A DNA stretch of 64,000 nt from positions 1 to 64,000 of the forward strand of contig CANQED010000003.1 in NCBI GenBank assembly GCA_947594425.1, read 5' to 3'. The position numbers were made by a program, and so were the translations under genes. A model generated the notes under the pieces. The model did not search any database. It worked only from the letters and a program-made list of their open reading frames with translations, and was not told the DNA's origin. Origin of the DNA: an uncultured Ruminiclostridium sp. (GTDB lineage Bacteria > Bacillota > Clostridia > Oscillospirales > Ruminococcaceae). Of the stretch, positions 1-64,000 are shown piece after piece. How positions within the stretch are numbered: the first letter of the stretch is position 1; every line of letters starts with the position of its first letter.

Positions 1-90
1 AGGCACAAGCGCCTTAGGCTTGTTGCGGGTCAGGTGCTCCATTCGCGTGCCTTTTCCGCCCGCTTGGATGATGATGTTAGAAAAATCCAT
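1..90 (-). CDS. sugar nucleotidyltransferase, N-terminal fragment
   Basis: Only the first 30 codons lie in the window; the gene continues past the left edge. The translation begins MDFSNIIIQAGGKGTRM and continues with PKALVP. This is the N-terminal nucleotide-binding signature of NTP_transferase enzymes (GGxGTRxxxLTxxxPKxLVP), such as glucose-1-phosphate or NDP-sugar pyrophosphorylases that make activated sugars in the cytoplasm. It lies 21 bp downstream of the glycosyltransferase on the same strand and is probably co-transcribed, which fits a glycan locus continuing outside the window. The sugar and nucleotide specificity cannot be told from this fragment. Confidence 0.8.
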   Translation of the reverse strand, partial: MDFSNIIIQAGGKGTRMEHLTRNKPKALVP

Positions 91-111
91 TATTACCTCT
101 TTCATATAAAT

Positions 112-1662
112 CTATTTGGTCCTATTTTTATAGGTCACATACCCGCAATTATTATCCGAATCGCAGTGCACCGCGTATTTTGTAAACAAATACTGCCACG
201 GCTTATCGTAAAATTTATCGGTAAAAACGTATTTCTTGCGGGTCGTCGGGTCGACCGCGATTTTTATCCTCCACGGCGGGTAAAAGGTGTTGTCGGCGGG
301 TCTTACGCCATATCGCCGTTCTATCTCGTCATAGCTGATGTAGTCATAATTCAGCTTGCAGAGCTCCTTGTGGTTTTGCTCTGCGTTAAGGTTTTGCAAG
401 TAATCTAAACCTTTCAGATAGTCCTCATATCCTCTTCTCGCCGCTTCTGCCATTTTGTACTGACGGCGGCGGAGCTTGGCTTTTATCCGCTTTTTCGCAA
501 ATTTCAGCGCTTTCTTGCGGGTAAAATTCTCCGCATACATCTCGCATAAGTGCAGATAATTGCGCACATTGTAGTACTCGGCCGTAGAGTTGTACTTGGC
601 TTCAAACTTTTCGTGCCAGATCCCCACGCCGTTCAGCGTGATTATGCGCTGTTTGCACCGCAGAGCGTACTCGACATCGTCGTATTTCATGAAAAACGGC
701 AGCGGGAAATTTCCTTTTGCGGCGTATTTGCTCGGCATAAGCATAAACCACCAGCCGCCGTAATTTATCGCGTTTTCCTGCTCGTTAAGAAGCAAATTTT
801 TCGTGTCGGCAAGGTCGAGAAAGTGCCCAAAGCCGCGCTGTGAGCCGTCCGGGTAAAAGTGCCCTCCCGCCTCGAATTGGTACATCGGCTTGTCCATGTA
901 AAGCATTGACCCAGCGACCGAAAGGTCTTGGTACTCCGTCTTAAGGCAGCTTGCGAAGCTCAGCGCCCTTTGCACGGCGGCGTAATCGACCTCGACATCG
1001 TCGTCGATTAGCAAAAAGTGGGTAATTCCGCCGAGTTGCAATGCCGCCTCCATACCTCTCTTGTAGCCGCCGCTGCCGCCTGTGTTTGAGTTAGGTATCA
1101 GCATGACATCGGCGGGAAAGTCGCTTTGTGAGAGGGTTTTCCCGTTGTCGACCACGATAATATCACAGTCCGTTTTATAGGACAGGTAAGCTATATTTCT
1201 CTTCACCTGCTCCTCGCGCTTGTAGGTGCAGGTGATGAGCGCACATTTAGTGGCAAAGCACGGCGTGTACGCCGCCGAAACGTTTAAATCTATCAGCTCG
1301 CCGCCGCTCTCATTTGCGCGCAATACGGGGTAAATGAGCTTCGCTCCGCTCGGGATGTCGGAAAGCGAAACCGTTATGCTCCCGCTCTCGGATAGTGTCG
1401 CGGAGGCGACTAAGCTCTCTTCCGTGCGTATCTCGGCGAGAAATTCGCCGATTATATCAAAGTTAAATTCGAGGCTCGAAATCGAGGTGTACTTCTTGAT
1501 TTTCTCGACCGAAATCGCGCCGAAAAAGGTATCAAAGCTGACAACCGCGCCCTTTTCGCCCACAAGGCCGCCGCCCTCGGGCCGCACCCCCTCGCCCCGA
1601 AAATACAGCTCCCGCGCCCCCTCGCGCGGGGTCAGCGGGATGGAGAAAAGCTCCACTTTCAT
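112..1662 (-). CDS. GlfT2-like family 2 glycosyltransferase
   Basis: The 516-residue protein has a beta-rich N-terminal domain (about 1-150) followed by a GT-A glycosyltransferase domain. That domain opens with ALITCTYKRE and carries an acidic metal/nucleotide motif, LLIDDDVEVD, at about residue 220. A GGWWFMLMP segment and a basic helical C-terminus follow, the layout of GlfT2-type galactofuranosyl/rhamnosyl transferases. A role in transferring a sugar to a cell-surface glycan is inferred; donor and acceptor are unknown. I chose the ATG at 1662, which overlaps a short upstream frame by ATGA; an in-frame TTG at 1686 would add 8 residues. It is transcribed from the promoter at 1781-1809. Confidence 0.8.
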   Translation of the reverse strand: MKVELFSIPLTPREGARELYFRGEGVRPEGGGLVGEKGAVVSFDTFFGAISVEKIKKYTSISSLEFNFDIIGEFLAEIRTEESLVASATLSESGSITVSLSDIPSGAKLIYPVLRANESGGELIDLNVSAAYTPCFATKCALITCTYKREEQVKRNIAYLSYKTDCDIIVVDNGKTLSQSDFPADVMLIPNSNTGGSGGYKRGMEAALQLGGITHFLLIDDDVEVDYAAVQRALSFASCLKTEYQDLSVAGSMLYMDKPMYQFEAGGHFYPDGSQRGFGHFLDLADTKNLLLNEQENAINYGGWWFMLMPSKYAAKGNFPLPFFMKYDDVEYALRCKQRIITLNGVGIWHEKFEAKYNSTAEYYNVRNYLHLCEMYAENFTRKKALKFAKKRIKAKLRRRQYKMAEAARRGYEDYLKGLDYLQNLNAEQNHKELCKLNYDYISYDEIERRYGVRPADNTFYPPWRIKIAVDPTTRKKYVFTDKFYDKPWQYLFTKYAVHCDSDNNCGYVTYKNRTK

Positions 1663-1730
1663 ACCGCAGATGTGTTCGGCGGGCAAGAGCCGCCGAAATT
1701 ATCCATAATTTTACATTTTGCTCGGCTCAT
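1659..1730 (-). CDS. possible 23-codon leader ORF coupled to the glycosyltransferase
   Basis: A 23-codon frame starts at ATG 1730, three bases after a purine-rich AAGAGGCGG. It stops with a TGA that overlaps the glycosyltransferase ATG by four bases (ATGA). The glycosyltransferase start itself has no good Shine-Dalgarno, so reinitiation from this frame would explain its translation. The predicted peptide has three Cys and no recognisable family. It may also be spurious. Confidence 0.25.
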   Translation of the reverse strand: MSRAKCKIMDNFGGSCPPNTSAV

Positions 1731-1780
1731 GCTCCGCCTCTTTTCGTTAATTTTATAATTTACGAAAGATAACCGTTATC

Positions 1781-1809
1781 AGTATAGCATTTAAAAGTAG
1801 GATTGTCAA
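1781..1809 (-). promoter_or_regulatory. sigma-A promoter of the glycosyltransferase
   Basis: On the minus strand TTGACA (1809-1804) and TATACT (1786-1781) are separated by exactly 17 bp. Transcription would start near 1774, leaving a leader of about 110 nt that includes the short frame at 1659-1730. Between this promoter and the opposing one at 2026-2053 is about 215 bp of AT-rich DNA in which I see nothing else. Confidence 0.8.
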
Positions 1810-2025
1810 TAGAAAATTCCGATTTTGGGGTAAAAGTAAATTTTTGGTATGGTGCCGTGGGCAAAAGCGCGGGGGATTTTGTAGGATCATACAATAAATA
1901 CGCCGTATTTTTGGATATAACGCCGAAATAAAAAATTTTTTATATCGGGTGTAACAAAACGCACTTCTTTTGGATTTATATAGTAAAAGCAGTTTGTACC
2001 GATATTGCGGCTTTGCCAAATAGCA

Positions 2026-2053
2026 TTGACTTTGTCCGCATATGACGTACACT
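2026..2053 (+). promoter_or_regulatory. sigma-A promoter of the lipoprotein/ABC operon
   Basis: TTGACT (2026-2031) and TACACT (2048-2053) are spaced 16 bp apart, about 55 bp before the first lipoprotein start. It would drive the five tightly spaced genes to 7474. Confidence 0.65.
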
Positions 2054-2108
2054 GTCAGAATTGAGGAAATAAAATCGTACTATGTTTACTGATGAAAGGA
2101 TGGTAAAT

Positions 2109-3356
2109 ATGAAAGTGAAAAGATCCGTTATCCCGCTAATTGCTGCGGCTATGCTGCTTACCTCCTGTTCGGGCTCGAGTGAGACCTCTAACCTGCAATA
2201 TGTATCCGACCCCGCAGAGCTGGTCGAGAGCGAGGACGGCTCGTCCACCCCCACCGACGGCGACCCCTCAATAAACGATATGCGCACAAGCGGTGAAGGG
2301 ACCTGCGACGGCAAGTATATATATTCATCATCTTATATTTATAAGATAAATATAAATGACTACTCAGTTCAGATCGACTGCGACAAGCCCGGCTGTGATC
2401 ACCTGTCCGAGGACTGCGACGGGCGCGCACCGGGAAATAATTATCTTAACAGCCGCCGAGCATATAACGGTGGCTTTTTTTATCTCGACGACGATGGCAT
2501 TTTGTTCTATATAAAGGGCAAAGAAATAAATCAGATATACAAGAACACTTATATCTCCGAGTATGAAAAGCACGTGCACGAAACCAATCCCTATGCTACC
2601 TCCACTCTCGGCAGTATAGACGATTTTTATATAGTCAGCGACGGGATAATATGTAGGGCATCTAATTATATCTTCAAGGTCGGCTTTGACGGAACGCCTA
2701 TGTCCGAGGTGATAGAGCCGCTTAAGGACAGCGGACTTGAACTTAAGGTGCTCGACGCGGATACGGTCTTATGTAAGCCGTCCGACGCCGGGGACAGCGG
2801 TATCGAGAACAACGGCGATGTGTTTACCGTCACTCTTTCTACGGGAGAAATAACCCAGCACCCCGAGTACATTTTCCCCACATTCTATATTGACGGTAAG
2901 AGCTATTTTGTAAAGGGTACCGACGAGATGCTGGTAAGCGACATGTATGTGGGCGACGGGCTTGAGGGTAAAGACCCGCAAAAGCTGTACCACGACTGCG
3001 GATTGTTTATGACCCACAGCGAGGACGCGATATACTATGTGCCGTACTTGGATGATATGAAGCTGTACAAGTACGACATAGCCACGGGAGAGAATACCGT
3101 GCTCTTTGACTTAGAAAAAATCGCGGACGAGCAGGAGCCCGTGATAGATACTCTCGACGAGGCGCTCGATGTGTTCGGCTCGTCTTTTATGATCGTGGAT
3201 TATTACCCTAACGCGCAAAAGCTGACAGCCTACTTAAAGGGCGGACGCGTTTTTCTTATCTGCGATAAAGACGGCAAAAACGCCGCGCTGGCAGGCATGG
3301 CTACAGATGATATGGGACAAATATCAAAACCCGTCTATTATGAGATAAAGGGCTAA
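2109..3356 (+). CDS. putative lipoprotein with WD/PQQ-like repeats
   Basis: The protein starts at ATG 2109 behind GAAAGGA; an in-frame upstream ATG at 2082 is less likely. The first residues form a lipoprotein signal (basic MKVKR, hydrophobic core, LLTSC lipobox with Cys about residue 20). The mature part is acidic, with a Cys-containing segment CDKPGCDHLSEDC and repeating strand-like units (DGKYIYSSSYIYKI, KLYKYDIATGE) resembling a DUF5050-type beta-propeller; that fold is inferred. It would be anchored outside the membrane. It heads an operon with a second lipoprotein and an ABC-2 exporter and may be that system's extracellular or regulatory partner. No enzymatic motif was recognised. Confidence 0.7.
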   Translation: MKVKRSVIPLIAAAMLLTSCSGSSETSNLQYVSDPAELVESEDGSSTPTDGDPSINDMRTSGEGTCDGKYIYSSSYIYKININDYSVQIDCDKPGCDHLSEDCDGRAPGNNYLNSRRAYNGGFFYLDDDGILFYIKGKEINQIYKNTYISEYEKHVHETNPYATSTLGSIDDFYIVSDGIICRASNYIFKVGFDGTPMSEVIEPLKDSGLELKVLDADTVLCKPSDAGDSGIENNGDVFTVTLSTGEITQHPEYIFPTFYIDGKSYFVKGTDEMLVSDMYVGDGLEGKDPQKLYHDCGLFMTHSEDAIYYVPYLDDMKLYKYDIATGENTVLFDLEKIADEQEPVIDTLDEALDVFGSSFMIVDYYPNAQKLTAYLKGGRVFLICDKDGKNAALAGMATDDMGQISKPVYYEIKG

Positions 3357-3367
3357 AGGTGGACGCT

Positions 3368-4447
3368 ATGCGGTATAAAGATTTTGCGATAAAGGCGCTG
3401 GCGCTGTCGCTCGCGCTTATACTGTGCGGGTGCAGCGGGACTAAGGGGCAAGTGGTACCGCCGATAGACATTGACGCATATACCTCGTCGGAGGACAGCG
3501 CCGAGGTAGGAGACACGACCGAGCCCGACGACCCGCTCGCCTGGCTTACGGCGGACAGATTTGAGTTTGGGCTGTCGCTGAACCTTGCGGGCAAGGACAA
3601 TAAGGAAAAATACCCGTATTTCAGCCTAAACGACAACGGCGACTTTGACGGGTCTTTGAGCGTCAGCATAGACCCCGATAAATCCCTTAGGATAAAAGAA
3701 TGCAGCGCAGACGTGTATGTATTTTGCGACGGCAGATTTCTCCCCCACTCGGTAGAGGGCGGAGAGTTAGCCATAAAAAGCGAGATAACCGTCAAGACCT
3801 ATAAGCGCAATACGCTAAGCCTGCATATCCCCGAAATAAAGACCGAAGACGGCGGCAACAAGGTGATAAGCGTGATAGTAAGCGCCATGCCCGACTTTAT
3901 TCCCGAAAAGGGCGGGCAGGAAGTGGAGTTTAATATCGTGTACAGCTTTGCCGTAAAGACCGCCAAAGGGGGCGAAGCGAGCAGCTTTGCCAGACCCGAC
4001 GACTCCGACTATACAGACGGCCTGCTCGGCAAGCCCGAAATAGAACAATATGCAAACGTTGATTTTTTCGCCGATATAGGATATACCCCCGAGAAATCGG
4101 ACGAGCTAGGCACAAAGGGGCTGCACGCGATCGCCCCCGTTAAGATAAGCGGCGAGGAGAGCATATATGTGACCTATGAGCAATTAAACTCCGAGGAAGA
4201 GAGGTACGCGGTGGTATTTATCGATAACGAGCCCGCAAAGGTATTTGACGGCGAGTACGCGCTCAGATTCAGCGATAAGGCGGGCAAAAGGCTTAGCTAC
4301 GCGTTAGACCGCTCTGCACTGCCGAAGAGCGGCGACCACTGTATGGAGCTGATTACCCTGCCCACGCCGCGGACGGTGGCGACGCTCGAGCAAGGTGGAT
4401 ATCTCGGCTCGTACACGAGCGCGCGCTATCGCTTTACCGCAGAATAG
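3368..4447 (+). CDS. putative lipoprotein of unknown function
   Basis: ATG 3368 follows AAAGGTGG at 5 bp; a GTG at 3359 in the same frame is less well placed. The N-terminus is a lipoprotein signal with a LILCGC lipobox. The 359-residue protein is acidic and predicted mainly beta, with no catalytic motif I recognise. It begins 11 bp after the preceding lipoprotein and ends 8 bp before the ABC-2 permease, so all are probably one transcript. The two lipoproteins share a signal-peptide style but no obvious sequence similarity. Confidence 0.7.
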   Translation: MRYKDFAIKALALSLALILCGCSGTKGQVVPPIDIDAYTSSEDSAEVGDTTEPDDPLAWLTADRFEFGLSLNLAGKDNKEKYPYFSLNDNGDFDGSLSVSIDPDKSLRIKECSADVYVFCDGRFLPHSVEGGELAIKSEITVKTYKRNTLSLHIPEIKTEDGGNKVISVIVSAMPDFIPEKGGQEVEFNIVYSFAVKTAKGGEASSFARPDDSDYTDGLLGKPEIEQYANVDFFADIGYTPEKSDELGTKGLHAIAPVKISGEESIYVTYEQLNSEEERYAVVFIDNEPAKVFDGEYALRFSDKAGKRLSYALDRSALPKSGDHCMELITLPTPRTVATLEQGGYLGSYTSARYRFTAE

Positions 4448-4455
4448 GAGGGCGT

Positions 4456-5718
4456 ATGAGTAAAATATTATACGAGCTTAAAAAGCTTATAAGCTCTAAG
4501 CTGTTTATCCTTGCGACGGTGATAATGCTAGGTATGCTGGTATATGTGATGTTCTTCTGCCAAGATCTTTCTAAAGAGGCGGCAGACGCCGAGCGCACCG
4601 CGAATTATATCAATACCGAGATCCCCGACGACATTACCCCCGAGTATTTGCTAAAGCTAAAGGAAAAGAGCGACGAGGACTTTAATTACATATTGCAAAA
4701 CATGACCGAGGCAGAAAACCCCGAGCTAGAAGAATTCTCCCTAAATCATTATGCCGAGGCGGAGGCGCTGAGTCAGATGCTGTACTCGGGGACATTTGCA
4801 AAGCACAGGGTAGAATATATCACCAACGCGCAAAAGCAATACAGCGCCGCCGAGCAAAGCGGAAACGACGCGGATATGCGGTATTATAAGCTGATGACGG
4901 ACGAATATAACCGCGTGACCGATATATCGCTAATCGCAAGCGGCGCCGCGGAAAAATACTTTTATTCGGCACTGCCTACTATGTACCCGTTTTACCTGTT
5001 CGGGCTGATATTCACTATGTGGGCTATGCTGATAACGTCGTATCTGCTGTGCTGTGAGCGGCAGAGCAAGACCGACCTTACCGCGTACAGCACTAAAGGC
5101 GGCAGAGCGGGCATGTATCTAAATAAAATGGCGGCGGTAGGCATAACCGTGACGGCTGCGGTGGGGCTTATATTCGCGGTAAAATACGCGCTAGGGGTAG
5201 TCGTATTCAAGATAGACTGGTTCGCGTCGATACAGTCGTACATCGGCTTTGAGGAGAGCACATACGGACTTAATATGTTAGGGCTGCTGATAATAACGCA
5301 GCTAATGCTGTTAGGTTCGGCTATGACGGGGGTATTTCTCGCGTCGCTCTTTTCGATAAGGGCGTCATATCCCATAAGAGGGGTGCTGTTGTCACTTGTG
5401 ACGGTGTTCGCGATATACAGGATATATATTTTTATCAGAGCGACCGGCACACCGACGGAAACGGTACGGGCATTTAACGATATACGGGTATTTGTCCCGC
5501 TGTTTATGCAATTCCCGGAAAACTATTTTACGGGCTTTGATTATATAAGCATATTGGGCTTTCCGATATCAAGGCTCGCAATGTCGTTTATTATGGTGGG
5601 AATTATAGGGATTGTGTCCCTAACTATATGCGCTAAATTATACGGAAGGAGAAGTGATTTTAATTGGAAGGCAAAGCTCTCAAATTTGAAAAAGTCACGA
5701 AACAATACGGCAGCCTAA
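4456..5718 (+). CDS. ABC-2 type transporter permease
   Basis: The 420-residue protein has a first membrane helix at residues 15-35 (LFILATVIMLGMLVYVMFF), then a long charged extracytoplasmic region rich in Glu (about 36-165). A C-terminal block of about five hydrophobic helices follows. This single helix, large loop, helical bundle layout is typical of ABC-2 exporter subunits in Firmicutes peptide, antibiotic or lipid efflux systems. It has a good GGAGGG ribosome site. The 3' end overlaps the ATPase gene by 55 bp, so the two are probably translationally coupled. The substrate is unknown. Confidence 0.8.
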   Translation: MSKILYELKKLISSKLFILATVIMLGMLVYVMFFCQDLSKEAADAERTANYINTEIPDDITPEYLLKLKEKSDEDFNYILQNMTEAENPELEEFSLNHYAEAEALSQMLYSGTFAKHRVEYITNAQKQYSAAEQSGNDADMRYYKLMTDEYNRVTDISLIASGAAEKYFYSALPTMYPFYLFGLIFTMWAMLITSYLLCCERQSKTDLTAYSTKGGRAGMYLNKMAAVGITVTAAVGLIFAVKYALGVVVFKIDWFASIQSYIGFEESTYGLNMLGLLIITQLMLLGSAMTGVFLASLFSIRASYPIRGVLLSLVTVFAIYRIYIFIRATGTPTETVRAFNDIRVFVPLFMQFPENYFTGFDYISILGFPISRLAMSFIMVGIIGIVSLTICAKLYGRRSDFNWKAKLSNLKKSRNNTAA

Positions 5719-6395
5719 AGGCGCTCGACAATTTCAGCACCGAGCTCGGGCTCGGGATATACGGCTTGCTCGGTCCCAACGGCAGCGGCAAATCCACGCT
5801 TATGAAGTGTATAGCGGACATAATACGCCCGACCTCGGGGAAGATCACCTACGGCGGGGAGGATATATACTCGCTCGGCGCTGATTTTCGCGGGAGGCTG
5901 AGCTTTATGCCGCAGGATATAGACTTTTACTCGGGGTTTACGGCGGTAGACGTAATAAAATATTTCGCCCTGCTAAAGGGGCTGAAGTACGACACCGAGG
6001 CGGCGCAAAAGGCGCTAAATGAGGTAAATCTGCTCTCCTCGGCGAAAAAGCGCGTGGGCGGCTTTTCGGGCGGAATGAAAAGGCGGCTCGGGATAGCGGT
6101 GACGCTTATCGGCGACCCCGAGGTCGTGATATTTGACGAGCCGACGGCGGGACTTGACCCCGAAGAACGCCTGAGATTTAAGAACCTTATCCGCGAAATG
6201 GGAAAGACAAGCACGGTGATACTTGCCACCCATATAATATCGGATATAGAGGCGGTCGCGGACTATACCCTGCTGATAAAGAGCGGGCAGCTGATAAACA
6301 CCGTCGAAAACGACAAGCAGGCGCAGACCCATACCGACGCTCTCGAGCAATTGTATATGGAGAGCTTTGGCCATAAGGCGGAGCAAGAGATATGA
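5664..6395 (+). CDS. ABC transporter ATP-binding protein
   Basis: This 243-residue ATPase powers the flanking permeases. All core motifs are present: Walker A GPNGSGKST, Q-loop MPQD, signature FSGGMKRRLG, Walker B VVIFDEPTAGLDP with catalytic Glu, and switch His in ATHI. The FSGGMKRRLG form is typical of ABC-2 (drug/antibiotic-type) exporters. The start is a TTG at 5664 preceded by GGAAGGAGAAG, inside the end of the upstream permease. The stop overlaps the next permease by ATGA. Confidence 0.93.
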   Translation: MEGKALKFEKVTKQYGSLKALDNFSTELGLGIYGLLGPNGSGKSTLMKCIADIIRPTSGKITYGGEDIYSLGADFRGRLSFMPQDIDFYSGFTAVDVIKYFALLKGLKYDTEAAQKALNEVNLLSSAKKRVGGFSGGMKRRLGIAVTLIGDPEVVIFDEPTAGLDPEERLRFKNLIREMGKTSTVILATHIISDIEAVADYTLLIKSGQLINTVENDKQAQTHTDALEQLYMESFGHKAEQEI

Positions 6396-7474
6396 AAAAG
6401 ACTAAAACGGCGGGAGCATTGCTCGGCTTTGAATTAAAAAAGCTGCTCGGGCTAATAAATATAGCGGCGTTTATCCTGCTTATGGCGATAAAGCCGCTCT
6501 CGGGCATGATGTACACTCTCGCGCCGACCGAGTACAGCAAGGATATCTACCACGAGTACCTCGATGAGCTGTACGGCGCGCCGACCGCCGAGAAAGAGCA
6601 GTATATCCTCGACGAGAAAGAGCGCATAGACGACATCCTATCAATATACGAGGATATGATACTCGCATACGAGCGGGGTGAAATAACCGCAGAAGAGTAT
6701 AAAGCCTATGACGAGGAGTACACCCGCGCAAAGGCACAGCAGCCCGCCTTTGACAAGGTGTATCAAAAGTATCAATATTATCTCACCCTGTCGGGCACGG
6801 AGAAAAAGCCGCAGTATTTTTATGACCTTGAGATAATCGAGTACATAAACGGCTTTGGCGCGGACGTGATGTTTATACTCTTTTTGACGGTGTTCGGGCT
6901 GAGATTTTGGGGCAGCGACCGCACGGGAGGAATGAGCCTTGCGGTGATGTCCTCAAAGTACGGCAGGCAGTACCGCGACAACCTGCGTATAGCGGCGCTG
7001 CTGATAGTATCTACAGTAGGGAGCGCGCTGTCGTTTTGTGTAGATATAGGGATATACGCGGCGCGCTGCGGGATAGGTACGCTTTTCTTGCCGCTGTGCG
7101 GTATGGAGGAGTTCGCCGCCTGCGCGTATAACGTAAATATACTCGGGTATCTGCTGCTAGTGCTGATGATAAGGATAGTGTGGAGCGCGGCGGTATGCTT
7201 TATGCTGGTGCCGATATATAAGCTTGTGGGAAACATCTACGCTTGTATCACGGCGGGGGCGGCGGTGATATTTTTGCCGCTCGTGCTTATGCCGTCACTG
7301 CCCGAGGTAATGATAAAGGCTCTCGCGGGAACGCAGCTGACGGGCTTTGCGGTGCTGAATAACGATATGCCGCTTAGTATAATTGCGGCGGTATTGACTG
7401 CGGGGGCGTGCTATGCGCTGTCTTTCGCGTTTAGGAAATTAGAGCTAAAGCATATAGCTAATAATTCAGCTTGA
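6392..7474 (+). CDS. ABC-2 type transporter permease, second subunit
   Basis: The 360-residue protein has an N-terminal helix (about 15-38), a long charged loop rich in Glu and Tyr (about 45-145) and five or so C-terminal hydrophobic helices. The layout matches the permease at 4456 although the sequences have diverged. With the ATPase between them they would form a heteromeric exporter. It starts in the ATGA overlap with the ATPase and is the last gene before a strong terminator. Confidence 0.8.
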   Translation: MKKTKTAGALLGFELKKLLGLINIAAFILLMAIKPLSGMMYTLAPTEYSKDIYHEYLDELYGAPTAEKEQYILDEKERIDDILSIYEDMILAYERGEITAEEYKAYDEEYTRAKAQQPAFDKVYQKYQYYLTLSGTEKKPQYFYDLEIIEYINGFGADVMFILFLTVFGLRFWGSDRTGGMSLAVMSSKYGRQYRDNLRIAALLIVSTVGSALSFCVDIGIYAARCGIGTLFLPLCGMEEFAACAYNVNILGYLLLVLMIRIVWSAAVCFMLVPIYKLVGNIYACITAGAAVIFLPLVLMPSLPEVMIKALAGTQLTGFAVLNNDMPLSIIAAVLTAGACYALSFAFRKLELKHIANNSA

Positions 7475-7475
7475 T

Positions 7476-7517
7476 AAAATTTCAGCCCCGTGTAAAAATA
7501 CGCGGGGCTGAAATTTT
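7476..7517. terminator. bidirectional terminator between ABC operon and ger operon
   Basis: A 15-bp perfect stem (7476-7490 with 7503-7517) has a 12-nt loop. Its arms begin with AAAAT and end with ATTTT, so it works in both directions. It sits between convergent genes and overlaps the gerAC stop codon. Confidence 0.88.
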
Positions 7518-8742
7518 ACTTATTCTCCGAGCCTAAAATATAGGGGCGGCAAGAGAATTTTATCACGGTCTTAGCAGAGCGCAGCAGCTCGGGGATATTA
7601 TCCTCGTTATCAAACCAAAAGTCGGGCATACAGTGCCTAAGGGTGTTTTCAAGCCCGAACGCGTCGCAGCCGTAGCCGTCCTTAAGCTTAGCGACCGCGG
7701 AGGAAAGAGTATCGCATACGGTGTCCTCTATCTTTTTTGTAAGGGTGTTAATTGTGTCCTCGTCGCTCTCGCTTACATTTATCCTCTCCTCAAATCTGCC
7801 GAAAGCGAACCCGTCGATATAAAAGCACAGCCTGCCGTCCTCTATATACGGTGTGACGGTAAAGTTAGACCTGAAAAGCGTCACGGTGGCGAGGCTGTCC
7901 TCAGCCTGCACGGTGAGCGACAACTCCTCGGCGGTATTGGTGATAAGCTGCACCGCCGCTGTGTCCCCGGGGGAAAATCCACCCGCGCCCGCGCCGTTTA
8001 CAAACGCCCAGCCGCCGCTAAGCTCGACGGTCTTTTCTTTTTGCTCGTCAGAGCCGCCCTGCCCCGATTGCCCGCCGCCCTGCGAGCCTTGTCCGCCTCC
8101 CCCACCGCCCGAGCCGCTGCTGTCGGTGACGTCGGTCTTTTCCTCCTTTACGGTGAGGAGCGGGAGCAGCGCGCTGCGGGTCTTGGATTGCAGACTTGTC
8201 AGAATGTCGCTAATGCTGCTGTTTACGCATACGCCGTGCCTGTGCGCGTTAGTGAGCATATTTACAAGCTTGTCGGAGGACACGTTTCCCTCCTTAAAGC
8301 GAATATCGATAATATCCTCGGCTAAGGTGTCCGCGACCGCGACATTTACCTCGGGGTGAGAGTGATAATTGGACACGAAAAAATCGAGCGCGTTTTCGAG
8401 GTCGTACCCCGCGAGCTCTTTACCGAGGATGATAAGGCGGTTCTCGCTGAGCAGGAGATCCTTGCCGGTCTTGATAGAGGCGTTTTCCGCCGCGTCGCAC
8501 ACGCTCTTTCCCTCGCCTACCGCCTTAAGAACGTTAGCCTGCGTTTTGTCTATCTGATTTTGGCCGCCCTCGTCGCTTTGGGCAAAATATTGCAGGCTGA
8601 CGCGGTAGGTCTTTTGCTCGGGGAGATAGTCTACCCCTATCGACTGCACTATCGCCCTTTCCGAAAGCTCCACATACTGCACGCAGCCCGTAAGGCAGAG
8701 CATAATAAGCAAGGGGAGAATAATAAAGCTAACTCTTTTCAT
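7516..8742 (-). CDS. gerAC: Ger(x)C-type spore germination lipoprotein
   Basis: This is the lipoprotein (C) subunit of a germinant receptor, expected on the spore inner membrane. ATG 8742 follows AAAGGAGGA; the N-terminus is a lipoprotein signal with lipobox LTGC. The start of the mature protein (ELSERAIVQSIGVDY) is characteristic of Ger(x)C proteins, and the length (408 aa) fits. Unusually, a Gly/Ser/Gln-rich low-complexity stretch of about 25 residues lies near the middle, between the first folded domain and the rest. It overlaps the gerAB-type gene by 14 bp and is the last gene of the ger operon. Confidence 0.9.
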   Translation of the reverse strand: MKRVSFIILPLLIMLCLTGCVQYVELSERAIVQSIGVDYLPEQKTYRVSLQYFAQSDEGGQNQIDKTQANVLKAVGEGKSVCDAAENASIKTGKDLLLSENRLIILGKELAGYDLENALDFFVSNYHSHPEVNVAVADTLAEDIIDIRFKEGNVSSDKLVNMLTNAHRHGVCVNSSISDILTSLQSKTRSALLPLLTVKEEKTDVTDSSGSGGGGGGQGSQGGGQSGQGGSDEQKEKTVELSGGWAFVNGAGAGGFSPGDTAAVQLITNTAEELSLTVQAEDSLATVTLFRSNFTVTPYIEDGRLCFYIDGFAFGRFEERINVSESDEDTINTLTKKIEDTVCDTLSSAVAKLKDGYGCDAFGLENTLRHCMPDFWFDNEDNIPELLRSAKTVIKFSCRPYILGSENK

Positions 8743-9823
8743 TTGCTCCTCCTTTCGCGCCCTGACGCTTTTTGCCCGCGATAAGGACGATAAGTGGGAT
8801 AAGCGTCCCCGCGACCGCGAGCGGTACAGCGCTGTGCATGACAGCCTCAAAACGGTCGTACAGCATTTTGTCCGTGCCGACAAAGTACGCCGACGCGAGA
8901 AGCAGCAGGGTGTACAGCAAGAGCAGCAGCTTTTGTCGGGGGTGCTTTTGATCGTTGCCTAAATTGGCGAATATCTCACCTGCCGCCGCGAGCAAAAGCG
9001 CGAGCTTTATTATCCCGCAGAGCACCCACACGACCGCGTCTATTCCGTCGAGCCGCTGGAATAATACTATATCCGACATAGAGGAGATGTAGTAGAGCGG
9101 ATATTCGACAGTGGTAAGATACGGTCCGAGAATGAGATTATAAAGGAGCGTCAGCCCCTCGAGTATCACGAGCACCGCCGCGAGATAATAATACACGGCG
9201 AGCCGCGGCTTTTTGACTATCCTACCGCAAAACACCGCGAATATCAATAATTCGCCGCAGGCACTGACCTCGGAGAGCATCGCCCGCAAAAAATATTCGC
9301 CGTCGCGGACAAAAGAGGGGTACAGGTATTTAAGCTCCGCCTTATCCGAGCAGGTGATACCGATAAGCAGTATAAGCACCGCGAATATCCCGAGCGCAAA
9401 TATAGCGCTGCGCGATATAGCCGAAAAGCCCTTTACCGCGCCGTAGAACGCCGCCGCCGATATTACCGCCGCGCCCGTGATAAACAGCATACTGTCCAAA
9501 ATGACGTCCGAGATATAAAGCTGCAGGTCAATGAGCGTTTCGAGCGTTATCGCAAAGAGCACGACGATAAAGGGCACACCGACCGCGATACCGAACGCCC
9601 GACCGCGTCTTACGGCGGGCGGGAAAAGTCCCTCGTCCTTAAATCTCGCCGTGAAAAACAGCATAGGCAGAAATAACAGCAGCACGATAGGCTTTGCCGC
9701 AAGAACAGCCCAAAATCTGTCCGCGCCGTAGCGTATCAGCTCGCCGGGGATAACTATCATCTCGGTGCATACCCGAGTTACGATAAACAGTACCGCAAGC
9801 TGCTTAAAGCTTATCCTATTCAT
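8729..9823 (-). CDS. gerAB: GerAB-type germinant receptor permease subunit
   Basis: A 364-residue integral membrane protein with about ten hydrophobic helices, of the amino acid permease-like GerAB/Spore_permease family, which binds the germinant in the receptor. The opening segment (ISFKQLAVLFIVTRV) is typical, as are the lengths of the helices and short loops. It overlaps the upstream gerAA-type gene by 8 bp and the downstream gerAC-type gene by 14 bp, consistent with coupled translation of a stoichiometric complex. The germinant cannot be predicted. Confidence 0.92.
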   Translation of the reverse strand: MNRISFKQLAVLFIVTRVCTEMIVIPGELIRYGADRFWAVLAAKPIVLLLFLPMLFFTARFKDEGLFPPAVRRGRAFGIAVGVPFIVVLFAITLETLIDLQLYISDVILDSMLFITGAAVISAAAFYGAVKGFSAISRSAIFALGIFAVLILLIGITCSDKAELKYLYPSFVRDGEYFLRAMLSEVSACGELLIFAVFCGRIVKKPRLAVYYYLAAVLVILEGLTLLYNLILGPYLTTVEYPLYYISSMSDIVLFQRLDGIDAVVWVLCGIIKLALLLAAAGEIFANLGNDQKHPRQKLLLLLYTLLLLASAYFVGTDKMLYDRFEAVMHSAVPLAVAGTLIPLIVLIAGKKRQGAKGGANEKS

Positions 9824-11351
9824 TAGCGATGCCGCTCCTTTCGCTGCCCGATTTTTGGTGAGAAAGCTCGCTGACGGTCACGTCCGAGTCGGTGAGGGTG
9901 CGCCAGCTGCGGCGGTAAATGCTGTCGCGGATAAGGCTCTTGAGCGTCAAGGGTGCGACGGGCGCAAGATACGGCACGCCATAGCTCGACTTAGAGCACA
10001 GCCTGAACAGCACCGCCGCCGACACGACGGTTATGCCGAACAGCCCGAGCAGTCCGCCCGATACTATAAACAGCAGCCGCAGTATCATACAGCTTTCGTA
10101 CAGGTCGGGTACGGCGAACGAGCACAGCCCCGTCGCCGCGATAACAAGCACCGTCGGCGCGCTCATAAGCCCCGCCGTCACGGTTATCTCGCCTATCACA
10201 AGCCCGCCGACTATGCTGACCGCGTGCCCGACGCTCTTAGGCAGCCTTAGCCCCGCCTCGCGCATTATCTCATAGAGAATGTACATAATAAGGCACTCTG
10301 CCAATACGGGATAGGCGGTGGACTGGATAGACGAATAGATATTGAGTAAAAGCGACCCTCTGAACAGCTCGGGGTTAAAATTGCACAGCGCAACATAAAG
10401 CCCCGGCAAAAACGCCGCGAGTAAGAACGCTATTAATCTCAGCGTTCGCAAAAAAGCCGAAAACGACGGGTGATGGGTATAGTCGTCCATTGTGTGAAAA
10501 TTCTCGATAAACAGCCCCGGGACAATTAGCGCAAACGGCGTACCGTCTACTATTATCCCCACCCTGCCCTCGTACAATTTTGATACAAAGGTATCGGGGC
10601 GCTCGGTAAGCGCGACCTGAGAAAACAGCGTACCGCCGCCCTTTTCCAAAAAGGACTGGAGATAGTCGCTGCAAAGTATGGTGCTAAGCGGCAGCTGCTT
10701 TAGCCTGCCCTTTATCTCGTTTATCATCTGAGGGTCGGCGCGGTCGGAGAGATAGCATACGCACACATCGGTATTGCTGCGGTCGCCGACCGAAAATAAT
10801 TCCATCTTCAGCGTCGGAGATTTCATACGCCGCCTAACCATAGACATATTGACGCGCACGACCTCGATAAAGCCCTCGCGCGAGGCACGCAGGTTGATAT
10901 GTGTGGACGGCTCGTCCACCGCGCGGTGCTCGTAGCCCTGTATGCCGACGGCGAGGGCAAAGTCCGCCCCGTCCGCGAGTATCACCGCAAAGCCCGACAT
11001 AATCAGCTTTACAGCGTCCTTACAGGTGTACGCCTGCTTTTGCTCCTCGGCGATAAGCATTTTGGACGCGACATCTTCGAGAAACTGCCCGCCGTTATTT
11101 ATACCCGTCGGCGCGGACATAGTAAGCGGGCGGTAAATAAGGTTGGCAAGGTCGCTCTTGCCGGTCATACCCTCGCAGGTGGCGACGGCTATCTTTATCC
11201 CGCCGACCTCGGCGAACTTCATAATAAGGTCGGAGCTGTTCTCCATTAGCGCGCGCAGATAGGTGCAGCTTTCGTCTAAATTGCTCGATAAATGAGTATT
11301 AGGGTCGAATTTGGTGCGGATAGGCTTTTGCGAAAATCGTTTGTCCTGCAT
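9816..11351 (-). CDS. gerAA: GerA-type germinant receptor A subunit
   Basis: The 511-residue A subunit has a hydrophilic N-terminal domain (about 1-300) with family hallmarks such as SSDLIMKF and VYEGRVGIIVDGTPFAL-like spacing. A C-terminal membrane domain of five or six helices carries the PKSVGHAVSIVGGLVIGE block. The ATG at 11351 has GGAGGA upstream; the frame stays open to 11483 without a better start. It is first in an A-B-C operon, the standard order. A candidate sigma-G promoter lies at 11387-11415. Confidence 0.93.
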   Translation of the reverse strand: MQDKRFSQKPIRTKFDPNTHLSSNLDESCTYLRALMENSSDLIMKFAEVGGIKIAVATCEGMTGKSDLANLIYRPLTMSAPTGINNGGQFLEDVASKMLIAEEQKQAYTCKDAVKLIMSGFAVILADGADFALAVGIQGYEHRAVDEPSTHINLRASREGFIEVVRVNMSMVRRRMKSPTLKMELFSVGDRSNTDVCVCYLSDRADPQMINEIKGRLKQLPLSTILCSDYLQSFLEKGGGTLFSQVALTERPDTFVSKLYEGRVGIIVDGTPFALIVPGLFIENFHTMDDYTHHPSFSAFLRTLRLIAFLLAAFLPGLYVALCNFNPELFRGSLLLNIYSSIQSTAYPVLAECLIMYILYEIMREAGLRLPKSVGHAVSIVGGLVIGEITVTAGLMSAPTVLVIAATGLCSFAVPDLYESCMILRLLFIVSGGLLGLFGITVVSAAVLFRLCSKSSYGVPYLAPVAPLTLKSLIRDSIYRRSWRTLTDSDVTVSELSHQKSGSERSGIANE

Positions 11352-11386
11352 TGCTGTTCCTCCGTTCTTTTTACTTACTTTTTGCT

Positions 11387-11415
11387 TAGTATTGCCGCAA
11401 TGTATTTTTTTATCC
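11387..11415 (-). promoter_or_regulatory. candidate sigma-G-type promoter of the ger operon
   Basis: On the minus strand GGATA (11415-11411) and AATACTA (11393-11387) are 17 bp apart, close to the forespore sigma-G pattern (GHATR and CATWHTA). The -35 half lies in a small hairpin (TATCCC, loop, GGGATA). No good sigma-A promoter was seen here. Confidence 0.4.
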
Positions 11416-11436
11416 CGAAAAGGGATAATATCGATA

Positions 11437-11640
11437 TAAGCATACGGGAGCCGAGCCCGAGCCGCCCCACGACGATATTTCATTACGCCGTGGGGTGCGC
11501 AGCAGTTTTTACGGAGCAGATTTTCGTTCAGACGAGGAGACCGAACGAAGGCATACTGTATGTATGTCGAGCGAGGGCGACGAAGTATGGGCGGAAAGAT
11601 GCCCGTAAAAACCGGCTTGGGTTCGACTCCCGCATGCTTA
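11437..11640. mobile_element. 204-bp MITE-like inverted-repeat element
   Basis: The ends are 14-bp imperfect inverted repeats: TAAGCATACGGGAG (11437-11450) and CTCCCGCATGCTTA (11627-11640), 13 of 14 matching. If the outer TA is a target duplication, the element is AGCAT...ATGCT, which would suit an IS630/mariner-type transposase. Inside, a perfect 10-bp inverted repeat (GTTTTTACGG 11505-11514, CCGTAAAAAC 11603-11612) encloses two smaller stem-loops, giving a cloverleaf-like fold. A GGGTTCGACTCCC segment at the right end resembles a tRNA T-arm, but no tRNA can be drawn. It has no coding capacity and fills the gap between the ger operon and the DUF421 gene. Left-end sequence recurs at 15090-15120. 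Confidence 0.6.
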
Positions 11641-11665
11641 AGGTATTAAATTTACGGAGGAGCTT

Positions 11666-12373
11666 ATGCTGATAATAATTATGCGCTCGGTGGTCTTGTA
11701 CCTGCTGATAGTCACCTCGTTAAGACTTATGGGCAAAAAGCAGCTCGCGCAATTGCAGCCGAGCGAGCTTGTGACTACGATACTCGTATCGAATATCGCG
11801 ACGCTCTCGCTGGAGGACTCGTCGGTGCCGATGATATACGGCATAGTGCCGATATTGATGATAGTGTGCCTCGACGTGTTTATGTCATATATAATGCTCA
11901 GGAGCGCGAAGATAAAGCGGCTGATAACCGGTACGCCGCAGATAATCATATCCGACGGGATAATAGACCAGCGCGTTATGAAAAATCTGCGGTACACTAT
12001 AGACGAGGTGTGCGAGGCTATGCGCGAGGCGATGATATTCGATATATCGCAGGTGCAGTATGCCATAGTCGAGACTAACGGCAAGATAAACTTTTATCAA
12101 AAGAGCAAGTACCGCACCACCGAAAACGGCGATATGAATATTAAGGTGCCTAACGCCGACCCGCCCTGCCTATTGATAAAGGACGGGGTGGTAAATTATC
12201 CCGCGCTGAATAGATGGAACGGCGGCGAGGAAAAGCTCGAGAGCATACTGAAAGCAAACGGGATAAAAAGAAAGGACGTATTTTTGCTTACAGACGACAA
12301 AATAAACGGCACGCATATAGTGCTTAAAGAACGCGCCTCGGGCAAGGTGATAGACCTACCGCCCGACGCATAA
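11666..12373 (+). CDS. DUF421 (YetF-type) membrane protein
   Basis: The 235-residue protein has two or three N-terminal membrane helices containing the family segment RLMGKKQLAQLQPSELV. A cytoplasmic alpha/beta region follows with GTPQIIISDG and IFDISQVQYAIVETNG motifs, typical of DUF421 (YetF/YrbG). Its function is not settled; DUF421 proteins have been linked to spore membrane properties in Bacillus, and the adjacent ger operon makes such a role plausible here (inference). The start has a strong ACGGAGGAG site just after the inverted-repeat element, so promoter sequences may lie within the element. The DUF4363 gene follows after 11 bp. Confidence 0.88.
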   Translation: MLIIIMRSVVLYLLIVTSLRLMGKKQLAQLQPSELVTTILVSNIATLSLEDSSVPMIYGIVPILMIVCLDVFMSYIMLRSAKIKRLITGTPQIIISDGIIDQRVMKNLRYTIDEVCEAMREAMIFDISQVQYAIVETNGKINFYQKSKYRTTENGDMNIKVPNADPPCLLIKDGVVNYPALNRWNGGEEKLESILKANGIKRKDVFLLTDDKINGTHIVLKERASGKVIDLPPDA

Positions 12374-12384
12374 AGGAGAAAGAT

Positions 12385-12762
12385 ATGAAAAGACTTGCGG
12401 GATGTATTATCCTTACCGCACTGCTTGTGGGCTTTGCGATATATGCGAAAATTTATTCTCAGGGCGAAATGACCGCGATAAGCGACCTTGTAAACAGCGC
12501 AAAGGACAGCTACAGCGCGGGCAACGCCGAAGAAGCGATGACCTCGGCGCGGCAGGCCCTAAAAAAATGGGGTGACCTTGCGGAGCAGACGCTGTTTGTG
12601 GACTGCCCCGAGATAGACGTAGAGATAACGATAACGCTTGCGAGGATAGAAAAGTACGCGCAGAACAGCGACGACGAGATATACCCCGAATGTGCGGCGG
12701 CGCTGAGCCTGCTGGACAATTATTCGGACAGGCAGGAGCTGACATGGGTTAATGTATTTTGA
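12385..12762 (+). CDS. DUF4363 family protein
   Basis: A 125-residue protein with one N-terminal signal-anchor helix (LAGCIILTALLVGFAIYA) and an extracytoplasmic helical domain, matching DUF4363. This family is repeatedly found beside DUF421 genes in Clostridia, as here. The start has AAAGGAGA upstream. Its function is unknown; partnership with the DUF421 protein in the same membrane is the natural inference. Confidence 0.75.
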   Translation: MKRLAGCIILTALLVGFAIYAKIYSQGEMTAISDLVNSAKDSYSAGNAEEAMTSARQALKKWGDLAEQTLFVDCPEIDVEITITLARIEKYAQNSDDEIYPECAAALSLLDNYSDRQELTWVNVF

Positions 12763-12880
12763 TATTACCGCCGCAACGTTCATATGTGTATAAAAAACGC
12801 ACAAAAAATTAAGAATATATAGTATAAAATGCCGAAAAAACGTTTATGCGAAAAAAAGGCTTTTATTTTTCGGCACGGTG

Positions 12881-12889
12881 TGTTATAAT
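12881..12889 (+). promoter_or_regulatory. extended -10 promoter of murA
   Basis: TGTTATAAT is an extended -10 (TGnTATAAT) about 110 bp before the murA start. The matching -35 is poor (TTTTAT at 17 bp), as often seen with extended -10 promoters. Confidence 0.6.
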
Positions 12890-12997
12890 AAATAAGTATG
12901 AAATTTTGTTTACTGTTAAACAGATATGAATTTTTCCGCCTCGCGGCGGTTTACATAGCTTGTATATATTACTTCAACAGATTAGGATGTGTTATTT

Positions 12998-14290
12998 TTG
13001 GATAAATTTATTATAAAGGGCGGGATCCCGCTTAAGGGCGAGGTCCGTATCAGCGGTGCAAAAAATGCGGCGGTGGCGATAATCCCCGCGGCTATGCTGT
13101 CAAATGATGTGTGCATAATAGACAATGTACCCTCAATAAGCGACGTGGACGTCGCGCTCGAGATATTATCTAATATGGGGGCAGTTATAAAGCGGCTCGG
13201 AAAATCGAAGATAAGCATAGACTCATCAAAAGTAGTCTACGGGACGGTGCCGTATGAGCTTGCGCGCTCGACAAGGGGCAGCAGCTATTTCCTCGGGGCG
13301 CTGCTCGGGAGATTTAAAAAGGCGAGAGTGCCTATGCCGGGCGGCTGCGATCTCGGCAGCAGACCTATCGACCAGCATATAAAGTGCTTTGAGGCGCTCG
13401 GGGCAAAGGTCGACATACAGCACGGCATCGTGGACATAAACGCGGACAGGCTGATAGGTACGCAGATATACTTTGACAAGGTTACGGTCGGCGGAACAAT
13501 AAACGCCCTGCTCTCCTGCGTATGCGCGGAGGGGCTGACTATTATAGAAAACGCCGCCAAAGAGCCGCATATCGTAGACGTAGCAAACTTCTTAAATTCG
13601 ATGGGCGCGGACATAATGGGCGCGGGCACCGATGTGATAAAGATAAAGGGCGTAAGGGCTCTGCACGGCACGGAATATTCGGTCATACCCGACCAGATAG
13701 AGGCGGGGACGTTTATGGTGGCGGCGGCGGCGACCTGCGGGGACATAGTGCTGACTAACGTAATACCTAAGCACCTCGAGCCGATAACCGCAAAGCTGAG
13801 AAAAATAGGCGTATATGTAGAAATTGCCGACGACAGCGACAATATACGGGTAGTCGGCAGACCTAAATATCAGAGCACCGATATAAAGACCTCGGTACAC
13901 CCGGGATTTCCTACCGATATGCAGCCGCAGATGTCGACACTGCTTACGGTGGCGGACGGGACAAGTATGGTCACCGAGAGCATATTCGACACCCGCTTTA
14001 AGTACGTTGACGAATTGCGCAGAATGGGCGCGGATATAACCGTTGACAGCAGGGTCGCGGTGATACGCGGGGTAGAGCACCTGACGGGCGCGCCCGTTAA
14101 GGCTCACGACCTAAGAGCGGGGGCGGCGCTGATAATCGCGGGGCTTGCCGCTCAAGGGACCACCGAGATAGAGGACATCCATCATATCGAGCGCGGCTAT
14201 GAGGATATGGAGATAAAGCTCAGGGCGCTCGGCGCGGATATAGTAAAGCGCTATTATCCCGACGACGATAAGCTGAGAAAGGCGCTGTAA
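12998..14290 (+). CDS. murA: UDP-N-acetylglucosamine 1-carboxyvinyltransferase
   Basis: First committed step of peptidoglycan synthesis: transfer of enolpyruvate from PEP to UDP-GlcNAc in the cytoplasm. Visible hallmarks are the GAKNAA loop with the catalytic Lys, MPGGCDLGSRPID with the active-site Cys (fosfomycin target) near residue 116, and DLRAGAALIIAGL with the conserved Arg. Length (430 aa) is standard. I prefer the TTG at 12998 (MDKFIIKGG, the usual family start); a GTG at 12989 would add three residues. The stop overlaps the next ATG by one base (TAATG). Confidence 0.95.
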   Translation: MDKFIIKGGIPLKGEVRISGAKNAAVAIIPAAMLSNDVCIIDNVPSISDVDVALEILSNMGAVIKRLGKSKISIDSSKVVYGTVPYELARSTRGSSYFLGALLGRFKKARVPMPGGCDLGSRPIDQHIKCFEALGAKVDIQHGIVDINADRLIGTQIYFDKVTVGGTINALLSCVCAEGLTIIENAAKEPHIVDVANFLNSMGADIMGAGTDVIKIKGVRALHGTEYSVIPDQIEAGTFMVAAAATCGDIVLTNVIPKHLEPITAKLRKIGVYVEIADDSDNIRVVGRPKYQSTDIKTSVHPGFPTDMQPQMSTLLTVADGTSMVTESIFDTRFKYVDELRRMGADITVDSRVAVIRGVEHLTGAPVKAHDLRAGAALIIAGLAAQGTTEIEDIHHIERGYEDMEIKLRALGADIVKRYYPDDDKLRKAL

Positions 14291-15081
14291 TGGCGCGGAT
14301 AGTACCGCTGTGCAGCTCGAGCAAGGGCAACAGCGTGTTTATAGGAGATACGAGCGAGGGCGTACTGGTCGATGTCGGGTGCAGCTTTAAGGCACTGAGA
14401 GAGCGGTTAAGCCTATGCGGGATACCGTTTGAAGCGATAAAGGCCGTGGTTATTACGCACGAGCACTCGGACCATATAAAGGGACTGTTGCAGCTGACAA
14501 AGCAGACAGATCTTCCGATATATGCGTCGGGCGGCACGATAAGATATCTGACGGACAATGGCTGTATAGACCCGTCGGCGCGGCTGTATGACTGTGATGA
14601 GCTTAATAATGCGCCAACGGATATACGGATAGAATACTTTCACACACCGCACGACGCCGCGGAGAGCGTCGGATATACTTTTACGGCGGGCGAGCATAAG
14701 ATAGCCTGCTGTACCGATCTGGGATATGTCACCGACGAGGTAAGGGGCCGTCTTATCGGCTGCTCGGCGGTTTATATAGAAGCTAATTATGATAAAAAGC
14801 TGCTCGACGGCAATGTAAAATACCCGCCCTTTTTAAAGGCGAGGATAGCGTCAAATAAAGGGCACCTCGCAAACGCGGACTGCTCCGATTTTTGCGCCGA
14901 GCTTATAGCCGCGGGGGCGACAAGGCTTGTACTCGGGCATCTAAGCCAAGAGAACAACACCCCGCAGACCGCATACTCGGCGGTGTCCGACAGGCTCAGC
15001 AAAGAGGGAATGAGGTGCGGCGCGGATTATACGCTTGATATAGCGCCCGTCGTTTCCGTAGGAAAATACATAGTGCTGTGA
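14290..15081 (+). CDS. walJ: MBL-fold metallohydrolase, WalJ/YycJ type
   Basis: A 263-residue metallo-beta-lactamase fold protein. The opening CSSSKGNSVFIG and the metal-binding ITHEHSDHIKG are typical of the YycJ/WalJ group, a putative exonuclease-like protein usually linked to the walRK cell-wall regulon. Further metal ligands appear in CCTDLGYVTDE and LGHLSQEN. Here it is coupled to murA (one-base overlap) rather than to walRK, which keeps the cell-wall context. A hairpin terminator follows. Confidence 0.88.
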   Translation: MARIVPLCSSSKGNSVFIGDTSEGVLVDVGCSFKALRERLSLCGIPFEAIKAVVITHEHSDHIKGLLQLTKQTDLPIYASGGTIRYLTDNGCIDPSARLYDCDELNNAPTDIRIEYFHTPHDAAESVGYTFTAGEHKIACCTDLGYVTDEVRGRLIGCSAVYIEANYDKKLLDGNVKYPPFLKARIASNKGHLANADCSDFCAELIAAGATRLVLGHLSQENNTPQTAYSAVSDRLSKEGMRCGADYTLDIAPVVSVGKYIVL

Positions 15082-15089
15082 CCGCTGAT

Positions 15090-15120
15090 TACGGTAGCCG
15101 AACCCGAGCCGCCCCACGAC
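15090..15120 (+). repeat. solo copy of the 11.4-kb element's left end
   Basis: These 31 bases match 11443-11473 at 29 positions (core CCCGAGCCGCCCCACGAC). The similarity stops at 15120 and no right end is visible nearby. The 3' half supplies the ascending arm of the terminator at 15107-15137. Confidence 0.75.
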
Positions 15121-15142
15121 AATGCCTTTGGGCGGCTGTTTT
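15107..15142 (+). terminator. terminator after walJ
   Basis: AGCCGCCC (15107-15114) pairs with GGGCGGCT (15130-15137) over a 15-nt loop and is followed by GTTTT. The ascending arm belongs to the repeat-derived segment at 15090-15120. Confidence 0.65.
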
Positions 15143-15175
15143 AATAACCCCGAAATTATTAGAAAGGGAGATCTT

Positions 15176-17305
15176 ATGGCTGTTTATCTAATACTTATGG
15201 CGCTTATGCTGCTGATAGCTTATCCGCTTGTAGAGCATAAGCCCACCTTTGGCAAAAAGCTGTGCTATGTGATAGTGGTATTTGCCGCTATGCTCTACAT
15301 CTCGACGCTTAGGTACGGACTCGGCAACGACTACTTTTCATACATTTACCACTTTAACGATATACGGGACAGCTCTATCTTAGACTCGTTCAATCTCGGG
15401 TTTGAGCCGGGATTTGTAATACTTAACCGCATTATCGCGGTATTTACCACCGACACTAATCTGCTGTATGTGATATATGCGGTGCTGATACTCGTGCCGA
15501 TAGCATATGTGATATTCCGCTACAGCGAAAACGTATGGCTGTCCTCGGTGATGTTCGTGTCGCTCACATTCTTCTACTGCACGCTCAGCTTTATCCGTCA
15601 GGCGATAGCGTTTACCATTATACTTATGGGGTACAAGTACTTTGTACAGCGAAAGCATTTTCAGGTGCTGCTGTTTATATTCCTCGCCTGCCTGTTCCAC
15701 TCTACGGTAATAGTACTTATACCGCTGTATATCATTGCGGCGGTCGTAAAGCCGACATGGATCTCGCTGATAGTGTACGGGGTGCTTACGGGGCTCGTGT
15801 ACATTTTCTCGGAAAATATAATAGACCTCGCGGTAAAAGTGCTTCCGCAGTATCAGGGGTATATCGATCTTAACTTTATAACGCAGGGCTTTAATCCTAT
15901 ATATATAATTACTCCGCTTGTGATAATGGGTGTGGCGCTGTTTGCGCATTTTACCTCCTACGGCAAGGTGTATCCAAAGCGCTCGGCGCTGTTTACAAAC
16001 TTCGCGGTGTTCAGCTTTATAATATGGCTGCTCTCTACAAAGCACTTTGTGCTCGAGCGCTTCTCGATGTATCCCTACATCTTTATGATAATGTTCATAC
16101 CCTCGATAATAAACTTCTACCGTCAGCGCGTAGGCGCGTACTTATATGCTAAAAAGCATCCCGACCTCGGGACTAAGGGCTTTTACCCCGATACCTCGGT
16201 ATCCGACCCCGCGAGGGCGGCAATTCGCACCGAGGTGGTCTCCGCAAGCACGCAAAGCTCGGAGAACGACGAGATAATCGCCAAGATAATGGCGGAGCCC
16301 GACCCCGCTCAGCAGGCTAAGCCCGCAGCCGTGCCTGCCGCCGCACCGACCGATAAGCCCGCAGCCGCACCGACCGACACGCCCGCCGCTCAGTCGCCCG
16401 AAGAAAAAGCTAAGGCTCTCGCGGATATGATATCCGCTAACGTCAGCCGCAGCGTAGAGGGCTTAGAGGGCGAAAATGCCGAGGCCGCCGTCACCGCGGA
16501 CGTCTCCGACGGCGAAAAGCCCGCCGACGACGATAAAGAAGCGGCCGAGTACGACGACGATTATTACGAATATTACGACGACTATAAAAAATACGACGAG
16601 GAGCAGGTAAAGCTGCTTCCGCAGAATTATCGCTATCGCAAAAAGGGCAACGCCTTTCTCGACTTTTTCCGCCACCCTGTGACAATGTATTCGATACTGC
16701 TTGCGGTGGTCTTGGGCGTAAATCTGTGGTACAATTATTTCGGACTGGACACATCTAACTTTATAGGCGGCTCGTCCTCGAGCTTTCACGGGGTGGTGCC
16801 GTATAAGAGCATTTTGCCCGCGTATATGCGGCTGGAATTGTCCTTAGAGCCCAAGGAGGATAAGAATACTCTGCTGCGCGGTGAGGAAGACCTGCTTACC
16901 TATCTGTACAGAATAACCGAAAACGAAAACTACACCGTGGTCATCTCCTCGCGCGGCGACCCCGTCGGAGGGCTTAATTCGGGCGTGCGCGCCGCGGCTA
17001 ACGAGGTAGGCCTAAGCGGCTATGCGCAGACGCACAGCAACGAGAATTATCTCGCGGTAATATCCTCGGGTCGTGTGATACACGAGGAGCACTCTACCGC
17101 CACCCTAACCTATACCGAAAATCTGCTCGGATACAAGACCTCGGTGACGAGCTCGCGCACGCTATCTTCGATAAAGCTCGGCTCAAAGGACTTTTCACTC
17201 AACGGGCGCGGGATAAATATCGTCGTGCTCGACAACACCACCCGTAATATAGCCGACGCGGTAAGCTTTAAGACATATTACGTTATGCTTGCACCGGTAA
17301 GATAA
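15176..17305 (+). CDS. EpsG-family polysaccharide polymerase fused to an ILEI-like domain
   Basis: The 709-residue protein starts at ATG 15176 behind AAAGGGAG. Residues about 1-320 are a multi-helix EpsG-type polymerase with the signature GLGNDYFSY in the first outer loop and SFIRQAIAFTIILMGYK. A long Pro/Ala- then Asp/Glu/Tyr-rich cytoplasmic linker (about 350-490) follows, then one more helix (TMYSILLAVVLGVNLWY) and an extracytoplasmic domain of about 170 residues. That domain contains YTVVISSRGD, DFSLNGRGINIVVLD and DAVSFKTY, matching the ILEI/PANDER (FAM3) carbohydrate-binding-like fold. The polymerase would join exported glycan repeat units; the outer domain may bind the product (inference). 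I know no standard EpsG protein with this tail. Confidence 0.78.
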   Translation: MAVYLILMALMLLIAYPLVEHKPTFGKKLCYVIVVFAAMLYISTLRYGLGNDYFSYIYHFNDIRDSSILDSFNLGFEPGFVILNRIIAVFTTDTNLLYVIYAVLILVPIAYVIFRYSENVWLSSVMFVSLTFFYCTLSFIRQAIAFTIILMGYKYFVQRKHFQVLLFIFLACLFHSTVIVLIPLYIIAAVVKPTWISLIVYGVLTGLVYIFSENIIDLAVKVLPQYQGYIDLNFITQGFNPIYIITPLVIMGVALFAHFTSYGKVYPKRSALFTNFAVFSFIIWLLSTKHFVLERFSMYPYIFMIMFIPSIINFYRQRVGAYLYAKKHPDLGTKGFYPDTSVSDPARAAIRTEVVSASTQSSENDEIIAKIMAEPDPAQQAKPAAVPAAAPTDKPAAAPTDTPAAQSPEEKAKALADMISANVSRSVEGLEGENAEAAVTADVSDGEKPADDDKEAAEYDDDYYEYYDDYKKYDEEQVKLLPQNYRYRKKGNAFLDFFRHPVTMYSILLAVVLGVNLWYNYFGLDTSNFIGGSSSSFHGVVPYKSILPAYMRLELSLEPKEDKNTLLRGEEDLLTYLYRITENENYTVVISSRGDPVGGLNSGVRAAANEVGLSGYAQTHSNENYLAVISSGRVIHEEHSTATLTYTENLLGYKTSVTSSRTLSSIKLGSKDFSLNGRGINIVVLDNTTRNIADAVSFKTYYVMLAPVR

Positions 17306-17306
17306 T

Positions 17307-17987
17307 ATGAGAATGAGAAAGAAAAAGCACCTCGACGAACGCTTAGACGCGTGCAAGGCGCTCGATCTCGGCTGGCTGACAGACCGCGCCGCCGAGATGA
17401 GGGGCGAGGTGCAGCAGCAGACGCTTGACGTTATGCGGATATTCGGCAATAATTATCCCGTGCAGCTTGAGATAGGCTGCGGCAAGGGCGCGTTTATAGT
17501 CGAGGCGGCGAAAAGAACGCCCGATATCAATTTTATCGCGGTGGAGATGTCGCCTAACGTTATAGTTGCCGCTATGGAGCTTGCGATAAAGGAGAGGCTG
17601 ACTAATCTGCGCTTTCTTAGGGGAAACGCCGAGTACCTCGAAAAATTTTTCCCAAATAACAGCGTGGAGAGGATATATCTTAACTTCAGCTGCCCTTTTC
17701 CTAAGCAGTCGTATAAAAAGCACAGGCTTACCCACCCGCGATTTTTAAAAATATACGAGCGGATACTTGTCCCCGACGGCGAGATATATCAAAAGACCGA
17801 CAATATGCACTTCTTCGAGTTCTCACTCGAGAGCTTTTCCGAGTGCGGATACAGGCTTAAGAATATCAGCCTCGACCTGCACAACAGCGGCTATGAGGGC
17901 AATATAGTCACCGAATACGAGAATAAATTCGCGTCGCAGGGTATGCCGATATACCGCCTTGAGGCGGTTTGCCCAAAAAAGGAATAG
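17307..17987 (+). CDS. trmB: tRNA (guanine-46-N7)-methyltransferase
   Basis: A SAM-dependent methyltransferase making m7G46 in tRNA. The start MRMRKKKHLDERL, SAM motif LEIGCGKGAF, acidic residue in FIAVEMS and the closing TEYENKF are typical TrmB features, and the length (226 aa) fits. The normally conserved SDPWPK motif reads SCPFPK, losing the Asp usually considered catalytic; KKHRLTHPRFL follows as expected. It starts two bases after the polymerase stop with no clear ribosome site, so coupled translation is likely. Confidence 0.9.
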   Translation: MRMRKKKHLDERLDACKALDLGWLTDRAAEMRGEVQQQTLDVMRIFGNNYPVQLEIGCGKGAFIVEAAKRTPDINFIAVEMSPNVIVAAMELAIKERLTNLRFLRGNAEYLEKFFPNNSVERIYLNFSCPFPKQSYKKHRLTHPRFLKIYERILVPDGEIYQKTDNMHFFEFSLESFSECGYRLKNISLDLHNSGYEGNIVTEYENKFASQGMPIYRLEAVCPKKE

Positions 17988-18003
17988 TCGACAAAAATTT
18001 CGT

Positions 18004-18032
18004 TTGACAACGGCGTGATTTTATGTTATACT
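18004..18032 (+). promoter_or_regulatory. sigma-A promoter of the 18.1-kb gene
   Basis: A consensus TTGACA (18004-18009) and TATACT (18027-18032) are separated by 17 bp, 46 bp before the start codon of the small membrane-anchored protein. Confidence 0.85.
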
Positions 18033-18077
18033 TATTGTAAATAAATCAGCGGGTATTACCCGAAAAGGAGCTTCATC

Positions 18078-18509
18078 ATGAACAAGGCGATAATCGCGAT
18101 AGGTCTGCTCGCCGCGGCAGCCTCAGGATTTATAATCGGCAAGAAGTACATAGAGAAAAATCCCGAGTCCTTTGCTCTTGTAAAGCAAAACTGCGGGGAG
18201 AAGCTGCACAGCGCGTCGGTATACTGTGCGGGCGCGATAAAGACCAGCAGCGAAAAGGTGCTTAACAGCGTCAATAATGTAGTTGCCGCAGGCAAAGCAA
18301 AGGGCGCTAAGGTGGTCGACAAGGTAAAGGCGGGCTCGTCGGGCTTTAAAAACGAGCTTGACAATCTGCGCGATATGGTGGTTTCCGTCAGCAAGAAAAA
18401 CAGCGTAGAGATACCCGTAGACGAGAACACCGACCCGCTTGTCTTTGAAGAAGAGATATCCGACGTGCTTGAAGAGGCGGACGCCGCAGAGCAGACGCAG
18501 GCGCTCTAA
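18078..18509 (+). CDS. small membrane-anchored protein, YtxH-like layout
   Basis: I do not recognise the family with certainty. The 143-residue protein has an N-terminal helix (AIIAIGLLAAAASGFIIGKKY), a helical Lys/Ala/Val-rich middle and an acidic C-terminus. This layout resembles YtxH-type general-stress proteins, but no firm match can be claimed. It has its own near-consensus promoter, an AAAAGGAG ribosome site and its own terminator, so it is a monocistronic and probably well-expressed gene. Confidence 0.7.
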   Translation: MNKAIIAIGLLAAAASGFIIGKKYIEKNPESFALVKQNCGEKLHSASVYCAGAIKTSSEKVLNSVNNVVAAGKAKGAKVVDKVKAGSSGFKNELDNLRDMVVSVSKKNSVEIPVDENTDPLVFEEEISDVLEEADAAEQTQAL

Positions 18510-18532
18510 GCTAAATCAGAATAGGCAAAATT

Positions 18533-18561
18533 TCAGCCCCCGTTATAGGGGGCTGATTTTT
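18533..18561. terminator. bidirectional terminator
   Basis: TCAGCCCCC (18533-18541) pairs with GGGGGCTGA (18548-18556) across a 6-nt loop, flanked by AAAAT on the left and TTTTT on the right. It can end the plus-strand gene at 18078 and the minus-strand ABC operon. The stem nearly repeats that of the terminator at 7476. Confidence 0.88.
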
Positions 18562-18590
18562 ATGTAATATTATGCGGTTCTTAATACGTA

Positions 18591-20759
18591 TTATGCCGTT
18601 CTTATACGGGCGGTGCGGCGCTGAGCCATTACGAGGTCGTAATATACGCCGTGATTTTTGAGCAGCTCGGTGTGGGTGCCTATTTCGGCGACCCGCCCGC
18701 GGTCGAGCACTATCAGCCTATCGGCGTTAGCGAGGGTAGAAAGGCGATGCGCGATAGCTATCGTCGTTCTCCCCTCTATCAGCCTATCGAGCGCGTCTTG
18801 TATCTGCTTTTCGGTCTGGGTGTCGAGCGACGCGGTAGCCTCGTCGAGGATCAGTATCTTGGGGTCATGAAGTATCGCGCGGGCTATCGCCACTCTTTGG
18901 CGCTCGCCGCCCGAGATATTGTAGCCGCGCTCGCCTACTACGGTATTATAGCCGTCCGGCATACGGGTTATAAAGTCGTGGCAGTTTGCGGTCTTGGCTG
19001 CCTGCACTATCTCTTCAAAAGTAGCGTCGGGCTTAGCGTAGCGGATATTGTCGAGCACCGTGCCGTTGAATAAGAATGTCTCCTGCAAGACCACCCCGAC
19101 CTGCGAGCGCAAAGAGCTCTGCTCGATATCGCGCAGGTCTACGCCGTCTATCTTTACCGTACCGGAGGTCGGGTCGTATAGGCGCATAACGAGGTTTATC
19201 AGCGTGGACTTGCCTACGCCCGAGTGTCCTACTATGCCTATCATCTCGCCCTTTTTGATATCAAAGCTGATGTCCTTAAGTACGGGGTTGTATGCCTTAT
19301 AGCCAAAATATACGTTCTTAAAGGATATGTCGCCGTTTACGGTGACGGGCTTTGCGCTCTCGCTGTCGGAGAGCTCATTTTCCTCCTCCATAAGCTCAAA
19401 TACTCTGCTCGCGCTGACCCCCGCCTGTGCGAGAGCTCTCGGCAGAGAGGTAAGCCACTGTATCGGTCCGTACAGCATATACACATACGCGGTAAACTGC
19501 ACAAGCTCGCCTATCTGCATACTTCCGCCGAGTATCATACTTCCGCCGAAATACAGCGCGCAAAATTCCCCTATGCTGAACAGATAGCGTATAGGCGGCT
19601 GGATAAGATACCATACTATATCGGCGTTCTTGATAGAGTCCGCCCACGCGCGGGAGGCCTTTTTATAGTGCTGTATCTCGCGCTCCTCGCCGCCGTAATT
19701 CTTTACGACGCGCTCGCCGTGCAATACGTCGTGCAATAGCTCCGAGGCGCGGCACTGACAGCGCCACGAGCGGCTGTATCGCACGCTTATTATATTAAAG
19801 GATTTTACCGACAGATACGCCGCTAGCGGCAAGGGTACTACCACTATCAGCGCAAGCTTCCAGTTGGTGATAAACATTATTATCACGAGCGCGATAAGGG
19901 CTACCGTCTGGAATATCATATCCTTTCCCTGTCGGGTGACAAAGTCCTGAAGCACGTTAGCGTCGTTGGACACTCTGTTTATCAGCTCGCCCGGGGTGCG
20001 GCGGGAGATGTTGCTCATTGACAGCTCCTGCGTCTTGTTAAAGATGTCGCGGCGCAGATCTCTGCCGTATGCGGAGGATATTTTGTAGTTCATATGCTCC
20101 TGCAACAGGCGGAAAAGTAACGTCCCCGCGTTTACCATAAGTATGCAAAGCGTGATGTTTAAAAACAGCGCCCAGTCCTTATTATTCGGCACGATAAGCT
20201 CATCTATCAGTATACGCTGGAAGATAGGGTTTACCACGTCGGCGGCGTACAGGATAAACGTCGACAACAGCCCGAGGAAGAACATGGTCTTATACGGGGC
20301 AAGCCGCTTTATCAGCTTAATAAATACGCCCTTTTTGGCGGCGCAGAATACGCACTTGCTGTGCCCGCGCATTGCCGCTCCGCATTTTGGGCAGGTGGGC
20401 TCCTCAGCCGAGGTGCTCTCGGCAAACTCGCCCGTGTTTATGTAATGCTCTATTATCTTGGCAAGCTCGGCATAGCGCAAAAACCATCTCTGGTCAAAGG
20501 CGCACACGCACTCCCACTTGCCGCTCTCGTCCCTTACGCACAGCATAGAACAGCCGATAAGCTGCTGCACCTCTATCGCGGCTATGCGCTCGGTAATGTA
20601 CTCTTTAGTGAGCTTATTATCTATGTACACCGAGAGCTTTTCTTTAGTAGCCGTCAGGTGTCCGTTTGTGCGCCTTGTCTTTCGGTCAAGGTCAAACGGC
20701 AGCGAATAGGTAACGTCACTTTCGCTTACACCCTCGGGCAGTGATATTTTTAAATTCAT
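18591..20759 (-). CDS. ABC exporter (TMD-NBD) with N-terminal zinc ribbon
   Basis: A 722-residue half-transporter. Residues 1-115 form a small beta-rich domain of unclear family, followed by a zinc-ribbon-like CPKCGAAMRGHSKCVFC. A six-helix type I exporter domain follows, then an ATPase with Walker A GHSGVGKST, signature NISGGERQRVAIARA, Walker B ILILDEATASLD and switch His AIAHRLSTL. Both catalytic and signature residues are intact. It is the last gene of the operon, 10 bp after the DUF1854 gene, and presumably pairs with the similarly built exporter at 21305. Cargo is unknown. Confidence 0.92.
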   Translation of the reverse strand: MNLKISLPEGVSESDVTYSLPFDLDRKTRRTNGHLTATKEKLSVYIDNKLTKEYITERIAAIEVQQLIGCSMLCVRDESGKWECVCAFDQRWFLRYAELAKIIEHYINTGEFAESTSAEEPTCPKCGAAMRGHSKCVFCAAKKGVFIKLIKRLAPYKTMFFLGLLSTFILYAADVVNPIFQRILIDELIVPNNKDWALFLNITLCILMVNAGTLLFRLLQEHMNYKISSAYGRDLRRDIFNKTQELSMSNISRRTPGELINRVSNDANVLQDFVTRQGKDMIFQTVALIALVIIMFITNWKLALIVVVPLPLAAYLSVKSFNIISVRYSRSWRCQCRASELLHDVLHGERVVKNYGGEEREIQHYKKASRAWADSIKNADIVWYLIQPPIRYLFSIGEFCALYFGGSMILGGSMQIGELVQFTAYVYMLYGPIQWLTSLPRALAQAGVSASRVFELMEEENELSDSESAKPVTVNGDISFKNVYFGYKAYNPVLKDISFDIKKGEMIGIVGHSGVGKSTLINLVMRLYDPTSGTVKIDGVDLRDIEQSSLRSQVGVVLQETFLFNGTVLDNIRYAKPDATFEEIVQAAKTANCHDFITRMPDGYNTVVGERGYNISGGERQRVAIARAILHDPKILILDEATASLDTQTEKQIQDALDRLIEGRTTIAIAHRLSTLANADRLIVLDRGRVAEIGTHTELLKNHGVYYDLVMAQRRTARIRTA

Positions 20760-20769
20760 ATTCTACCTC

Positions 20770-21303
20770 TTAAATGAACAGCTGCAATTTCTTTATGCTC
20801 GCCTTGTCCATTTTGGAAATCTCGGGTATGAGATAGCGGTTTCCGTCCGCGTCGGTGACGCTTATCATTTTATTTTGTATCATACGAAAATTGTGCCACC
20901 AGTCGTTGACGGCTATGCGCTTTTCGCCCGCGGTGGTCACCGCGTCCAAAAACAAATATCCCATACGGTTGTCTGTTATCTTCTTTATCTTGGTAATTAC
21001 GGGTATATAATACTTAAAGTCCAAAAAATCGACAACGACCTTTTTCTGCTGCTCGGGCAGGGCGTTAATGTCCTTAATAACGCCTATCTCCTTCCATTCG
21101 TCGCGGTCATTTTTGTATGCGGCGCTTATATATTCGTCCGAGCTGTCAAAGGGCACGAGCCGCGTAAGGGTGACGCGGTTATATTCTTCGCCCTCATATT
21201 TTAAGGTGAGCAAGCCGCTGTCCTCGGGGATAAAGTCCACCTTTTCGGGACTTAACAGCCGTAAAGTATCTACCTCGTATACTGTCTGTGTATTCTTTAT
21301 CAT
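20770..21303 (-). CDS. DUF1854 family protein
   Basis: A 177-residue soluble protein. Segments such as RLVPFDSSDEYISA, KDINALPEQQKKVV and DWWHNFRMIQNKM are characteristic of DUF1854, a family found next to ABC exporters. In beta-proteobacteria those neighbours are annotated as cyanophycin-associated, but no cyanophycin gene occurs here. It sits between two exporter genes (1-bp gap to one, 10-bp to the other), so a role as an adaptor or regulator of the transporter is inferred. Confidence 0.8.
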   Translation of the reverse strand: MIKNTQTVYEVDTLRLLSPEKVDFIPEDSGLLTLKYEGEEYNRVTLTRLVPFDSSDEYISAAYKNDRDEWKEIGVIKDINALPEQQKKVVVDFLDFKYYIPVITKIKKITDNRMGYLFLDAVTTAGEKRIAVNDWWHNFRMIQNKMISVTDADGNRYLIPEISKMDKASIKKLQLFI

Positions 21304-21304
21304 A

Positions 21305-23587
21305 TTATCCTCCGTCCTCGCCTATACCGATAGATTTAAGCGACATAGACTGCAATTTGTACAGCTCAAAGTATGCGCCCTTTTGCCGTATCAATTCGTC
21401 GTGGGTGCCGCTCTCCTTAAGCTCGCCGTTTTCGATAACGGTGAGCATATCCGCGTCGCGCAGGGTCGACAGGCGGTGAGCTATCGCTATAATCGTGCGC
21501 CCCTGCTTAAGATTGTCTATGGCGCTCTGTATCTTTCTTTCGGTGGCGGTGTCCATTGCGGCGGTAGCCTCGTCGAGTATCAGTATATTCGGCTTTTGGA
21601 TAAGGGCGCGGGCGATCGATATGCGCTGCCTTTCGCCGCCCGAGAGGCTTATGCCGCCGCTTCCTGTGATGGTGTCGTATCCGTCGGGCAGGTTCATTAT
21701 AAAGTCGTGAGCGTTAGCGTTCTTCGCCGCCTGAATTACCTCGTCCATACTCGCGTCGGGTCTTGCATAGCGTATATTGTCGGCGATAGTCCCCATAAAC
21801 AGATAGGTCTCCTGCGACACAACGCCTATGCTCTCTCTGAGCGCCGAAAAGGGTATCTTCTTTATCGGTATGCCGTCGATAAGTATCTCGCCCGATGTAA
21901 CGTCGTACATACGGGATATGAGATTTATCATGGTGGATTTTCCCGCGCCTGTCTTTCCGACGATACCGGTAAACTTGCCCGCGTCCGCCTTAAAGGACAT
22001 ATTTTTGAGCACGGGTCTGCCCGCCTCGTATTCAAACGTAACGTTTTTAAATTCGATATCGCCCTTAAGTCCGCCCTCGGGGATAACGGCGGGGTGCTCC
22101 GGAGGCTTTACCGTGGGCTCGCTGTCGAGTATCTCAAACATACGCCCCGCGGCGTCGGTGCAGCGCGTCCAGTCATTGCCCATATACATAAAGAAGAACA
22201 TCGGATCCCACACCACGCCGAAGTAGCTTATCAGCAATGTAAGTCCGCCGAACTGCAATTGCCCCGTCAGTACAAGGTACACGCCGAGCGAGTAGATAAG
22301 CCCGTTAAATATCGCGTATATCCCCTGCTGCACGGGGAAAAACATCGCGCTGCGCCGCCCTAAGTTATAATCGGCGGTATACAGCTGCTCGTTTCTGCCC
22401 GAAAAGCGGGTCATCTCCTGCCGCTCGCGGGCGAAAGCCTTAACTACCCTGTGCCCGTTAAGCGCATCGGTAAGCACCGAGTTTACGCCCCTGCGGGCTA
22501 TGTCGCGGCTGCGCCAATTCCTGCGCTGACCTCTCAGCCATATGACCTCGCACATAAGCACTATCACCGCGACAGCGAGCATACAGACGGACACCAGCGG
22601 GTTTACCATAAGCATAAGCACAACAAGCCCGAATATCTTTATAAGATTAGCTATGCACTGCGGCATAATGTCGGTAAAGAAGAAGTACACGTCCGAGCTG
22701 TCGCGGTCTACCCTGCCCATAAGAGAGCCGGTCTGCTTATTCGTAAAAAAGGACAGCGAAAGGCGCTGCATTGCCGTGAAGATATCCGTCCTGAGCTTGT
22801 GGATAACGTTCGGCGCAATGCAGCTTATTACTATTCCGTAGGCGATAGAGAAAATAGTGGAGATAAGAGAAAATCCGCCCATAGCTATTATTACGAGGAG
22901 TATCTGCCCGTACAGGCTGCCGCCCTCGGTCAGCACGTCGTCGTACAGCAGCTTGGTCCCGAAATAAGGCGACACCAGCCCGAGCGCCACCGACAGCCCT
23001 ATCATAACGAGTATTATCGCCATCTGCCACTTGTAGTCTTTAAACATACCGAGCAGGCGCTTAAATATCCAGCTGCGCTTAGTGCAGTAGGGGCAAAAGC
23101 GGCGATTGGGGTCGGGGTATTTGCGCTGACACTTAGGGCAGTACAGATGTCTGTCCTCGAGCGCCGAGTCGTCGGGCTCTTCTCCTCTTTTTATACAGTC
23201 AAATCGGCGGCAGAACTGCTCGAATTTTTCAGAAAAGCCGCTCGAAAAGCGACCGATAGGCAATTCTCTGCCGTCGGTCATTTTGGCGATAAGGCGGCAG
23301 GTGTACTGATACCTGTCCACAAACAGCCGCTCGATATCGCAAAAATCATATTCGCAGTAATCTTTAAAGTCAAACTGCGTGTCAAAGGTCTTTTTATTCC
23401 TGACAAGCCTGTCGTAGCCCGACAGGATATAAAGCTTTTCGTCGTCAAAGGTGATATATACGTCATAATAACAGCCCTCGCTGTCCATATCCGCCTTGAC
23501 GCAGTATCTTAGCTTGTCAATATCTACCGCCCTGTCGGCGAAAGCTATCGCGACAGCGTCGGTAAGTCGGTCAAAATATCGTATCAC
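21305..23587 (-). CDS. ABC exporter (TMD-NBD) with N-terminal zinc ribbon
   Basis: A 760-residue half-transporter. The N-terminal 170 residues form a PH-like or unnamed beta domain ending in CPKCQRKYPDPNRRFCPYC, a zinc-ribbon pattern. The type I exporter membrane domain and ATPase follow (Walker A GKTGAGKST, SLSGGERQRISIARA, ILILDEATAAMD, AIAHRLSTL). The GTG start at 23587 has an AGGAGAGGG upstream. Both half-transporters keep catalytic Glu and His, so a heterodimer would have two competent ATP sites. It lies 53 bp downstream of trpS. Confidence 0.92.
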   Translation of the reverse strand: MIRYFDRLTDAVAIAFADRAVDIDKLRYCVKADMDSEGCYYDVYITFDDEKLYILSGYDRLVRNKKTFDTQFDFKDYCEYDFCDIERLFVDRYQYTCRLIAKMTDGRELPIGRFSSGFSEKFEQFCRRFDCIKRGEEPDDSALEDRHLYCPKCQRKYPDPNRRFCPYCTKRSWIFKRLLGMFKDYKWQMAIILVMIGLSVALGLVSPYFGTKLLYDDVLTEGGSLYGQILLVIIAMGGFSLISTIFSIAYGIVISCIAPNVIHKLRTDIFTAMQRLSLSFFTNKQTGSLMGRVDRDSSDVYFFFTDIMPQCIANLIKIFGLVVLMLMVNPLVSVCMLAVAVIVLMCEVIWLRGQRRNWRSRDIARRGVNSVLTDALNGHRVVKAFARERQEMTRFSGRNEQLYTADYNLGRRSAMFFPVQQGIYAIFNGLIYSLGVYLVLTGQLQFGGLTLLISYFGVVWDPMFFFMYMGNDWTRCTDAAGRMFEILDSEPTVKPPEHPAVIPEGGLKGDIEFKNVTFEYEAGRPVLKNMSFKADAGKFTGIVGKTGAGKSTMINLISRMYDVTSGEILIDGIPIKKIPFSALRESIGVVSQETYLFMGTIADNIRYARPDASMDEVIQAAKNANAHDFIMNLPDGYDTITGSGGISLSGGERQRISIARALIQKPNILILDEATAAMDTATERKIQSAIDNLKQGRTIIAIAHRLSTLRDADMLTVIENGELKESGTHDELIRQKGAYFELYKLQSMSLKSIGIGEDGG

Positions 23588-23640
23588 TGATCTATCCCTC
23601 TCCTAAGGGGGAATGAGGATAGAAAGGGTTTAGCTTAAGC

Positions 23641-24636
23641 TTAAAGGACTATATAGCCGAGCTTTTTATATACCTTTTGCAGCGTCTTGCGGGAGGTCTT
23701 GAATGCCTTTTCCGCGCCGTTTTTCATACATTCTTCGATATATTTTTTATCGGCGGACAAGCGCGCGTATTCGCTCTGCACGGGGGCGAGTATATCCGCG
23801 GTCGCCTCTCCGACGGCGAGCTTGAACTCTCCGTAGCCCTTGCCTTTAAATTCCTTTTCTATATCCTCATATGTCTTGCCTGTGACCGCGCTGTATATCG
23901 ACATAAGATTGTTTATCCCGTCCTTTCCGGGGGCGTATCTTATCTCGGTGTCGCTGTCGGTCACGGCACGCTTGAATTTTCTTATGATAGTGTCCCTGTC
24001 GTCAAGCACCGATATGCTTGCGTTGGGGTTCTCGTCCGATTTGGACATCTTCTTTGTCGGGTCTTGCAGCGACGCTACTTTTGCCGTAGTCTTAGGGATA
24101 TACGCGTCGGGGACGACAAACACGTCGCCGTAAATGTTATTAAAGCGTATCGCTATATCCCTCGACAGCTCGAGGTGCTGCTTTTGGTCTATCCCGACAG
24201 GCACAAGATCCGCCTGATAAAGCAGTATATCCGCCGCCATAAGCACGGGGTAGGTGAACAGCCCCGCGTTTATATTCTCGGGGTGCTTTGCGGACTTGTC
24301 CTTAAACTGCGTCATTCTTGACAATTCGCCGAACTGCGTAAAGCAGGACAGCACCCACGAGAGCTCCGCGTGGTGGCAGTTGTGGCTCTGCACAAAGGCG
24401 GTCGAACGCTCGGGGTCTACCCCCATAGCGAGAAGTAAAGTGTAGCTCTCGTATATCTGCTTTTTCAGTCTTTGCGGGTCTTGCCTTACGGTTATCGAGT
24501 GCAGGTCGACTATACTGTAGGTGCAGTCGTAGTCCTCCTGTAATTTTACCCAGTTTTGAAGCGCTCCTAAATAATTGCCGAGCGTGGGGGTGTTGGTCGG
24601 CTGTATGCCGCTGAATATTTTCTTTCTTTCTTCCAT
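23641..24636 (-). CDS. trpS: tryptophanyl-tRNA synthetase
   Basis: Charges tRNA-Trp in the cytoplasm. The class I signatures are visible: PTLGNYLGAL (HIGH equivalent) near residue 16 and KKMSKS near 193, with GIQPTNTPT at the start. Length (331 aa) is standard. ATG 24636 follows AAAGGCGG. There is no T-box leader; it lies 18 bp behind the aminotransferase gene, so it appears to be transcribed from that gene's promoter. Confidence 0.96.
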   Translation of the reverse strand: MEERKKIFSGIQPTNTPTLGNYLGALQNWVKLQEDYDCTYSIVDLHSITVRQDPQRLKKQIYESYTLLLAMGVDPERSTAFVQSHNCHHAELSWVLSCFTQFGELSRMTQFKDKSAKHPENINAGLFTYPVLMAADILLYQADLVPVGIDQKQHLELSRDIAIRFNNIYGDVFVVPDAYIPKTTAKVASLQDPTKKMSKSDENPNASISVLDDRDTIIRKFKRAVTDSDTEIRYAPGKDGINNLMSIYSAVTGKTYEDIEKEFKGKGYGEFKLAVGEATADILAPVQSEYARLSADKKYIEECMKNGAEKAFKTSRKTLQKVYKKLGYIVL

Positions 24637-24654
24637 ATGTAAGTACCGCCTTTC

Positions 24655-25836
24655 TTATCTATACATGGTCTTTGCGACCGAGGCGAGAATGTCTACGCCC
24701 TGTTCTATCTGCTCGTCGGTAGGCGTGGAATAATTGAGCCTAAAGGACAGGCAGGGCGCGTTCTCGTTTACTAAAAAGGCGTTGCCGGGCACTACCGCGA
24801 CCTTATTCTGCACCGCTTTCTTGCAGAAATAATTCATATCCCCGTCAGGCAGCGTGCCCCATATGAACAGCCCGCCCTCGGGCTCGGTGAATTTAATAGA
24901 CTTAGGCATAGTCATCTTCAGCTTTCCGAGCATAAGATCGGATTTTTTGCGGTATATCTCCTTAAGCCTGTAAATGTGCTCGGTAAAGTCGTTCTCGGTG
25001 ACGAATTTATATGCTATCATCTGCGGCAGTATCGAGGTATGCACGGTGGATACCTGCATACATACTATCGCCTTTGCAATGACGTTCTTGGGCGCGCACA
25101 TATATCCTACTCGCAGTCCCGGAGCGAGCACCTTAGAAAATGTACCCGCGTAGATAACGTTGCCGTTAGTGTCCATAGACTTTAGGCTCGGCAGGTCGTC
25201 ACCCGCAAATCTCAGGTCGCCGTAGGGGTTGTCCTCTAAGATGTAGACGTTGTACTTTTGGGCGAGCTCTATCACCTTTTTGCGCTTTTCGAGGCTCATG
25301 GTGATGCCTGTCGGGTTCTGGAAATTGGGGATAAGGTAGATAAACGCCACACGCTGATACTTAATTAGCGCGCGCTCGAGCTTTTCTACGTCTATGCCGT
25401 CCTCCTGCATATCTATGCCGACAAGCTTAGCATTGTAGGAGCGAAAGGCGTTGAGTGAGCCGATAAAGGTCGGCGCCTCGCATATGATAACGTCACCCTC
25501 GTTGCATATCTCCTTTGTCGCTATCTCGATAGCCTGCTGTGCGCCCGAGGTGATAACTACCTCGTCGTTATCGCCGTACATGCCCTTAGACTTAAGGTCG
25601 TCGCGTATCCACTGCCTTAGCGGGGCGTAACCCTCCGTCACCGAATACTGTAACGCGTCTATCGGCGTATTGGTGAGTATCTCGGTGGTTATCCTGTTTA
25701 TCTCCTCGACAGGAAATGCCTCAGGCGCGGGGTTCCCTGCCGCAAAGCTTATTACCGTCGGGTCGGCGGTAAACTTAAGTATCTCCCTTATCGCCGACGG
25801 CTGGAGTGCCTCTACTCTGTGAGAAAATGCGTTCAT
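24655..25836 (-). CDS. PLP-dependent aminotransferase, class I/II
   Basis: A fold-type I aminotransferase resembling the LysN/2-aminoadipate and MocR-catalytic-domain group. The features seen are VISFAAGNPAPEAFP at the start, NFQNPTG, and AGTFSKVLAPGLRVGY with the PLP-binding Lys. Substrate specificity (aromatic, branched-chain or 2-aminoadipate) cannot be assigned. I chose ATG 25836 (MNAFSHRV); an ATG at 25863 in frame would add nine residues but abuts its own ribosome site. A 7-bp hairpin (25844-25850 with 25857-25863) lies just ahead of the chosen start. First gene of a probable five-gene operon. Confidence 0.88.
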   Translation of the reverse strand: MNAFSHRVEALQPSAIREILKFTADPTVISFAAGNPAPEAFPVEEINRITTEILTNTPIDALQYSVTEGYAPLRQWIRDDLKSKGMYGDNDEVVITSGAQQAIEIATKEICNEGDVIICEAPTFIGSLNAFRSYNAKLVGIDMQEDGIDVEKLERALIKYQRVAFIYLIPNFQNPTGITMSLEKRKKVIELAQKYNVYILEDNPYGDLRFAGDDLPSLKSMDTNGNVIYAGTFSKVLAPGLRVGYMCAPKNVIAKAIVCMQVSTVHTSILPQMIAYKFVTENDFTEHIYRLKEIYRKKSDLMLGKLKMTMPKSIKFTEPEGGLFIWGTLPDGDMNYFCKKAVQNKVAVVPGNAFLVNENAPCLSFRLNYSTPTDEQIEQGVDILASVAKTMYR

Positions 25837-25909
25837 ATTATAAATGCTCCCAAAAAGGAGCATCCTCCCTTCAAATTATTTTACAGCGCACCTACACTGT
25901 AATATGTAT

Positions 25910-25938
25910 ATTTTACCACACTTTGCTTGCAAATTCAA
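25910..25938 (-). promoter_or_regulatory. promoter of the aminotransferase-trpS-ABC operon
   Basis: On the minus strand TTGAAT (25938-25933) and TAAAAT (25915-25910) are 17 bp apart, about 75 bp before the start codon. Confidence 0.65.
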
Positions 25939-26036
25939 GCCCCAAAGCGGGATTTTTGCTCATTTTTCGGCGTATGGGAAAATTAGGAAGTGAGAGACAT
26001 TGTTTGGAAAAACATTAAAATTTTGTAGTTTTGCGG

Positions 26037-26065
26037 TTGACTTTTTTGTTTAAATGTGATAAACT
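26037..26065 (+). promoter_or_regulatory. promoter of the sensor-GGDEF-EAL gene
   Basis: TTGACT (26037-26042) and TAAACT (26060-26065) lie 17 bp apart, 43 bp before the start codon, and diverge from the aminotransferase promoter. Confidence 0.65.
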
Positions 26066-26108
26066 TTAACATAGGATAATATCGCATACATGGCGAAAGC
26101 GAGGGAAT

Positions 26109-28811
26109 ATGTACAACGGCAAAAAAATAATAGGCGTATGCCTTACCCTTGTCCATAACAGAACGCGCGCCGACTTTGTAGAAAGGCTCGGCAGATACTG
26201 CGCGTCTAAAGATATAAAGATAATGGTATTCAACAGCGTCGTGGACTATTACAACAACGACGTATACGACGCGGGGGCGCGCTCGGTATACGACGCGATA
26301 GACTATGACATAATCGACGCGCTTATCATCCTTTCGGAGAATTTCCATAACAAAGAGGTATACGGCGATATAATAAAGGCCGCTCGCAAGAGCGCCGTCC
26401 CCGTCGTGCTTGTTGACGACGAGCGCGGCGACTGCATATCGGTCGTGAAAGAATATAAAGAGGCGTATAAGTCTGTTATGCGCCACCTTATCCGCGACCA
26501 CGGCTATACCGATACATTCTTTATCGCGGGCAGCCGCGAGAACGACCCCGTATCCACCGAGCGTATAGCGTGCTATAAGGAGGTCTTGGAGGAGAACTGG
26601 CTCGAATTTTCCGACGATTTAGTGGGCTACGGCGAATACTGGAGCAAGCCCACCTATGCGCTGATAGACAGGCTTATGGAAGAGCGCGGAAAATTGCCGA
26701 GGGCGCTTATATGCGCCAACGACTTTATGGCGATAGCCGCCTGCGAGAAGATAAAGGAAATGGGGCTGAGAGTGCCCGAGGACGTCGCGGTGACGGGCTT
26801 TGACGGCGTGCCGGACGCGAATTATTTTCATCCTAAGCTCACCACCTGCAAATCCGACGCGGACTATTTAGTACGGACCTGCGTGGACGCGATAACCGAC
26901 GCTCTTGACGGAAAGGGCGCGACGGGCAGGCTGTATCAAAAATATGACGCGGTGATAGGCTCGTCCTGCGGCTGTGCGGACATAACCGACAGCTACCGCG
27001 AGGATGTGCAGTATCTTTTTTCGACCATGCAGGAAATGGAAAGCCACGAGAGGTATATGTACGCGTGGCTTGATAAATTGATAGAAAACAGCGACATAAA
27101 TCATCTCGCAGACAAGCTGTCGCACGTTGTCTTGGACGAGTCGTATATTTGTCTTAACTCTAACTTCATCACCTCCGCGATAACGCGCGAGGCGCACAGC
27201 GCGGCGCTTCCCTCAGGGAAGATGATAGTCATCCCGCACGCGGGCAGCAAAAAATTTGATATGCTGCAGATGACAAACGCCTCGCACATAGTCCCCGACC
27301 TCGACGACTGGATAAATGACGACTCTATATATATCTTAAGCGCGATATTTGTAGTAGACGGTGAAGAATGCGGGTACTATGCGGTAAGGACGAGCGACGT
27401 ATTCTCCTGCGCGCATCAGCTCGACAGAATATCAAAGACGATAAATATAGCGCTTAATTCCGCCATGAATTATCTGCGGCAAAAGTATATGCGCGCAAGC
27501 ATAGAAAACGCCCAGCTTATTAACCCCATCACCGAGCTTCCTAACCTCAAGGGCGCGACAAAGTGGTTTGACGACTTCTCGGCCGACCCGAAAAATCACG
27601 AGATGACTATCTCGGTATCGGTGTACCTTTTGCCAAAATACAAATATATCTACGAAAACTACGGCATAAAGGACATAGAAGAGGTATTAAGGCTGACGGC
27701 GGAGCTGTTGCAGCTCGCCAACCCGAAAGATTGCTATATAGCGCATATCTCCGAGGATGAATTTATAGTGATAAACTATTATAAAGACCCTACTTCGATA
27801 AGCGACGTGATACAAAAGGCCACCTCGGTATTCTTCTCCAACGTCGAGAATTATAATAACAGCAGGGGCAAAGAGTATTATGTGGAGGTAAACTGCGGCT
27901 GCGCGGTAGCCGACGGCGGCTGGGACGGCACTCTCGCCAACTATACGAGGCTCGCGAGCATAGAATTGTACGCAAACCGCATAAAGAGCGGCGGCGGCAG
28001 TGCAGTCATTAAGGACAAGAGCCCCCAGCGCGACTATTACAACGTATTCAATATACTTGTTGAGCGCAACCTGTTCTTATATCATTTTCAGCCGATAGTA
28101 AACGCCAAAAACGGCGAGATATACGCCTATGAGGCGCTTATGCGCACAGACAGCAGCGTGGGTATGACCCCGCTACAGGTGCTCGACACCGCAAAATCAT
28201 ATAAGCGGCTGTATGAGATAGAAAAGCTGACTATGTACAACGTCATGGAGCGCTTTGCGGTGGACTTTGATACCTTTAAGGGGCGCAAGGTGTTTATAAA
28301 CTCGATACCCGGGCATTTTCTCACCAACGAGGACAAAAACGCGCTTATGAACAAGTACTCGGACTATCTTAAGTACTTTGTCTTTGAGATAACCGAGCAG
28401 GACAGCATAAGCGACGATGAGCTCGACAGCATCAAGGGCTTTGGCGGAGAAAATGACAGCACGCAAATAGCGATAGACGACTATGGCACGGGACACTCGA
28501 ATATAGTCAATCTGCTGCGCTATTCGCCTCATATAATAAAGATAGACCGCTTTCTTATCGAGAATATCAATAAGGACGTAAACAAGCAGATGTTCGTGCG
28601 CAGCACGATAGAGTTTGCGCGGCTGAACAGGATACAGGTGCTCGCAGAGGGCGTGGAGACCGCCGACGAGATGAGGACCGTAATTGACTTCGGCGTGGAT
28701 TATATCCAAGGCTATTACACCGGCAGACCGCAGTTTACGCCCATTACCGCCATTGATGAGGAGATCAAAAAGGAAATTATGGATGCTAACCCTTTGTTCA
28801 CTAATGTGTGA
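26109..28811 (+). CDS. LacI-type sensor-GGDEF-EAL cyclic-di-GMP protein
   Basis: A 900-residue cytoplasmic protein with no membrane helix. Residues about 1-285 are a periplasmic-binding/LacI-type ligand domain (ALICANDFMAIAACEKI, DVAVTGFDGV) without a DNA-binding head. A GAF-sized linker domain follows, then a GGDEF domain (about 470-610) whose active motif reads SEDEF and should be unable to make c-di-GMP. The C-terminal EAL domain keeps YEALMR, FEITEQ, DDYGTGHSN, IKIDRFLI, LAEGVE and QGYY, so it is probably an active phosphodiesterase. Ligand-controlled c-di-GMP breakdown is inferred. Its last ten codons recur at 28998-29040. Confidence 0.88.
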   Translation: MYNGKKIIGVCLTLVHNRTRADFVERLGRYCASKDIKIMVFNSVVDYYNNDVYDAGARSVYDAIDYDIIDALIILSENFHNKEVYGDIIKAARKSAVPVVLVDDERGDCISVVKEYKEAYKSVMRHLIRDHGYTDTFFIAGSRENDPVSTERIACYKEVLEENWLEFSDDLVGYGEYWSKPTYALIDRLMEERGKLPRALICANDFMAIAACEKIKEMGLRVPEDVAVTGFDGVPDANYFHPKLTTCKSDADYLVRTCVDAITDALDGKGATGRLYQKYDAVIGSSCGCADITDSYREDVQYLFSTMQEMESHERYMYAWLDKLIENSDINHLADKLSHVVLDESYICLNSNFITSAITREAHSAALPSGKMIVIPHAGSKKFDMLQMTNASHIVPDLDDWINDDSIYILSAIFVVDGEECGYYAVRTSDVFSCAHQLDRISKTINIALNSAMNYLRQKYMRASIENAQLINPITELPNLKGATKWFDDFSADPKNHEMTISVSVYLLPKYKYIYENYGIKDIEEVLRLTAELLQLANPKDCYIAHISEDEFIVINYYKDPTSISDVIQKATSVFFSNVENYNNSRGKEYYVEVNCGCAVADGGWDGTLANYTRLASIELYANRIKSGGGSAVIKDKSPQRDYYNVFNILVERNLFLYHFQPIVNAKNGEIYAYEALMRTDSSVGMTPLQVLDTAKSYKRLYEIEKLTMYNVMERFAVDFDTFKGRKVFINSIPGHFLTNEDKNALMNKYSDYLKYFVFEITEQDSISDDELDSIKGFGGENDSTQIAIDDYGTGHSNIVNLLRYSPHIIKIDRFLIENINKDVNKQMFVRSTIEFARLNRIQVLAEGVETADEMRTVIDFGVDYIQGYYTGRPQFTPITAIDEEIKKEIMDANPLFTNV

Positions 28812-28818
28812 TAACAGC
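28776..28818 (+). repeat. 43-bp direct repeat, copy 1 (gene 3' end)
   Basis: This copy holds the last codons of the EAL gene (MDANPLFTNV and stop) plus seven bases. It matches 28998-29040 at 39 of 43 positions. Confidence 0.9.
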
Positions 28819-28997
28819 ATCTATACTTCGGAAGGAAAGAGGAGCTTGAGGGGAAAACCATCAGGGTTTTCACCCTCAAGTTGGATAAGAGCCGCGCAAA
28901 GCGCGGCAAAAATCGAGGAAACCCGCTACAGCGGGTGGTCGATTTTTTGTGCAGCTTGTCGTAAAAACCGACCGCAGGGAGGGCTTCGGCAAGCTGC
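28819..28997 (+). repeat. 179-bp structured insert between duplicated gene ends
   Basis: Four stem-loops fill this stretch: 28845-28859 with 28865-28880; GCCGCGC/GCGCGGC at 28891-28907; a two-part stem at 28908-28948; and GCAGCTTG/CAAGCTGC at 28951-28958 and 28990-28997. The last arm abuts the second gene-end copy. The first hairpin, its ATCA loop and the following TTGGATAAG have counterparts at 53254-53295. There is no coding capacity and no terminal inverted repeat. Confidence 0.7.
28908..28948 (+). terminator. probable terminator of the EAL gene within the insert
   Basis: AAAAATCGA (28908-28916) pairs with TCGATTTTT (28939-28947), enclosing the inner stem ACCCGCT/AGCGGGT. It ends in a run of six T. 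Confidence 0.6.
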
Positions 28998-29040
28998 ATT
29001 ATGGACGCTAATCCTTTGTTCACCAACGTGTGATAACAGC
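28998..29040 (+). repeat. 43-bp direct repeat, copy 2 (orphan gene end)
   Basis: This copy repeats the EAL gene's final ten codons and stop without a gene attached. Its four differences from copy 1 are all third-position synonymous transitions. Confidence 0.9.
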
Positions 29041-29063
29041 CTATAAAATTTCTATAATGACGT

Positions 29064-29093
29064 AAACCGCAGGATTATATGCCTGCGGTTTTT
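29064..29093 (+). terminator. second terminator downstream of the EAL gene
   Basis: AAACCGCAGG (29064-29073) pairs with CCTGCGGTTT (29082-29091) over an 8-nt loop and runs into T5. Confidence 0.85.
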
Positions 29094-29147
29094 CAGTATG
29101 CAGACAATGCGGATAATCCCGACATCATCCGACATTATTAGACAAAG

Positions 29148-29174
29148 AAAAAACCGCAGGTAAAATTCCTGCGG
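29148..29174 (-). terminator. terminator of the PRTase-like gene
   Basis: On the minus strand CCGCAGG (29174-29168) pairs with CCTGCGG (29160-29154) over a 7-nt loop, followed by T6. The stem is identical to that of the opposing terminator at 29064. Confidence 0.85.
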
Positions 29175-29202
29175 CTAAAAATTTATGGGGATAATTAAAA
29201 TA

Positions 29203-29841
29203 TCATATTTTCGAGTAACCGTGGGCGTTTATAAGAGCGTCCACCTTTTGCTTTGCGGCGCACATGGGGCACTCTGCGGGGGTGTGGCTCTCATAGCCCG
29301 GAAAATCGGCGGGGGTGAATATGGACTGCACCTTAATGCCGTTTACCTCGTCTATCGCGCTGAAGAGTGCGGCGACGCTTACGAGCTCGCCGTTATAGTA
29401 CTTAAGGCAGTCGATACATCTGTTTATCGTCCAGCCCGTAGAGGCGCTCGAGATGAGGAGCAGCACGCGCTTGCCCCAGATCATCTGCTGGGTATCGTCG
29501 CGGAATATCATCTGATTGTTGCTGTCCATCTCGGGGGTGATGACGTTTATATTATTGTCATAATTTATCGAATGGGTGGACCCTGTGCTTAAGCTCTCCG
29601 CCAAAAACGCGCCCAGCATCTGCGTACCCTCAAGGCATACTATCGTATCTATCGGCGTGGAAGCATAGATCGAGCCGAAAACGTCTGCGGTAGCCTTAGC
29701 GTTTTTGAGCTTTAGCTTTATCTTATTTAAGTCAACGTAATAATTAACGTGAGAATGGTTAGTAGCAAAGTGTCCGGGGATAATGCCTATCTTGATATGC
29801 TTATTCTTGCTGTAGGTTATTTCTTGTGTGCGGTTTTCCAT
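29203..29841 (-). CDS. orotate phosphoribosyltransferase-like protein
   Basis: The 212-residue protein resembles a divergent PRTase group common in Clostridia, with IPGHFATNHSHVNYYVDL near the N-terminus and a C-terminal CPMCAAKQKVDALIN. The segment equivalent to the PRPP loop reads LLISSASTGWT: the TG.T part is kept but the two acidic residues expected before it (DD) are absent. It may therefore not use PRPP in the usual way. No pyr genes are nearby. It has its own promoter and terminator and diverges from spoIIA. Confidence 0.65.
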   Translation of the reverse strand: MENRTQEITYSKNKHIKIGIIPGHFATNHSHVNYYVDLNKIKLKLKNAKATADVFGSIYASTPIDTIVCLEGTQMLGAFLAESLSTGSTHSINYDNNINVITPEMDSNNQMIFRDDTQQMIWGKRVLLLISSASTGWTINRCIDCLKYYNGELVSVAALFSAIDEVNGIKVQSIFTPADFPGYESHTPAECPMCAAKQKVDALINAHGYSKI

Positions 29842-29906
29842 AACGCGCTCCTTCCTGCGGGTACATTGAGATTTGCCTTAAAGCCTGTACCGTTGCCCAT
29901 ATGATA

Positions 29907-29935
29907 ATTGTATCACATTATTGCAAAAAAATCAA
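29907..29935 (-). promoter_or_regulatory. promoter of the PRTase-like gene
   Basis: On the minus strand TTGATT (29935-29930) and TACAAT (29912-29907) lie 17 bp apart, about 70 bp before the start. Confidence 0.7.
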
Positions 29936-30027
29936 CCGTTCTAAAATAATTTTGAAGCTTTTTCCAAATATTTTTTTAAAAAACGGGCACTGCCTGTCCT
30001 TTTTCGGCACTTTTCGCAAGGAAAATA

Positions 30028-30036
30028 TGGTACAAT
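30028..30036 (+). promoter_or_regulatory. extended -10 promoter of the spoIIA operon
   Basis: TGGTACAAT fits an extended -10, 30 bp before spoIIAA; no good -35 is visible. The spoIIA operon of Bacillus uses sigma-H. An AAGGAAAAT here is reminiscent of a sigma-H -35, but I found no matching GAAT -10. Confidence 0.45.
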
Positions 30037-30066
30037 GGCACAAAACACATCTAAAGGGGCGATAAC

Positions 30067-30405
30067 ATGAAGCTTAACCTTATACGCGGGGACAAATACC
30101 TGTGCGCCGAAATAGGCGGAGATATAGACCACCACACCGCAATGCAGATACGAATGAGGCTCGACGGCGAGATAGAGCGCACTATGCCGCAGATGTTGAT
30201 ACTCGATATGTCGGGGGTGGAATTTTGCGACAGCTCGGGTATAGGGCTTATACTCGGGCGGCAAAGGCTAATGCAGTCAATGGGCGGCAATCTTACGGTC
30301 AAAAATCCCTCGGACACCGCGCGAAAGCTTATAACCCTCGCGGGGCTTTCGTACCTCATTATCAACCGTCAGCCCGAGAAAAAAGGAGATAATAAAAATG
30401 GCTAA
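30067..30405 (+). CDS. spoIIAA: anti-sigma-F factor antagonist
   Basis: STAS-domain protein (112 aa) that, when dephosphorylated, releases sigma-F from SpoIIAB in the forespore. The phosphorylation site is visible in FCDSSGIGLILGR near residue 57. It starts behind AAAGGGGC and overlaps spoIIAB by 8 bp. The order AA-AB-sigF is the standard spoIIA operon and identifies it among STAS proteins. Confidence 0.95.
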   Translation: MKLNLIRGDKYLCAEIGGDIDHHTAMQIRMRLDGEIERTMPQMLILDMSGVEFCDSSGIGLILGRQRLMQSMGGNLTVKNPSDTARKLITLAGLSYLIINRQPEKKGDNKNG

Positions 30406-30844
30406 GAAAGAATACGTAAACTACTTTAAGCTGAGCATACCCGCGCTCTCGCGCAACGAAAGCTACGCGAGGGCGGCGGTGGCGGCCTTTGCGGCGCAGC
30501 TCGACCCGACGATAGAGGAAATAAACGACATTAAGGCGGCGGTGTCCGAGGCGGTGACTAACTGTATAGTGCACGCCTATTCCGACCCGTCGGGGATAAT
30601 AGACATAACCGCGCGGCTGTATGACAGCGGGATATACATAAAGATAAGGGACAAGGGCTGCGGGATAGCCGACATACAGCAGGCTATGACCCCGCTTTAT
30701 ACCTCGTCGCCCGACAGCGAGCGCGCGGGGCTGGGCTTTGCGGTGATGGAGAGCTTTACCGACAGGCTGAGAGTAAGCTCGGCGGTCGGGCGCGGCACTA
30801 CCGTGATAATGGAAAAGAATATAGGCAAAAAGGCAGTTTTATGA
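30398..30844 (+). CDS. spoIIAB: anti-sigma-F factor, serine kinase
   Basis: GHKL ATPase (148 aa) that binds and inhibits sigma-F and phosphorylates SpoIIAA. The N box (EAVTNCIVHAY), G1 box (DKGCGI) and G2 region (SERAGLGFAVMESF) are intact. Its start lies inside spoIIAA with AAAAGGAG ahead, and its stop overlaps sigF by ATGA, so the three products are coupled in translation. Confidence 0.96.
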   Translation: MAKKEYVNYFKLSIPALSRNESYARAAVAAFAAQLDPTIEEINDIKAAVSEAVTNCIVHAYSDPSGIIDITARLYDSGIYIKIRDKGCGIADIQQAMTPLYTSSPDSERAGLGFAVMESFTDRLRVSSAVGRGTTVIMEKNIGKKAVL

Positions 30845-31494
30845 GTGCGGACAATTCGTTCATAACCGAACATCTCGGGCTTGTGCGCTCTATTGCCGCT
30901 AAATTTTGCGGCAGGGGGATAGATTATGACGAGCTGTATTCAGCGGGGCTTATGGGGCTGGTCAAGGCGGGAAACCGCTTTGAGCCCGAGCGCGGGCTGA
31001 AATTTTCCACCTATGCGGTGCCCGTGATAATCGGCGAGATAAAGCAGCTATTCCGCGACAGCGGCACGGTAAAGGTCAGCCGCCCGCTGAAAGAGCTGTC
31101 GCTTAAGATATGCCGACTGCGCGACGAGCTGATAAAAAACGGCGAAGAGCCGCGAATTAGCGAGCTTGCCGACCGCTTGGGGATAAGCTGCGAGCAGGCG
31201 GCTGTGGCGCTCTCGGCGGCTCAGCCCGCTGTTTCGCTCACGGTATATGACGAGGACGGAGAAAAGCAGGCGGATATAGCGGCAGACCCGCCGCAATTAT
31301 CCTCCACCGATAAAATAGCGCTTAGGCAGTCACTGCAAAGGCTAAACGCCGACGAGCGCAGGCTTATCTGGCTTAGGTACAATGAAGAATTGACGCAGGC
31401 TAAGACCGCCGAGCTGCTCGGTATGACGCAGGTGCAGGTCTCGCGCAAGGAGAAAAAGATCCTCGCTAAGCTGCGCGAGGAGTTGCTGTTATAG
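30841..31494 (+). CDS. sigF: sporulation sigma factor F
   Basis: A 217-residue sigma-70-family factor that directs early forespore transcription. Region 2 is seen in DYDELYSAGLMGLVKAGNRFEPERGLKFSTYA, interrupted here only for reading; region 3 includes VKVSRPLKEL and region 4 ends in the helix-turn-helix QAKTAELLGMTQVQVSRKEKK. Sequence alone could also suggest sigma-G, but position directly after spoIIAB makes sigma-F the clear call. No spoVA genes follow; a terminator closes the operon. Confidence 0.94.
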   Translation: MSADNSFITEHLGLVRSIAAKFCGRGIDYDELYSAGLMGLVKAGNRFEPERGLKFSTYAVPVIIGEIKQLFRDSGTVKVSRPLKELSLKICRLRDELIKNGEEPRISELADRLGISCEQAAVALSAAQPAVSLTVYDEDGEKQADIAADPPQLSSTDKIALRQSLQRLNADERRLIWLRYNEELTQAKTAELLGMTQVQVSRKEKKILAKLREELLL

Positions 31495-31505
31495 GCATAA
31501 AAATA

Positions 31506-31528
31506 CCCCTGCTAAACGCAGGGGCTTT
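31506..31528. terminator. bidirectional terminator between sigF and ktrA
   Basis: CCCCTGC (31506-31512) pairs with GCAGGGG (31518-31524) across TAAAC. CTTTAAT follows on the plus side and TATTTTT on the minus side, so it suits both converging genes. Confidence 0.8.
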
Positions 31529-31538
31529 AATCCGGAAA

Positions 31539-32189
31539 TTACAGAATATGAAATCTCTTTTGTATATCCTTAGAGTCGCCGAACACCATAATGGTCTCGT
31601 TTTCTTCAAACATTGTGTCGGGGGATACGGTAAGGCTCAGCTTGCCGTTCCTTTTTACCGCTAAGATAGTGATACTGTACTTTTTACGGATATCTATGCC
31701 GCCGACGGTCTTTCCTATCCAGTCCTTAGGCACGGATATCTCATATATCGCATACCCGTCACTAAGCTCGATATAGTCAAAAATATGCTCTGAGCTGTAG
31801 CGTATCGCCGTCCATTTAGCAAGCTGCTTTTCGGGATAAACTATCTCGTCCGCGCCGTTTCTGAGCAAGAATTTTGCCTGCACGTCCTGAGCGGCGCGGG
31901 ACACTACAAAGGTCGCCCCGAGCTCTTTTAACAGCGAGGTCGTCTCAAGCGAGCTTTGAAAATTATTGCCGATAGCGACAATGCACACGTCAAAATTCTT
32001 TATGCCCAGCGACTTTAAAAACTCCTCGTTGGTGCTGTCGCCTATCTGTGCGTTAGTGACATAAGGCAATATCGCGTCGACGCGCTCTTCTATACAGTCT
32101 ATCGCCATTACCTGCTGATTAAGCTCTCTAAGCTGCATGGCAACATGCCTGCCAAAGCGCCCGAGCCCTATCAAAAGAATTGATTTCAT
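31539..32189 (-). CDS. ktrA: KtrA/TrkA-type potassium channel regulatory subunit
   Basis: A 216-residue RCK protein: N-terminal NAD/ATP-binding Rossmann fold (ILLIGLGRFGRHVA, acidic MAIDC at the second strand end) and a C-terminal TrkA_C domain (about 140-216). It would gate the KtrB channel on the cytoplasmic face. The single RCK copy points to the Ktr rather than the duplicated Trk form. It lies 10 bp downstream of ktrB. Confidence 0.92.
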   Translation of the reverse strand: MKSILLIGLGRFGRHVAMQLRELNQQVMAIDCIEERVDAILPYVTNAQIGDSTNEEFLKSLGIKNFDVCIVAIGNNFQSSLETTSLLKELGATFVVSRAAQDVQAKFLLRNGADEIVYPEKQLAKWTAIRYSSEHIFDYIELSDGYAIYEISVPKDWIGKTVGGIDIRKKYSITILAVKRNGKLSLTVSPDTMFEENETIMVFGDSKDIQKRFHIL

Positions 32190-32199
32190 AATACCTCTC

Positions 32200-33561
32200 T
32201 CATCCTACCGTTATCTTTTCCTGCGGCAATTTGGATACGTTTCCTGTCGTACCCGATATCGTCGCGAATATTATCGTAAGTCCGCCCGCTCTGCCTATAA
32301 ACATAAGGAAGATAAGTATCAGCCTTGATACTACGCCGAGCGACGGGGTTATGCCGAGCGAGAGCCCGACCGTTCCTATCGCCGAGGCGGTCTCGAACAT
32401 ACAGCTCATAAGCGGGAGCCCCTCTACAGAGCATATCACGAGCGAGCTTAAAATGAACAATGTTATGTACATAAGCACAACGGTAGCGGCATACTTTACG
32501 GTGTCGTCCGCTATCCTGCGCCCGAAAAACGACGCGTTCTCTCTGCGGCGGAACACCGACCACGCGGTGGATATTATCACCGCGAGGGTAGTCACCTTAA
32601 TGCCGCCCGCGGTAGAGCCGGGCGCCGCGCCTATAAGCATAAGGATTATCATCACCGCCATACCCGTCTGGCTTAGCGAATTTAGGTCTATCGAGGCAAA
32701 GCCCGCCGTCCTTGCGGTCACGGTGATAAACATGGTCTCCCATATCCTTTCGCCCATGGGCTTTCCCGAGAATTCAAAAAAGAAGAAATATAAAGCGGGG
32801 ATTATCAATAGGCATGCGGTCGTGAACAGTATGACCTTGCTTTGCATACGGTATTTTTTAAGGTGGATAGTATTTGCACGCATATCGTCCCAGGTAAGAA
32901 AGCCTATGCCGCCCACTATTATCAGCAGCATGATAGCTATGTTGATAAACGGATTTACGGCATATCCCGTCATTGAGGAAAACGGCGTTACGCTGCCCAT
33001 TAGGTCAAAGCCCGCGTTGCAAAACGCCGAGACCGAGTGGAATATGGCGTACCACGTGCCCTTAAGCATACCGAAATCCGCGCAAAACGCGGGCATCATA
33101 ATAAATATGCCTATTACCTCGGTGACCAGCGTTACCTTTAGTATAAAGCCCGCAAGCCTGACTATACCTCCGACCTTAGGCGCCGCCATGGCCTCCTGCA
33201 TAGTGCTGCGCTGGACTAGCCCTATCTTTCGCCCCGAAAGAATGGCAAACCATGCGGTGACCGTGACGCTTCCGAGACCGCCGACCTGAGCGAGCAGCAT
33301 TATCACAAACTGCCCGAACCCCGACCAGTAGGTCGCGGTGTCCTGCACGACAAGTCCCGTGACGCACGCCGCCGACGTGGAGGTGAACAATGCGTCCATT
33401 AGCGACGCGCTGCTCCCCGATACAGTGGAAAAGGGCAGCTCGAGCAGCACAGTACCCACCAATATTATGGCTATATATCCTATGATAAGTATCTGAAAAG
33501 AGTTCAGACGTCTTATCTTAGTCAGTATTTTAGTGAGCGTCGTTTTAAAAATGTTAGTCAT
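32200..33561 (-). CDS. ktrB: KtrB/TrkH-type potassium uptake channel subunit
   Basis: A 453-residue membrane protein with the four pseudo-repeated pore units of the Trk/Ktr/HKT family. Selectivity-loop segments with the conserved Gly are visible in STSAACVTGL, FCNAGFDLMGS, TARTAGFASID and SAIGTVGLSLG. It moves K+ inward, driven by membrane potential or Na+. It lies between a CBS protein gene and ktrA on one probable transcript. Confidence 0.94.
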   Translation of the reverse strand: MTNIFKTTLTKILTKIRRLNSFQILIIGYIAIILVGTVLLELPFSTVSGSSASLMDALFTSTSAACVTGLVVQDTATYWSGFGQFVIMLLAQVGGLGSVTVTAWFAILSGRKIGLVQRSTMQEAMAAPKVGGIVRLAGFILKVTLVTEVIGIFIMMPAFCADFGMLKGTWYAIFHSVSAFCNAGFDLMGSVTPFSSMTGYAVNPFINIAIMLLIIVGGIGFLTWDDMRANTIHLKKYRMQSKVILFTTACLLIIPALYFFFFEFSGKPMGERIWETMFITVTARTAGFASIDLNSLSQTGMAVMIILMLIGAAPGSTAGGIKVTTLAVIISTAWSVFRRRENASFFGRRIADDTVKYAATVVLMYITLFILSSLVICSVEGLPLMSCMFETASAIGTVGLSLGITPSLGVVSRLILIFLMFIGRAGGLTIIFATISGTTGNVSKLPQEKITVG

Positions 33562-33594
33562 CGAGCGCCTTCTTCCCTAAAAAATAGCCGCCTT

Positions 33595-34005
33595 TCAGTC
33601 CTGCTCGGCAAACATTTCGGCGAAAGCCTTTATCACCGAGCGCCTTGTGATTATCCCGCAAAGGCAGCCTCTGTCGTCCACTATCGGGACGAAATTCTGC
33701 CTCAATACCGCGTCGAGCACCTGCTGTTTGTCCGCCTCAATAGTAAGCGGCGGGCAAAAATCTCTGCGAAACAGGTCGCCTACGCGGTACTTTTCTTGAT
33801 CTCTTAAGTCGGCGCTGCCTATCCTCAGCATATGCCGCAGAAAATCTCCCTCGGTGATACAGCCGAGATACTTGTCGTTTTTATCGAGGACGGGTATCGC
33901 CGTATAGCCGTGGGACCTCATACGTTCTATCCCCTGACGGACGGTCGTGTTCTCGTGGATATATTCGGTCAGTATCTTCGGGGTCATTATTTTAGCTATA
34001 TTCAT
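33595..34005 (-). CDS. tandem CBS-domain protein
   Basis: A 136-residue protein made of two CBS domains (about 5-60 and 72-130) and nothing else. Such small paired-CBS proteins bind adenine nucleotides; the CbpB/DarB type binds c-di-AMP, a known regulator of potassium uptake. Position 33 bp upstream of ktrB on the same strand makes a nucleotide-sensing link to K+ transport likely (inference). Start ATG with GAGGT upstream. Confidence 0.85.
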   Translation of the reverse strand: MNIAKIMTPKILTEYIHENTTVRQGIERMRSHGYTAIPVLDKNDKYLGCITEGDFLRHMLRIGSADLRDQEKYRVGDLFRRDFCPPLTIEADKQQVLDAVLRQNFVPIVDDRGCLCGIITRRSVIKAFAEMFAEQD

Positions 34006-34040
34006 ATTTACCTCACATTAAGCATGCTGTTAAGGCAAAT

Positions 34041-34069
34041 AGGGGCAAAACCCGTTCGGTCTTACCCCT
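34041..34069 (-). terminator. possible terminator after rplQ
   Basis: On the minus strand an 11- to 12-bp stem with two G-T pairs (34069-34058 with 34052-34041) follows the ribosomal cluster by about 30 bp. The T-tract after it is weak (TATTTG), so read-through into the CBS-ktr genes is possible. Confidence 0.45.
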
Positions 34070-34097
34070 TGTAAACTTATCGGTCTGTCAAAGCCTA

Positions 34098-34439
34098 TTA
34101 GACAAGCTCTATGACAGCCATCTCTGCGGCGTCGCCTCTCCTCGGACCTATCTTTATGATACGGGTGTATCCGCCGTTTACGGACGCGTACTTAGGCGCT
34201 ATCTCGTCAAACAGCTTCTTAGCGACGTCTTCCTTGGTGACATATGCCAAAACCTGACGCTTAGTGTGCAGGGTGTTGGCTTTGCCGAGGGTTATCATCT
34301 TTTCTGCGGCACTGCGTACCTCTTTGGCTCTGGTCACGGTGGTCGTGATCTTGCCCTTTTCAAGCAGCAGTGTTACCATACCTCTGAGCATAGCTCTTCT
34401 GTGGTCAGTGGTCCTGCCTAACTTTCTTGATCCTGCCAT
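34098..34439 (-). CDS. rplQ: 50S ribosomal protein L17
   Basis: Binds 23S rRNA near the exit tunnel. The start [18 protein letters not shown] is diagnostic, and 113 residues is the normal bacterial length. It is the last gene of the alpha cluster, 108 bp after rpoA. Confidence 0.97.
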
Positions 34440-34547
34440 CTTATTTATATGCCTCCCGAAAGAGGCATTCCTCCTTTCGTGTGTCTGAACAGCTTTCTTT
34501 TATACGAATAAGGGCGAAAGCCGTCAGGCGGTTAAAGTGCGGCGTTC

Positions 34548-35507
34548 TTATCCGTTGTCGTCGTCGCTTGCTAAATCAAAGCCGAGGGACTGGAGCTTGC
34601 TCCTTACCTCTTCAAACGACTTCTTGCCCAAGTTTCTGACCTTCATCATATCGCTCTGCGACATACTGATAAGATCGTCCACCGTGTTTATGTTGGCGCG
34701 TTTAAGGCAGTTGAATGAGCGTACCGACAGATCGAGATCGTCGATAGTCATCTCAAGCAGCTTATCCTTGCCGTTTTCGTTCTTGTCCGCCATCAGTTCG
34801 GGCTGGATAGCCTCCTCCGACAGCTCTACAAACAGCTGGAGATGGTCGGTGAGGACCTTAGCGGCATAGCTTACCGCCTCTTTAGCGGAGATAGTGCCGT
34901 CCGTCCAAACCTCCAAGAACAGCTTGTCATAGTCGGTCCTCTGACCGACGCGCGTGTTTTCAACTGTATAGTTCACCTTTAATACAGGTGTATAAATGCT
35001 GTCTACGGCAATCATACCGATCATAGGCTGAAGCTGCTGCTTATTCTTTTCGGCAGACACATAGCCTCTGCCTCTGTCAAGGGTTATCTCCATATAGAGC
35101 TTAGCTCCCGGACCGAGGGTAGCTATATGCATCCCGGGGTCGAGTACTTCTATCTCGCTGTCGGTCTTTATATCGCCGGCAGTTACGTCGCACTCGCCCT
35201 CAGCTTCGATATAAACTGTTTTCGGGCATTCGCCATACATTTTCGCAATAAGACCCTTGATGTTGAGCACGATCTCCGTGACGTCCTCTTTGACACCGGG
35301 GATAGTGGAAAATTCGTGCTGCACTCCGTCTATCTTTACCGATGTCACGGCTACTCCGGGGAGTGACGAAAGCAAAACACGGCGCAGGCTGTTGCCCAGC
35401 GTGTTGCCGTACCCTGCTTCGAGCGGCTCAAGCGTGAACATACCATAGGTCCCGTCGGGCTTTAGCTTAACGGTATCTATTACGGGCTTTTCGATTTTTT
35501 CAAGCAT
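34548..35507 (-). CDS. rpoA: RNA polymerase alpha subunit
   Basis: The 319-residue protein has the assembly domain ([20 protein letters not shown]) and a C-terminal domain for UP-element and activator binding ([19 protein letters not shown]). Start ATG 35507 has GGGAGGG at 8 bp; the longer frame to 35582 is not homologous. It is separated from rpsD by a 199-bp gap with hairpins, unusually long for this cluster. Confidence 0.97.
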
Positions 35508-35706
35508 TTGGTTTACCCTCCCACAAGTTTGTTTGTTGTTGATTCGGGCTGCGCCCGACCGTAAACGGGCTGTTTTTACCAAAGGTAAAACGTCCGGTTA
35601 ATTTTAAATTACGCTTTAGGGCATTTTGCCCCGCGCGGTAAACGGCACGCAATCGTAAATTAAAAATAACTGAAATATGCCGTGCGGCACAAAAAGAGTA
35701 TGTCGA

Positions 35707-36303
35707 TTATTTAGAGTACAACTCTATGATAAGGTGCTCTGCGATCTCATAGTCGATCTCGTCGCGGTTGGAGTCGCGCAGGACCTTTCCTAACATTGCC
35801 TCTTTATTTACGTCCAGCCATAACGGGATAAGTCTCCCGTTCGTTTGTTCAGCAATCTGTGCAAACTTGGGGCTCTTCTTGCTTTTTTCGCTGACTGCAA
35901 TAACATCTCCGGGCTTTACTCTGTAGGAAGGAACGTCTACTCTCTTGCCGTTTACGGTAAAGTGCCCGTGAGTTACAAGCTGTCTTGACTCGCGTCTGGT
36001 TATAGCCATACCCATTCTGAATACAACGTTGTCAAGCCTTTGCTCGAGTATCTTGAGCAAATTCTCACCCGAGTTGCCCTCCATCTTGACAGCCTTTTCG
36101 TAATAATGATAGAACTGCTTTTCAAGCACGCCGTAAATGAATTTGAGCTTCTGCTTTTCTTTAAGCTGCAAACCGTAATCGGAGACCTTTCTCCTGTTGT
36201 TAGCGTTTGCGTGACGGTTTGTTTCTTTGCTGTATCCCAATACCATGGGAGAAATACCTAAAGCCTTGCATCTCTTCAAGACCGGTTGTCTGTCTACTGC
36301 CAT
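35707..36303 (-). CDS. rpsD: 30S ribosomal protein S4
   Basis: A 198-residue primary 16S-binding protein with a C-terminal S4 RNA-binding domain (LEQRLDNVVFRMGMA...RRESRQLV). The N-terminus lacks the zinc-binding Cys cluster of the C+ form, so this is a C- S4. In several bacteria S4 represses its own operon, which may relate to the structured gap downstream. Confidence 0.97.
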   Translation of the reverse strand: MAVDRQPVLKRCKALGISPMVLGYSKETNRHANANNRRKVSDYGLQLKEKQKLKFIYGVLEKQFYHYYEKAVKMEGNSGENLLKILEQRLDNVVFRMGMAITRRESRQLVTHGHFTVNGKRVDVPSYRVKPGDVIAVSEKSKKSPKFAQIAEQTNGRLIPLWLDVNKEAMLGKVLRDSNRDEIDYEIAEHLIIELYSK

Positions 36304-36389
36304 TTGTCAGTACCTCCGTTTATTGATAAAATATCGTTTCTTATGCGGTAATACCGCATACGCGACTCCGAGCTAACGTACTCGGTTTG

Positions 36390-36794
36390 TTATACACGTC
36401 TGCGCTTAGGCGGACGGCATCCGTTGTGAGGTATAGGAGTAACATCCTTTATCATCTTTACCTCAAGTCCTGCTGCCTGCAATGCTCTTATAGCAGCCTC
36501 ACGACCCATACCGGGACCCTTTACGAATACCTCTACGGTCTTAAGTCCGTGCTCCATAGCAGCCTTAGCGGCGGTCTCTGCCGCGCTCTGAGCGGCGAAG
36601 GGAGTGGACTTTCTTGAGCCTCTGAAGCCGAGCTCGCCTGCCGACGCCCACGATAAGGTGTTGCCCTGATTGTCGGTTATGGTCACTATCGTGTTGTTAA
36701 AGCTCGACTGGATATGAGCCGCGCCGTTTTCTATGTTCTTGCGCTCGCGGCGTCTGCGGATAACGGGCTTCTTTGAACCTGTTTGCTTTGCCAT
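36390..36794 (-). CDS. rpsK: 30S ribosomal protein S11
   Basis: A 134-residue protein of the platform of the small subunit near the mRNA exit site. Typical blocks: [28 protein letters not shown], and the basic end [10 protein letters not shown]. It lies 27 bp behind rpsM. Confidence 0.97.
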
Positions 36795-36821
36795 TTATTT
36801 ACCACCTTTCACGAAGTAAAA

Positions 36822-37193
36822 TTACTTCTTCTTATTAGCGATGGTCTTCTTAGGACCTTTTCTTGTTCTTGCATTGGTCTTGGTGCGCTGACCGCGTACG
36901 GGCAGACCCTTGCGGTGACGAGTTCCTCTGTAGCAGTTGATCTCGACAAGTCGCTTGATGTTGAGCGCTACCTCTCTTCTCAGGTCGCCCTCTACCGGTA
37001 TGCCGAGCTTGTCTATCGCGTCACGAATTCTGCTCTCTTCTTCACCGGTGAGATCCTTTACTCTGGTGTTGGGGTCAACGCCCGCAGCCGCCAGAATATC
37101 GTTAGATTTCTTTCTGCCGATGCCGTAAACGTATGTCAAGCCTATCTCGACACGCTTTTCTCTCGGCAGGTCAATGCCGGCAATTCTTGCCAT
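36822..37193 (-). CDS. rpsM: 30S ribosomal protein S13
   Basis: A 123-residue protein of the small-subunit head contacting the P-site tRNA and forming bridges to the large subunit. It begins [14 protein letters not shown] and ends in the basic [11 protein letters not shown] tail. It lies 27 bp after rpmJ. Confidence 0.97.
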
Positions 37194-37220
37194 ATCATTT
37201 TCCTCCTGTTAATATAGGGC

Positions 37221-37334
37221 TTAGCCCTGTCTTTGCTTGTGCTTGGGGTCCTGGCAGATGACCATGACCTTGCCCTTGCGCTTGATAACCTTGCACTTAT
37301 CGCACATAGGCTTTACCGAAGGTCTTACTTTCAT
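37221..37334 (-). CDS. rpmJ: 50S ribosomal protein L36
   Basis: A 37-residue protein read directly from the minus strand. It begins [20 protein letters not shown] and ends [11 protein letters not shown]. The CxxC...C...H pattern shows the zinc-binding (C+) form. It has a GGAAGGA ribosome site and sits in its usual place between infA and rpsM. Confidence 0.96.
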
Positions 37335-37380
37335 GATTAAATCCTTCCTTCCGACCGGAATATCCGGTATAAATGCGTAA

Positions 37381-37599
37381 TTACTTGGCTCTCCAGGTAA
37401 TTCTTCCCTTAGTAAGGTCGTAAGGTGACATTTCGACCGTGACCTTGTCGCCGGGCAGTATGCGGATAAAATTCATACGCAGCTTGCCGCTGACATGAGC
37501 CAGTATCTTGTGTCCGTTCTCCAGCTCGACTTGAAACGTCGCGTTAGGCAATGCCTCAAGTATCTTGCCGTTTACTTCGATTACGTCCTCTTTAGACAA
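37381..37599 (-). CDS. infA: translation initiation factor IF-1
   Basis: An OB-fold factor (72 aa, the standard length) that occupies the A site during initiation. I start it at TTG 37599 ([18 protein letters not shown]), preceded by AGGAGAG; frames reaching further upstream are unsupported. The start overlaps the end of the KOW-protein gene by 8 bp. Confidence 0.95.
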
Positions 37600-37867
37600 G
37601 ATGATCACTCTCCTCGCCGCTCTTAAGATCAAAATCCCTTAGAGCCGTTCTTAACTTTTTGTCGGTAATATCCGTAAGATCCAGCACCGTTCGCGTTTTG
37701 CTCAGGTGGAGCGGATTTTTCTTCTTCAAGGCGGAAAGCTTGCGGTGCTTGCCGTCGGCTATATACGCATAGCCGTCCTCTATCCTGATAACGACGCACC
37801 AGCTGCCGCTGTCGTGACCCGCCTTGCTCTTAACTATCATTCCGACTGACAGCGCCTCGAGTTCCAT
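37592..37867 (-). CDS. KOW-domain RNA-binding protein (L14e-like)
   Basis: A 91-residue protein with a KOW/SH3-like beta barrel at its N-terminus ([19 protein letters not shown]), resembling eukaryotic/archaeal L14e-L27e proteins. Firmicutes commonly carry it between map and infA, as here. Its binding site is not established; an association with ribosomes or rRNA is inferred. It lies 13 bp after map. Confidence 0.85.
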
Positions 37868-37880
37868 TGCGCGTCCTCCG

Positions 37881-38648
37881 TTATTTGGGATGATGCAATG
37901 CGCTCGCGGTCAATATCAGCGGCTCGCCGTCGGTTATCGCAACGGTGTGCTCAAAGTGTGCCGACAGATTGCCGTTGGCCTCTACGACCGTCCATTTGTC
38001 GGGGCGTATGATGACCTCGGCGCAGCTTTGATTTATCATCGGCTCGATACATATCACCATTCCGGGGACTAACCTCGGACCTCTGCCGGGCTTGCCGTAA
38101 TTCGGCACCTCGGGGTCCTCGTGCATTTCGTGCCCGATACCGTGACCGATGAACTTTCTTACTACGAAATAGCCTCTTTGCTCGCAATAGGTCTGCACCG
38201 CGTTTGATATGTCGCCTATGCGGTTGCCCGCGCGCGCCATCTTTATCCCCTCGTAAAGAGCCTGTTCGGTCGTGTCGAGCAATGCCCTCGCCTCGGGGCT
38301 GACCTCGCCGACCGTAAAGGTGTAGGCGTTGTCACCGTTATAGCCGTCGACCTCCGCGGTGACGTCTACCGACACGATGTCGCCCTCTTTTATGATCTTG
38401 GTCTTGGAGGGAATACCGTGGATAAGCTCGGAATTTACCGATATGCAGGCACTGCCGGGAAATCCGCAGTAGCCCTTTGACGACGGTATCGCGCCCTCGG
38501 ACGTGATATAGTCGTATATGACCTTATCGAGCTCCCACGTGCTCATACCTGCGTGCAGCGCCCTTCCCGCAGCCTCTAAGGCTCCCGCGGCTATAGCGCT
38601 CGAGCGTTTCATAAGCTCTATTTCTTTAGGCGATTTAACTTGGATCAT
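37881..38648 (-). CDS. map: methionine aminopeptidase, type I
   Basis: Removes the N-terminal Met from nascent proteins after deformylation. The five metal ligands are recognisable: Asp in SVDVTAEVDGYNGDNA (two), His in GHGIGHEMHEDP, Glu in CIEPM and Glu in FEHTVAITDGEP. At 255 residues it is the short form without a zinc-finger extension. Its ATG overlaps the adk stop by one base. Confidence 0.96.
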   Translation of the reverse strand: MIQVKSPKEIELMKRSSAIAAGALEAAGRALHAGMSTWELDKVIYDYITSEGAIPSSKGYCGFPGSACISVNSELIHGIPSKTKIIKEGDIVSVDVTAEVDGYNGDNAYTFTVGEVSPEARALLDTTEQALYEGIKMARAGNRIGDISNAVQTYCEQRGYFVVRKFIGHGIGHEMHEDPEVPNYGKPGRGPRLVPGMVICIEPMINQSCAEVIIRPDKWTVVEANGNLSAHFEHTVAITDGEPLILTASALHHPK

Positions 38649-39286
38649 TATAACTTCGCGCTTACAGCCTCGATAGTCAGCTTAGCGGTGTCCGCTACCT
38701 CTTCCTGACCCTCTACGGTAACGAGCTTGCCCTTGCCGCTGTAATAATCCTTTAGCGGCGCGGTCTTTTCGTAGTATACCTTAAGTCTCGATACGACCGT
38801 TTCGGGCTTGTCGTCCTCGCGCTGAACAAGATCTGCTCCGCACTTGTCGCACTTGCCCTCGGTCTTGGGGGGATTGTAGGTCACATGGTAGGACGCTCCG
38901 CAGCCGCCGCAAACGCGTCTGCCGGACATTCTCTCGATTATCTTCTCGTCGGGTACGTGTATCTCGATAACTCTGTCTATCTGCACGCCCATCTGCTCGA
39001 GAGCCTCCGCCTGAGCGACCGTCCTCGGAAAACCGTCGAGGATAAAGCCGTTCTTAGCGTCGTCCTGCGCTATTCTTTCTTTTAATATGCCGATGACCGC
39101 CTCGTCGGGAACAAGGTCGCCCCTGTCCATATATACCTTTGCGGCAAGTCCTGCGGCCGTGCCCTGCTTTACCGCCTCCCTGAGCATATTGCCCGTCGAG
39201 ATGGCAGGTATGTTGAACTTCTCGCTGATTATCTCAGCCTGTGTGCCTTTGCCTGCGCCCGGAGCGCCTAAGAAAATTAAATTCAT
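38648..39286 (-). CDS. adk: adenylate kinase
   Basis: Interconverts ATP+AMP and 2 ADP. P-loop [10 protein letters not shown] near residue 7 and [13 protein letters not shown] are intact. The LID has four Cys (CGGCGASYH and CDKCG), indicating a structural zinc as in many Gram-positive enzymes. Start ATG 39286 follows AGAAAGGA; the ten residues upstream of it are unlikely to be translated. It lies between secY and map. Confidence 0.96.
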
Positions 39287-39308
39287 AGCAATTCCTTTCT
39301 CGTAAAGC

Positions 39309-40601
39309 TTATTCAAGGAAGCCCTTATGATGACGCATCATCATCTGGCTCTCAAGAGCACGAACCGTCTCAAGTGCAACGCCTACGACTATCAGTATTG
39401 TAGTACCGCCGAGCGACAGACCCGTCAATCCGGTCAGCTGAGCGAATATTATCGGGAATATCGCGATTATTCCGAGGAATATAGCGCCTACGAGCGTTAC
39501 CTTTGATAACGAATTGTGTATAAAGTCGGATGTCGGCTTGCCCGGACGATAGCCGGGTATCGCGCCGTTGTTCTTCTTCAGGTCATTAGCGATCTGTACG
39601 GGGTTATACTGCATCGCAATATAAAAGTAGTTGAACGCTATGATAAGGAAGAAGTAGATTATCGCGTACCATACGCTTGACTGGCTGAAAAATCTCATCA
39701 CGCCGCCCCAAAAGCCCTCGCTGTTGGCGGTAACTCCGAAAAACATACCGATAGTACCGGGAAGCGCCATAATGGAGCTTGCGAAGATTATCGGCATAAC
39801 GCCCGCCATTGCGACCTTTATCGGGATATGGTTGCTCTGACCGCCGTACATCTTTCTGCCGACTACTCTCTTGGCATACTGTACGGGGATACGCCTCTCG
39901 GCGTTGGTCATAAGGATAACAAACGCGATCATCAGTACATATATCACGAGTATCAGCGGAACGAATACCCAGTTCTGGGCGGTGTCCGCGGATATCTGTC
40001 CGAACAGATTTATTACCATGCTCGGTACGCGCGAGATAATACCTGCGAACAGTATCATTGAGATACCGTTTCCGATACCGTGTCTGCTTATCTGGTCGCC
40101 GAGCCATATGATAAGCGACGCACCCGCGACAAAGCAGGCGACTATCGTCACGGCGGCGACTATGCCGTCAAAGCCCTCGGTATAACGGACCGCGTTGTTG
40201 TTTCTTAGCATAAAGTAGTACGCAATGGACTGGAACAGCGCTATCGCGAGCGAGACTATCTTGGTTATGACAGTCAGCTTCTTGCGCCCCTCTTCGCCCT
40301 CTTTGCGCAGTCTTTCGAGCGCCGGTATCGCAACCGCGAGCAGCTGTATGATAATTGACGCGTTGATGTACGGAGTAATGGACATTGCGAACAATGTTCC
40401 GTTGCTCATCGCGCCGCCCGTCATAACGTCGAGATAATTCAGTATCGTTCCCTCGCCCATCAGATCCTTGATACCTGCGGGGTCTATGAACGGTACGAAC
40501 ATCTGTGCGCCTAAACGGAATATCACCACTATCAATAGTGTGAACAGCAGCTTTTTACGCAGATTGATGTCGGCCCACGCGTTTCTGAAAACCTGAAACA
40601 T
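39309..40601 (-). CDS. secY: preprotein translocase subunit SecY
   Basis: The channel-forming subunit of SecYEG, with about ten membrane helices in 430 residues. Recognisable pieces are the N-terminal [14 protein letters not shown], the plug region, [14 protein letters not shown] and the cytoplasmic loop [10 protein letters not shown] that contacts the ribosome. The start overlaps the rplO stop by one base, coupling it to ribosomal protein synthesis. Confidence 0.96.
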
Positions 40602-41044
40602 TACAGCACCTCGATCTTTCCGCCTGCGTTCTCTATTTTCGACTTAGCAGTTTCGGAAAACTTTTCTGCCTTTACGGTAAAGCTCTTGGTAAGCTCGCCG
40701 TTTCCGAGTACCTTAACGCCGTCGAGCAGCTTAGTAACAAGTCCCGCCTTGATAAGAGCCTCTGCGTCGATAACCGCGCCGCTCTCAAAGCGTGCCTCTA
40801 AGTCGGATACGTTTACGACCGTATATTCCTTAGCGAAAATATTGTTAAAGCCTCTCTTAGGCATACGTCTTGCTAAAGATGTCTGACCGCCTTCAAATCC
40901 CGGTCTTACTCCGCCGCCGGATCTTGCCCACTGACCCTTGTGTCCTTTGCCGGCAGTCTTGCCGTGACCCGAGCCGTGACCGCGACCTATGCGCTTAACG
41001 TCTTTAGTAGCGCCTATAGCGGGTGATAATTCGTGTAGCTTCAA
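40601..41044 (-). CDS. rplO: 50S ribosomal protein L15
   Basis: A 147-residue late-assembly protein with a basic Gly-rich extended N-terminus ([20 protein letters not shown]) that threads into 23S rRNA, and a globular C-terminus. It follows rpmD by 50 bp. Confidence 0.97.
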
Positions 41045-41094
41045 TCGTTACACCTCCTGTTGTATATAATGTGCATAGCTGTAAAGGCGAGGGA

Positions 41095-41271
41095 TTATTC
41101 CTCGGTCACCTCTACCAGATACGAAATCTCTTTGATCTTTCCTCTTGTCGCCGCGTTGTCGGGCTGAACCGTTTCAGCGCCTATCTTGCGCAGGCCAAGG
41201 GACTCGGCAGTCGCTATATGACTGTCCTTACGTCCTACAAGGGACTTGACCAGCTTTATCTTTAAAGCCAT
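41095..41271 (-). CDS. rpmD: 50S ribosomal protein L30
   Basis: A 58-residue protein read from the minus strand. It begins MALKIKLVKSLVGRKDSHI and continues with LGLRKIGAETVQPDN, matching the bacterial L30 family. It has a GGAAAGGA site and lies in the usual place between rpsE and rplO. Confidence 0.95.
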   Translation of the reverse strand: MALKIKLVKSLVGRKDSHIATAESLGLRKIGAETVQPDNAATRGKIKEISYLVEVTEE

Positions 41272-41300
41272 GTCGGTTTCCGTCCTTTCCCTAATATAAC

Positions 41301-41801
41301 TCAGCCGAGTATTTCCTTAATGGTCTTGCCTCTGATAGCTGCGACCTGCTCGGCGTCTCTCAGCGAGGTAAGTCCCGCCATGGTAGCTCTTACCACGTTG
41401 CAGGGATTGTTCGAGCGCAAAGACTTAGTACGGATATTCTTTATACCCGCCATCTCGACTACCGCACGAACAGGACCGCCCGCGATAACGCCGGTACCCT
41501 CGGGAGCAGGCTTGAGCAGCACGGTGCCCGCGCCAAATCTGCCTGTAACCTCGTGAGGGATGGTCGTGCCCTTAAGAGCTATCTTAACGATATTCTTCTT
41601 AGCGTCCTCAATACCCTTGCGGATAGCGTCGGGAACTTCGCTCGACTTGCCCATACCGAAGCCGACTATGCCGTTCTGATCGCCTACCACTACCAGCGCC
41701 GCAAACTTCATTATGCGTCCGCCCTTAACGGTCTTGGATACGCGATTTATGGCAACTACCTTTTCGGAAAGCTCATATTTGCTTGCATCTAAAAGTGCCA
41801 A
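41301..41801 (-). CDS. rpsE: 30S ribosomal protein S5
   Basis: A 166-residue protein important for decoding accuracy and the helicase activity of the small subunit. Blocks [20 protein letters not shown] and [17 protein letters not shown] (the spectinomycin-loop neighbourhood) are standard. Confidence 0.97.
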
Positions 41802-41824
41802 ATCCTTGTCCTCCTATATCCTTC

Positions 41825-42184
41825 TTAAAAGCTGAGTCCGCCTTCGCGGGCGCCGTCTGCGAGCGCGGCAACTCTTCCGTGGTAGATGTAACCCGAACGG
41901 TCAAATACCGCTTCGCTTATACCTGCGTTCTTAGCCTTCTCGGCAAGCGCGAGTCCGACCTTCTTTGCCGCCTCGACGTTTCCGCCCTGACCCTCAAAGC
42001 CCTTGTCCATAGTGGACGCGCTGCAAAGGGTCTTGCCTGCCGTATCATCGATAAGCTGCGCATAGATGTGCTTTGCGCTGCGGAACACGCTCAGACGCGG
42101 ACGTGCCGCCGTGCCGCTTATCTTTGCGCGTACGCGCTTGCGGCGTTTGAGCCTGCTCTTCTTGCTGTCTATAACCTTGATCAT
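41825..42184 (-). CDS. rplR: 50S ribosomal protein L18
   Basis: A 119-residue 5S rRNA-binding protein. It has the basic N-terminus [15 protein letters not shown] and the family core [20 protein letters not shown], and lies 20 bp downstream of rplF. Confidence 0.97.
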
Positions 42185-42204
42185 ATTCTATTCACCCCTT
42201 GCGA

Positions 42205-42750
42205 TTACTTCTTGCCCTTACCGGCTTTTCCTTCCTTGCGGCGGATAACTTCATCGACGTACTTTATGCCCTTGCCCTTGTACGGCTCGGGAGGACGCTT
42301 GCCTCTTACCTCGGAGGCGAACTGTCCGACTTTCTGCTTGTCGATACCGGTAATGATTATTTTATTGGGTGCGGGCGACTCTATCTTGATATCGTCCGTA
42401 TCGGATACGACTACCTGATGTGAGTAACCGAGGTTCATCACGAGATCCTTGCCCTGCTTTTGTACACGATAGCCTACGCCGTTTACCTCGAGCTCTTTGG
42501 AATAGCCCTCGGTCACGCCGATTATCATGTTGTGTATAAGCGTTCTGGTAAGACCGTGCAGTGCGCGGTTCTCCTTTGAGTCGTCGGGACGCTCTACCGT
42601 TACGGCAGCGCCCTCCGCCTTTATTGTCATAGAGGGCTTAAACTCTTTAACGAGCGTGCCCTTAGGACCTTTTACCGTAACTGTGGTACCGTCGACCTTT
42701 ACGTCGACGCCGGCAGGAACAGCTATCGGCATTCTACCTATTCTTGACAT
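42205..42750 (-). CDS. rplF: 50S ribosomal protein L6
   Basis: A 181-residue protein at the base of the stalk near the factor-binding centre, with two repeated L6 domains. It starts MSRIGRMPIAVPAGVDV and ends with the conserved RGKRPPEPYKGKGIKY block. Confidence 0.97.
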   Translation of the reverse strand: MSRIGRMPIAVPAGVDVKVDGTTVTVKGPKGTLVKEFKPSMTIKAEGAAVTVERPDDSKENRALHGLTRTLIHNMIIGVTEGYSKELEVNGVGYRVQKQGKDLVMNLGYSHQVVVSDTDDIKIESPAPNKIIITGIDKQKVGQFASEVRGKRPPEPYKGKGIKYVDEVIRRKEGKAGKGKK

Positions 42751-42765
42751 ATCTGTTCCTCCTTA

Positions 42766-43164
42766 TTACCAAACGAAAGCGAGCACTTCGCCGCCAACGT
42801 TGTTCTTGCGTGCCTCTCTGTCGGTCATAATACCCTTAGAGGTGGACACTATGGCTATCCCGAGGCCTTTCATGACCTTGGGCATATCCTTGCTGTTTGA
42901 GTAGATCCTCAACCCGGGCTTGCTCACTCTGCGTAAGCCCGTGATGACCTGCGACTTGTTCTCAGTATACTTTAAAGTGATCCTGATGACGCCCTGCTTG
43001 CCGTCGTCGATGACCTTGAAATTCTTAATGTAGCCCTCGTCAAGCAATATCTGCGCGATCTGCTTCTTTATGTTAGAAGCGGGGACGTCGACAGTGGGAT
43101 GCTTAGCCGAGTTCGCATTACGGATCCTTGTCAGCATATCTGCGATAGTATCGGTGATCTGCAT
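42766..43164 (-). CDS. rpsH: 30S ribosomal protein S8
   Basis: A 132-residue primary 16S-binding protein: [13 protein letters not shown] at the start, [17 protein letters not shown] in the middle. In Gamma-proteobacteria S8 represses the spc operon; nothing here shows whether that occurs in this organism. Confidence 0.97.
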
Positions 43165-43196
43165 TACTTACTTCCTCCTTAAAATATTTCTGCCGA

Positions 43197-43382
43197 TTAC
43201 CAGCTGGATTTCTTTACGCCGGGAATCTGTCCTTTATAAGCAAGCTCTCTAAAGCAAATTCTGCAAATGCCGAACTTACGCATATACGCGTGAGGTCTTC
43301 CGCAAATCTTGCATCTGTTGTAAGAACGTGTGGAAAACTTTGCAGGACGCTGCTGCTTAGCGATCATTGATTTCTTTGCCAT
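43197..43382 (-). CDS. rpsN: 30S ribosomal protein S14, zinc type
   Basis: A 61-residue short (type Z) S14 with a zinc ribbon, [20 protein letters not shown]. This C+ form requires zinc; no alternative C- copy lies in the window. It is placed between rplE and rpsH as usual. Confidence 0.97.
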
Positions 43383-43401
43383 ATCTGTCGAGTTTCCTTT
43401 C

Positions 43402-43941
43402 TTACTTAGCGAACGGAGCGCCCATAAGAGTGAGCAGCTCTCTTGCTTCTTCGTCGGTCTTGGCGGTGGTGATAAAGTTTATATCCATACCGCGTACCTT
43501 GTCGATCTTATCGTACTCGATCTCGGGGAATATCAGCTGCTCCTTGATGCCGAGGGAGTAATTGCCTCTGCCGTCAAAGGAATTGGGATTAACTCCTCTG
43601 AAGTCGCGTACACGCGGGAGCGCTACATTGAAAAATCTGTCGAGAAACTCGTACATCTTCTCATCTCTGAGCGTTACCTTGACGCCGATTATCATACCCT
43701 CTCTGAGCTTGAAGTTTGCGACAGACTTCTTTGCGCGGCAAACCACGGGCTTTTGTCCGGTGATTAGCGAAAGGTCGTTCATTATCGCGTCGACTACCTT
43801 GGCGTTTTCTTTTGCCTCGCCGCAGCCGACGTTGATAACTATCTTGTCGAGCTTGGGCACTTGCATTACGCTCTTATAGCCGAACTTCTTAAACAGAGCA
43901 GGTGCAACGGTCTGTCTGTAATATGCTTTCATTCTTGTCAT
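43402..43941 (-). CDS. rplE: 50S ribosomal protein L5
   Basis: A 179-residue 5S rRNA- and P-site tRNA-contacting protein of the central protuberance. [20 protein letters not shown] and [18 protein letters not shown] are characteristic. The ATG at 43941 has GGAG at 10 bp. The gap to rplX is 71 bp. Confidence 0.97.
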
Positions 43942-44012
43942 AGTTTATTTTCTCCTTACCGCACGGAAGCCGGAAGTTACTTTATCCGACCTCTCCGCCG
44001 TTGTAGTGGATC

Positions 44013-44327
44013 TTACAGCTCTGCTCCGCAGCGCTTGCAGACCCTTATCTTCTTATCGCCCTTGATCTCGTGACCTACTCTCGTGGGCTTGTTGCATTTG
44101 GGGCATACAGGCATTACCTTGCACGCGTATATGGGAGCCTCGGCCTTAACAAGACCGCCGAACTCGCCCTGGCGCTTAGCCTTAACGTGCTTGGTCACTA
44201 TGTTTCTGCCTTCGATGATGACCTTGCGTTCCTTGGGGGAAACCTCAAGCACCTTGCCCTGCTTGCCCTTATCCTTGCCGGAAATGACCTGCACGGTATC
44301 GCCGGTCTTTATATGCAGTGTGTTCAT
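44013..44327 (-). CDS. rplX: 50S ribosomal protein L24
   Basis: A 104-residue assembly initiator with an N-terminal KOW motif ([18 protein letters not shown]). The C-terminus carries CPKCNKP...RVCKRCG, a zinc-ribbon-like Cys set found in a subset of L24 proteins. Confidence 0.97.
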
Positions 44328-44340
44328 AACTACCTCCGGA

Positions 44341-44709
44341 TCATAATACTTCGGGAGCGAGCGACAGGATCTTTACATAATCCTTATCTCTCAGCTCTCT
44401 GGCTACAGGCCCGAATATACGGGTGCCTCTGGGGTTCTTATCTTCTCTTATAATAACGGCAGCGTTCTCGTCAAAACGAATGTATGTGCCGTCGTCGCGT
44501 CTGAGTCCCGTCGTGGAGCGCACTATCACGCACTTAACAACATCGCCCTTTTTAACTGTCCCGCCGGGGTTAGCCTTCTTGACGGAGGCTACTACCACGT
44601 CGCCGATGTTTGCGTACTTTCTGCGCGTACCGCCGAGAACTCTTATGCACATAAGCTCTTTAGCACCGGTGTTGTCCGCTACCTTTAAGCGTGTCTGCAT
44701 CTGAATCAT
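44341..44709 (-). CDS. rplN: 50S ribosomal protein L14
   Basis: A 122-residue five-stranded barrel protein at the subunit interface. [21 protein letters not shown] and SLAPEVL at the end are typical. AAAGGAG precedes the ATG at 44709. Confidence 0.97.
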
Positions 44710-44746
44710 GGATACTTCTCCTTTACGCTTTATTAGCTGTAATAAA

Positions 44747-45004
44747 TTACTTAGCCTTCTCGATGATGTTTACCAAACGCCATCTCTTATCCTTTGAAAG
44801 CGGTCTGGTCTCCATTATCTCGACCTTGTCGCCTATATTGCAGGAATTGTTCTCGTCATGTGCCTTGAACTTTATCGTGCGCTTGATTATCTTCTTGTAG
44901 AGAGGGTGGCGGACATTGTCCTCGATAGCTACAACGATGGTCTTGTCCATCTTGTTGCTTACTACCTTGCCGACTCTTGTCTTTCTTAAGTTTCTCTCAC
45001 TCAC
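44747..45004 (-). CDS. rpsQ: 30S ribosomal protein S17
   Basis: An 85-residue OB-fold primary-binding protein. It begins [19 protein letters not shown] and has the [22 protein letters not shown] core. It is 3 bp from rpmC. Confidence 0.97.
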
Positions 45005-45007
45005 AGC

Positions 45008-45220
45008 TTAGTTCTCCTCTCTCCTCGTTGCGGCTATCTCGCGCTCGCGCTGTATAGTCTTGCATATAGCGATCTCCTTGCGTACCGCGCGGATCCTTGT
45101 GGGGTTTTCAAGCTGATTTACGGCAAGCTGAAAACGGAGGTTAAATAATTCCTGCTTAAGCTCAGCCAGCTTTTTTTCAAGCTCGATCTCGTTGAGTTCT
45201 TTTATCTCTTTAGCCTTCAT
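45008..45220 (-). CDS. rpmC: 50S ribosomal protein L29
   Basis: A 70-residue two-helix protein at the exit tunnel rim. It starts [20 protein letters not shown] with [18 protein letters not shown]. Its ATG shares one base with the rplP stop. Confidence 0.96.
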
Positions 45221-45642
45221 TACTGCTCGCCTCCCGCGTTCTTCGCAACAAACTTACATTTGATAGGGAGCTTGTGCATTGCAAGACGCATAGCCTCTCT
45301 TGCAACCTCTTCGCTTACGCCCGCTATCTCGAACATAATGCGTCCGGGCTTTACCACCGCTACCCAGTACTCGGGCGAGCCTTTACCTGAACCCATTCGG
45401 GTCTCGGCGGGCTTTTCCGTTACGGGCTTATCGGGGAAAATCTTTATCCATACCTGACCGCCACGCTTGATGTAACGCGTCATAGCGATACGTGCGGCCT
45501 CTATCTGGTTGGAGGTTATCCACGCGGGCTCGAGTGCCTGAAGACCGTAATCTCCATAGCTTACAACGTTGCCGCGTGTTGCTTTACCGGTCATACGACC
45601 GCGCTGTACCCTCCTGTACTTTACTCTCTTCGGAAGCAGCAT
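45220..45642 (-). CDS. rplP: 50S ribosomal protein L16
   Basis: A 140-residue protein close to the peptidyl-transferase centre and A-site tRNA elbow. Blocks [35 protein letters not shown] and LPIKCKFV are standard. One-base overlaps link it to rpsC and rpmC. Confidence 0.97.
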
Positions 45643-46454
45643 TATTCGTTACCTCCCTCTTTTGCTTTACGCTCGGGTCTGTCCGCTCTTGCGGGTCTGT
45701 CAGACCTCGGTCTGCTCTTTCTGTTGTCGTCACGGCGGCGGCGGGGTCTTTCTTCTCTCTTTGCAGGGAGCTCGCCCTTGAGCACCTCGCCCTTGTAGAT
45801 CCAAACCTTTACGCCGATAACACCGTATGTGGTGTTTGCTCTTGCTACGCCGTAATCGATATCTGCTCTTAATGTCTGAAGCGGGATAGTACCCTCATGG
45901 TAGCTCTCGCTGCGCGCTATTTCCGCGCCGCCTAAACGTCCGCTTACCATGGTCTTGATACCCTTAGCGCCCGACTTCATCGTTCTGCCTATGCAGCCCT
46001 TCATCGCTCTTCTGAAAGATACACGCTGCTCAAGCTGCATTGCGATGTTCTCCGCTACTAACTTTGCGTCAAGGTCGGGGTTCTTTATCTCGACGATATT
46101 GAGATTAACGCTCTTTCCGCCGCAAAGCTTTTCGATCTCGACGCGCAGCTTTTCTATCTCCGCGCCCTTAGCGCCTATCAGCATACCGGGCTTAGCGGTG
46201 TGGATGTGGAGCTTTATCTTGTCGGGCGAGGTGCGCTCGATCTCTACCTTAGCGATACCTGCCGCCCTAGAGAGCTGCTGATCCGACCTTTCACCGTTCG
46301 TGCGGTTGAGCATTCTCTTGTTGAATAGATAATCACGGATTTTCTGATCCTCTACGAGAGTGTCGCCGAATGTAGATTTTCCGACAAACCAACGGGAATC
46401 CCAATCCTTTATTATTCCGACTCTGAGTCCGTGCGGATTAACTTTCTGTCCCAT
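45642..46454 (-). CDS. rpsC: 30S ribosomal protein S3
   Basis: A protein of the mRNA entry channel with KH domain ([16 protein letters not shown]). The 270-residue length exceeds the usual ~215-220 because of a C-terminal tail (about 225-270) rich in Arg, Lys, Asp and Pro ([19 protein letters not shown]), which looks disordered and may add rRNA or mRNA contacts. Confidence 0.97.
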
Positions 46455-46466
46455 TTACTCTCCTCC

Positions 46467-46802
46467 TTATTCCGCTTCTTTTACTACCAACACAACGTTG
46501 GACGTTCTCTTAAGAATACGGTGTGCTCTTCCGTGATCCTTGGGTCTTATCCTCTTGATAGTGATGCCGCCGCCTACGTAGCATTCCGATACATAGCAGT
46601 GCGCCACGTCCATATTGTGATTGTTCTCGGCGTTCTTCATAGCCGACTTGAGGAGCTTCTGTAACGGCTCGCTTGCCGCCTTGGGTGTGGTCTTTAATAT
46701 CGCCATCGCCACGTCACAGGGCTTGTTTCTTATAAGATCAAGTACAATGCCGACCTTGCGAGGAGATATGCGGACCTGGTTAAGTTTTGCTCTTGCCTCC
46801 AT
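46467..46802 (-). CDS. rplV: 50S ribosomal protein L22
   Basis: A 111-residue protein whose beta hairpin lines the exit tunnel. ISPRKVGIVLDLIRNKP and KRIRPKDHGRAHRILKRTS are typical. It lies 13 bp after rpsS. Confidence 0.97.
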   Translation of the reverse strand: MEARAKLNQVRISPRKVGIVLDLIRNKPCDVAMAILKTTPKAASEPLQKLLKSAMKNAENNHNMDVAHCYVSECYVGGGITIKRIRPKDHGRAHRILKRTSNVVLVVKEAE

Positions 46803-46815
46803 TGCTTACTCCTCC

Positions 46816-47091
46816 TTACTTATTGCTGGTCTTGCTTCCCGCATGACCCTTAAAGGTCCTTGTGGGGGCAAACTCGCCGAGCTTGTGACCTACCATATCC
46901 TCGGTAACATATACGGGAACATGCTTTCTCCCGTCATGCACCGCAAAGGTATGTCCTACAAAGTCGGGAAATATCGTACTGGAGCGGCTCCATGTCTTGA
47001 GAACCTTTTTCTCTCCTGCCTCATTCATTGCAAGGACTCTCTTCATAAGAGCCTCTTGAACGTATGGGCCTTTCTTGATGCTTCTGCTCAT
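46816..47091 (-). CDS. rpsS: 30S ribosomal protein S19
   Basis: A 91-residue head protein. It starts at [15 protein letters not shown] (ATG 47091) behind AAAGGAAA, with [20 protein letters not shown] inside. Seven further codons upstream are in frame but not typical. A 101-bp gap with a long hairpin separates it from rplB. Confidence 0.96.
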
Positions 47092-47123
47092 ATTATCTGT
47101 ATTTCCTTTCAAGTAAATTGCAA

Positions 47124-47175
47124 GTTAATGTGCGGCGGCGTTTTACTGCCCGCGGCAAACGCCGCACTTATTAAC
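47124..47175. other. long hairpin between rplB and rpsS
   Basis: GTTAAT plus GTGCGGCG (47124-47137) pairs with CGCCGCAC plus ATTAAC (47160-47175, with a TT bulge), and TTT/AAA can extend it inward. It lies in the only sizeable gap between these two genes and has no T-tract, so it is more likely a processing or stability element than a terminator. Confidence 0.55.
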
Positions 47176-47192
47176 AACAACTTGTAAAGCCG

Positions 47193-48023
47193 TCAGCGGC
47201 TTCTTCTCTTAACGATAAACTTATCGGACGCCTTGCCGATCTTTCTGGTCTTATAACCGAGCGCGGGCTTGCCCCACGGGGTAACGGGTCCGGGACGACC
47301 TACCGGCGATTTGCCCTCGCCGCCGCCGTGCGGGTGATCGTTCGGGTTCATAACGGAACCTCTTACGGTCGGTCTTACGCCCTTATGGCGCATACGACCC
47401 GCCTTGCCGTAATTTACATTCTCGTGGTCAAGGTTGGATACCACGCCGATAGAAGCCATGCACTTGTCGGATACGTTCCTGAGCTCGCCGCTGGGAAGTC
47501 TTATCAGCGCGTAGCCGTTTTCTTTAGCCATCAGCTGAGCCATATTGCCCGCCGCGCGCACGAGCTGTGCGCCCTTTCCGGGATAGAGCTCGACGTTGTG
47601 GATAATGGTACCTACCGGTATATCCGCGAGCGCGAGCGCGTTGCCGGGCTTGATGTCGGCGTCGCTGCCGCTCCTTACCTTGTCGCCGACCTTAAGTCCG
47701 TCGGGAGCGATGATGTATCTCTTCTCGCCGTCCTCATACTGTACCAGCGCGATAAACGCCGAACGGTTGGGGTCGTATTCAAGGGTCATTACCTCGGCGT
47801 CCATGCCGAGCTTGTTTCTCTTAAAGTCTATCACGCGGTACTTTCTTCTCTGTGCGCCGCCCTTATGCCTTACGGTAATTCTGCCGTAGCTGTTGCGCCC
47901 CGAGTGCTTTTTAAGGGTCTCGAGCAGGCTCTTTTCCGGCTCGGTCTTGGACAGAACGCTGTAATCGGTGACGGTCATGCCTCTGCGGCCGGGGGTGACA
48001 GGTTTATATGATTTGATAGCCAT
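47193..48023 (-). CDS. rplB: 50S ribosomal protein L2
   Basis: The largest 23S core protein here (276 aa), essential for subunit joining and peptidyl transfer. The conserved C-terminal [19 protein letters not shown] contains the His region near the active centre. Start [18 protein letters not shown]. Confidence 0.97.
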
Positions 48024-48036
48024 TTATATCACTCCT

Positions 48037-48339
48037 TTATATCATACCGTCAAAGAACTCGATAGTCTTTGAATCTTTAGCAAGAGTAACTACCGCCTTT
48101 TTCCATGACGCGGTATAGCCCTCGCTGCGTCCCATTCTTCTGCGCACGCCGCGCACGTTGATGGTGTTTACCTTAGATACCTTTACGCCGGGGAACAATG
48201 CCTCGACTGCCTTAGCGATCTCTATTTTATTAGAGTCCTTAGCCACCTTAAAGGTGTACTTGCCCTGCTGTGCGAGCATTTCCATGCTCTGCTCGGTTAT
48301 GACGGGCTTGATTATTATATCGTAAGCCAGCTTTGCCAT
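48037..48339 (-). CDS. rplW: 50S ribosomal protein L23
   Basis: A 100-residue exit-tunnel protein that docks trigger factor and SRP. IIKPVITEQSMEMLAQQGKYTF and VNTINVRGVRRRMG are family blocks. Its ATG shares one base with the rplD stop. Confidence 0.96.
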   Translation of the reverse strand: MAKLAYDIIIKPVITEQSMEMLAQQGKYTFKVAKDSNKIEIAKAVEALFPGVKVSKVNTINVRGVRRRMGRSEGYTASWKKAVVTLAKDSKTIEFFDGMI

Positions 48340-48959
48340 TATGCGTACACCTCCTCGATCTTCGCAACGGCGTCCTTTACAACGATAAACTTGTTGTACT
48401 TAAGGATGTCGTATACGTTCAGGGTGTTTACCTGTGTCGTCTTAACGCCGGGAATATTAGCGGCGCTCTTTATTACCTTGTCGTCTACGCCGTTAAGAAC
48501 TATCAGCGCCTTTTGTGCGCCGAGCGCCTTAAGCATAGCGACGAGGGTCTTGGTCTTGTACTCGTCGGTCTTTATGTCGTCTACAACTACTATATCGTTG
48601 TCGATAACCTTGCTCGAAAGAGCGGACTTCATTGCGAGCCTCTTGACCTTTTTATTGAGTGAGTACCTGTAGCTGCGAGGCTTAGGTCCGAGAGCGATAC
48701 CGCCGTGTGTGAACTGCGGCGCTCTGGTAGAACCCTGTCTTGCGTGACCCGTGCCCTTTTGTCTCCACGGCTTTTTGCCGCCGCCGCTTACCTCTGAACG
48801 GGTAAGAGTGGACTGAGTGCCCTGACGCTGATTAGCCAGATAGTTTACTACTGCGGCGTGCATAACGACGGTGTTAGGCTCTATGCCGAATACCGCGTCG
48901 TTAAGCTCAAGGTCGGATACAACAGCTCCCGTCATATCATAAACTGATACTTTTGCCAT
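48339..48959 (-). CDS. rplD: 50S ribosomal protein L4
   Basis: A 206-residue protein with an extended loop lining the tunnel ([19 protein letters not shown]). L4 is the autoregulator of the S10 operon in Gamma-proteobacteria; whether it acts on the structured rpsJ leader here is not known. Confidence 0.97.
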
Positions 48960-48973
48960 AATAATCCCCCTCC

Positions 48974-49609
48974 TTACGCTTTCTTAACCGCATCTGTAAT
49001 GCAGACTACTCCGCCCTTAGGACCGGGAACAGCACCCTTGATTGCGATAAGATTGTTTTCTGTGTCGATTTTAACGATAACAAGATTTTGTACCGTTACG
49101 TTTTCAGCACCCATATGACCCGGCATACCCTTGCCCTTGAATATACGCGACGGGGACGAGCATGCGCCCATAGAGCCTGCCTCTCTTACGACAGGACCCG
49201 AGCCGTGAGTCTCTTTGAGTCTGTGCTGATTGTGACGCTTGATAGCGCCCTGAAATCCTTTACCCTTGCTTATGCCGCTTACGTCGACTACATCGCCTAT
49301 AGCGAAAACGTCAGCCTTGATAACGTCGCCGACCTTCATCTCCTCGGCATTGTCGAGCTTAAACTCCTTAAGCGTTCTCTTAAAGGGAAGGTCATTCTTC
49401 TTAAAGTGACCTGTCATCGGCTTGTTTACATGCTTGGGAGATACGTCGCCGTATCCGAGCTGTACTGCCGAATATCCGTCGTTCTGAGCGGTCTTTAGCT
49501 GAGTAACTACGCAAGGACCCGCTTCAACAACTGTTACGGGAACTACCTTTCCCGCCTCGTCGAAGATCTGCGTCATACCGATCTTCTTTGCGATCAAACC
49601 TTTTGTCAT
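48974..49609 (-). CDS. rplC: 50S ribosomal protein L3
   Basis: An early-assembly protein of the peptidyl-transferase region: [18 protein letters not shown] start and [16 protein letters not shown] loop. I use ATG 49609 (GGAGG at 11 bp); a TTG at 49618 in frame sits too close to the same site. It is preceded by a 128-bp gap with two hairpins. Confidence 0.95.
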
Positions 49610-49629
49610 TCGGTTCAATTCCTCCTTTT

Positions 49630-49716
49630 GGTTATTGGTCGGCTATGCCGACTTGACCACCGACGCCGATAGATTTTCCGGCGCCGCCGGTTATTGGTTG
49701 GCGCAAAGTGCGTCAA
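49630..49716. repeat. two GGTTATTGGT-plus-hairpin units between rpsJ and rplC
   Basis: GGTTATTGGT occurs at 49630-49639 and 49689-49698. Each copy overlaps the start of a hairpin: GTCGGC/GCCGAC (49638-49652), and an 8-bp TTGGCGCA/TGCGTCAA stem with one G-T pair (49698-49716). On the transcribed minus strand each reads hairpin then ACCAATAACC. Confidence 0.6.
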
Positions 49717-49737
49717 CATAACTTCTGCCCGTTAAGG

Positions 49738-50049
49738 TCATACCTCCATGGACATTTCCACACCTGCCGGAAGCTCGAGATTTTTAAGAGCGTCAACGGT
49801 CTTATTGGTGGGGCGAATAACGTCTATAAGACGCTTGTGAGTGCGCAGCTCAAACTGCTCGCGGCTGTCCTTGTACTTGTGAACAGCTCTTAAGATAGTG
49901 ATGACCTGCTTGTTGGTGGGCAGCGGTATCGGTCCTGCAACTCTTGAACCCGTGCGCTTAGCCGTGTCGACTATCTTAGCCGCAGCGGCGTCTACCAACG
50001 CGTGGTCGTACCCCTTGATCTTTATCCTCACCTTTTCTTTTACTGCCAT
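49738..50049 (-). CDS. rpsJ: 30S ribosomal protein S10
   Basis: First gene of the S10 operon; 103 residues. It is a head protein that also acts in transcription antitermination as Nus[22 protein letters not shown] and [15 protein letters not shown] are diagnostic. AAAGGGAGAAAAG precedes the ATG. The usual rpsL-rpsG-fusA-tuf genes are not upstream; pyk is found instead. Confidence 0.97.
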
Positions 50050-50338
50050 TTCTTTTCTCCCTTTCGTTTTGTATTTCGGGAACCGCCCTTTGGCGGCGTC
50101 AGCGGCGTATAAAAATACACCTTACCGGGTGTTTCACCCGTATCCGTATAAAAGAGGATTTTTCCCGCAGGGGGTATCGGCAGCCTGCCGACCCTTCCCG
50201 TTAAGGGGGAACAAATCCTTAACGCCTCTGCTTTCGCCCGATTATCGGACATACTCCGCTCAAATTACCGGCCGTATGCCGCAACCTTGAGCATCTTCGC
50301 ATATCACAGCAGTACGCGCTTTGCGGCGCGCAATAACT
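50050..50338 (-). promoter_or_regulatory. structured 5' leader of the S10 operon
   Basis: About 280 nt lie between the promoter and rpsJ. Several stems are visible: CGTTAAGG/CCTTAACG (50199-50206 with 50217-50224), a bulged GGGT-CGGC stem at 50174-50193, and CCGCC/GGCGG close to the start (50083-50096). No full terminator with a T-run was seen. A ribosomal-protein autoregulatory role is plausible but unproven; I could not match it to a known leader family. Confidence 0.5.
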
Positions 50339-50367
50339 ATTATACATAAATAAACTCGCTTTTACAA
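50339..50367 (-). promoter_or_regulatory. promoter of the S10 operon
   Basis: On the minus strand TTGTAA (50367-50362) and consensus TATAAT (50344-50339) are 17 bp apart. Confidence 0.75.
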
Positions 50368-50414
50368 GTACTTTATCGAAATTTTTCCGAAAATTAAGTG
50401 TAGAAATTTCCGAG

Positions 50415-50443
50415 ATATTTTGCCTTATTTTTGGGCAAAATAT
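50415..50443. promoter_or_regulatory. 10-bp palindrome upstream of the rpsJ promoter
   Basis: ATATTTTGCC (50415-50424) and GGCAAAATAT (50434-50443) form a perfect inverted repeat with a 9-bp AT-rich spacer, about 50 bp upstream of the -35. It could be an operator or a hairpin; no partner is known. Confidence 0.4.
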
Positions 50444-50487
50444 ACAAAAGCAAAATACGCATGGCACATCTTGTGCCCTGTCAAGAT

Positions 50488-50529
50488 AAAAAACACAAGG
50501 TGCGGGGACAGCCTTACCGCCGTCCCCGC
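50488..50529 (-). terminator. terminator after pyk
   Basis: On the minus strand GCGGGGAC (50529-50522) pairs with GTCCCCGC (50509-50502); a T6 run follows 8 nt later (50493-50488). The offset T-run makes it a moderate candidate. Confidence 0.55.
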
Positions 50530-50560
50530 GCTTAATTATACTATAATAATATAAATACCG

Positions 50561-52318
50561 TCAATCAGCCGAGCACACAAGTCCCTTTGCCGCGTCTACG
50601 GTGATGGTAACGCCGCTCTTTAATATGCTTGCGGCGTTTTGCGCGTCGTATATGACGGGGATATCGAGCGACAAGCCTACCACGGCGGCGTGGCAGTCCT
50701 CGCTCTTATCCTCGACGATTATCGCGGCGGCATTTTTGAGCGCGGGCATAATGCGATTAGAGGTGGTGGGTATCACGAGGATATCCCCGCTCTTCGCTCT
50801 GCGGAGTGCCTCGTCCTCGTCCTTGCATACGCAGACGGGAGCGGTCACGGTGCGCTGGGTCACGCCCTTGCCCTTAAGCAAAACGTCTCCGACGATATGC
50901 ACCTTCATCATATTGGTAGTGCCCGACACACCTAGCGGCAGTCCCGCCGTGATAACGATAAGGTCGCCGTCGTGCAGCAGCCCCTCCTCCATAGAGCGCT
51001 CTACCGCGTGGTCAAACAGCGAGTCGCTGTCCGACATCTCCTGCGCCTTTATCGGGATAACGCCCCACGACAAATTAAGCTGGCGCTGCGCGGTATAGCT
51101 TGTGGTGGCGGCTATTATCGGGCAGCTCGGACGGTATTTTGACAATGTCTTTGCCGTGCCGCCGCCCTTAGTTACGGTGAGTATAGCGGTCGCGCCGAGG
51201 TCGATAGATGTGGTGACAGTGGCGTGGGCGATAGCGTCGGTGACGTTAGGCGTGCCCTCACCCTCGCGCGAGAAAAATCTGCGCACATAGTCTATATCCT
51301 GCTCGGTCTTGGCGGCAATAGCGCTCATAGTCTTTACCGCCTCGACGGGGAAAGCACCCGCGGCGGTCTCCCCCGAGAGCATAATGGCGCTCGTGCCGTC
51401 GTATATGGCGTTAGCCACGTCGGTGGTCTCGGCACGGGTCGGGCGGGGATTTTTTATCATAGAGTCAAGCATCTGGGTGGCGGTTATCACCTGCTTGCCT
51501 GCGTTGTAGCCCTTGTGTATGAGCTCCTTTTGTATGCGCGGTATCTCCTCAAAGGGTATCTCCACGCCCATATCGCCGCGCGCTACCATTATTCCGTCAG
51601 CTACGCGGAGAATATCGTCGATATTGTTTACGCCGTCTTGATTTTCTATCTTGGCGATAATTTTTATCTGCTTGCCGCCGTTTTCGTCGAGCAGTCTGCG
51701 CACCTGCATAATATCCTCGTCGCAGGTGACAAAGCTTGCCGCTATAAAGTCAAACCCCGTTTCTATGCCGAACAGCAGGTCGCTCTTGTCCTTATCACTC
51801 AGATACGGCATAGAGAATTTAATTCCCGGGAAATTGCAGCTCTTATTTGCCTTAAGCACGCCGCCGTGTATCACGCGGCAATGTATCTCGTCGTGCTCCT
51901 CCCTGCGGTCTATCTCGGTGACCTTAAGCTCGATAAGCCCGTCGTCTACGAGTATTTTCGCGCCCGTGTCTATATCGTCCGCGAGATCCTTATAGGTTAT
52001 GCCGACCTTATTTTCGTCCCCCTCGACGTCCTCGGTGGTGAGTATAAACTCCGCGCCGTTTTTAAGCGTGACGGGTTCGTCGTTTTTAAAGCTCTTTACC
52101 CTGACCTCGGGGCCTTTGGTGTCGAGAATGGTGGGGATAGGCTTATTCAGCTCCTCGCGTATCCTTACGACCTGCTCAAAGCGTTTCTTATGGCTTGGAT
52201 GATCCCCGTGGGAAAAATTAAATCGCGCGCAGTCCATTCCGCTTTTGATAAGCTCGCGCAGAATGTTGTCGTCATCGGTCGCCGGACCGAGAGTGCAGAC
52301 TATCTTGGTCTTTTTCAT
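50561..52318 (-). CDS. pyk: pyruvate kinase with C-terminal PEP-utiliser domain
   Basis: Final step of glycolysis: PEP + ADP to pyruvate + ATP. MKKTKIVCTLGPAT, the FNFSHGDHPSHKKR block, IIAKIENQDGVNN, and MVARGDMGVEIP are all present. The 585-residue length reflects an extra C-terminal domain (about 475-585) related to the phosphohistidine domain of PEP-utilising enzymes, including CHAAVVGLSLDIPVI. This Bacillus-type extension is usually catalytically inert. It lies 18 bp downstream of an amidohydrolase gene. Confidence 0.96.
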   Translation of the reverse strand: MKKTKIVCTLGPATDDDNILRELIKSGMDCARFNFSHGDHPSHKKRFEQVVRIREELNKPIPTILDTKGPEVRVKSFKNDEPVTLKNGAEFILTTEDVEGDENKVGITYKDLADDIDTGAKILVDDGLIELKVTEIDRREEHDEIHCRVIHGGVLKANKSCNFPGIKFSMPYLSDKDKSDLLFGIETGFDFIAASFVTCDEDIMQVRRLLDENGGKQIKIIAKIENQDGVNNIDDILRVADGIMVARGDMGVEIPFEEIPRIQKELIHKGYNAGKQVITATQMLDSMIKNPRPTRAETTDVANAIYDGTSAIMLSGETAAGAFPVEAVKTMSAIAAKTEQDIDYVRRFFSREGEGTPNVTDAIAHATVTTSIDLGATAILTVTKGGGTAKTLSKYRPSCPIIAATTSYTAQRQLNLSWGVIPIKAQEMSDSDSLFDHAVERSMEEGLLHDGDLIVITAGLPLGVSGTTNMMKVHIVGDVLLKGKGVTQRTVTAPVCVCKDEDEALRRAKSGDILVIPTTSNRIMPALKNAAAIIVEDKSEDCHAAVVGLSLDIPVIYDAQNAASILKSGVTITVDAAKGLVCSAD

Positions 52319-52336
52319 ACAAACACCGTCCTTTTA

Positions 52337-53161
52337 CTATAATTCCGCTCTGACTTTAAGCTCGTCGAGGGTAACGCCGAGCAGCCGTGCGGCATTTTGC
52401 CAATATATCTTTTGCTTAGCGGTATCGGAGATATTCAGCCGCTCTATCATATCTATCTGCGTTTGCGGCAAACTCCACGGCAGGTCGCTGCCGAGCAGTA
52501 TCTTATCCTCGCCAAACTGCTCGATAAGCCTCATCATCATCTCGTCGGTGATAAATTCGGCGCAAAACGCGGTATCGAGGTAAACGTTGTCCGCGCCCTT
52601 GATATAGTGCAGGACGCGCTCCCAATTACTCATACCTCCCATATGCGCGCCGATAAGGGTAAGCGCGGGGTGCTTCTCCGCTAAAGCGGCGAGGTCGCAG
52701 GGCATAGCGCGGCGGGTGCGGTTAGATACGGGGTCATACCCCATATGAAAGCTGACGGCAAGCCCGAGCTGCTCGCACTTTTTATAAATAGGCTCGGCGC
52801 ATTGCTCGAACATAAAAAAGCCCTGATAGTCGGGGTGCAGCTTTATCCCCTTAAGGCCCGCCTGCGCTATCCGCTCAAGCTCTTGCTCGATATTGTCATT
52901 TGCGGGGTGTACCGTACCGAAGCAGAAAACGTTGCCGTGGTTGTGCTTTATCGCCCAGTCGTTAATTGTCGCGGTCTGGGTGGGCTTTGTCGCTATCGGC
53001 AGCACCACGCCTATATCAGCGCCGCCCTTTAGCGCCGTGCGCGCGGAGCCTATCGTGCCGTCGGTGTAGACGTACTCTACCTCGGGACAGGCTCTTAGCG
53101 TCTCTATCGCCCGCGCCGCTATCTTCTGCGCATATGCGTGGATGTGAAAATCAACGTACAT
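52337..53161 (-). CDS. amidohydrolase family metal-dependent hydrolase
   Basis: A 274-residue TIM-barrel protein of the amidohydrolase-2 group (decarboxylase/lactonase-like). Metal-site residues are recognisable: HIHA near the start, KLHPDY, FHMGYD, GAHMGG and GSDLPW near the end. The reaction is unknown. It is probably co-transcribed with pyk (18-bp gap). The start has only a weak GGTGA site; upstream lies the structured stretch at 53229-53431. Confidence 0.82.
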   Translation of the reverse strand: MYVDFHIHAYAQKIAARAIETLRACPEVEYVYTDGTIGSARTALKGGADIGVVLPIATKPTQTATINDWAIKHNHGNVFCFGTVHPANDNIEQELERIAQAGLKGIKLHPDYQGFFMFEQCAEPIYKKCEQLGLAVSFHMGYDPVSNRTRRAMPCDLAALAEKHPALTLIGAHMGGMSNWERVLHYIKGADNVYLDTAFCAEFITDEMMMRLIEQFGEDKILLGSDLPWSLPQTQIDMIERLNISDTAKQKIYWQNAARLLGVTLDELKVRAEL

Positions 53162-53228
53162 ATGTTCACCAACTTAATTTTAAATTAGAATTGACTGTCG
53201 AAAAAGGTTTTAACAAAAACAAAAAGTT

Positions 53229-53431
53229 TATTGATACGGAAGAAAAAGGGGGTATGGGGGTAAAAACATCAGGTTTTTGCCCCCATTTGAGATAAGTTTC
53301 AGCTTGAGAAAGACACCGTAAGGTGTTTTTCGATAAGCTGAACTAAGGACTGCCGAGGCAGTCCTTAGAAAATGCTCTGTAGCGCCCCGTATCTTTTGAA
53401 ATAGGGGTGGGAGAAAGCTCCCGTATGCTTA
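53229..53431. repeat. structured intergenic element with an end resembling the 11.4-kb element
   Basis: This fills most of the 267-bp gap between the amidohydrolase and the sugar permease. The right end is CTCCCGTATGCTTA (53418-53431), the exact complement of the left end of the 11.4-kb element; it overlaps the permease stop codon. A weak left end (TATTGATACGGAAG, 53229-53242) would give 203 bp, nearly the same length. The interior is different: a 14-bp stem (53254-53267 with 53273-53286), a nested stem TTCAGCTT/AAGCTGAA around ACACC/GGTGT (53298-53342), and CTAAGGACTGCC/GGCAGTCCTTAG (53343-53368). The first part resembles 28819-28889. Confidence 0.5.
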
Positions 53432-54703
53432 GCTTACAAGACCCGAGCGCTCTACGCCCTCGACGAACTGCTTTTGCAGGATAATGTACATTATCAGTAT
53501 CGGCAGCAGCGAGAGCACGCAGCTTGCTTCTATCCAAACTAACCAGTCGGACGCCTGACCTGCGTTGTCGCCTGTCTTGTAGAAGATTATGGTCGTCGCC
53601 ATATTCTCAACTTCCATTGCTATCGTGTACGGCTTGTCGAAGAACATGCCCGTTACGTAGGTGTCGTTCCAGTACCATACTATCGAGAAGATGAACACGG
53701 TAAGGAATGAAGTCTTGGCGTTAGGTACCATAACTCGTATAAAGGTCATTACAGGTCCGCAGCCGTCAAGATATGCCGCGTCCTCAAGCTCCTTGGGCAG
53801 TCCTCTGAAGAACTGTCTGTACAGGAGTATGAACACACCCGCACGGATACCGTTGCAGAAGAATGCTTGCAGATACAGCGCCGCCGGCGTGCTGACGAGG
53901 TTCAGTGACGAGCCCGTTATCAGCTGTATGATACCGAATATATCAAAGAAGCGGAACTGCGTATACAGCGGGATAAGTACGACCTGTACCGGCACGATTA
54001 TCTGTAGGATAACTATGCCGAACAGCAGACCCTTAAACTTGAACTTAAATCTTGCAAAGCCGTAGCCCGTGATAGCGCAGGTAACGACCTGAAGCATTGA
54101 GCACACAACGTTTATCAGGATGGTCTGCAATAATACCTTCGGGAAGTCCATAGCCAGCCATACATCGACAAAGTTGTCGATAATGAACTGCTTAGGTATC
54201 CACATGACCGACGGGTCGCTCATCTCGGACTGCGGTCTGAACGAGGTGGACAGCATATACAGCATCGGGTAAAGTATGACAAAGCCCAAGCCGAACAGAA
54301 TAAGAAATCTGAATACCGGCCAAACCTTTTCGCTTATTCTTCTGCCGAATATGTATCTGTAGTGCGCCCTTTCCTGCGCGTTGTACTTGCGATAATTCTT
54401 GATTATCTGCCAGTTGCTGACATGATAAGCGGCCTTGAGCTCTTTAGCTCTTTTCTTCTCCGCTTTCTCGGCAGCCTTGCGCTCTTTGCGGGTGAGGGTG
54501 ACCTCGGCGGTGCGGGCGTCGTCGTCGGCTATCTTCATAGCGACCTCTTCGGTCTGCTCTGCGGGCGCCTCGGCTACCTCGGCGACCATATCGGCGACCT
54601 CTTTAACGTCCTGCGCGGCCTGCTCGGCGGGTGCAGCTGCGGCAGCTTCTTGCTCGGTCCCGTTTTCGGGCTCGTTTACATTCATAATATCTTTTTCGCT
54701 CAC
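53429..54703 (-). CDS. carbohydrate ABC transporter permease (MalG-like)
   Basis: The 424-residue protein has a six-helix MalG-type domain in its last 290 residues. The ATPase-docking EAA loop reads ELEDAAYLDGCGPVMTFIRV, and the end matches family permeases (QKQFVEGVERSGLVS). The first 90 or so residues are an Ala/Glu-rich acidic stretch followed by a Lys/Arg/Glu-rich probable helix (TLTRKERKAAEKAEKKR), absent from ordinary MalG proteins. It pairs with the MalF-like gene 12 bp upstream. Confidence 0.92.
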   Translation of the reverse strand: MSEKDIMNVNEPENGTEQEAAAAAPAEQAAQDVKEVADMVAEVAEAPAEQTEEVAMKIADDDARTAEVTLTRKERKAAEKAEKKRAKELKAAYHVSNWQIIKNYRKYNAQERAHYRYIFGRRISEKVWPVFRFLILFGLGFVILYPMLYMLSTSFRPQSEMSDPSVMWIPKQFIIDNFVDVWLAMDFPKVLLQTILINVVCSMLQVVTCAITGYGFARFKFKFKGLLFGIVILQIIVPVQVVLIPLYTQFRFFDIFGIIQLITGSSLNLVSTPAALYLQAFFCNGIRAGVFILLYRQFFRGLPKELEDAAYLDGCGPVMTFIRVMVPNAKTSFLTVFIFSIVWYWNDTYVTGMFFDKPYTIAMEVENMATTIIFYKTGDNAGQASDWLVWIEASCVLSLLPILIMYIILQKQFVEGVERSGLVS

Positions 54704-54715
54704 AACTACACCTCC

Positions 54716-55918
54716 TTATTCATTCTCATAGAATACGAACTTAGATACTATCAGCACTATAATAGCAAGCGCGACGGCGACTATCAAGAAGTATATCCAC
54801 GCCATTGCGGAGCTTAGACCGTAGTTTAAGTTGCGTATCTGCGTAAATACCTGACTCATTACGGGGTTCTCCGAATCGATGAAGGTATCTATTACGGTAT
54901 AAATGAGGTTTGCCAAGATCATCGGGCTTATCATCGGGAAGGTTATCTTCCAGAAGAACTCCCATCCTGTAGCGCCCTCCATTGACGCCGCCTCTTTGGC
55001 GGAAGCGGGTATCTGCTGCAGCGCGGCGAGGAAGATAAGTATCTGTATACCTGCCGCCCATATCAGGTTGAAGATGTCGGACGTTACCGTCTGTATTGTC
55101 TCGGTCAGCTGCTGGTTCAGGTTGTATATACCCATAAACTCGAGCAGCTCGTCGACAAGGTCTGTCTGGAACAAGGCGCTGAACTGTTCAGCTCCGGATA
55201 TTCCGTTATCCGCTATATCGCCTCGTATGACCGCTATTACAGGTCCCGTGGCGACTAAGACGGGCAAGAAGAACACCGCTCTTGCAAGAGTACGTCCTCT
55301 GAACTTCTGATTAAGCAATAACGCTATGAACAGTGAGAATATCATTACCATCAGCGTCTGCGGTACCATCGTACCGAGCGACTCGGTGAGGTTAGGCAGA
55401 TAGTCCTGATTGCGGAACAATGCCTCGGTATAGTTGGAGAAGTTGTTCCACTCGGTATAAATACCTATCCTGTCCATTCCGAGCTCTTGAGCCTTGTTAG
55501 CGTCAACGACGAGCTCTACATGGGACATCGAGTATATTGCCGAGGTAACGAGCGGTATGATAAACATGTATATCACACCGACTATCCAGATTATCAAAAA
55601 GCCGTAGCCGTAAAGACTTTTCTTCCTCTCGTAAGGAATTCTCGCCTTTTTGATCTTCTTTTCTTCTCTCGGCTCTCTGCGGCGGATGTCGACCTCTTCG
55701 CCCTCGGCGTTGAGTGCCGCCGCCGACGCGGTCATATGTACCGCCGCGCGCTTTACGGGAGCTGCTGCGGGTGCTTCTTCTGCAACAGCTTCAACGGCGG
55801 GGGCCTCTGCCGCTTCTGCCGTCTCTGCTGCTTCTGCCGCCTCGGCTGCCTCGGAGACTTCTTCGGCAGTCTGCTCTTTAATTTCTTCTTCGTTCGGGTT
55901 GAAATTTGAATTATTCAC
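54716..55918 (-). CDS. carbohydrate ABC transporter permease (MalF-like)
   Basis: A 400-residue permease with a six-helix MalF domain and EAA loop AKEAASMEGATGWEFFWKIT. An N-terminal extension of about 90 residues is strikingly Ala/Glu-rich (EAAEAAEAAETAEAAEAP), then Lys/Arg-rich, mirroring its MalG partner. The start overlaps the DUF5696 gene by 8 bp. No ATPase gene is in the cluster; a shared MsmX-type ATPase is likely (inference). Confidence 0.92.
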   Translation of the reverse strand: MNNSNFNPNEEEIKEQTAEEVSEAAEAAEAAETAEAAEAPAVEAVAEEAPAAAPVKRAAVHMTASAAALNAEGEEVDIRRREPREEKKIKKARIPYERKKSLYGYGFLIIWIVGVIYMFIIPLVTSAIYSMSHVELVVDANKAQELGMDRIGIYTEWNNFSNYTEALFRNQDYLPNLTESLGTMVPQTLMVMIFSLFIALLLNQKFRGRTLARAVFFLPVLVATGPVIAVIRGDIADNGISGAEQFSALFQTDLVDELLEFMGIYNLNQQLTETIQTVTSDIFNLIWAAGIQILIFLAALQQIPASAKEAASMEGATGWEFFWKITFPMISPMILANLIYTVIDTFIDSENPVMSQVFTQIRNLNYGLSSAMAWIYFLIVAVALAIIVLIVSKFVFYENE

Positions 55919-58268
55919 TTACGATTTCTCCTTTCAATCCATAATCTGCAAGGCGGTATTCTGTACCGTTTACAGTCATTGTATAATTCTTGAGGTCAAC
56001 CGTTACCTCTGTGCCGTCCTCATATACGGTCTTTATCGTATTAGCGTCGGGCAGCTGATAATCGGTTATCTTTTGGTTCATTACTCCCGAGAGCGCGTCG
56101 GTCATTATCTTGTGCGCATCCGCGGAGGGCTCGAGCCAACCGTTATAATTAGAGTAGAACAGTGTTTCGTAGTCGCTGTCTGTAAACTCGTTGGGGTCGT
56201 TGTACATCATATCATAATGTACCGGAGTTGCCGTAGCAAGTGCCAGCATTATAAGGTCTGACGCGTCGGCGCTCGCATTTATCGCCTTAGTGGTGTACGG
56301 GATAAGTCCGTGTATTACCAGCTCGTAGAACGGTATATCGTAATCGAAGCCGTCAAAGTTGCTCGAGCTTAGCGGTACATCGGTCAGATAATCCACATAC
56401 GGCAATGCGTAAGCGTTAGCCCCGTCTGCTAATAGAGTAAGGCCGCTGTCCTTAAGCGACTTATAACCCTCGGTGAGAATATCTATCGCGTCTGCTCTGG
56501 TATATACGTCACGGCTGAAGTCGGTATACAGCAGCGTGGTCGCGTCGCTTAGGCAGATGGTGTTGACGCCCTCGGCGGCAAACGACTCTCTCAGCTTTCT
56601 GAACAGGTCGGGCCAGTAGTAGGGTGACAATGTAGTCCTTATTACCGGACGTACCTGATGAGGAATACCGAACGCTATATCCCAGTTAGTGGTGGTAGCG
56701 TATGCCTTGGTCGCCTGCCTGCTTGCGTTGAGCGAGTAGGAGTATCCGTTGCCGGAGTCTTTCATAAAGGTGATGCCTACGCTGGGTGAGAGGACTATGC
56801 CGTTCTCTTCGGCGTAGCTCTTCAGCTTGTCGAACTCGCCCTTTCCTCCGAGAGTGCCGGAGTAGTCGACGCTCGCGCTGATAAGGCCTCTAATTCCCGC
56901 GCCGTTGTAGTCGTCGTAATTAACTACTATGTGCTCGACGCCCTGCTCTTTAAGCTTTTCGAGTATCTCGACTGCCTGTGCGTAGGTGGTGGCGGGAGTT
57001 TCCATATTTATCGGGAAGCCCGCTATGGACTGCGCCTTAATTGTACCTCCGTAAAGGTCGAGATAGTAGAAGGGCTTAATATTGTCCTTCTTCTCGGTAA
57101 GACCCTTTTCATCGATAAGGTACTGTCTGTACCTCTCCGCCATATCCATATAGGAAAGATCCTCGGACTCGAGCGGATAATAATTTATCGAGATGTTGGG
57201 CTGCTGGATAGGACCGCTCTCAAATACCTGAAGTCTGCGCTCGCCCATATAATAGGTGTCCTCAGCCCTTACCTTAAACTCGAACCACGCCGCGTTGTAT
57301 GAGGTAGCGCTCTGTGCGCCGCTCGTTGCCGCGTTTACTGAGCCGTAGCTGTCGCCCTGCTCAAGTATGGCGAGATAGCCGTGATTTACCTTATCGCCCT
57401 TTATGACGTTGCCCAAGAGCGGCAGATAAACCTGCTCGGTCTTGTAGGGTCTTGTCAGCTGAGTGATAGAGGTGTCGGCGCCGTAGATATCGTTAGAATA
57501 AGCGACGCTCGCCTTGTTGTTGTTAAAGTTTATCACCGCGCCCGAGCCGTCGGGAACTACTATGTAGCCCTCGTCGTCAATTCCGCCCGCGCCGAAAAAC
57601 TGATTTACGCCGATATCCAACAGGATAGTGTTAGCTGTCTCTTCGGTCTGAGCCTCCTTGATCTCGTCCATAAGCACCTTAAAGTTGACGTGGTCGTCCT
57701 CTAAGGTTATCGTTACGGGTATCGTGGTAGCTATCTTCTCAAAATTGTAGGTGACCTTAACGCCGTTGTCTATCTGCTCTAAGGTAAAGTCGTGGCTGTT
57801 TATGCTGCCGTCGACCGCGCTTAGTCTTGTGGTGGTGTGCTGCTCAATGTTGCCGTAGTAGAGGTACAGCGGGCTTCTCATATTCTTCTTTTGAGCGTTC
57901 TTCGCCGCAGAGTCGTTGTCACCGTTCAGCGGCGCGCTCCACCATACATAATCGTCCTGCTTGGACTGAACTGCAAAGGTCGTCTTGTCCTCGTCAAAGT
58001 AGAGTGAAAACTTATCGTTCTCCGCATACTTCTTCATGGCCTCTAGGCCCTGCTCGGGAGTAAGGTCGACCTTCTCGTCGTCCTTATCCTTACTGTCGTC
58101 CTCTTCGGCTGCGTCGCTGTCGTCAGCCGAATTGTCACCGCCCGCGTCCTCGGACTGAGCCGCGTCGGCCGCCGGAGCCTCGTCCGACCAAGCCGCCACC
58201 GGGCAAATTGCTGTCAGCATTGCTGCGGTGAGTAAAACTGCAAGAATTTTTCTTTTTATCTTATTCAT
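55911..58268 (-). CDS. DUF5696 family secreted protein
   Basis: A 785-residue exported protein. It has a signal peptide (KIKRKILAVLLTAAMLTAICP), an Asp/Glu/Ser-rich acidic linker (about 30-75), a beta-rich region, then a TIM-barrel-like part (PINMETPATTYAQAVEILEKL, EHIVVNYDDYNGAG) characteristic of DUF5696. Related proteins usually sit in sugar ABC clusters and may be glycoside hydrolases; catalytic residues are not established. It lies between the YIP1 gene and the second permease pair. Confidence 0.82.
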   Translation of the reverse strand: MNKIKRKILAVLLTAAMLTAICPVAAWSDEAPAADAAQSEDAGGDNSADDSDAAEEDDSKDKDDEKVDLTPEQGLEAMKKYAENDKFSLYFDEDKTTFAVQSKQDDYVWWSAPLNGDNDSAAKNAQKKNMRSPLYLYYGNIEQHTTTRLSAVDGSINSHDFTLEQIDNGVKVTYNFEKIATTIPVTITLEDDHVNFKVLMDEIKEAQTEETANTILLDIGVNQFFGAGGIDDEGYIVVPDGSGAVINFNNNKASVAYSNDIYGADTSITQLTRPYKTEQVYLPLLGNVIKGDKVNHGYLAILEQGDSYGSVNAATSGAQSATSYNAAWFEFKVRAEDTYYMGERRLQVFESGPIQQPNISINYYPLESEDLSYMDMAERYRQYLIDEKGLTEKKDNIKPFYYLDLYGGTIKAQSIAGFPINMETPATTYAQAVEILEKLKEQGVEHIVVNYDDYNGAGIRGLISASVDYSGTLGGKGEFDKLKSYAEENGIVLSPSVGITFMKDSGNGYSYSLNASRQATKAYATTTNWDIAFGIPHQVRPVIRTTLSPYYWPDLFRKLRESFAAEGVNTICLSDATTLLYTDFSRDVYTRADAIDILTEGYKSLKDSGLTLLADGANAYALPYVDYLTDVPLSSSNFDGFDYDIPFYELVIHGLIPYTTKAINASADASDLIMLALATATPVHYDMMYNDPNEFTDSDYETLFYSNYNGWLEPSADAHKIMTDALSGVMNQKITDYQLPDANTIKTVYEDGTEVTVDLKNYTMTVNGTEYRLADYGLKGEIVSE

Positions 58269-58281
58269 TTTACACCTCCGC

Positions 58282-58920
58282 TTAAATACTGAACCTGTAC
58301 ATCAATTCGGTATATATCGAATAAACGAATACATATACCTGCTGGAACAAGCTCATCAAAAGTACCATAAGGAACAGTATAATTACCATTGCCGCGAGCG
58401 TAAAGAGCATAGCTAGCAAGGTCTTGGGTATGTTGTACTGGTGCACGGTCTTTATAGCCGATATCATCAGCACCACCGACCACACTATGCCGAAATACTG
58501 CATAAAGAGGATGAACGCGGATTCATTTCTCAGCAGCACGTTGCTGGCGAGTATAACGACGATCTGAGTAATGAGGTACGGCACCAGCGCATACGCGCTG
58601 ACAACGCATATCTCTTTCATCTTGCCCTCGCCGTCAAACAGCGTACACAGTGACCAGTTGCCTACCACCCAGGTAAAGAAGAGTATTATCGTCGAGGTGA
58701 ACAGCGGCACTATGTTGAATATCTTTACATAGTTGTTGTTGTACAAGAAGCCGGTCATCTGCTGTTGGCAAACGGTGATAATAAAGAAACAGAATACTAT
58801 CACCAGAGCCACTTTCATATTGTAGGCTTTCTTCCAGCGAAGATCCTCAAAGCCCTCGAACGGATGACGCGCTACATAAAACGGCCATTTCCAAGCGGGC
58901 ATATCCAAATCAAATCTCAT
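58282..58920 (-). CDS. YIP1 family membrane protein
   Basis: A 212-residue protein with five hydrophobic helices and the N-terminal pattern HPFEGFEDLRWKK seen in bacterial YIP1-domain proteins. Function is unknown. It overlaps the NHL/TPR gene by one base and precedes the DUF5696 gene by 13 bp; the same three-gene set accompanies sugar permeases in related bacteria (family knowledge), so it probably belongs to the transport system. Confidence 0.8.
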   Translation of the reverse strand: MRFDLDMPAWKWPFYVARHPFEGFEDLRWKKAYNMKVALVIVFCFFIITVCQQQMTGFLYNNNYVKIFNIVPLFTSTIILFFTWVVGNWSLCTLFDGEGKMKEICVVSAYALVPYLITQIVVILASNVLLRNESAFILFMQYFGIVWSVVLMISAIKTVHQYNIPKTLLAMLFTLAAMVIILFLMVLLMSLFQQVYVFVYSIYTELMYRFSI

Positions 58921-60524
58921 TATTGTTTACCTCCCGCTTTTTTCTTTTTGATTTTCTTCAGCACTATTCTCAGTGCTATTATCGCGGCGATGATCACCAC
59001 GATGACTATCATGAACCAGTTGAAGTTATCTCGCACGAACTGCATTCTGAACTGCTTAAAGGCTCTGTTATAGCCGCCTCGGCTGTTCATATAGAAGTAG
59101 TCCATAGCCTGCTGATAATTGCCCTGCGAGAGCTCCGCGTTACCGAGGCCGATATAAGCGAACCAGTAGTTGCTGTCGCGCGCGAGCACTTCCATCCACG
59201 GCTCGCGAGCCTCCTCGTACTTACCGTCCGAATAAAGCGTCATCGCCTCGTGAACTATGTCGCCGAACTCGGTGCGCTTAAAGGTCGTTATCGAGCCCTT
59301 ACGCATATCAAGCACGTATACCGTGTTGTCGTATGCCTCTACCGCGCTGGCCGAGGTGAACAAGCCCTTTTGGTTGCCGCTTCCGCCGTAGATGAACAGC
59401 AGGTCGCACTCGTCGGTGTACTCAAATATACGTCCGTTCTTATAGTCGAGCAGACGGATAATTCCGTTCTCGTCGACGTCGACGTCATTTATCTGCGAGC
59501 CGTAGGTGGTGTTCCTATAATAATAGGTAGCCATATCACCGAAGATGAGGTCGGAGTAGCCGAGCTTGATAAATACGTTCTCGCCCGCGGGGTTAAGCTT
59601 TTTGAACACGTCGGTGGTCGCACTCTTGGACTCAGTGACCGTGTAGATAAAGCCCTCGTTGTCTATATCAAAGTTTGAGAACTCCATGGGTACGTTCTGG
59701 ATAAAGCTCTGTGCCGCCTCGCGGTCGAGTATCGTCTTCCAGAACTTGTTTGCTATCGCCTGAGCGGTCTGCTCGACACGGTTAGCGCCGTAGTATGAGC
59801 TGAATGTTCCGTCGGGGGCAAACATTACCGCACCGGTAGTTATCGACTTGATGTTGACGTATACGTTGCCCGCGACGTCCGCAACGACCTTGTTGGGCTG
59901 GAATGTAACGTCGTCCTCATAGAATTCCGACGACGGCTTTGTAAACTGCTGACATACCGTTCCGTCCTTATACACCTCAAGAACGCGGCCGTTCTCATAA
60001 TCGGCGATGTATATCAAGGTCTCTTCGTTGTCGTTCTCGGCGTCGCTGTCGTGTCTTACGAATATTCCTCTCGGACCGTTGAGCGTTTCGTAAGCCTTGG
60101 TCTCGGGATTGTAGAAATAATCCATTATCGTGACAGGTTCGCTGAATGTGACGTCGGTCACAAGTATTCTGTCGTTATCGCTGTCCACTATGTACAGCAG
60201 CTTGGTCGTCTGATCTATGAAAATGTCCTGCGGATTTAGAAAAGCTCCGACCGTCTGCGTCTTGGGGACGTCTTCCTTGACCTGCTCGGATATCTCTTTA
60301 AGCTGGTCGTCGGTGTTGAACCTTGTTCCCTCTCCGAGGTCAAGGCCGCTTACTACGCGGTCAACGACATATCCCGTCTGTGACGGTACGGGGTCGCCCC
60401 ACCAGTCGTAGTTATAGCCGTCATAAGGCTGGTCGGCGACTATCGAAGTGGTCAGCATCGTAACCGCCATAAGTGACGCTGCCGCAGCACCGAGCACTTT
60501 TTTCTTATTTGGCACTAAAATCAC
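58920..60524 (-). CDS. exported NHL-repeat/TPR protein with C-terminal anchor
   Basis: The 534-residue protein has an N-terminal signal (VLGAAAASLMAVTMLTTSIVA) and six or so NHL-type propeller blades (PQDIFIDQTTKLLYIVDSDN, GIFVRHDSDAEN, NKVVADVAGNVYVN, INDVDVDENGIIRLLDYKNG). A TPR pair (YWFAYIGLGNAELSQGNYQQ), a membrane helix near 500 and a Lys-rich cytoplasmic tail complete it. It would sit outside the cell, anchored by the tail. A substrate-capture or scaffolding role beside the permeases is inferred. Confidence 0.82.
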   Translation of the reverse strand: MILVPNKKKVLGAAAASLMAVTMLTTSIVADQPYDGYNYDWWGDPVPSQTGYVVDRVVSGLDLGEGTRFNTDDQLKEISEQVKEDVPKTQTVGAFLNPQDIFIDQTTKLLYIVDSDNDRILVTDVTFSEPVTIMDYFYNPETKAYETLNGPRGIFVRHDSDAENDNEETLIYIADYENGRVLEVYKDGTVCQQFTKPSSEFYEDDVTFQPNKVVADVAGNVYVNIKSITTGAVMFAPDGTFSSYYGANRVEQTAQAIANKFWKTILDREAAQSFIQNVPMEFSNFDIDNEGFIYTVTESKSATTDVFKKLNPAGENVFIKLGYSDLIFGDMATYYYRNTTYGSQINDVDVDENGIIRLLDYKNGRIFEYTDECDLLFIYGGSGNQKGLFTSASAVEAYDNTVYVLDMRKGSITTFKRTEFGDIVHEAMTLYSDGKYEEAREPWMEVLARDSNYWFAYIGLGNAELSQGNYQQAMDYFYMNSRGGYNRAFKQFRMQFVRDNFNWFMIVIVVIIAAIIALRIVLKKIKKKKAGGKQ

Positions 60525-60550
60525 CCTTTCTGATATATTACGACTAAATT

Positions 60551-61414
60551 TTAATCTTTCAGACCGCTGTGAGCCATAGTCTCCATAACGCTGCTTTGGC
60601 AGAATATGAACACTATCATCGGCGGCAGCATCGTTATTACGACGGCTGCTGCGGCAACGCCCGCACGGGCTATACCTGCCGCGCCGATCTGCTGCATTAC
60701 AGTCGGTATAGGTTTTAATGCCTCGTTATAGATGAACGAATAGCCTGTGATCTGCCATGCGCCCTGGAAAGCGAATATCAGCAGAGTTAGCCATGCGGGC
60801 TTAACGTTCGGCATAACTACCTGCCAGCAGATCCTTATGTGGTTAGCACCGTCGAGCTTTGCCGCCTCGATCATACTGTCGGGCAGCTGTCCCATAAACT
60901 GTCTCATTAAGAACAGTCCCATAGGAGTAGCTACGAACGGGAGAATTATCGCGAAATAGGTGTCTATCATTCCGAGAGTTGCCATTACCATGTACTGCAT
61001 TATGTAAAGAACGGTACTGGTGAACAGCAGTGCTATCTCGATTATTTTGTTGAATGCCTTTACGCCGGGGAATTTTGCCTTAGACAGCGCATACGCCGCG
61101 CTTGACGAGAACAGCAGCTGCGCTACCGTTACGACAACGGATACGAATACCGAGTTAAAGACGTATCTTGAAAACGGCACCCACATGTTAGACGCGGTGG
61201 CAAGCAAGTCAACAAAGTTCTGATCGGTTATATTTGCGACATACAGTCTGGGCGGGAAGAGGAACAGCTCCTCGACCGGCTTAAGCGCCTGTATTATCGA
61301 CAGGTAAATAGGAAAGAGCATAAACAGTCCGACTAAGAACAGCAATACGAATATCGCTATATCGCCGCCCAGAGAACCGCCGTATCTTTTCCTTCTCTTT
61401 TTAGTTACTTTCAT
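60551..61414 (-). CDS. carbohydrate ABC transporter permease (MalG-like)
   Basis: A 287-residue six-helix permease with EAA loop MIEAAKLDGANHIRICWQVV. I start it at ATG 61414, 8 bp after AGAAAGGA; the ATG at 61423 abuts the same site. Unlike the 53429 permease it has no acidic extension. It pairs with the upstream MalF-like gene. Confidence 0.93.
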   Translation of the reverse strand: MKVTKKRRKRYGGSLGGDIAIFVLLFLVGLFMLFPIYLSIIQALKPVEELFLFPPRLYVANITDQNFVDLLATASNMWVPFSRYVFNSVFVSVVVTVAQLLFSSSAAYALSKAKFPGVKAFNKIIEIALLFTSTVLYIMQYMVMATLGMIDTYFAIILPFVATPMGLFLMRQFMGQLPDSMIEAAKLDGANHIRICWQVVMPNVKPAWLTLLIFAFQGAWQITGYSFIYNEALKPIPTVMQQIGAAGIARAGVAAAAVVITMLPPMIVFIFCQSSVMETMAHSGLKD

Positions 61415-61460
61415 AACTTCCATCCTTTCTCAGAGAAAAAATCATATCGTGGTCCTCCGG

Positions 61461-62396
61461 TCAGTCGAGATACTTGCCGAGTATCTTTTTGATACCCCAG
61501 TTGGCAAGCATCATCACGGCGAACAGTATAAAGCATATCGCCGCCGAATAACCCATCTCATAACGTATCGAGCCAAAGTCGTATGCGTGCGTCATTATCG
61601 TATGCGCCGCATAGTCGGTACTCGGGAATGCCGTAAGGAAACGCCCTACGTCGCCCGCGGTGAACGAAGATACTATCTGCATTACCGCCGCGAACAGCAG
61701 CTGCGGTCCCATTGCGGGCACCGTAACGAGCAATAATTGCTGGGTACGGTTCTTTATGCCCTCGATAGCTCCCGCCTCGTATCTGTCCTTAGGTATACCC
61801 TGAAGTCCCGCACGAATTGCAAGGAAGCCTGCGCCCAGCGACATCCACAGCTGAACTATGATAACGACGCCGAGTATGTAGTTAGCGTCGGTCAGCCACT
61901 GACGCGCGCTGTTGATTATGCCGAGGTCGAGCAGGTAGGAGTTTGCTATACCGTAGGTATCGCCCGAGAATATCAGCTGCCATGTGGTATAGATGTTACC
62001 CGCCAAGGTAGGCGCATAAAATACGAACGTGAATATCGTCTTTAACGCGCGGGGCATCTCGTTTATCAGCCACGCGAGCAAGAAGCACATTACATAGCTG
62101 AGCGGTCCTGTGATTATCGCGAATACCAGAGTATTTTGTATCGCCTTAAGAAATACCTCGTCCTCGAGTATCAGCGAGTAGAAATTGTCAAGTCCGACAA
62201 ATTGCGGAAATTGCACCATATTAAAGTTGGTAAATCCTACCGGGAGCGATATGATTACCGGCAATATGGTAAAGATCGTAAAGAGAATGAAGAACGGAGC
62301 AAGCAGTATATAAACGCTGGCGTTTCTTCTCATCTCACGCAGTGTATATCTGACCTTGCTGTCTTCGATATACTGCGATTTTTCTTTTTTAGCCAA
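61461..62396 (-). CDS. carbohydrate ABC transporter permease (MalF-like)
   Basis: A 311-residue permease of the MalF type with a docking loop near YEAGAIEGIKNRTQQLLLV. TTG 62396 follows AAGGAGG at 8 bp, which fits better than the TTG at 62423. It lies between the solute-binding protein and the first MalG-like gene, the standard order of a sugar importer. Confidence 0.93.
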   Translation of the reverse strand: MAKKEKSQYIEDSKVRYTLREMRRNASVYILLAPFFILFTIFTILPVIISLPVGFTNFNMVQFPQFVGLDNFYSLILEDEVFLKAIQNTLVFAIITGPLSYVMCFLLAWLINEMPRALKTIFTFVFYAPTLAGNIYTTWQLIFSGDTYGIANSYLLDLGIINSARQWLTDANYILGVVIIVQLWMSLGAGFLAIRAGLQGIPKDRYEAGAIEGIKNRTQQLLLVTVPAMGPQLLFAAVMQIVSSFTAGDVGRFLTAFPSTDYAAHTIMTHAYDFGSIRYEMGYSAAICFILFAVMMLANWGIKKILGKYLD

Positions 62397-62438
62397 ATCT
62401 ATAACCTCCTTATCCGGCTGCAAGGCAAACAGTCAGCG

Positions 62439-64000
62439 TCAGCTGTTGTTCGCTCCCGAAAGCTCCTGATATTTTCTTACTATCTCCGACTTTATCTGGT
62501 CGTTGTAGCTCATAAGCGTGTATCTCGGCTCGTCTGCGTCGTTAACGACCATTCTGAACGCGTTGTTGATGTGTCTTGTAACTGCGTAGGAGGACGGGAT
62601 TATCGGTATCTCGCGCAGCTGACTCATCTGCTCGCTTATCTTATTGTACTCATCGGTCGACCACGGGAGCTGCTCGAGTGCCGCAAGGTTAGCGGTATCA
62701 AAACGTCCCATCGGTCCCATAAGAGCCTCTATCTGCTTGCCGTAGTCGGTCTGTACCTCGTTGCTGGTGAACCATTTTACAAAGTCCCAAGCGGCGGACT
62801 GATTGGACACCTTAGTAAAGATGACCGCGCCCGCGCTGACGGAGTTAGCGGCGTGATTTATGGTGCCGTCCTCACGTCTTGTGCCGGGTACATGGGTGAA
62901 GTCCCACAGACCCTTTATCTCGGGAGCCGCAACGGAAAGCTGATTGTAGAAGGTGTAGTTTTGTATCAGTATCGGCATCTCACCTGTTCTGAAACGTGAG
63001 AATGCGTCGTACGTCTGCTCAAAGCTGTATACGGTGTAATAATCCGTCCACTGCTCGAACACCTCGATAGCCTCGTTGGTCATAAAGTTGGTGAGCGAGA
63101 GGTTCTTGATGTCCTCGGTCTTTATGTTGCCGTAATCCGTCGAATAAAGGTCGTCGGCGTATATATCCAGACCTCTTTGCAGCAGCAGCATTATAAAGGT
63201 GTTGCCCGCGTCAAAAATGTTGGAGGAGATGTTCTGCGGGAGTATAAGACCTACGTCGAGGTATTTTCTCTGTAAGGTCGGCAGCATGGTCTTTAGATCG
63301 TCCCATGTCTCGGGAGGACCCTCAAACCCGAGCTCGTCGAGCACGTCGGTGCGGTAGAACATCATCGGGAATGTCTGCGATACCGGCAAGCCGTAAACGC
63401 CGAGCTTGTTTCCGTCATAATACTCATATATAGTCATTACGTCGTCCGCAAAGCGCTTAGTAACGTCCTCGTAGTCCTTAAACTGAGTAACGTCTACGAG
63501 CAGACCTCTTGCGGCAAGCTGTATCGGGAAGTCGCCGCCTATAAACAGCGCTATTTCGGGTCCCTTGCCCGCGAGGGTAGCCTCGAGTATCGAGCCCTGT
63601 ACGAGGTTAATGGACGCCTGAACGCCGTCGTTTTGATAGTTAAAGCCGTTGTCGACAAGGTTCTTTACAACGGTAGCCTGGTCACGTGCGAGAGATACCC
63701 ACACGTTTAGCGAGGTAGCTGTACGGTCGGACATCGAGGTGTAGTCCTCAAAGAACGAGCCGATAAACGAATTAAATCCGAATAAGAATTCGCTGAAGAA
63801 GTTGCCGTTTACGGGGGCAAACTCCTCATGTACCGTGCCTATCTCGATATAGTCGAGCTCGAGCGGCTGGTCGCGGTAGTCACGCATCCACGCGGATACC
63901 GACGAGATGCTGTCCTTTATGCTCGACGCCATTATCGGGATATCGCCGGGGTGCTCTATACATCTTTCGAGGTATATCGCCATAGTTTCGAGAGCGGCCG
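62439..64000 (-). CDS. extracellular solute-binding protein, N-terminus outside window
   Basis: At least 520 residues are present, and the frame stays open through the right edge, so the start and any signal peptide lie outside. The part from about NVWVSLARDQATVVKNLVD onward is a family 1 sugar-binding protein (ALFIGGDFPIQLAARGLLVD, GLPVSQTFPMMFYR, WDDLKTMLP). The preceding 100 or so residues are an extra N-terminal domain not found in short binding proteins. It captures sugar outside the cell for the permeases downstream; the ligand is unknown. Confidence 0.9.
   Translation of the reverse strand, partial: AALETMAIYLERCIEHPGDIPIMASSIKDSISSVSAWMRDYRDQPLELDYIEIGTVHEEFAPVNGNFFSEFLFGFNSFIGSFFEDYTSMSDRTATSLNVWVSLARDQATVVKNLVDNGFNYQNDGVQASINLVQGSILEATLAGKGPEIALFIGGDFPIQLAARGLLVDVTQFKDYEDVTKRFADDVMTIYEYYDGNKLGVYGLPVSQTFPMMFYRTDVLDELGFEGPPETWDDLKTMLPTLQRKYLDVGLILPQNISSNIFDAGNTFIMLLLQRGLDIYADDLYSTDYGNIKTEDIKNLSLTNFMTNEAIEVFEQWTDYYTVYSFEQTYDAFSRFRTGEMPILIQNYTFYNQLSVAAPEIKGLWDFTHVPGTRREDGTINHAANSVSAGAVIFTKVSNQSAAWDFVKWFTSNEVQTDYGKQIEALMGPMGRFDTANLAALEQLPWSTDEYNKISEQMSQLREIPIIPSSYAVTRHINNAFRMVVNDADEPRYTLMSYNDQIKSEIVRKYQELSGANNS

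What the first reader, a model, noticed from the sequence alone, without database searches (positions are those of the whole stretch)
11437..11640. MITE-like element with cloverleaf-like core between germination and DUF421 genes
A 204-bp segment has 14-bp imperfect inverted ends (13/14) with a possible TA target duplication, no coding capacity, and a strong internal fold. The fold is a perfect 10-bp stem (11505-11514 with 11603-11612) around smaller stems such as CATAC/GTATG, GTCG/CGAC and TTCGTTC/GAACGAA. Internal stems are not needed for transposition, so the transcript itself may have a function. The element also separates two gene groups that may both act in spores.
Basis: partly seen in the sequence, partly recalled or inferred. 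Interest (0 to 1): 0.7.

Follow-up and report, generated by a model that had tools for sequence, protein, structure and literature searches.

The report
Mobile DNA element with conserved hairpin
The 204-base segment is one copy of a small mobile DNA element, seen in many Clostridia and some other Bacillota, that keeps a precisely folded hairpin through evolution although its end sequences change, and no enzyme that moves it was found.

Summary
The segment is one of 10 copies in its genome. Copies end at the inverted ends, and four relatives lack this insertion at the same place. Most copies in the genus are longer (about 280 bp). The fullest relatives have inverted ends, two long hairpins facing opposite ways a few bases apart, and a mini-hairpin: a four-way junction. 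The window copy is a short form with the left hairpin shrunk. The right hairpin (11503-11614, + strand) is the conserved part: 42 of 44 pairs show compensatory double changes, and the fold is strand-specific (239 G-U against 33 A-C cells). It matches 132 of 394 genomes of the order, 101 of 391 of the class and 13 of 329 of the phylum. No Rfam family matches at its gathering score. The own genome gave no match to IS630-type (DDE_3), Y1, TnpB-type or reverse-transcriptase models; other transposase families were not tested. One subfamily sits inside transcription terminators. Verdict: a real MITE-like element with an unusually conserved structured core and an unknown mover.

The parts
11437..11640 (.). 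whole element, short (204 bp) form
   Evidence: 10 copies in own genome, ends read; orthologous site without it in G035, G030, G029, G009
11437..11464 (+). left terminal inverted repeat (28 bp, 24 of 28 matching the right one)
   Evidence: direct reading; in 42 genus copies identity of the two ends within a copy exceeds shuffling within genome, 8 of 2000 shuffles as high (6 of 48 copies dropped)
11613..11640 (-). right terminal inverted repeat
11465..11495 (.). shrunken left hairpin (CCCCACG/CGTGGGG); about 76 bp found here in the 280-bp copies are absent
   Evidence: alignment of 48 copies; 203-204 bp in 5 of 48 copies, 269-281 bp in the other 43
11496..11504 (+). central mini-hairpin TGC-GCA-GCA of the junction
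   Evidence: predicted folds of this and related copies
11503..11614 (+). conserved core hairpin (models R1/R2), folded on the + strand
   Evidence: R1 111.6 bits (the window copy is one of the sequences R1 was built from); covariation; G-U against A-C bias
11505..11612 (+). outer 10-bp stem of the core, 11505-11514 with 11603-11612
   Evidence: exact here; all 13 pairs of the basal helix, which includes this stem, have double changes across 74 distinct hairpins
11550..11568 (+). apical hairpin of the core, GGCATAC/GTATGTC
   Evidence: compensatory changes in 6 of 8 pairs of this helix, 2 never vary
15090..15123 (+). truncated second copy: left end only
   Evidence: 91% match to element positions 7-40, read

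Best explanation
It is a short-form copy of a non-autonomous mobile element (a MITE in the broad sense). Shown: it is multi-copy, ends at terminal inverted repeats, is absent from the same place in relatives, and carries a core hairpin of about 111 nt whose fold is kept by compensatory changes, with a bias to one particular strand, across the class and, more rarely, the phylum. Inferred: the copies are moved in trans by an enzyme not identified here, and the core is needed as a folded single strand (ssDNA during movement, or RNA), because it stays the same while end sequences and insertion sites differ between subfamilies. I favour recognition of the folded strand by the mover or a host factor over a separate RNA payload, but only slightly. 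The window copy most likely has no role of its own; it is an insertion between a promoter-like block and the DUF421 gene.
For: Copies and sharp ends. Empty sites. Covariation on an alignment not made with a covariance model: 16 of 44 pairs with double changes against 10.9 in shuffles, 0 of 500 as high. On 74 distinct hairpins: 42 of 44 pairs, score 0.624 against at most 0.142 for slid pairs. RNAalifold on the same alignment predicts the same hairpin, 36 of 38 pairs with double changes. Strand bias: 147 G-U against 43 A-C cells; 239 against 33. Inverted hairpin pairs at E up to 0.001 in 18 of 64 sources (my count) and in 13 of 33 further sources (my count). Spread. Short forms lie at four different places in the own genome, so a full left hairpin is probably not needed to move, unless each lost it after landing. 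Different insertion habits with the same core.
Against: No mover was identified and no copy with a gene inside was seen. The inverted ends show no strand bias (G-U 30, A-C 37), so they look like ordinary DNA ends. Of 11 empty-site pairs only two show a clean single TA; by my reading four more are compatible and five are unclear or show none. Single-hairpin members carry the core on one strand only, which fits a symmetric end signal poorly. The G-U bias cannot tell RNA from single-stranded DNA, and structure and model were built on the + strand, which favours G-U over A-C. In one search one of five measures (pair types) was reached by 7 of 500 shuffles. Relatedness of the sequences was not corrected for. 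No expression data.
Confidence: 0.5

Rival explanations
1. The core hairpin is a functional RNA carried as a payload by several kinds of MITE. It is transcribed from neighbouring genes, and the inverted pair gives a sense copy whichever way the element is read.
For: Strand bias 239 G-U to 33 A-C; conserved unpaired stretches around AAGG, GACGCAG and the apical loop (my reading); one subfamily lies inside terminator stems, where it would be read into from either side; the same core with different end sequences.
Against: Around the window copy one weak promoter-like site was found, no more than in shuffles (mean 0.7); other copies were not scanned. No significant orientation preference in 32 scored genus copies (16 ++, 8 --, 5 -+, 3 +-; p 0.15 for 16 against 8; 16 others dropped as weakly scored). 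No Rfam match at gathering score.
Confidence: 0.35
2. An ordinary IS630/mariner-derived MITE whose inner fold is a by-product of its palindromic origin.
For: TA at both ends in 36 of 48 copies, single TA at two empty sites, 28-bp inverted ends.
Against: PF13358 absent from 15 of 16 element-bearing genomes, own genome included; strand-biased covariation with fixed internal loops is not expected of a by-product; the core is conserved while ends differ.
Confidence: 0.08
3. A REPIN-like pair of inverted hairpins moved by a Y1 (RAYT or IS200-type) transposase.
For: Inverted hairpin pair, non-autonomous, next to genes. In the order sample 60 of 132 carriers have a Y1 match against 92 of 262 others (Fisher p 0.049, relatedness not corrected).
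Against: 72 of 132 carriers have no Y1 match, among them G000, G029, G015, G066, G129 and G181.
Confidence: 0.03
4. A retroelement or an RNA-guided (TnpB-type) system.
For: Structured strand; insertion in terminators recalls group IIC introns (recalled).
Against: RVT_1 absent from 16 of 24 element-bearing genomes, own included; the TnpB-type domain reached its cut-off in only 2 of 24, own not among them.
Confidence: 0.04

Closest known systems
[quoted passage not shown]
   Same: Short, non-coding, inverted ends, multi-copy, intergenic, strong fold of the transcript (general features as in passages of PMC10969869, and recalled).
   Different: A 111-nt inner hairpin is conserved by compensatory change across a class while the ends differ; no source element found.
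REPIN / RAYT systems (recalled)
   Same: Pairs of inverted hairpins dispersed between genes and presumably moved in trans.
   Different: Larger hairpins with long inverted ends; no Y1 match in the own genome or in 72 of 132 carriers of the order sample.
attC sites of integrons (recalled)
   Same: A folded strand conserved by shape more than by sequence, one strand favoured.
   Different: attC core sites and integron integrase were not searched for; no such relation is claimed.
Group IIC introns (recalled)
   Same: A habit of inserting at intrinsic terminators, shared by one subfamily here.
   Different: Insertion here is inside the terminator loop; no Rfam match at gathering score in the window and no reverse transcriptase in the own genome.

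Membership tests
MITE (broad sense) | terminal inverted repeats coinciding with copy boundaries | tested here: met
   48 genus copies with both ends read; alignment
MITE (broad sense) | multiple dispersed copies, and sites without them | tested here: met
MITE (broad sense) | target-site duplication | tested here: inconclusive
   TA duplication clear in 2 of 11 empty-site pairs, compatible in 4, unclear or absent in 5 (my reading); none evident by eye in the terminator subfamily
MITE (broad sense) | shares ends with an autonomous element | tested here: inconclusive
   in the four genomes whose end sites were printed (G000, G009, G029, G035) forward-then-reverse pairs lay about 180-255 bp apart, one 25 bp apart, none in the range of a gene-bearing element; some sites were unpaired, and G030's sites were not printed
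IS630/Tc1-mariner derivative | DDE_3 transposase in carrier genomes | tested here: not met
   1 of 16, partial match only; own genome none
REPIN/RAYT | Y1 transposase in carrier genomes | tested here: not met
   absent from 72 of 132 carriers of the order sample, own genome included
TnpB/omega-RNA element | TnpB-type protein in carrier genomes | tested here: not met
   6 of 24 at E 0.001, 2 of 24 over cut-off, own genome none
Retroelement / group II intron | reverse transcriptase in carrier genomes | tested here: not met
   8 of 24, own genome none
Known structured RNA (Rfam 15) | match to a covariance model at gathering score | tested here: not met
   none in the window; at relaxed E only matches far below gathering over elements, such as tmRNA 12.1 bits (gathering 47, E 0.076) in L046 and Leu_leader 20.9 (50, E 0.61) in L053;
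tRNA-like element | tRNA fold detected and T-loop bases kept | tested here: not met
   ARAGORN found no tRNA at the element in the four element loci scanned (L001, L027, L031, L045); T-loop position A58 varies among copies (tRNA numbering recalled)
Integron attC | attC core sites and integrase | not tested
   not searched

The most novel reading that the evidence does not exclude
A previously undescribed class of mobile structured-RNA or folded-strand elements, spread mainly through Clostridia, in which the conserved unit is a hairpin recognised by shape and carried by several kinds of inverted-repeat ends with different target habits (TA sites, terminator loops), moved by machinery not yet known.
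Probability: 0.35. Interest if true: 0.9.

Novelty: new variant of a known kind. Interest (0 to 1): 0.72.

Why it matters
In the samples searched, about a third of the order's genomes (132 of 394) and a quarter of the class's (101 of 391) carry it, many in several copies, yet no Rfam family covers the copies scanned and none of four mover types tested is present in the own genome. If the hairpin is the recognised signal, there may be an unrecognised way of moving DNA in Clostridia; if it is an RNA, a widespread RNA has gone unnamed in Rfam. Both readings can be tested with the model built here.

Tried and rejected
IS630 source: not supported. Y1/RAYT: no match in 72 of 132 carriers of the order sample, own genome included; a weak positive association exists (60 of 132 carriers against 92 of 262 others, Fisher p 0.049, not corrected for relatedness). 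TnpB-type: none in the own genome. Reverse transcriptase: none in the own genome. Autonomous copies: two outward-facing hairpin pairs looked promising, but G332 C30 encloses a CapA-like gene and G855 C8 encloses ArsR-, rhodanese- and TSUP-like genes (names from my reading of the translations, not from a family search). Both G332 copies have their own pair of ends (L125, L155), so they are separate copies; for the G855 pair this was not checked. A recurrent neighbour protein: within 1.5 kb in 54 loci and in 69 loci of up to 8 kb, apart from clusters that include the element's own translations, no family was shared by more than six loci's worth of ORFs, and some of those are the same locus fetched twice. 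tRNA mimicry of the ends (GTTCGACTC resembles a T-arm): not kept among copies. Terminator-loop insertion as a general rule: false outside one subfamily (genus copies 1 of 48 at score 7 or more, control 6.6%; other families 1 of 47 rows at 9 or more, three loci counted in both orientations, control 1.8%; the one is L092 of G332). Phages: no match. Plasmids: one partial match, in Vescimonas fastidiosa; a second query gave none. Viral contigs: one exact pattern, none. Literature searches gave nothing that describes it; I saw search listings only, plus find passages of PMC10969869. One search used too loose an alignment and was discarded in favour. Script 102 stopped part way on a missing file; its rest was run.

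Full report
What is there. The 204-bp segment is real and repeated. BLAST of the own genome (2.60 Mb, 43 contigs) gave 10 copies: four match over nearly the whole 204 bp and six match in two blocks around a longer middle. In a sample of 60 genomes that includes the own, 7 had a match; besides the own, three congeners (G029, G030, G035) hold many copies, G009 two, G038 of another family only the core, and the G057 match is a 23-bp stretch without an element. A scan for the end motif with up to two mismatches found, forward/reverse, 10/13 sites in the own genome, 23/28 in G029, 22/28 in G030, 33/39 in G035 and 2/3 in G009, none for the reversed control motif. Some sites are unpaired, and one motif shared by G000, G029 and G035 looks like a tRNA gene end (my reading).

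Boundaries and insertion. I could read both ends of 48 copies. L046 and L072 had no readable start; the G038 copies L047-L054, the partial hits L082 and L083 and the contig-end piece L084 were left out beforehand. Two pairs of the 48 (L040/L057, L058/L060) have near-identical flanks in two species and probably are the same insertions. 36 of 48 begin and end with TA. For the window copy, four relatives (G035, G030, G029, G009) have the GerA-DUF421 interval without the element. For 16 other genus copies, flanks were searched in four genomes. For 11 of them I aligned a two-sided match; L037 had a two-sided match with 47 bp between the halves that I did not align, and four had none. Two of the 11 (L070/L205, L064/L206) show one TA where the filled site has TA[element]TA; four (L065, L041, L063, L061) are compatible; five (L055, L038, L062, L066, L059) are unclear or show no TA at the join. 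So TA duplication is likely but not proved.

Architecture. Of the 48 genus copies 43 are 269-281 bp and 5 are 203-204 bp. With model R1, 18 of 64 sources show a second core hairpin on the opposite strand next to the first, 3 to 16 bp away and mostly 5 (my count); 13 of 33 further sources do so with R2 (my count). Predicted folds put a mini-hairpin between the two hairpins and close the whole with the paired ends: a four-way junction. In genus 1 the left hairpin is divergent, and in the short form, to which the window copy belongs, it is reduced to CCCCACG/CGTGGGG. In G614, G1113, G1014 and G855 only one hairpin lies between the ends by my reading of the folds; the whole is 159-165 bp in the last three.

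The core. Minimum-energy folds of 12 printed sequences from three clades give the same irregular hairpin at the same alignment columns. On 42 sequences found by BLAST and aligned by MAFFT, 86.6% of pair cells are standard and 16 of 44 pairs have double changes (0 of 500 shuffles as high; slid versions at most 6 pairs; the count of pair types was reached by 7 of 500). On 74 distinct hairpins found with the model: 88.7%, 42 of 44 pairs, covariation score 0.624 against 0.142 at most when slid. That alignment was fitted to the structure and leans towards it, but RNAalifold, which predicts its own structure on it, found 38 pairs, 36 with double changes. Relatedness is not corrected for. Among mismatch and wobble cells G-U outnumbers A-C 147 to 43 and 239 to 33; the complementary strand would have the reverse, so the + strand of the core is the folded one. 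The bias is overstated to some degree because structure and model were made on that strand. The inverted ends show no such bias (30 against 37; 6 of 48 copies with an indel or shifted end were dropped there).

Spread. Model R1: 132 of 394 genomes of the order (E up to 0.01; 9 candidate places scored per genome, so copy numbers are lower bounds). Model R2: 101 of 391 genomes of the class (E up to 0.001) and 13 of 329 genomes of the phylum, three of them of the own order (the own genome among them) and ten outside the class sample's kinship label (E up to 0.0001). The samples overlap. A strict pattern scanned through the named genome collection gave 52 stretches, all titled Oscillospiraceae, Ruminococcus, Oscillibacter, or Clostridia/Clostridiales. 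Names of the G genomes are not given, so kinship is all that is known of them.

Insertion habits. In the subfamily of G038, G063, G079, G082, G099, G100 and G153, 37 loci were scanned with end motifs (several show the same place); nine insertions had both flanks. In seven the flanks pair with a stem score of 9 or more directly around the element, as expected if it sits in the loop of an intrinsic terminator with A- and T-runs; L113 has 9-bp arms farther out and L136 abuts such a hairpin (my reading). Mismatched flanks of the same nine reach 9 in 6 of 72 pairings and, with both orientations counted, 7 in 21%. Of 14 further places with only the right flank readable, 6 have five or more T in a row in the 25 bases printed. 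Genus-1 copies and other families show no such habit. Thus the same core goes with different ends and different sites.

Mover. None found. DDE_3 (IS630): 1 of 16 carriers, a partial match. Y1_Tnp: 152 of 394 order genomes, in 60 of 132 carriers and 92 of 262 others; none in the own genome. TnpB-type domain: 6 of 24 at E 0.001, 2 over cut-off, own none. Reverse transcriptase: 8 of 24, own none. No gene-bearing copy was seen, but the end-motif rows of G030 were not printed.

Known RNAs. No window match at gathering score. Relaxed searches over element loci gave only matches far below gathering: over elements tmRNA 12.1 bits (gathering 47, E 0.076) in L046 and several in L053 with E 0.34 to 5.8, mir-785 in L292; elsewhere a T-box leader in the flank of L036 (81.2 bits, gathering 93). 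The weak tmRNA match fits the T-arm-like letters at the element end.

Place of the window copy. It lies 25 bp upstream of the DUF421 start, just beyond a block (TGTATTTTTTTATCC..GATAATAT) kept in several relatives that looks like a promoter (inference). If so, the element would lie in the 5' leader of that mRNA. Relatives manage without it, so I assign it no function. Of 32 scored genus copies 24 lie between genes of one direction (16 with and 8 against the core strand, p 0.15), 5 between divergent and 3 between convergent genes; 16 were too weakly scored.

Judgement. Ordinary in being a MITE-like repeat; unusual in having a strand-biased folded core conserved across the class and reaching into the phylum, with no known RNA family and no detected mover.

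Noticed in passing
window 15090-15123 (L082): A truncated second copy of the element: left end only, just upstream of the next gene.
   Followed up: partly
window 11401-11431 and L176-L179: A block TGTATTTTTTTATCC..GATAATAT conserved between GerA and DUF421 genes in several congeners, perhaps a promoter region; the element is inserted just behind it.
   Followed up: partly
L358 2489-2585 (NZ_AP023416.1, Vescimonas fastidiosa): A core hairpin (58.9 bits) between the S14 gene and rpsH inside a ribosomal protein operon, on the strand opposite to the genes.
   Followed up: partly
L205 and L216: Two empty sites hold short palindromes (TAAGCTTA, TCAAGCTTGA) that could be excision footprints.
   Followed up: no
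right ends of many copies, e.g. window 11619-11640; L046 539-603: The inner part of the inverted repeat (GTTCGACTC) resembles a tRNA T-arm in several families; L046 gives a weak tmRNA match (E 0.076, far below gathering). The T-loop A is not kept.
   Followed up: partly
L036 1025-1201 (-): T-box leader-like RNA, 81.2 bits against a gathering score of 93, cut off at the end of the locus.
   Followed up: no
L127-L130, L172 (G294): Copies in G294 share similar flanks outside the inverted ends, as if lying in a larger repeated unit.
   Followed up: no
G029 C1 52812-52856: Two end motifs face each other 5 bp apart with nothing between, perhaps a deletion or excision product.
   Followed up: no
JAETOQ01 contigs (part of L237-L287): One named Oscillospiraceae MAG (S15_Bin1) holds many copies, several at contig ends, so the element probably breaks its assembly.
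   Followed up: no
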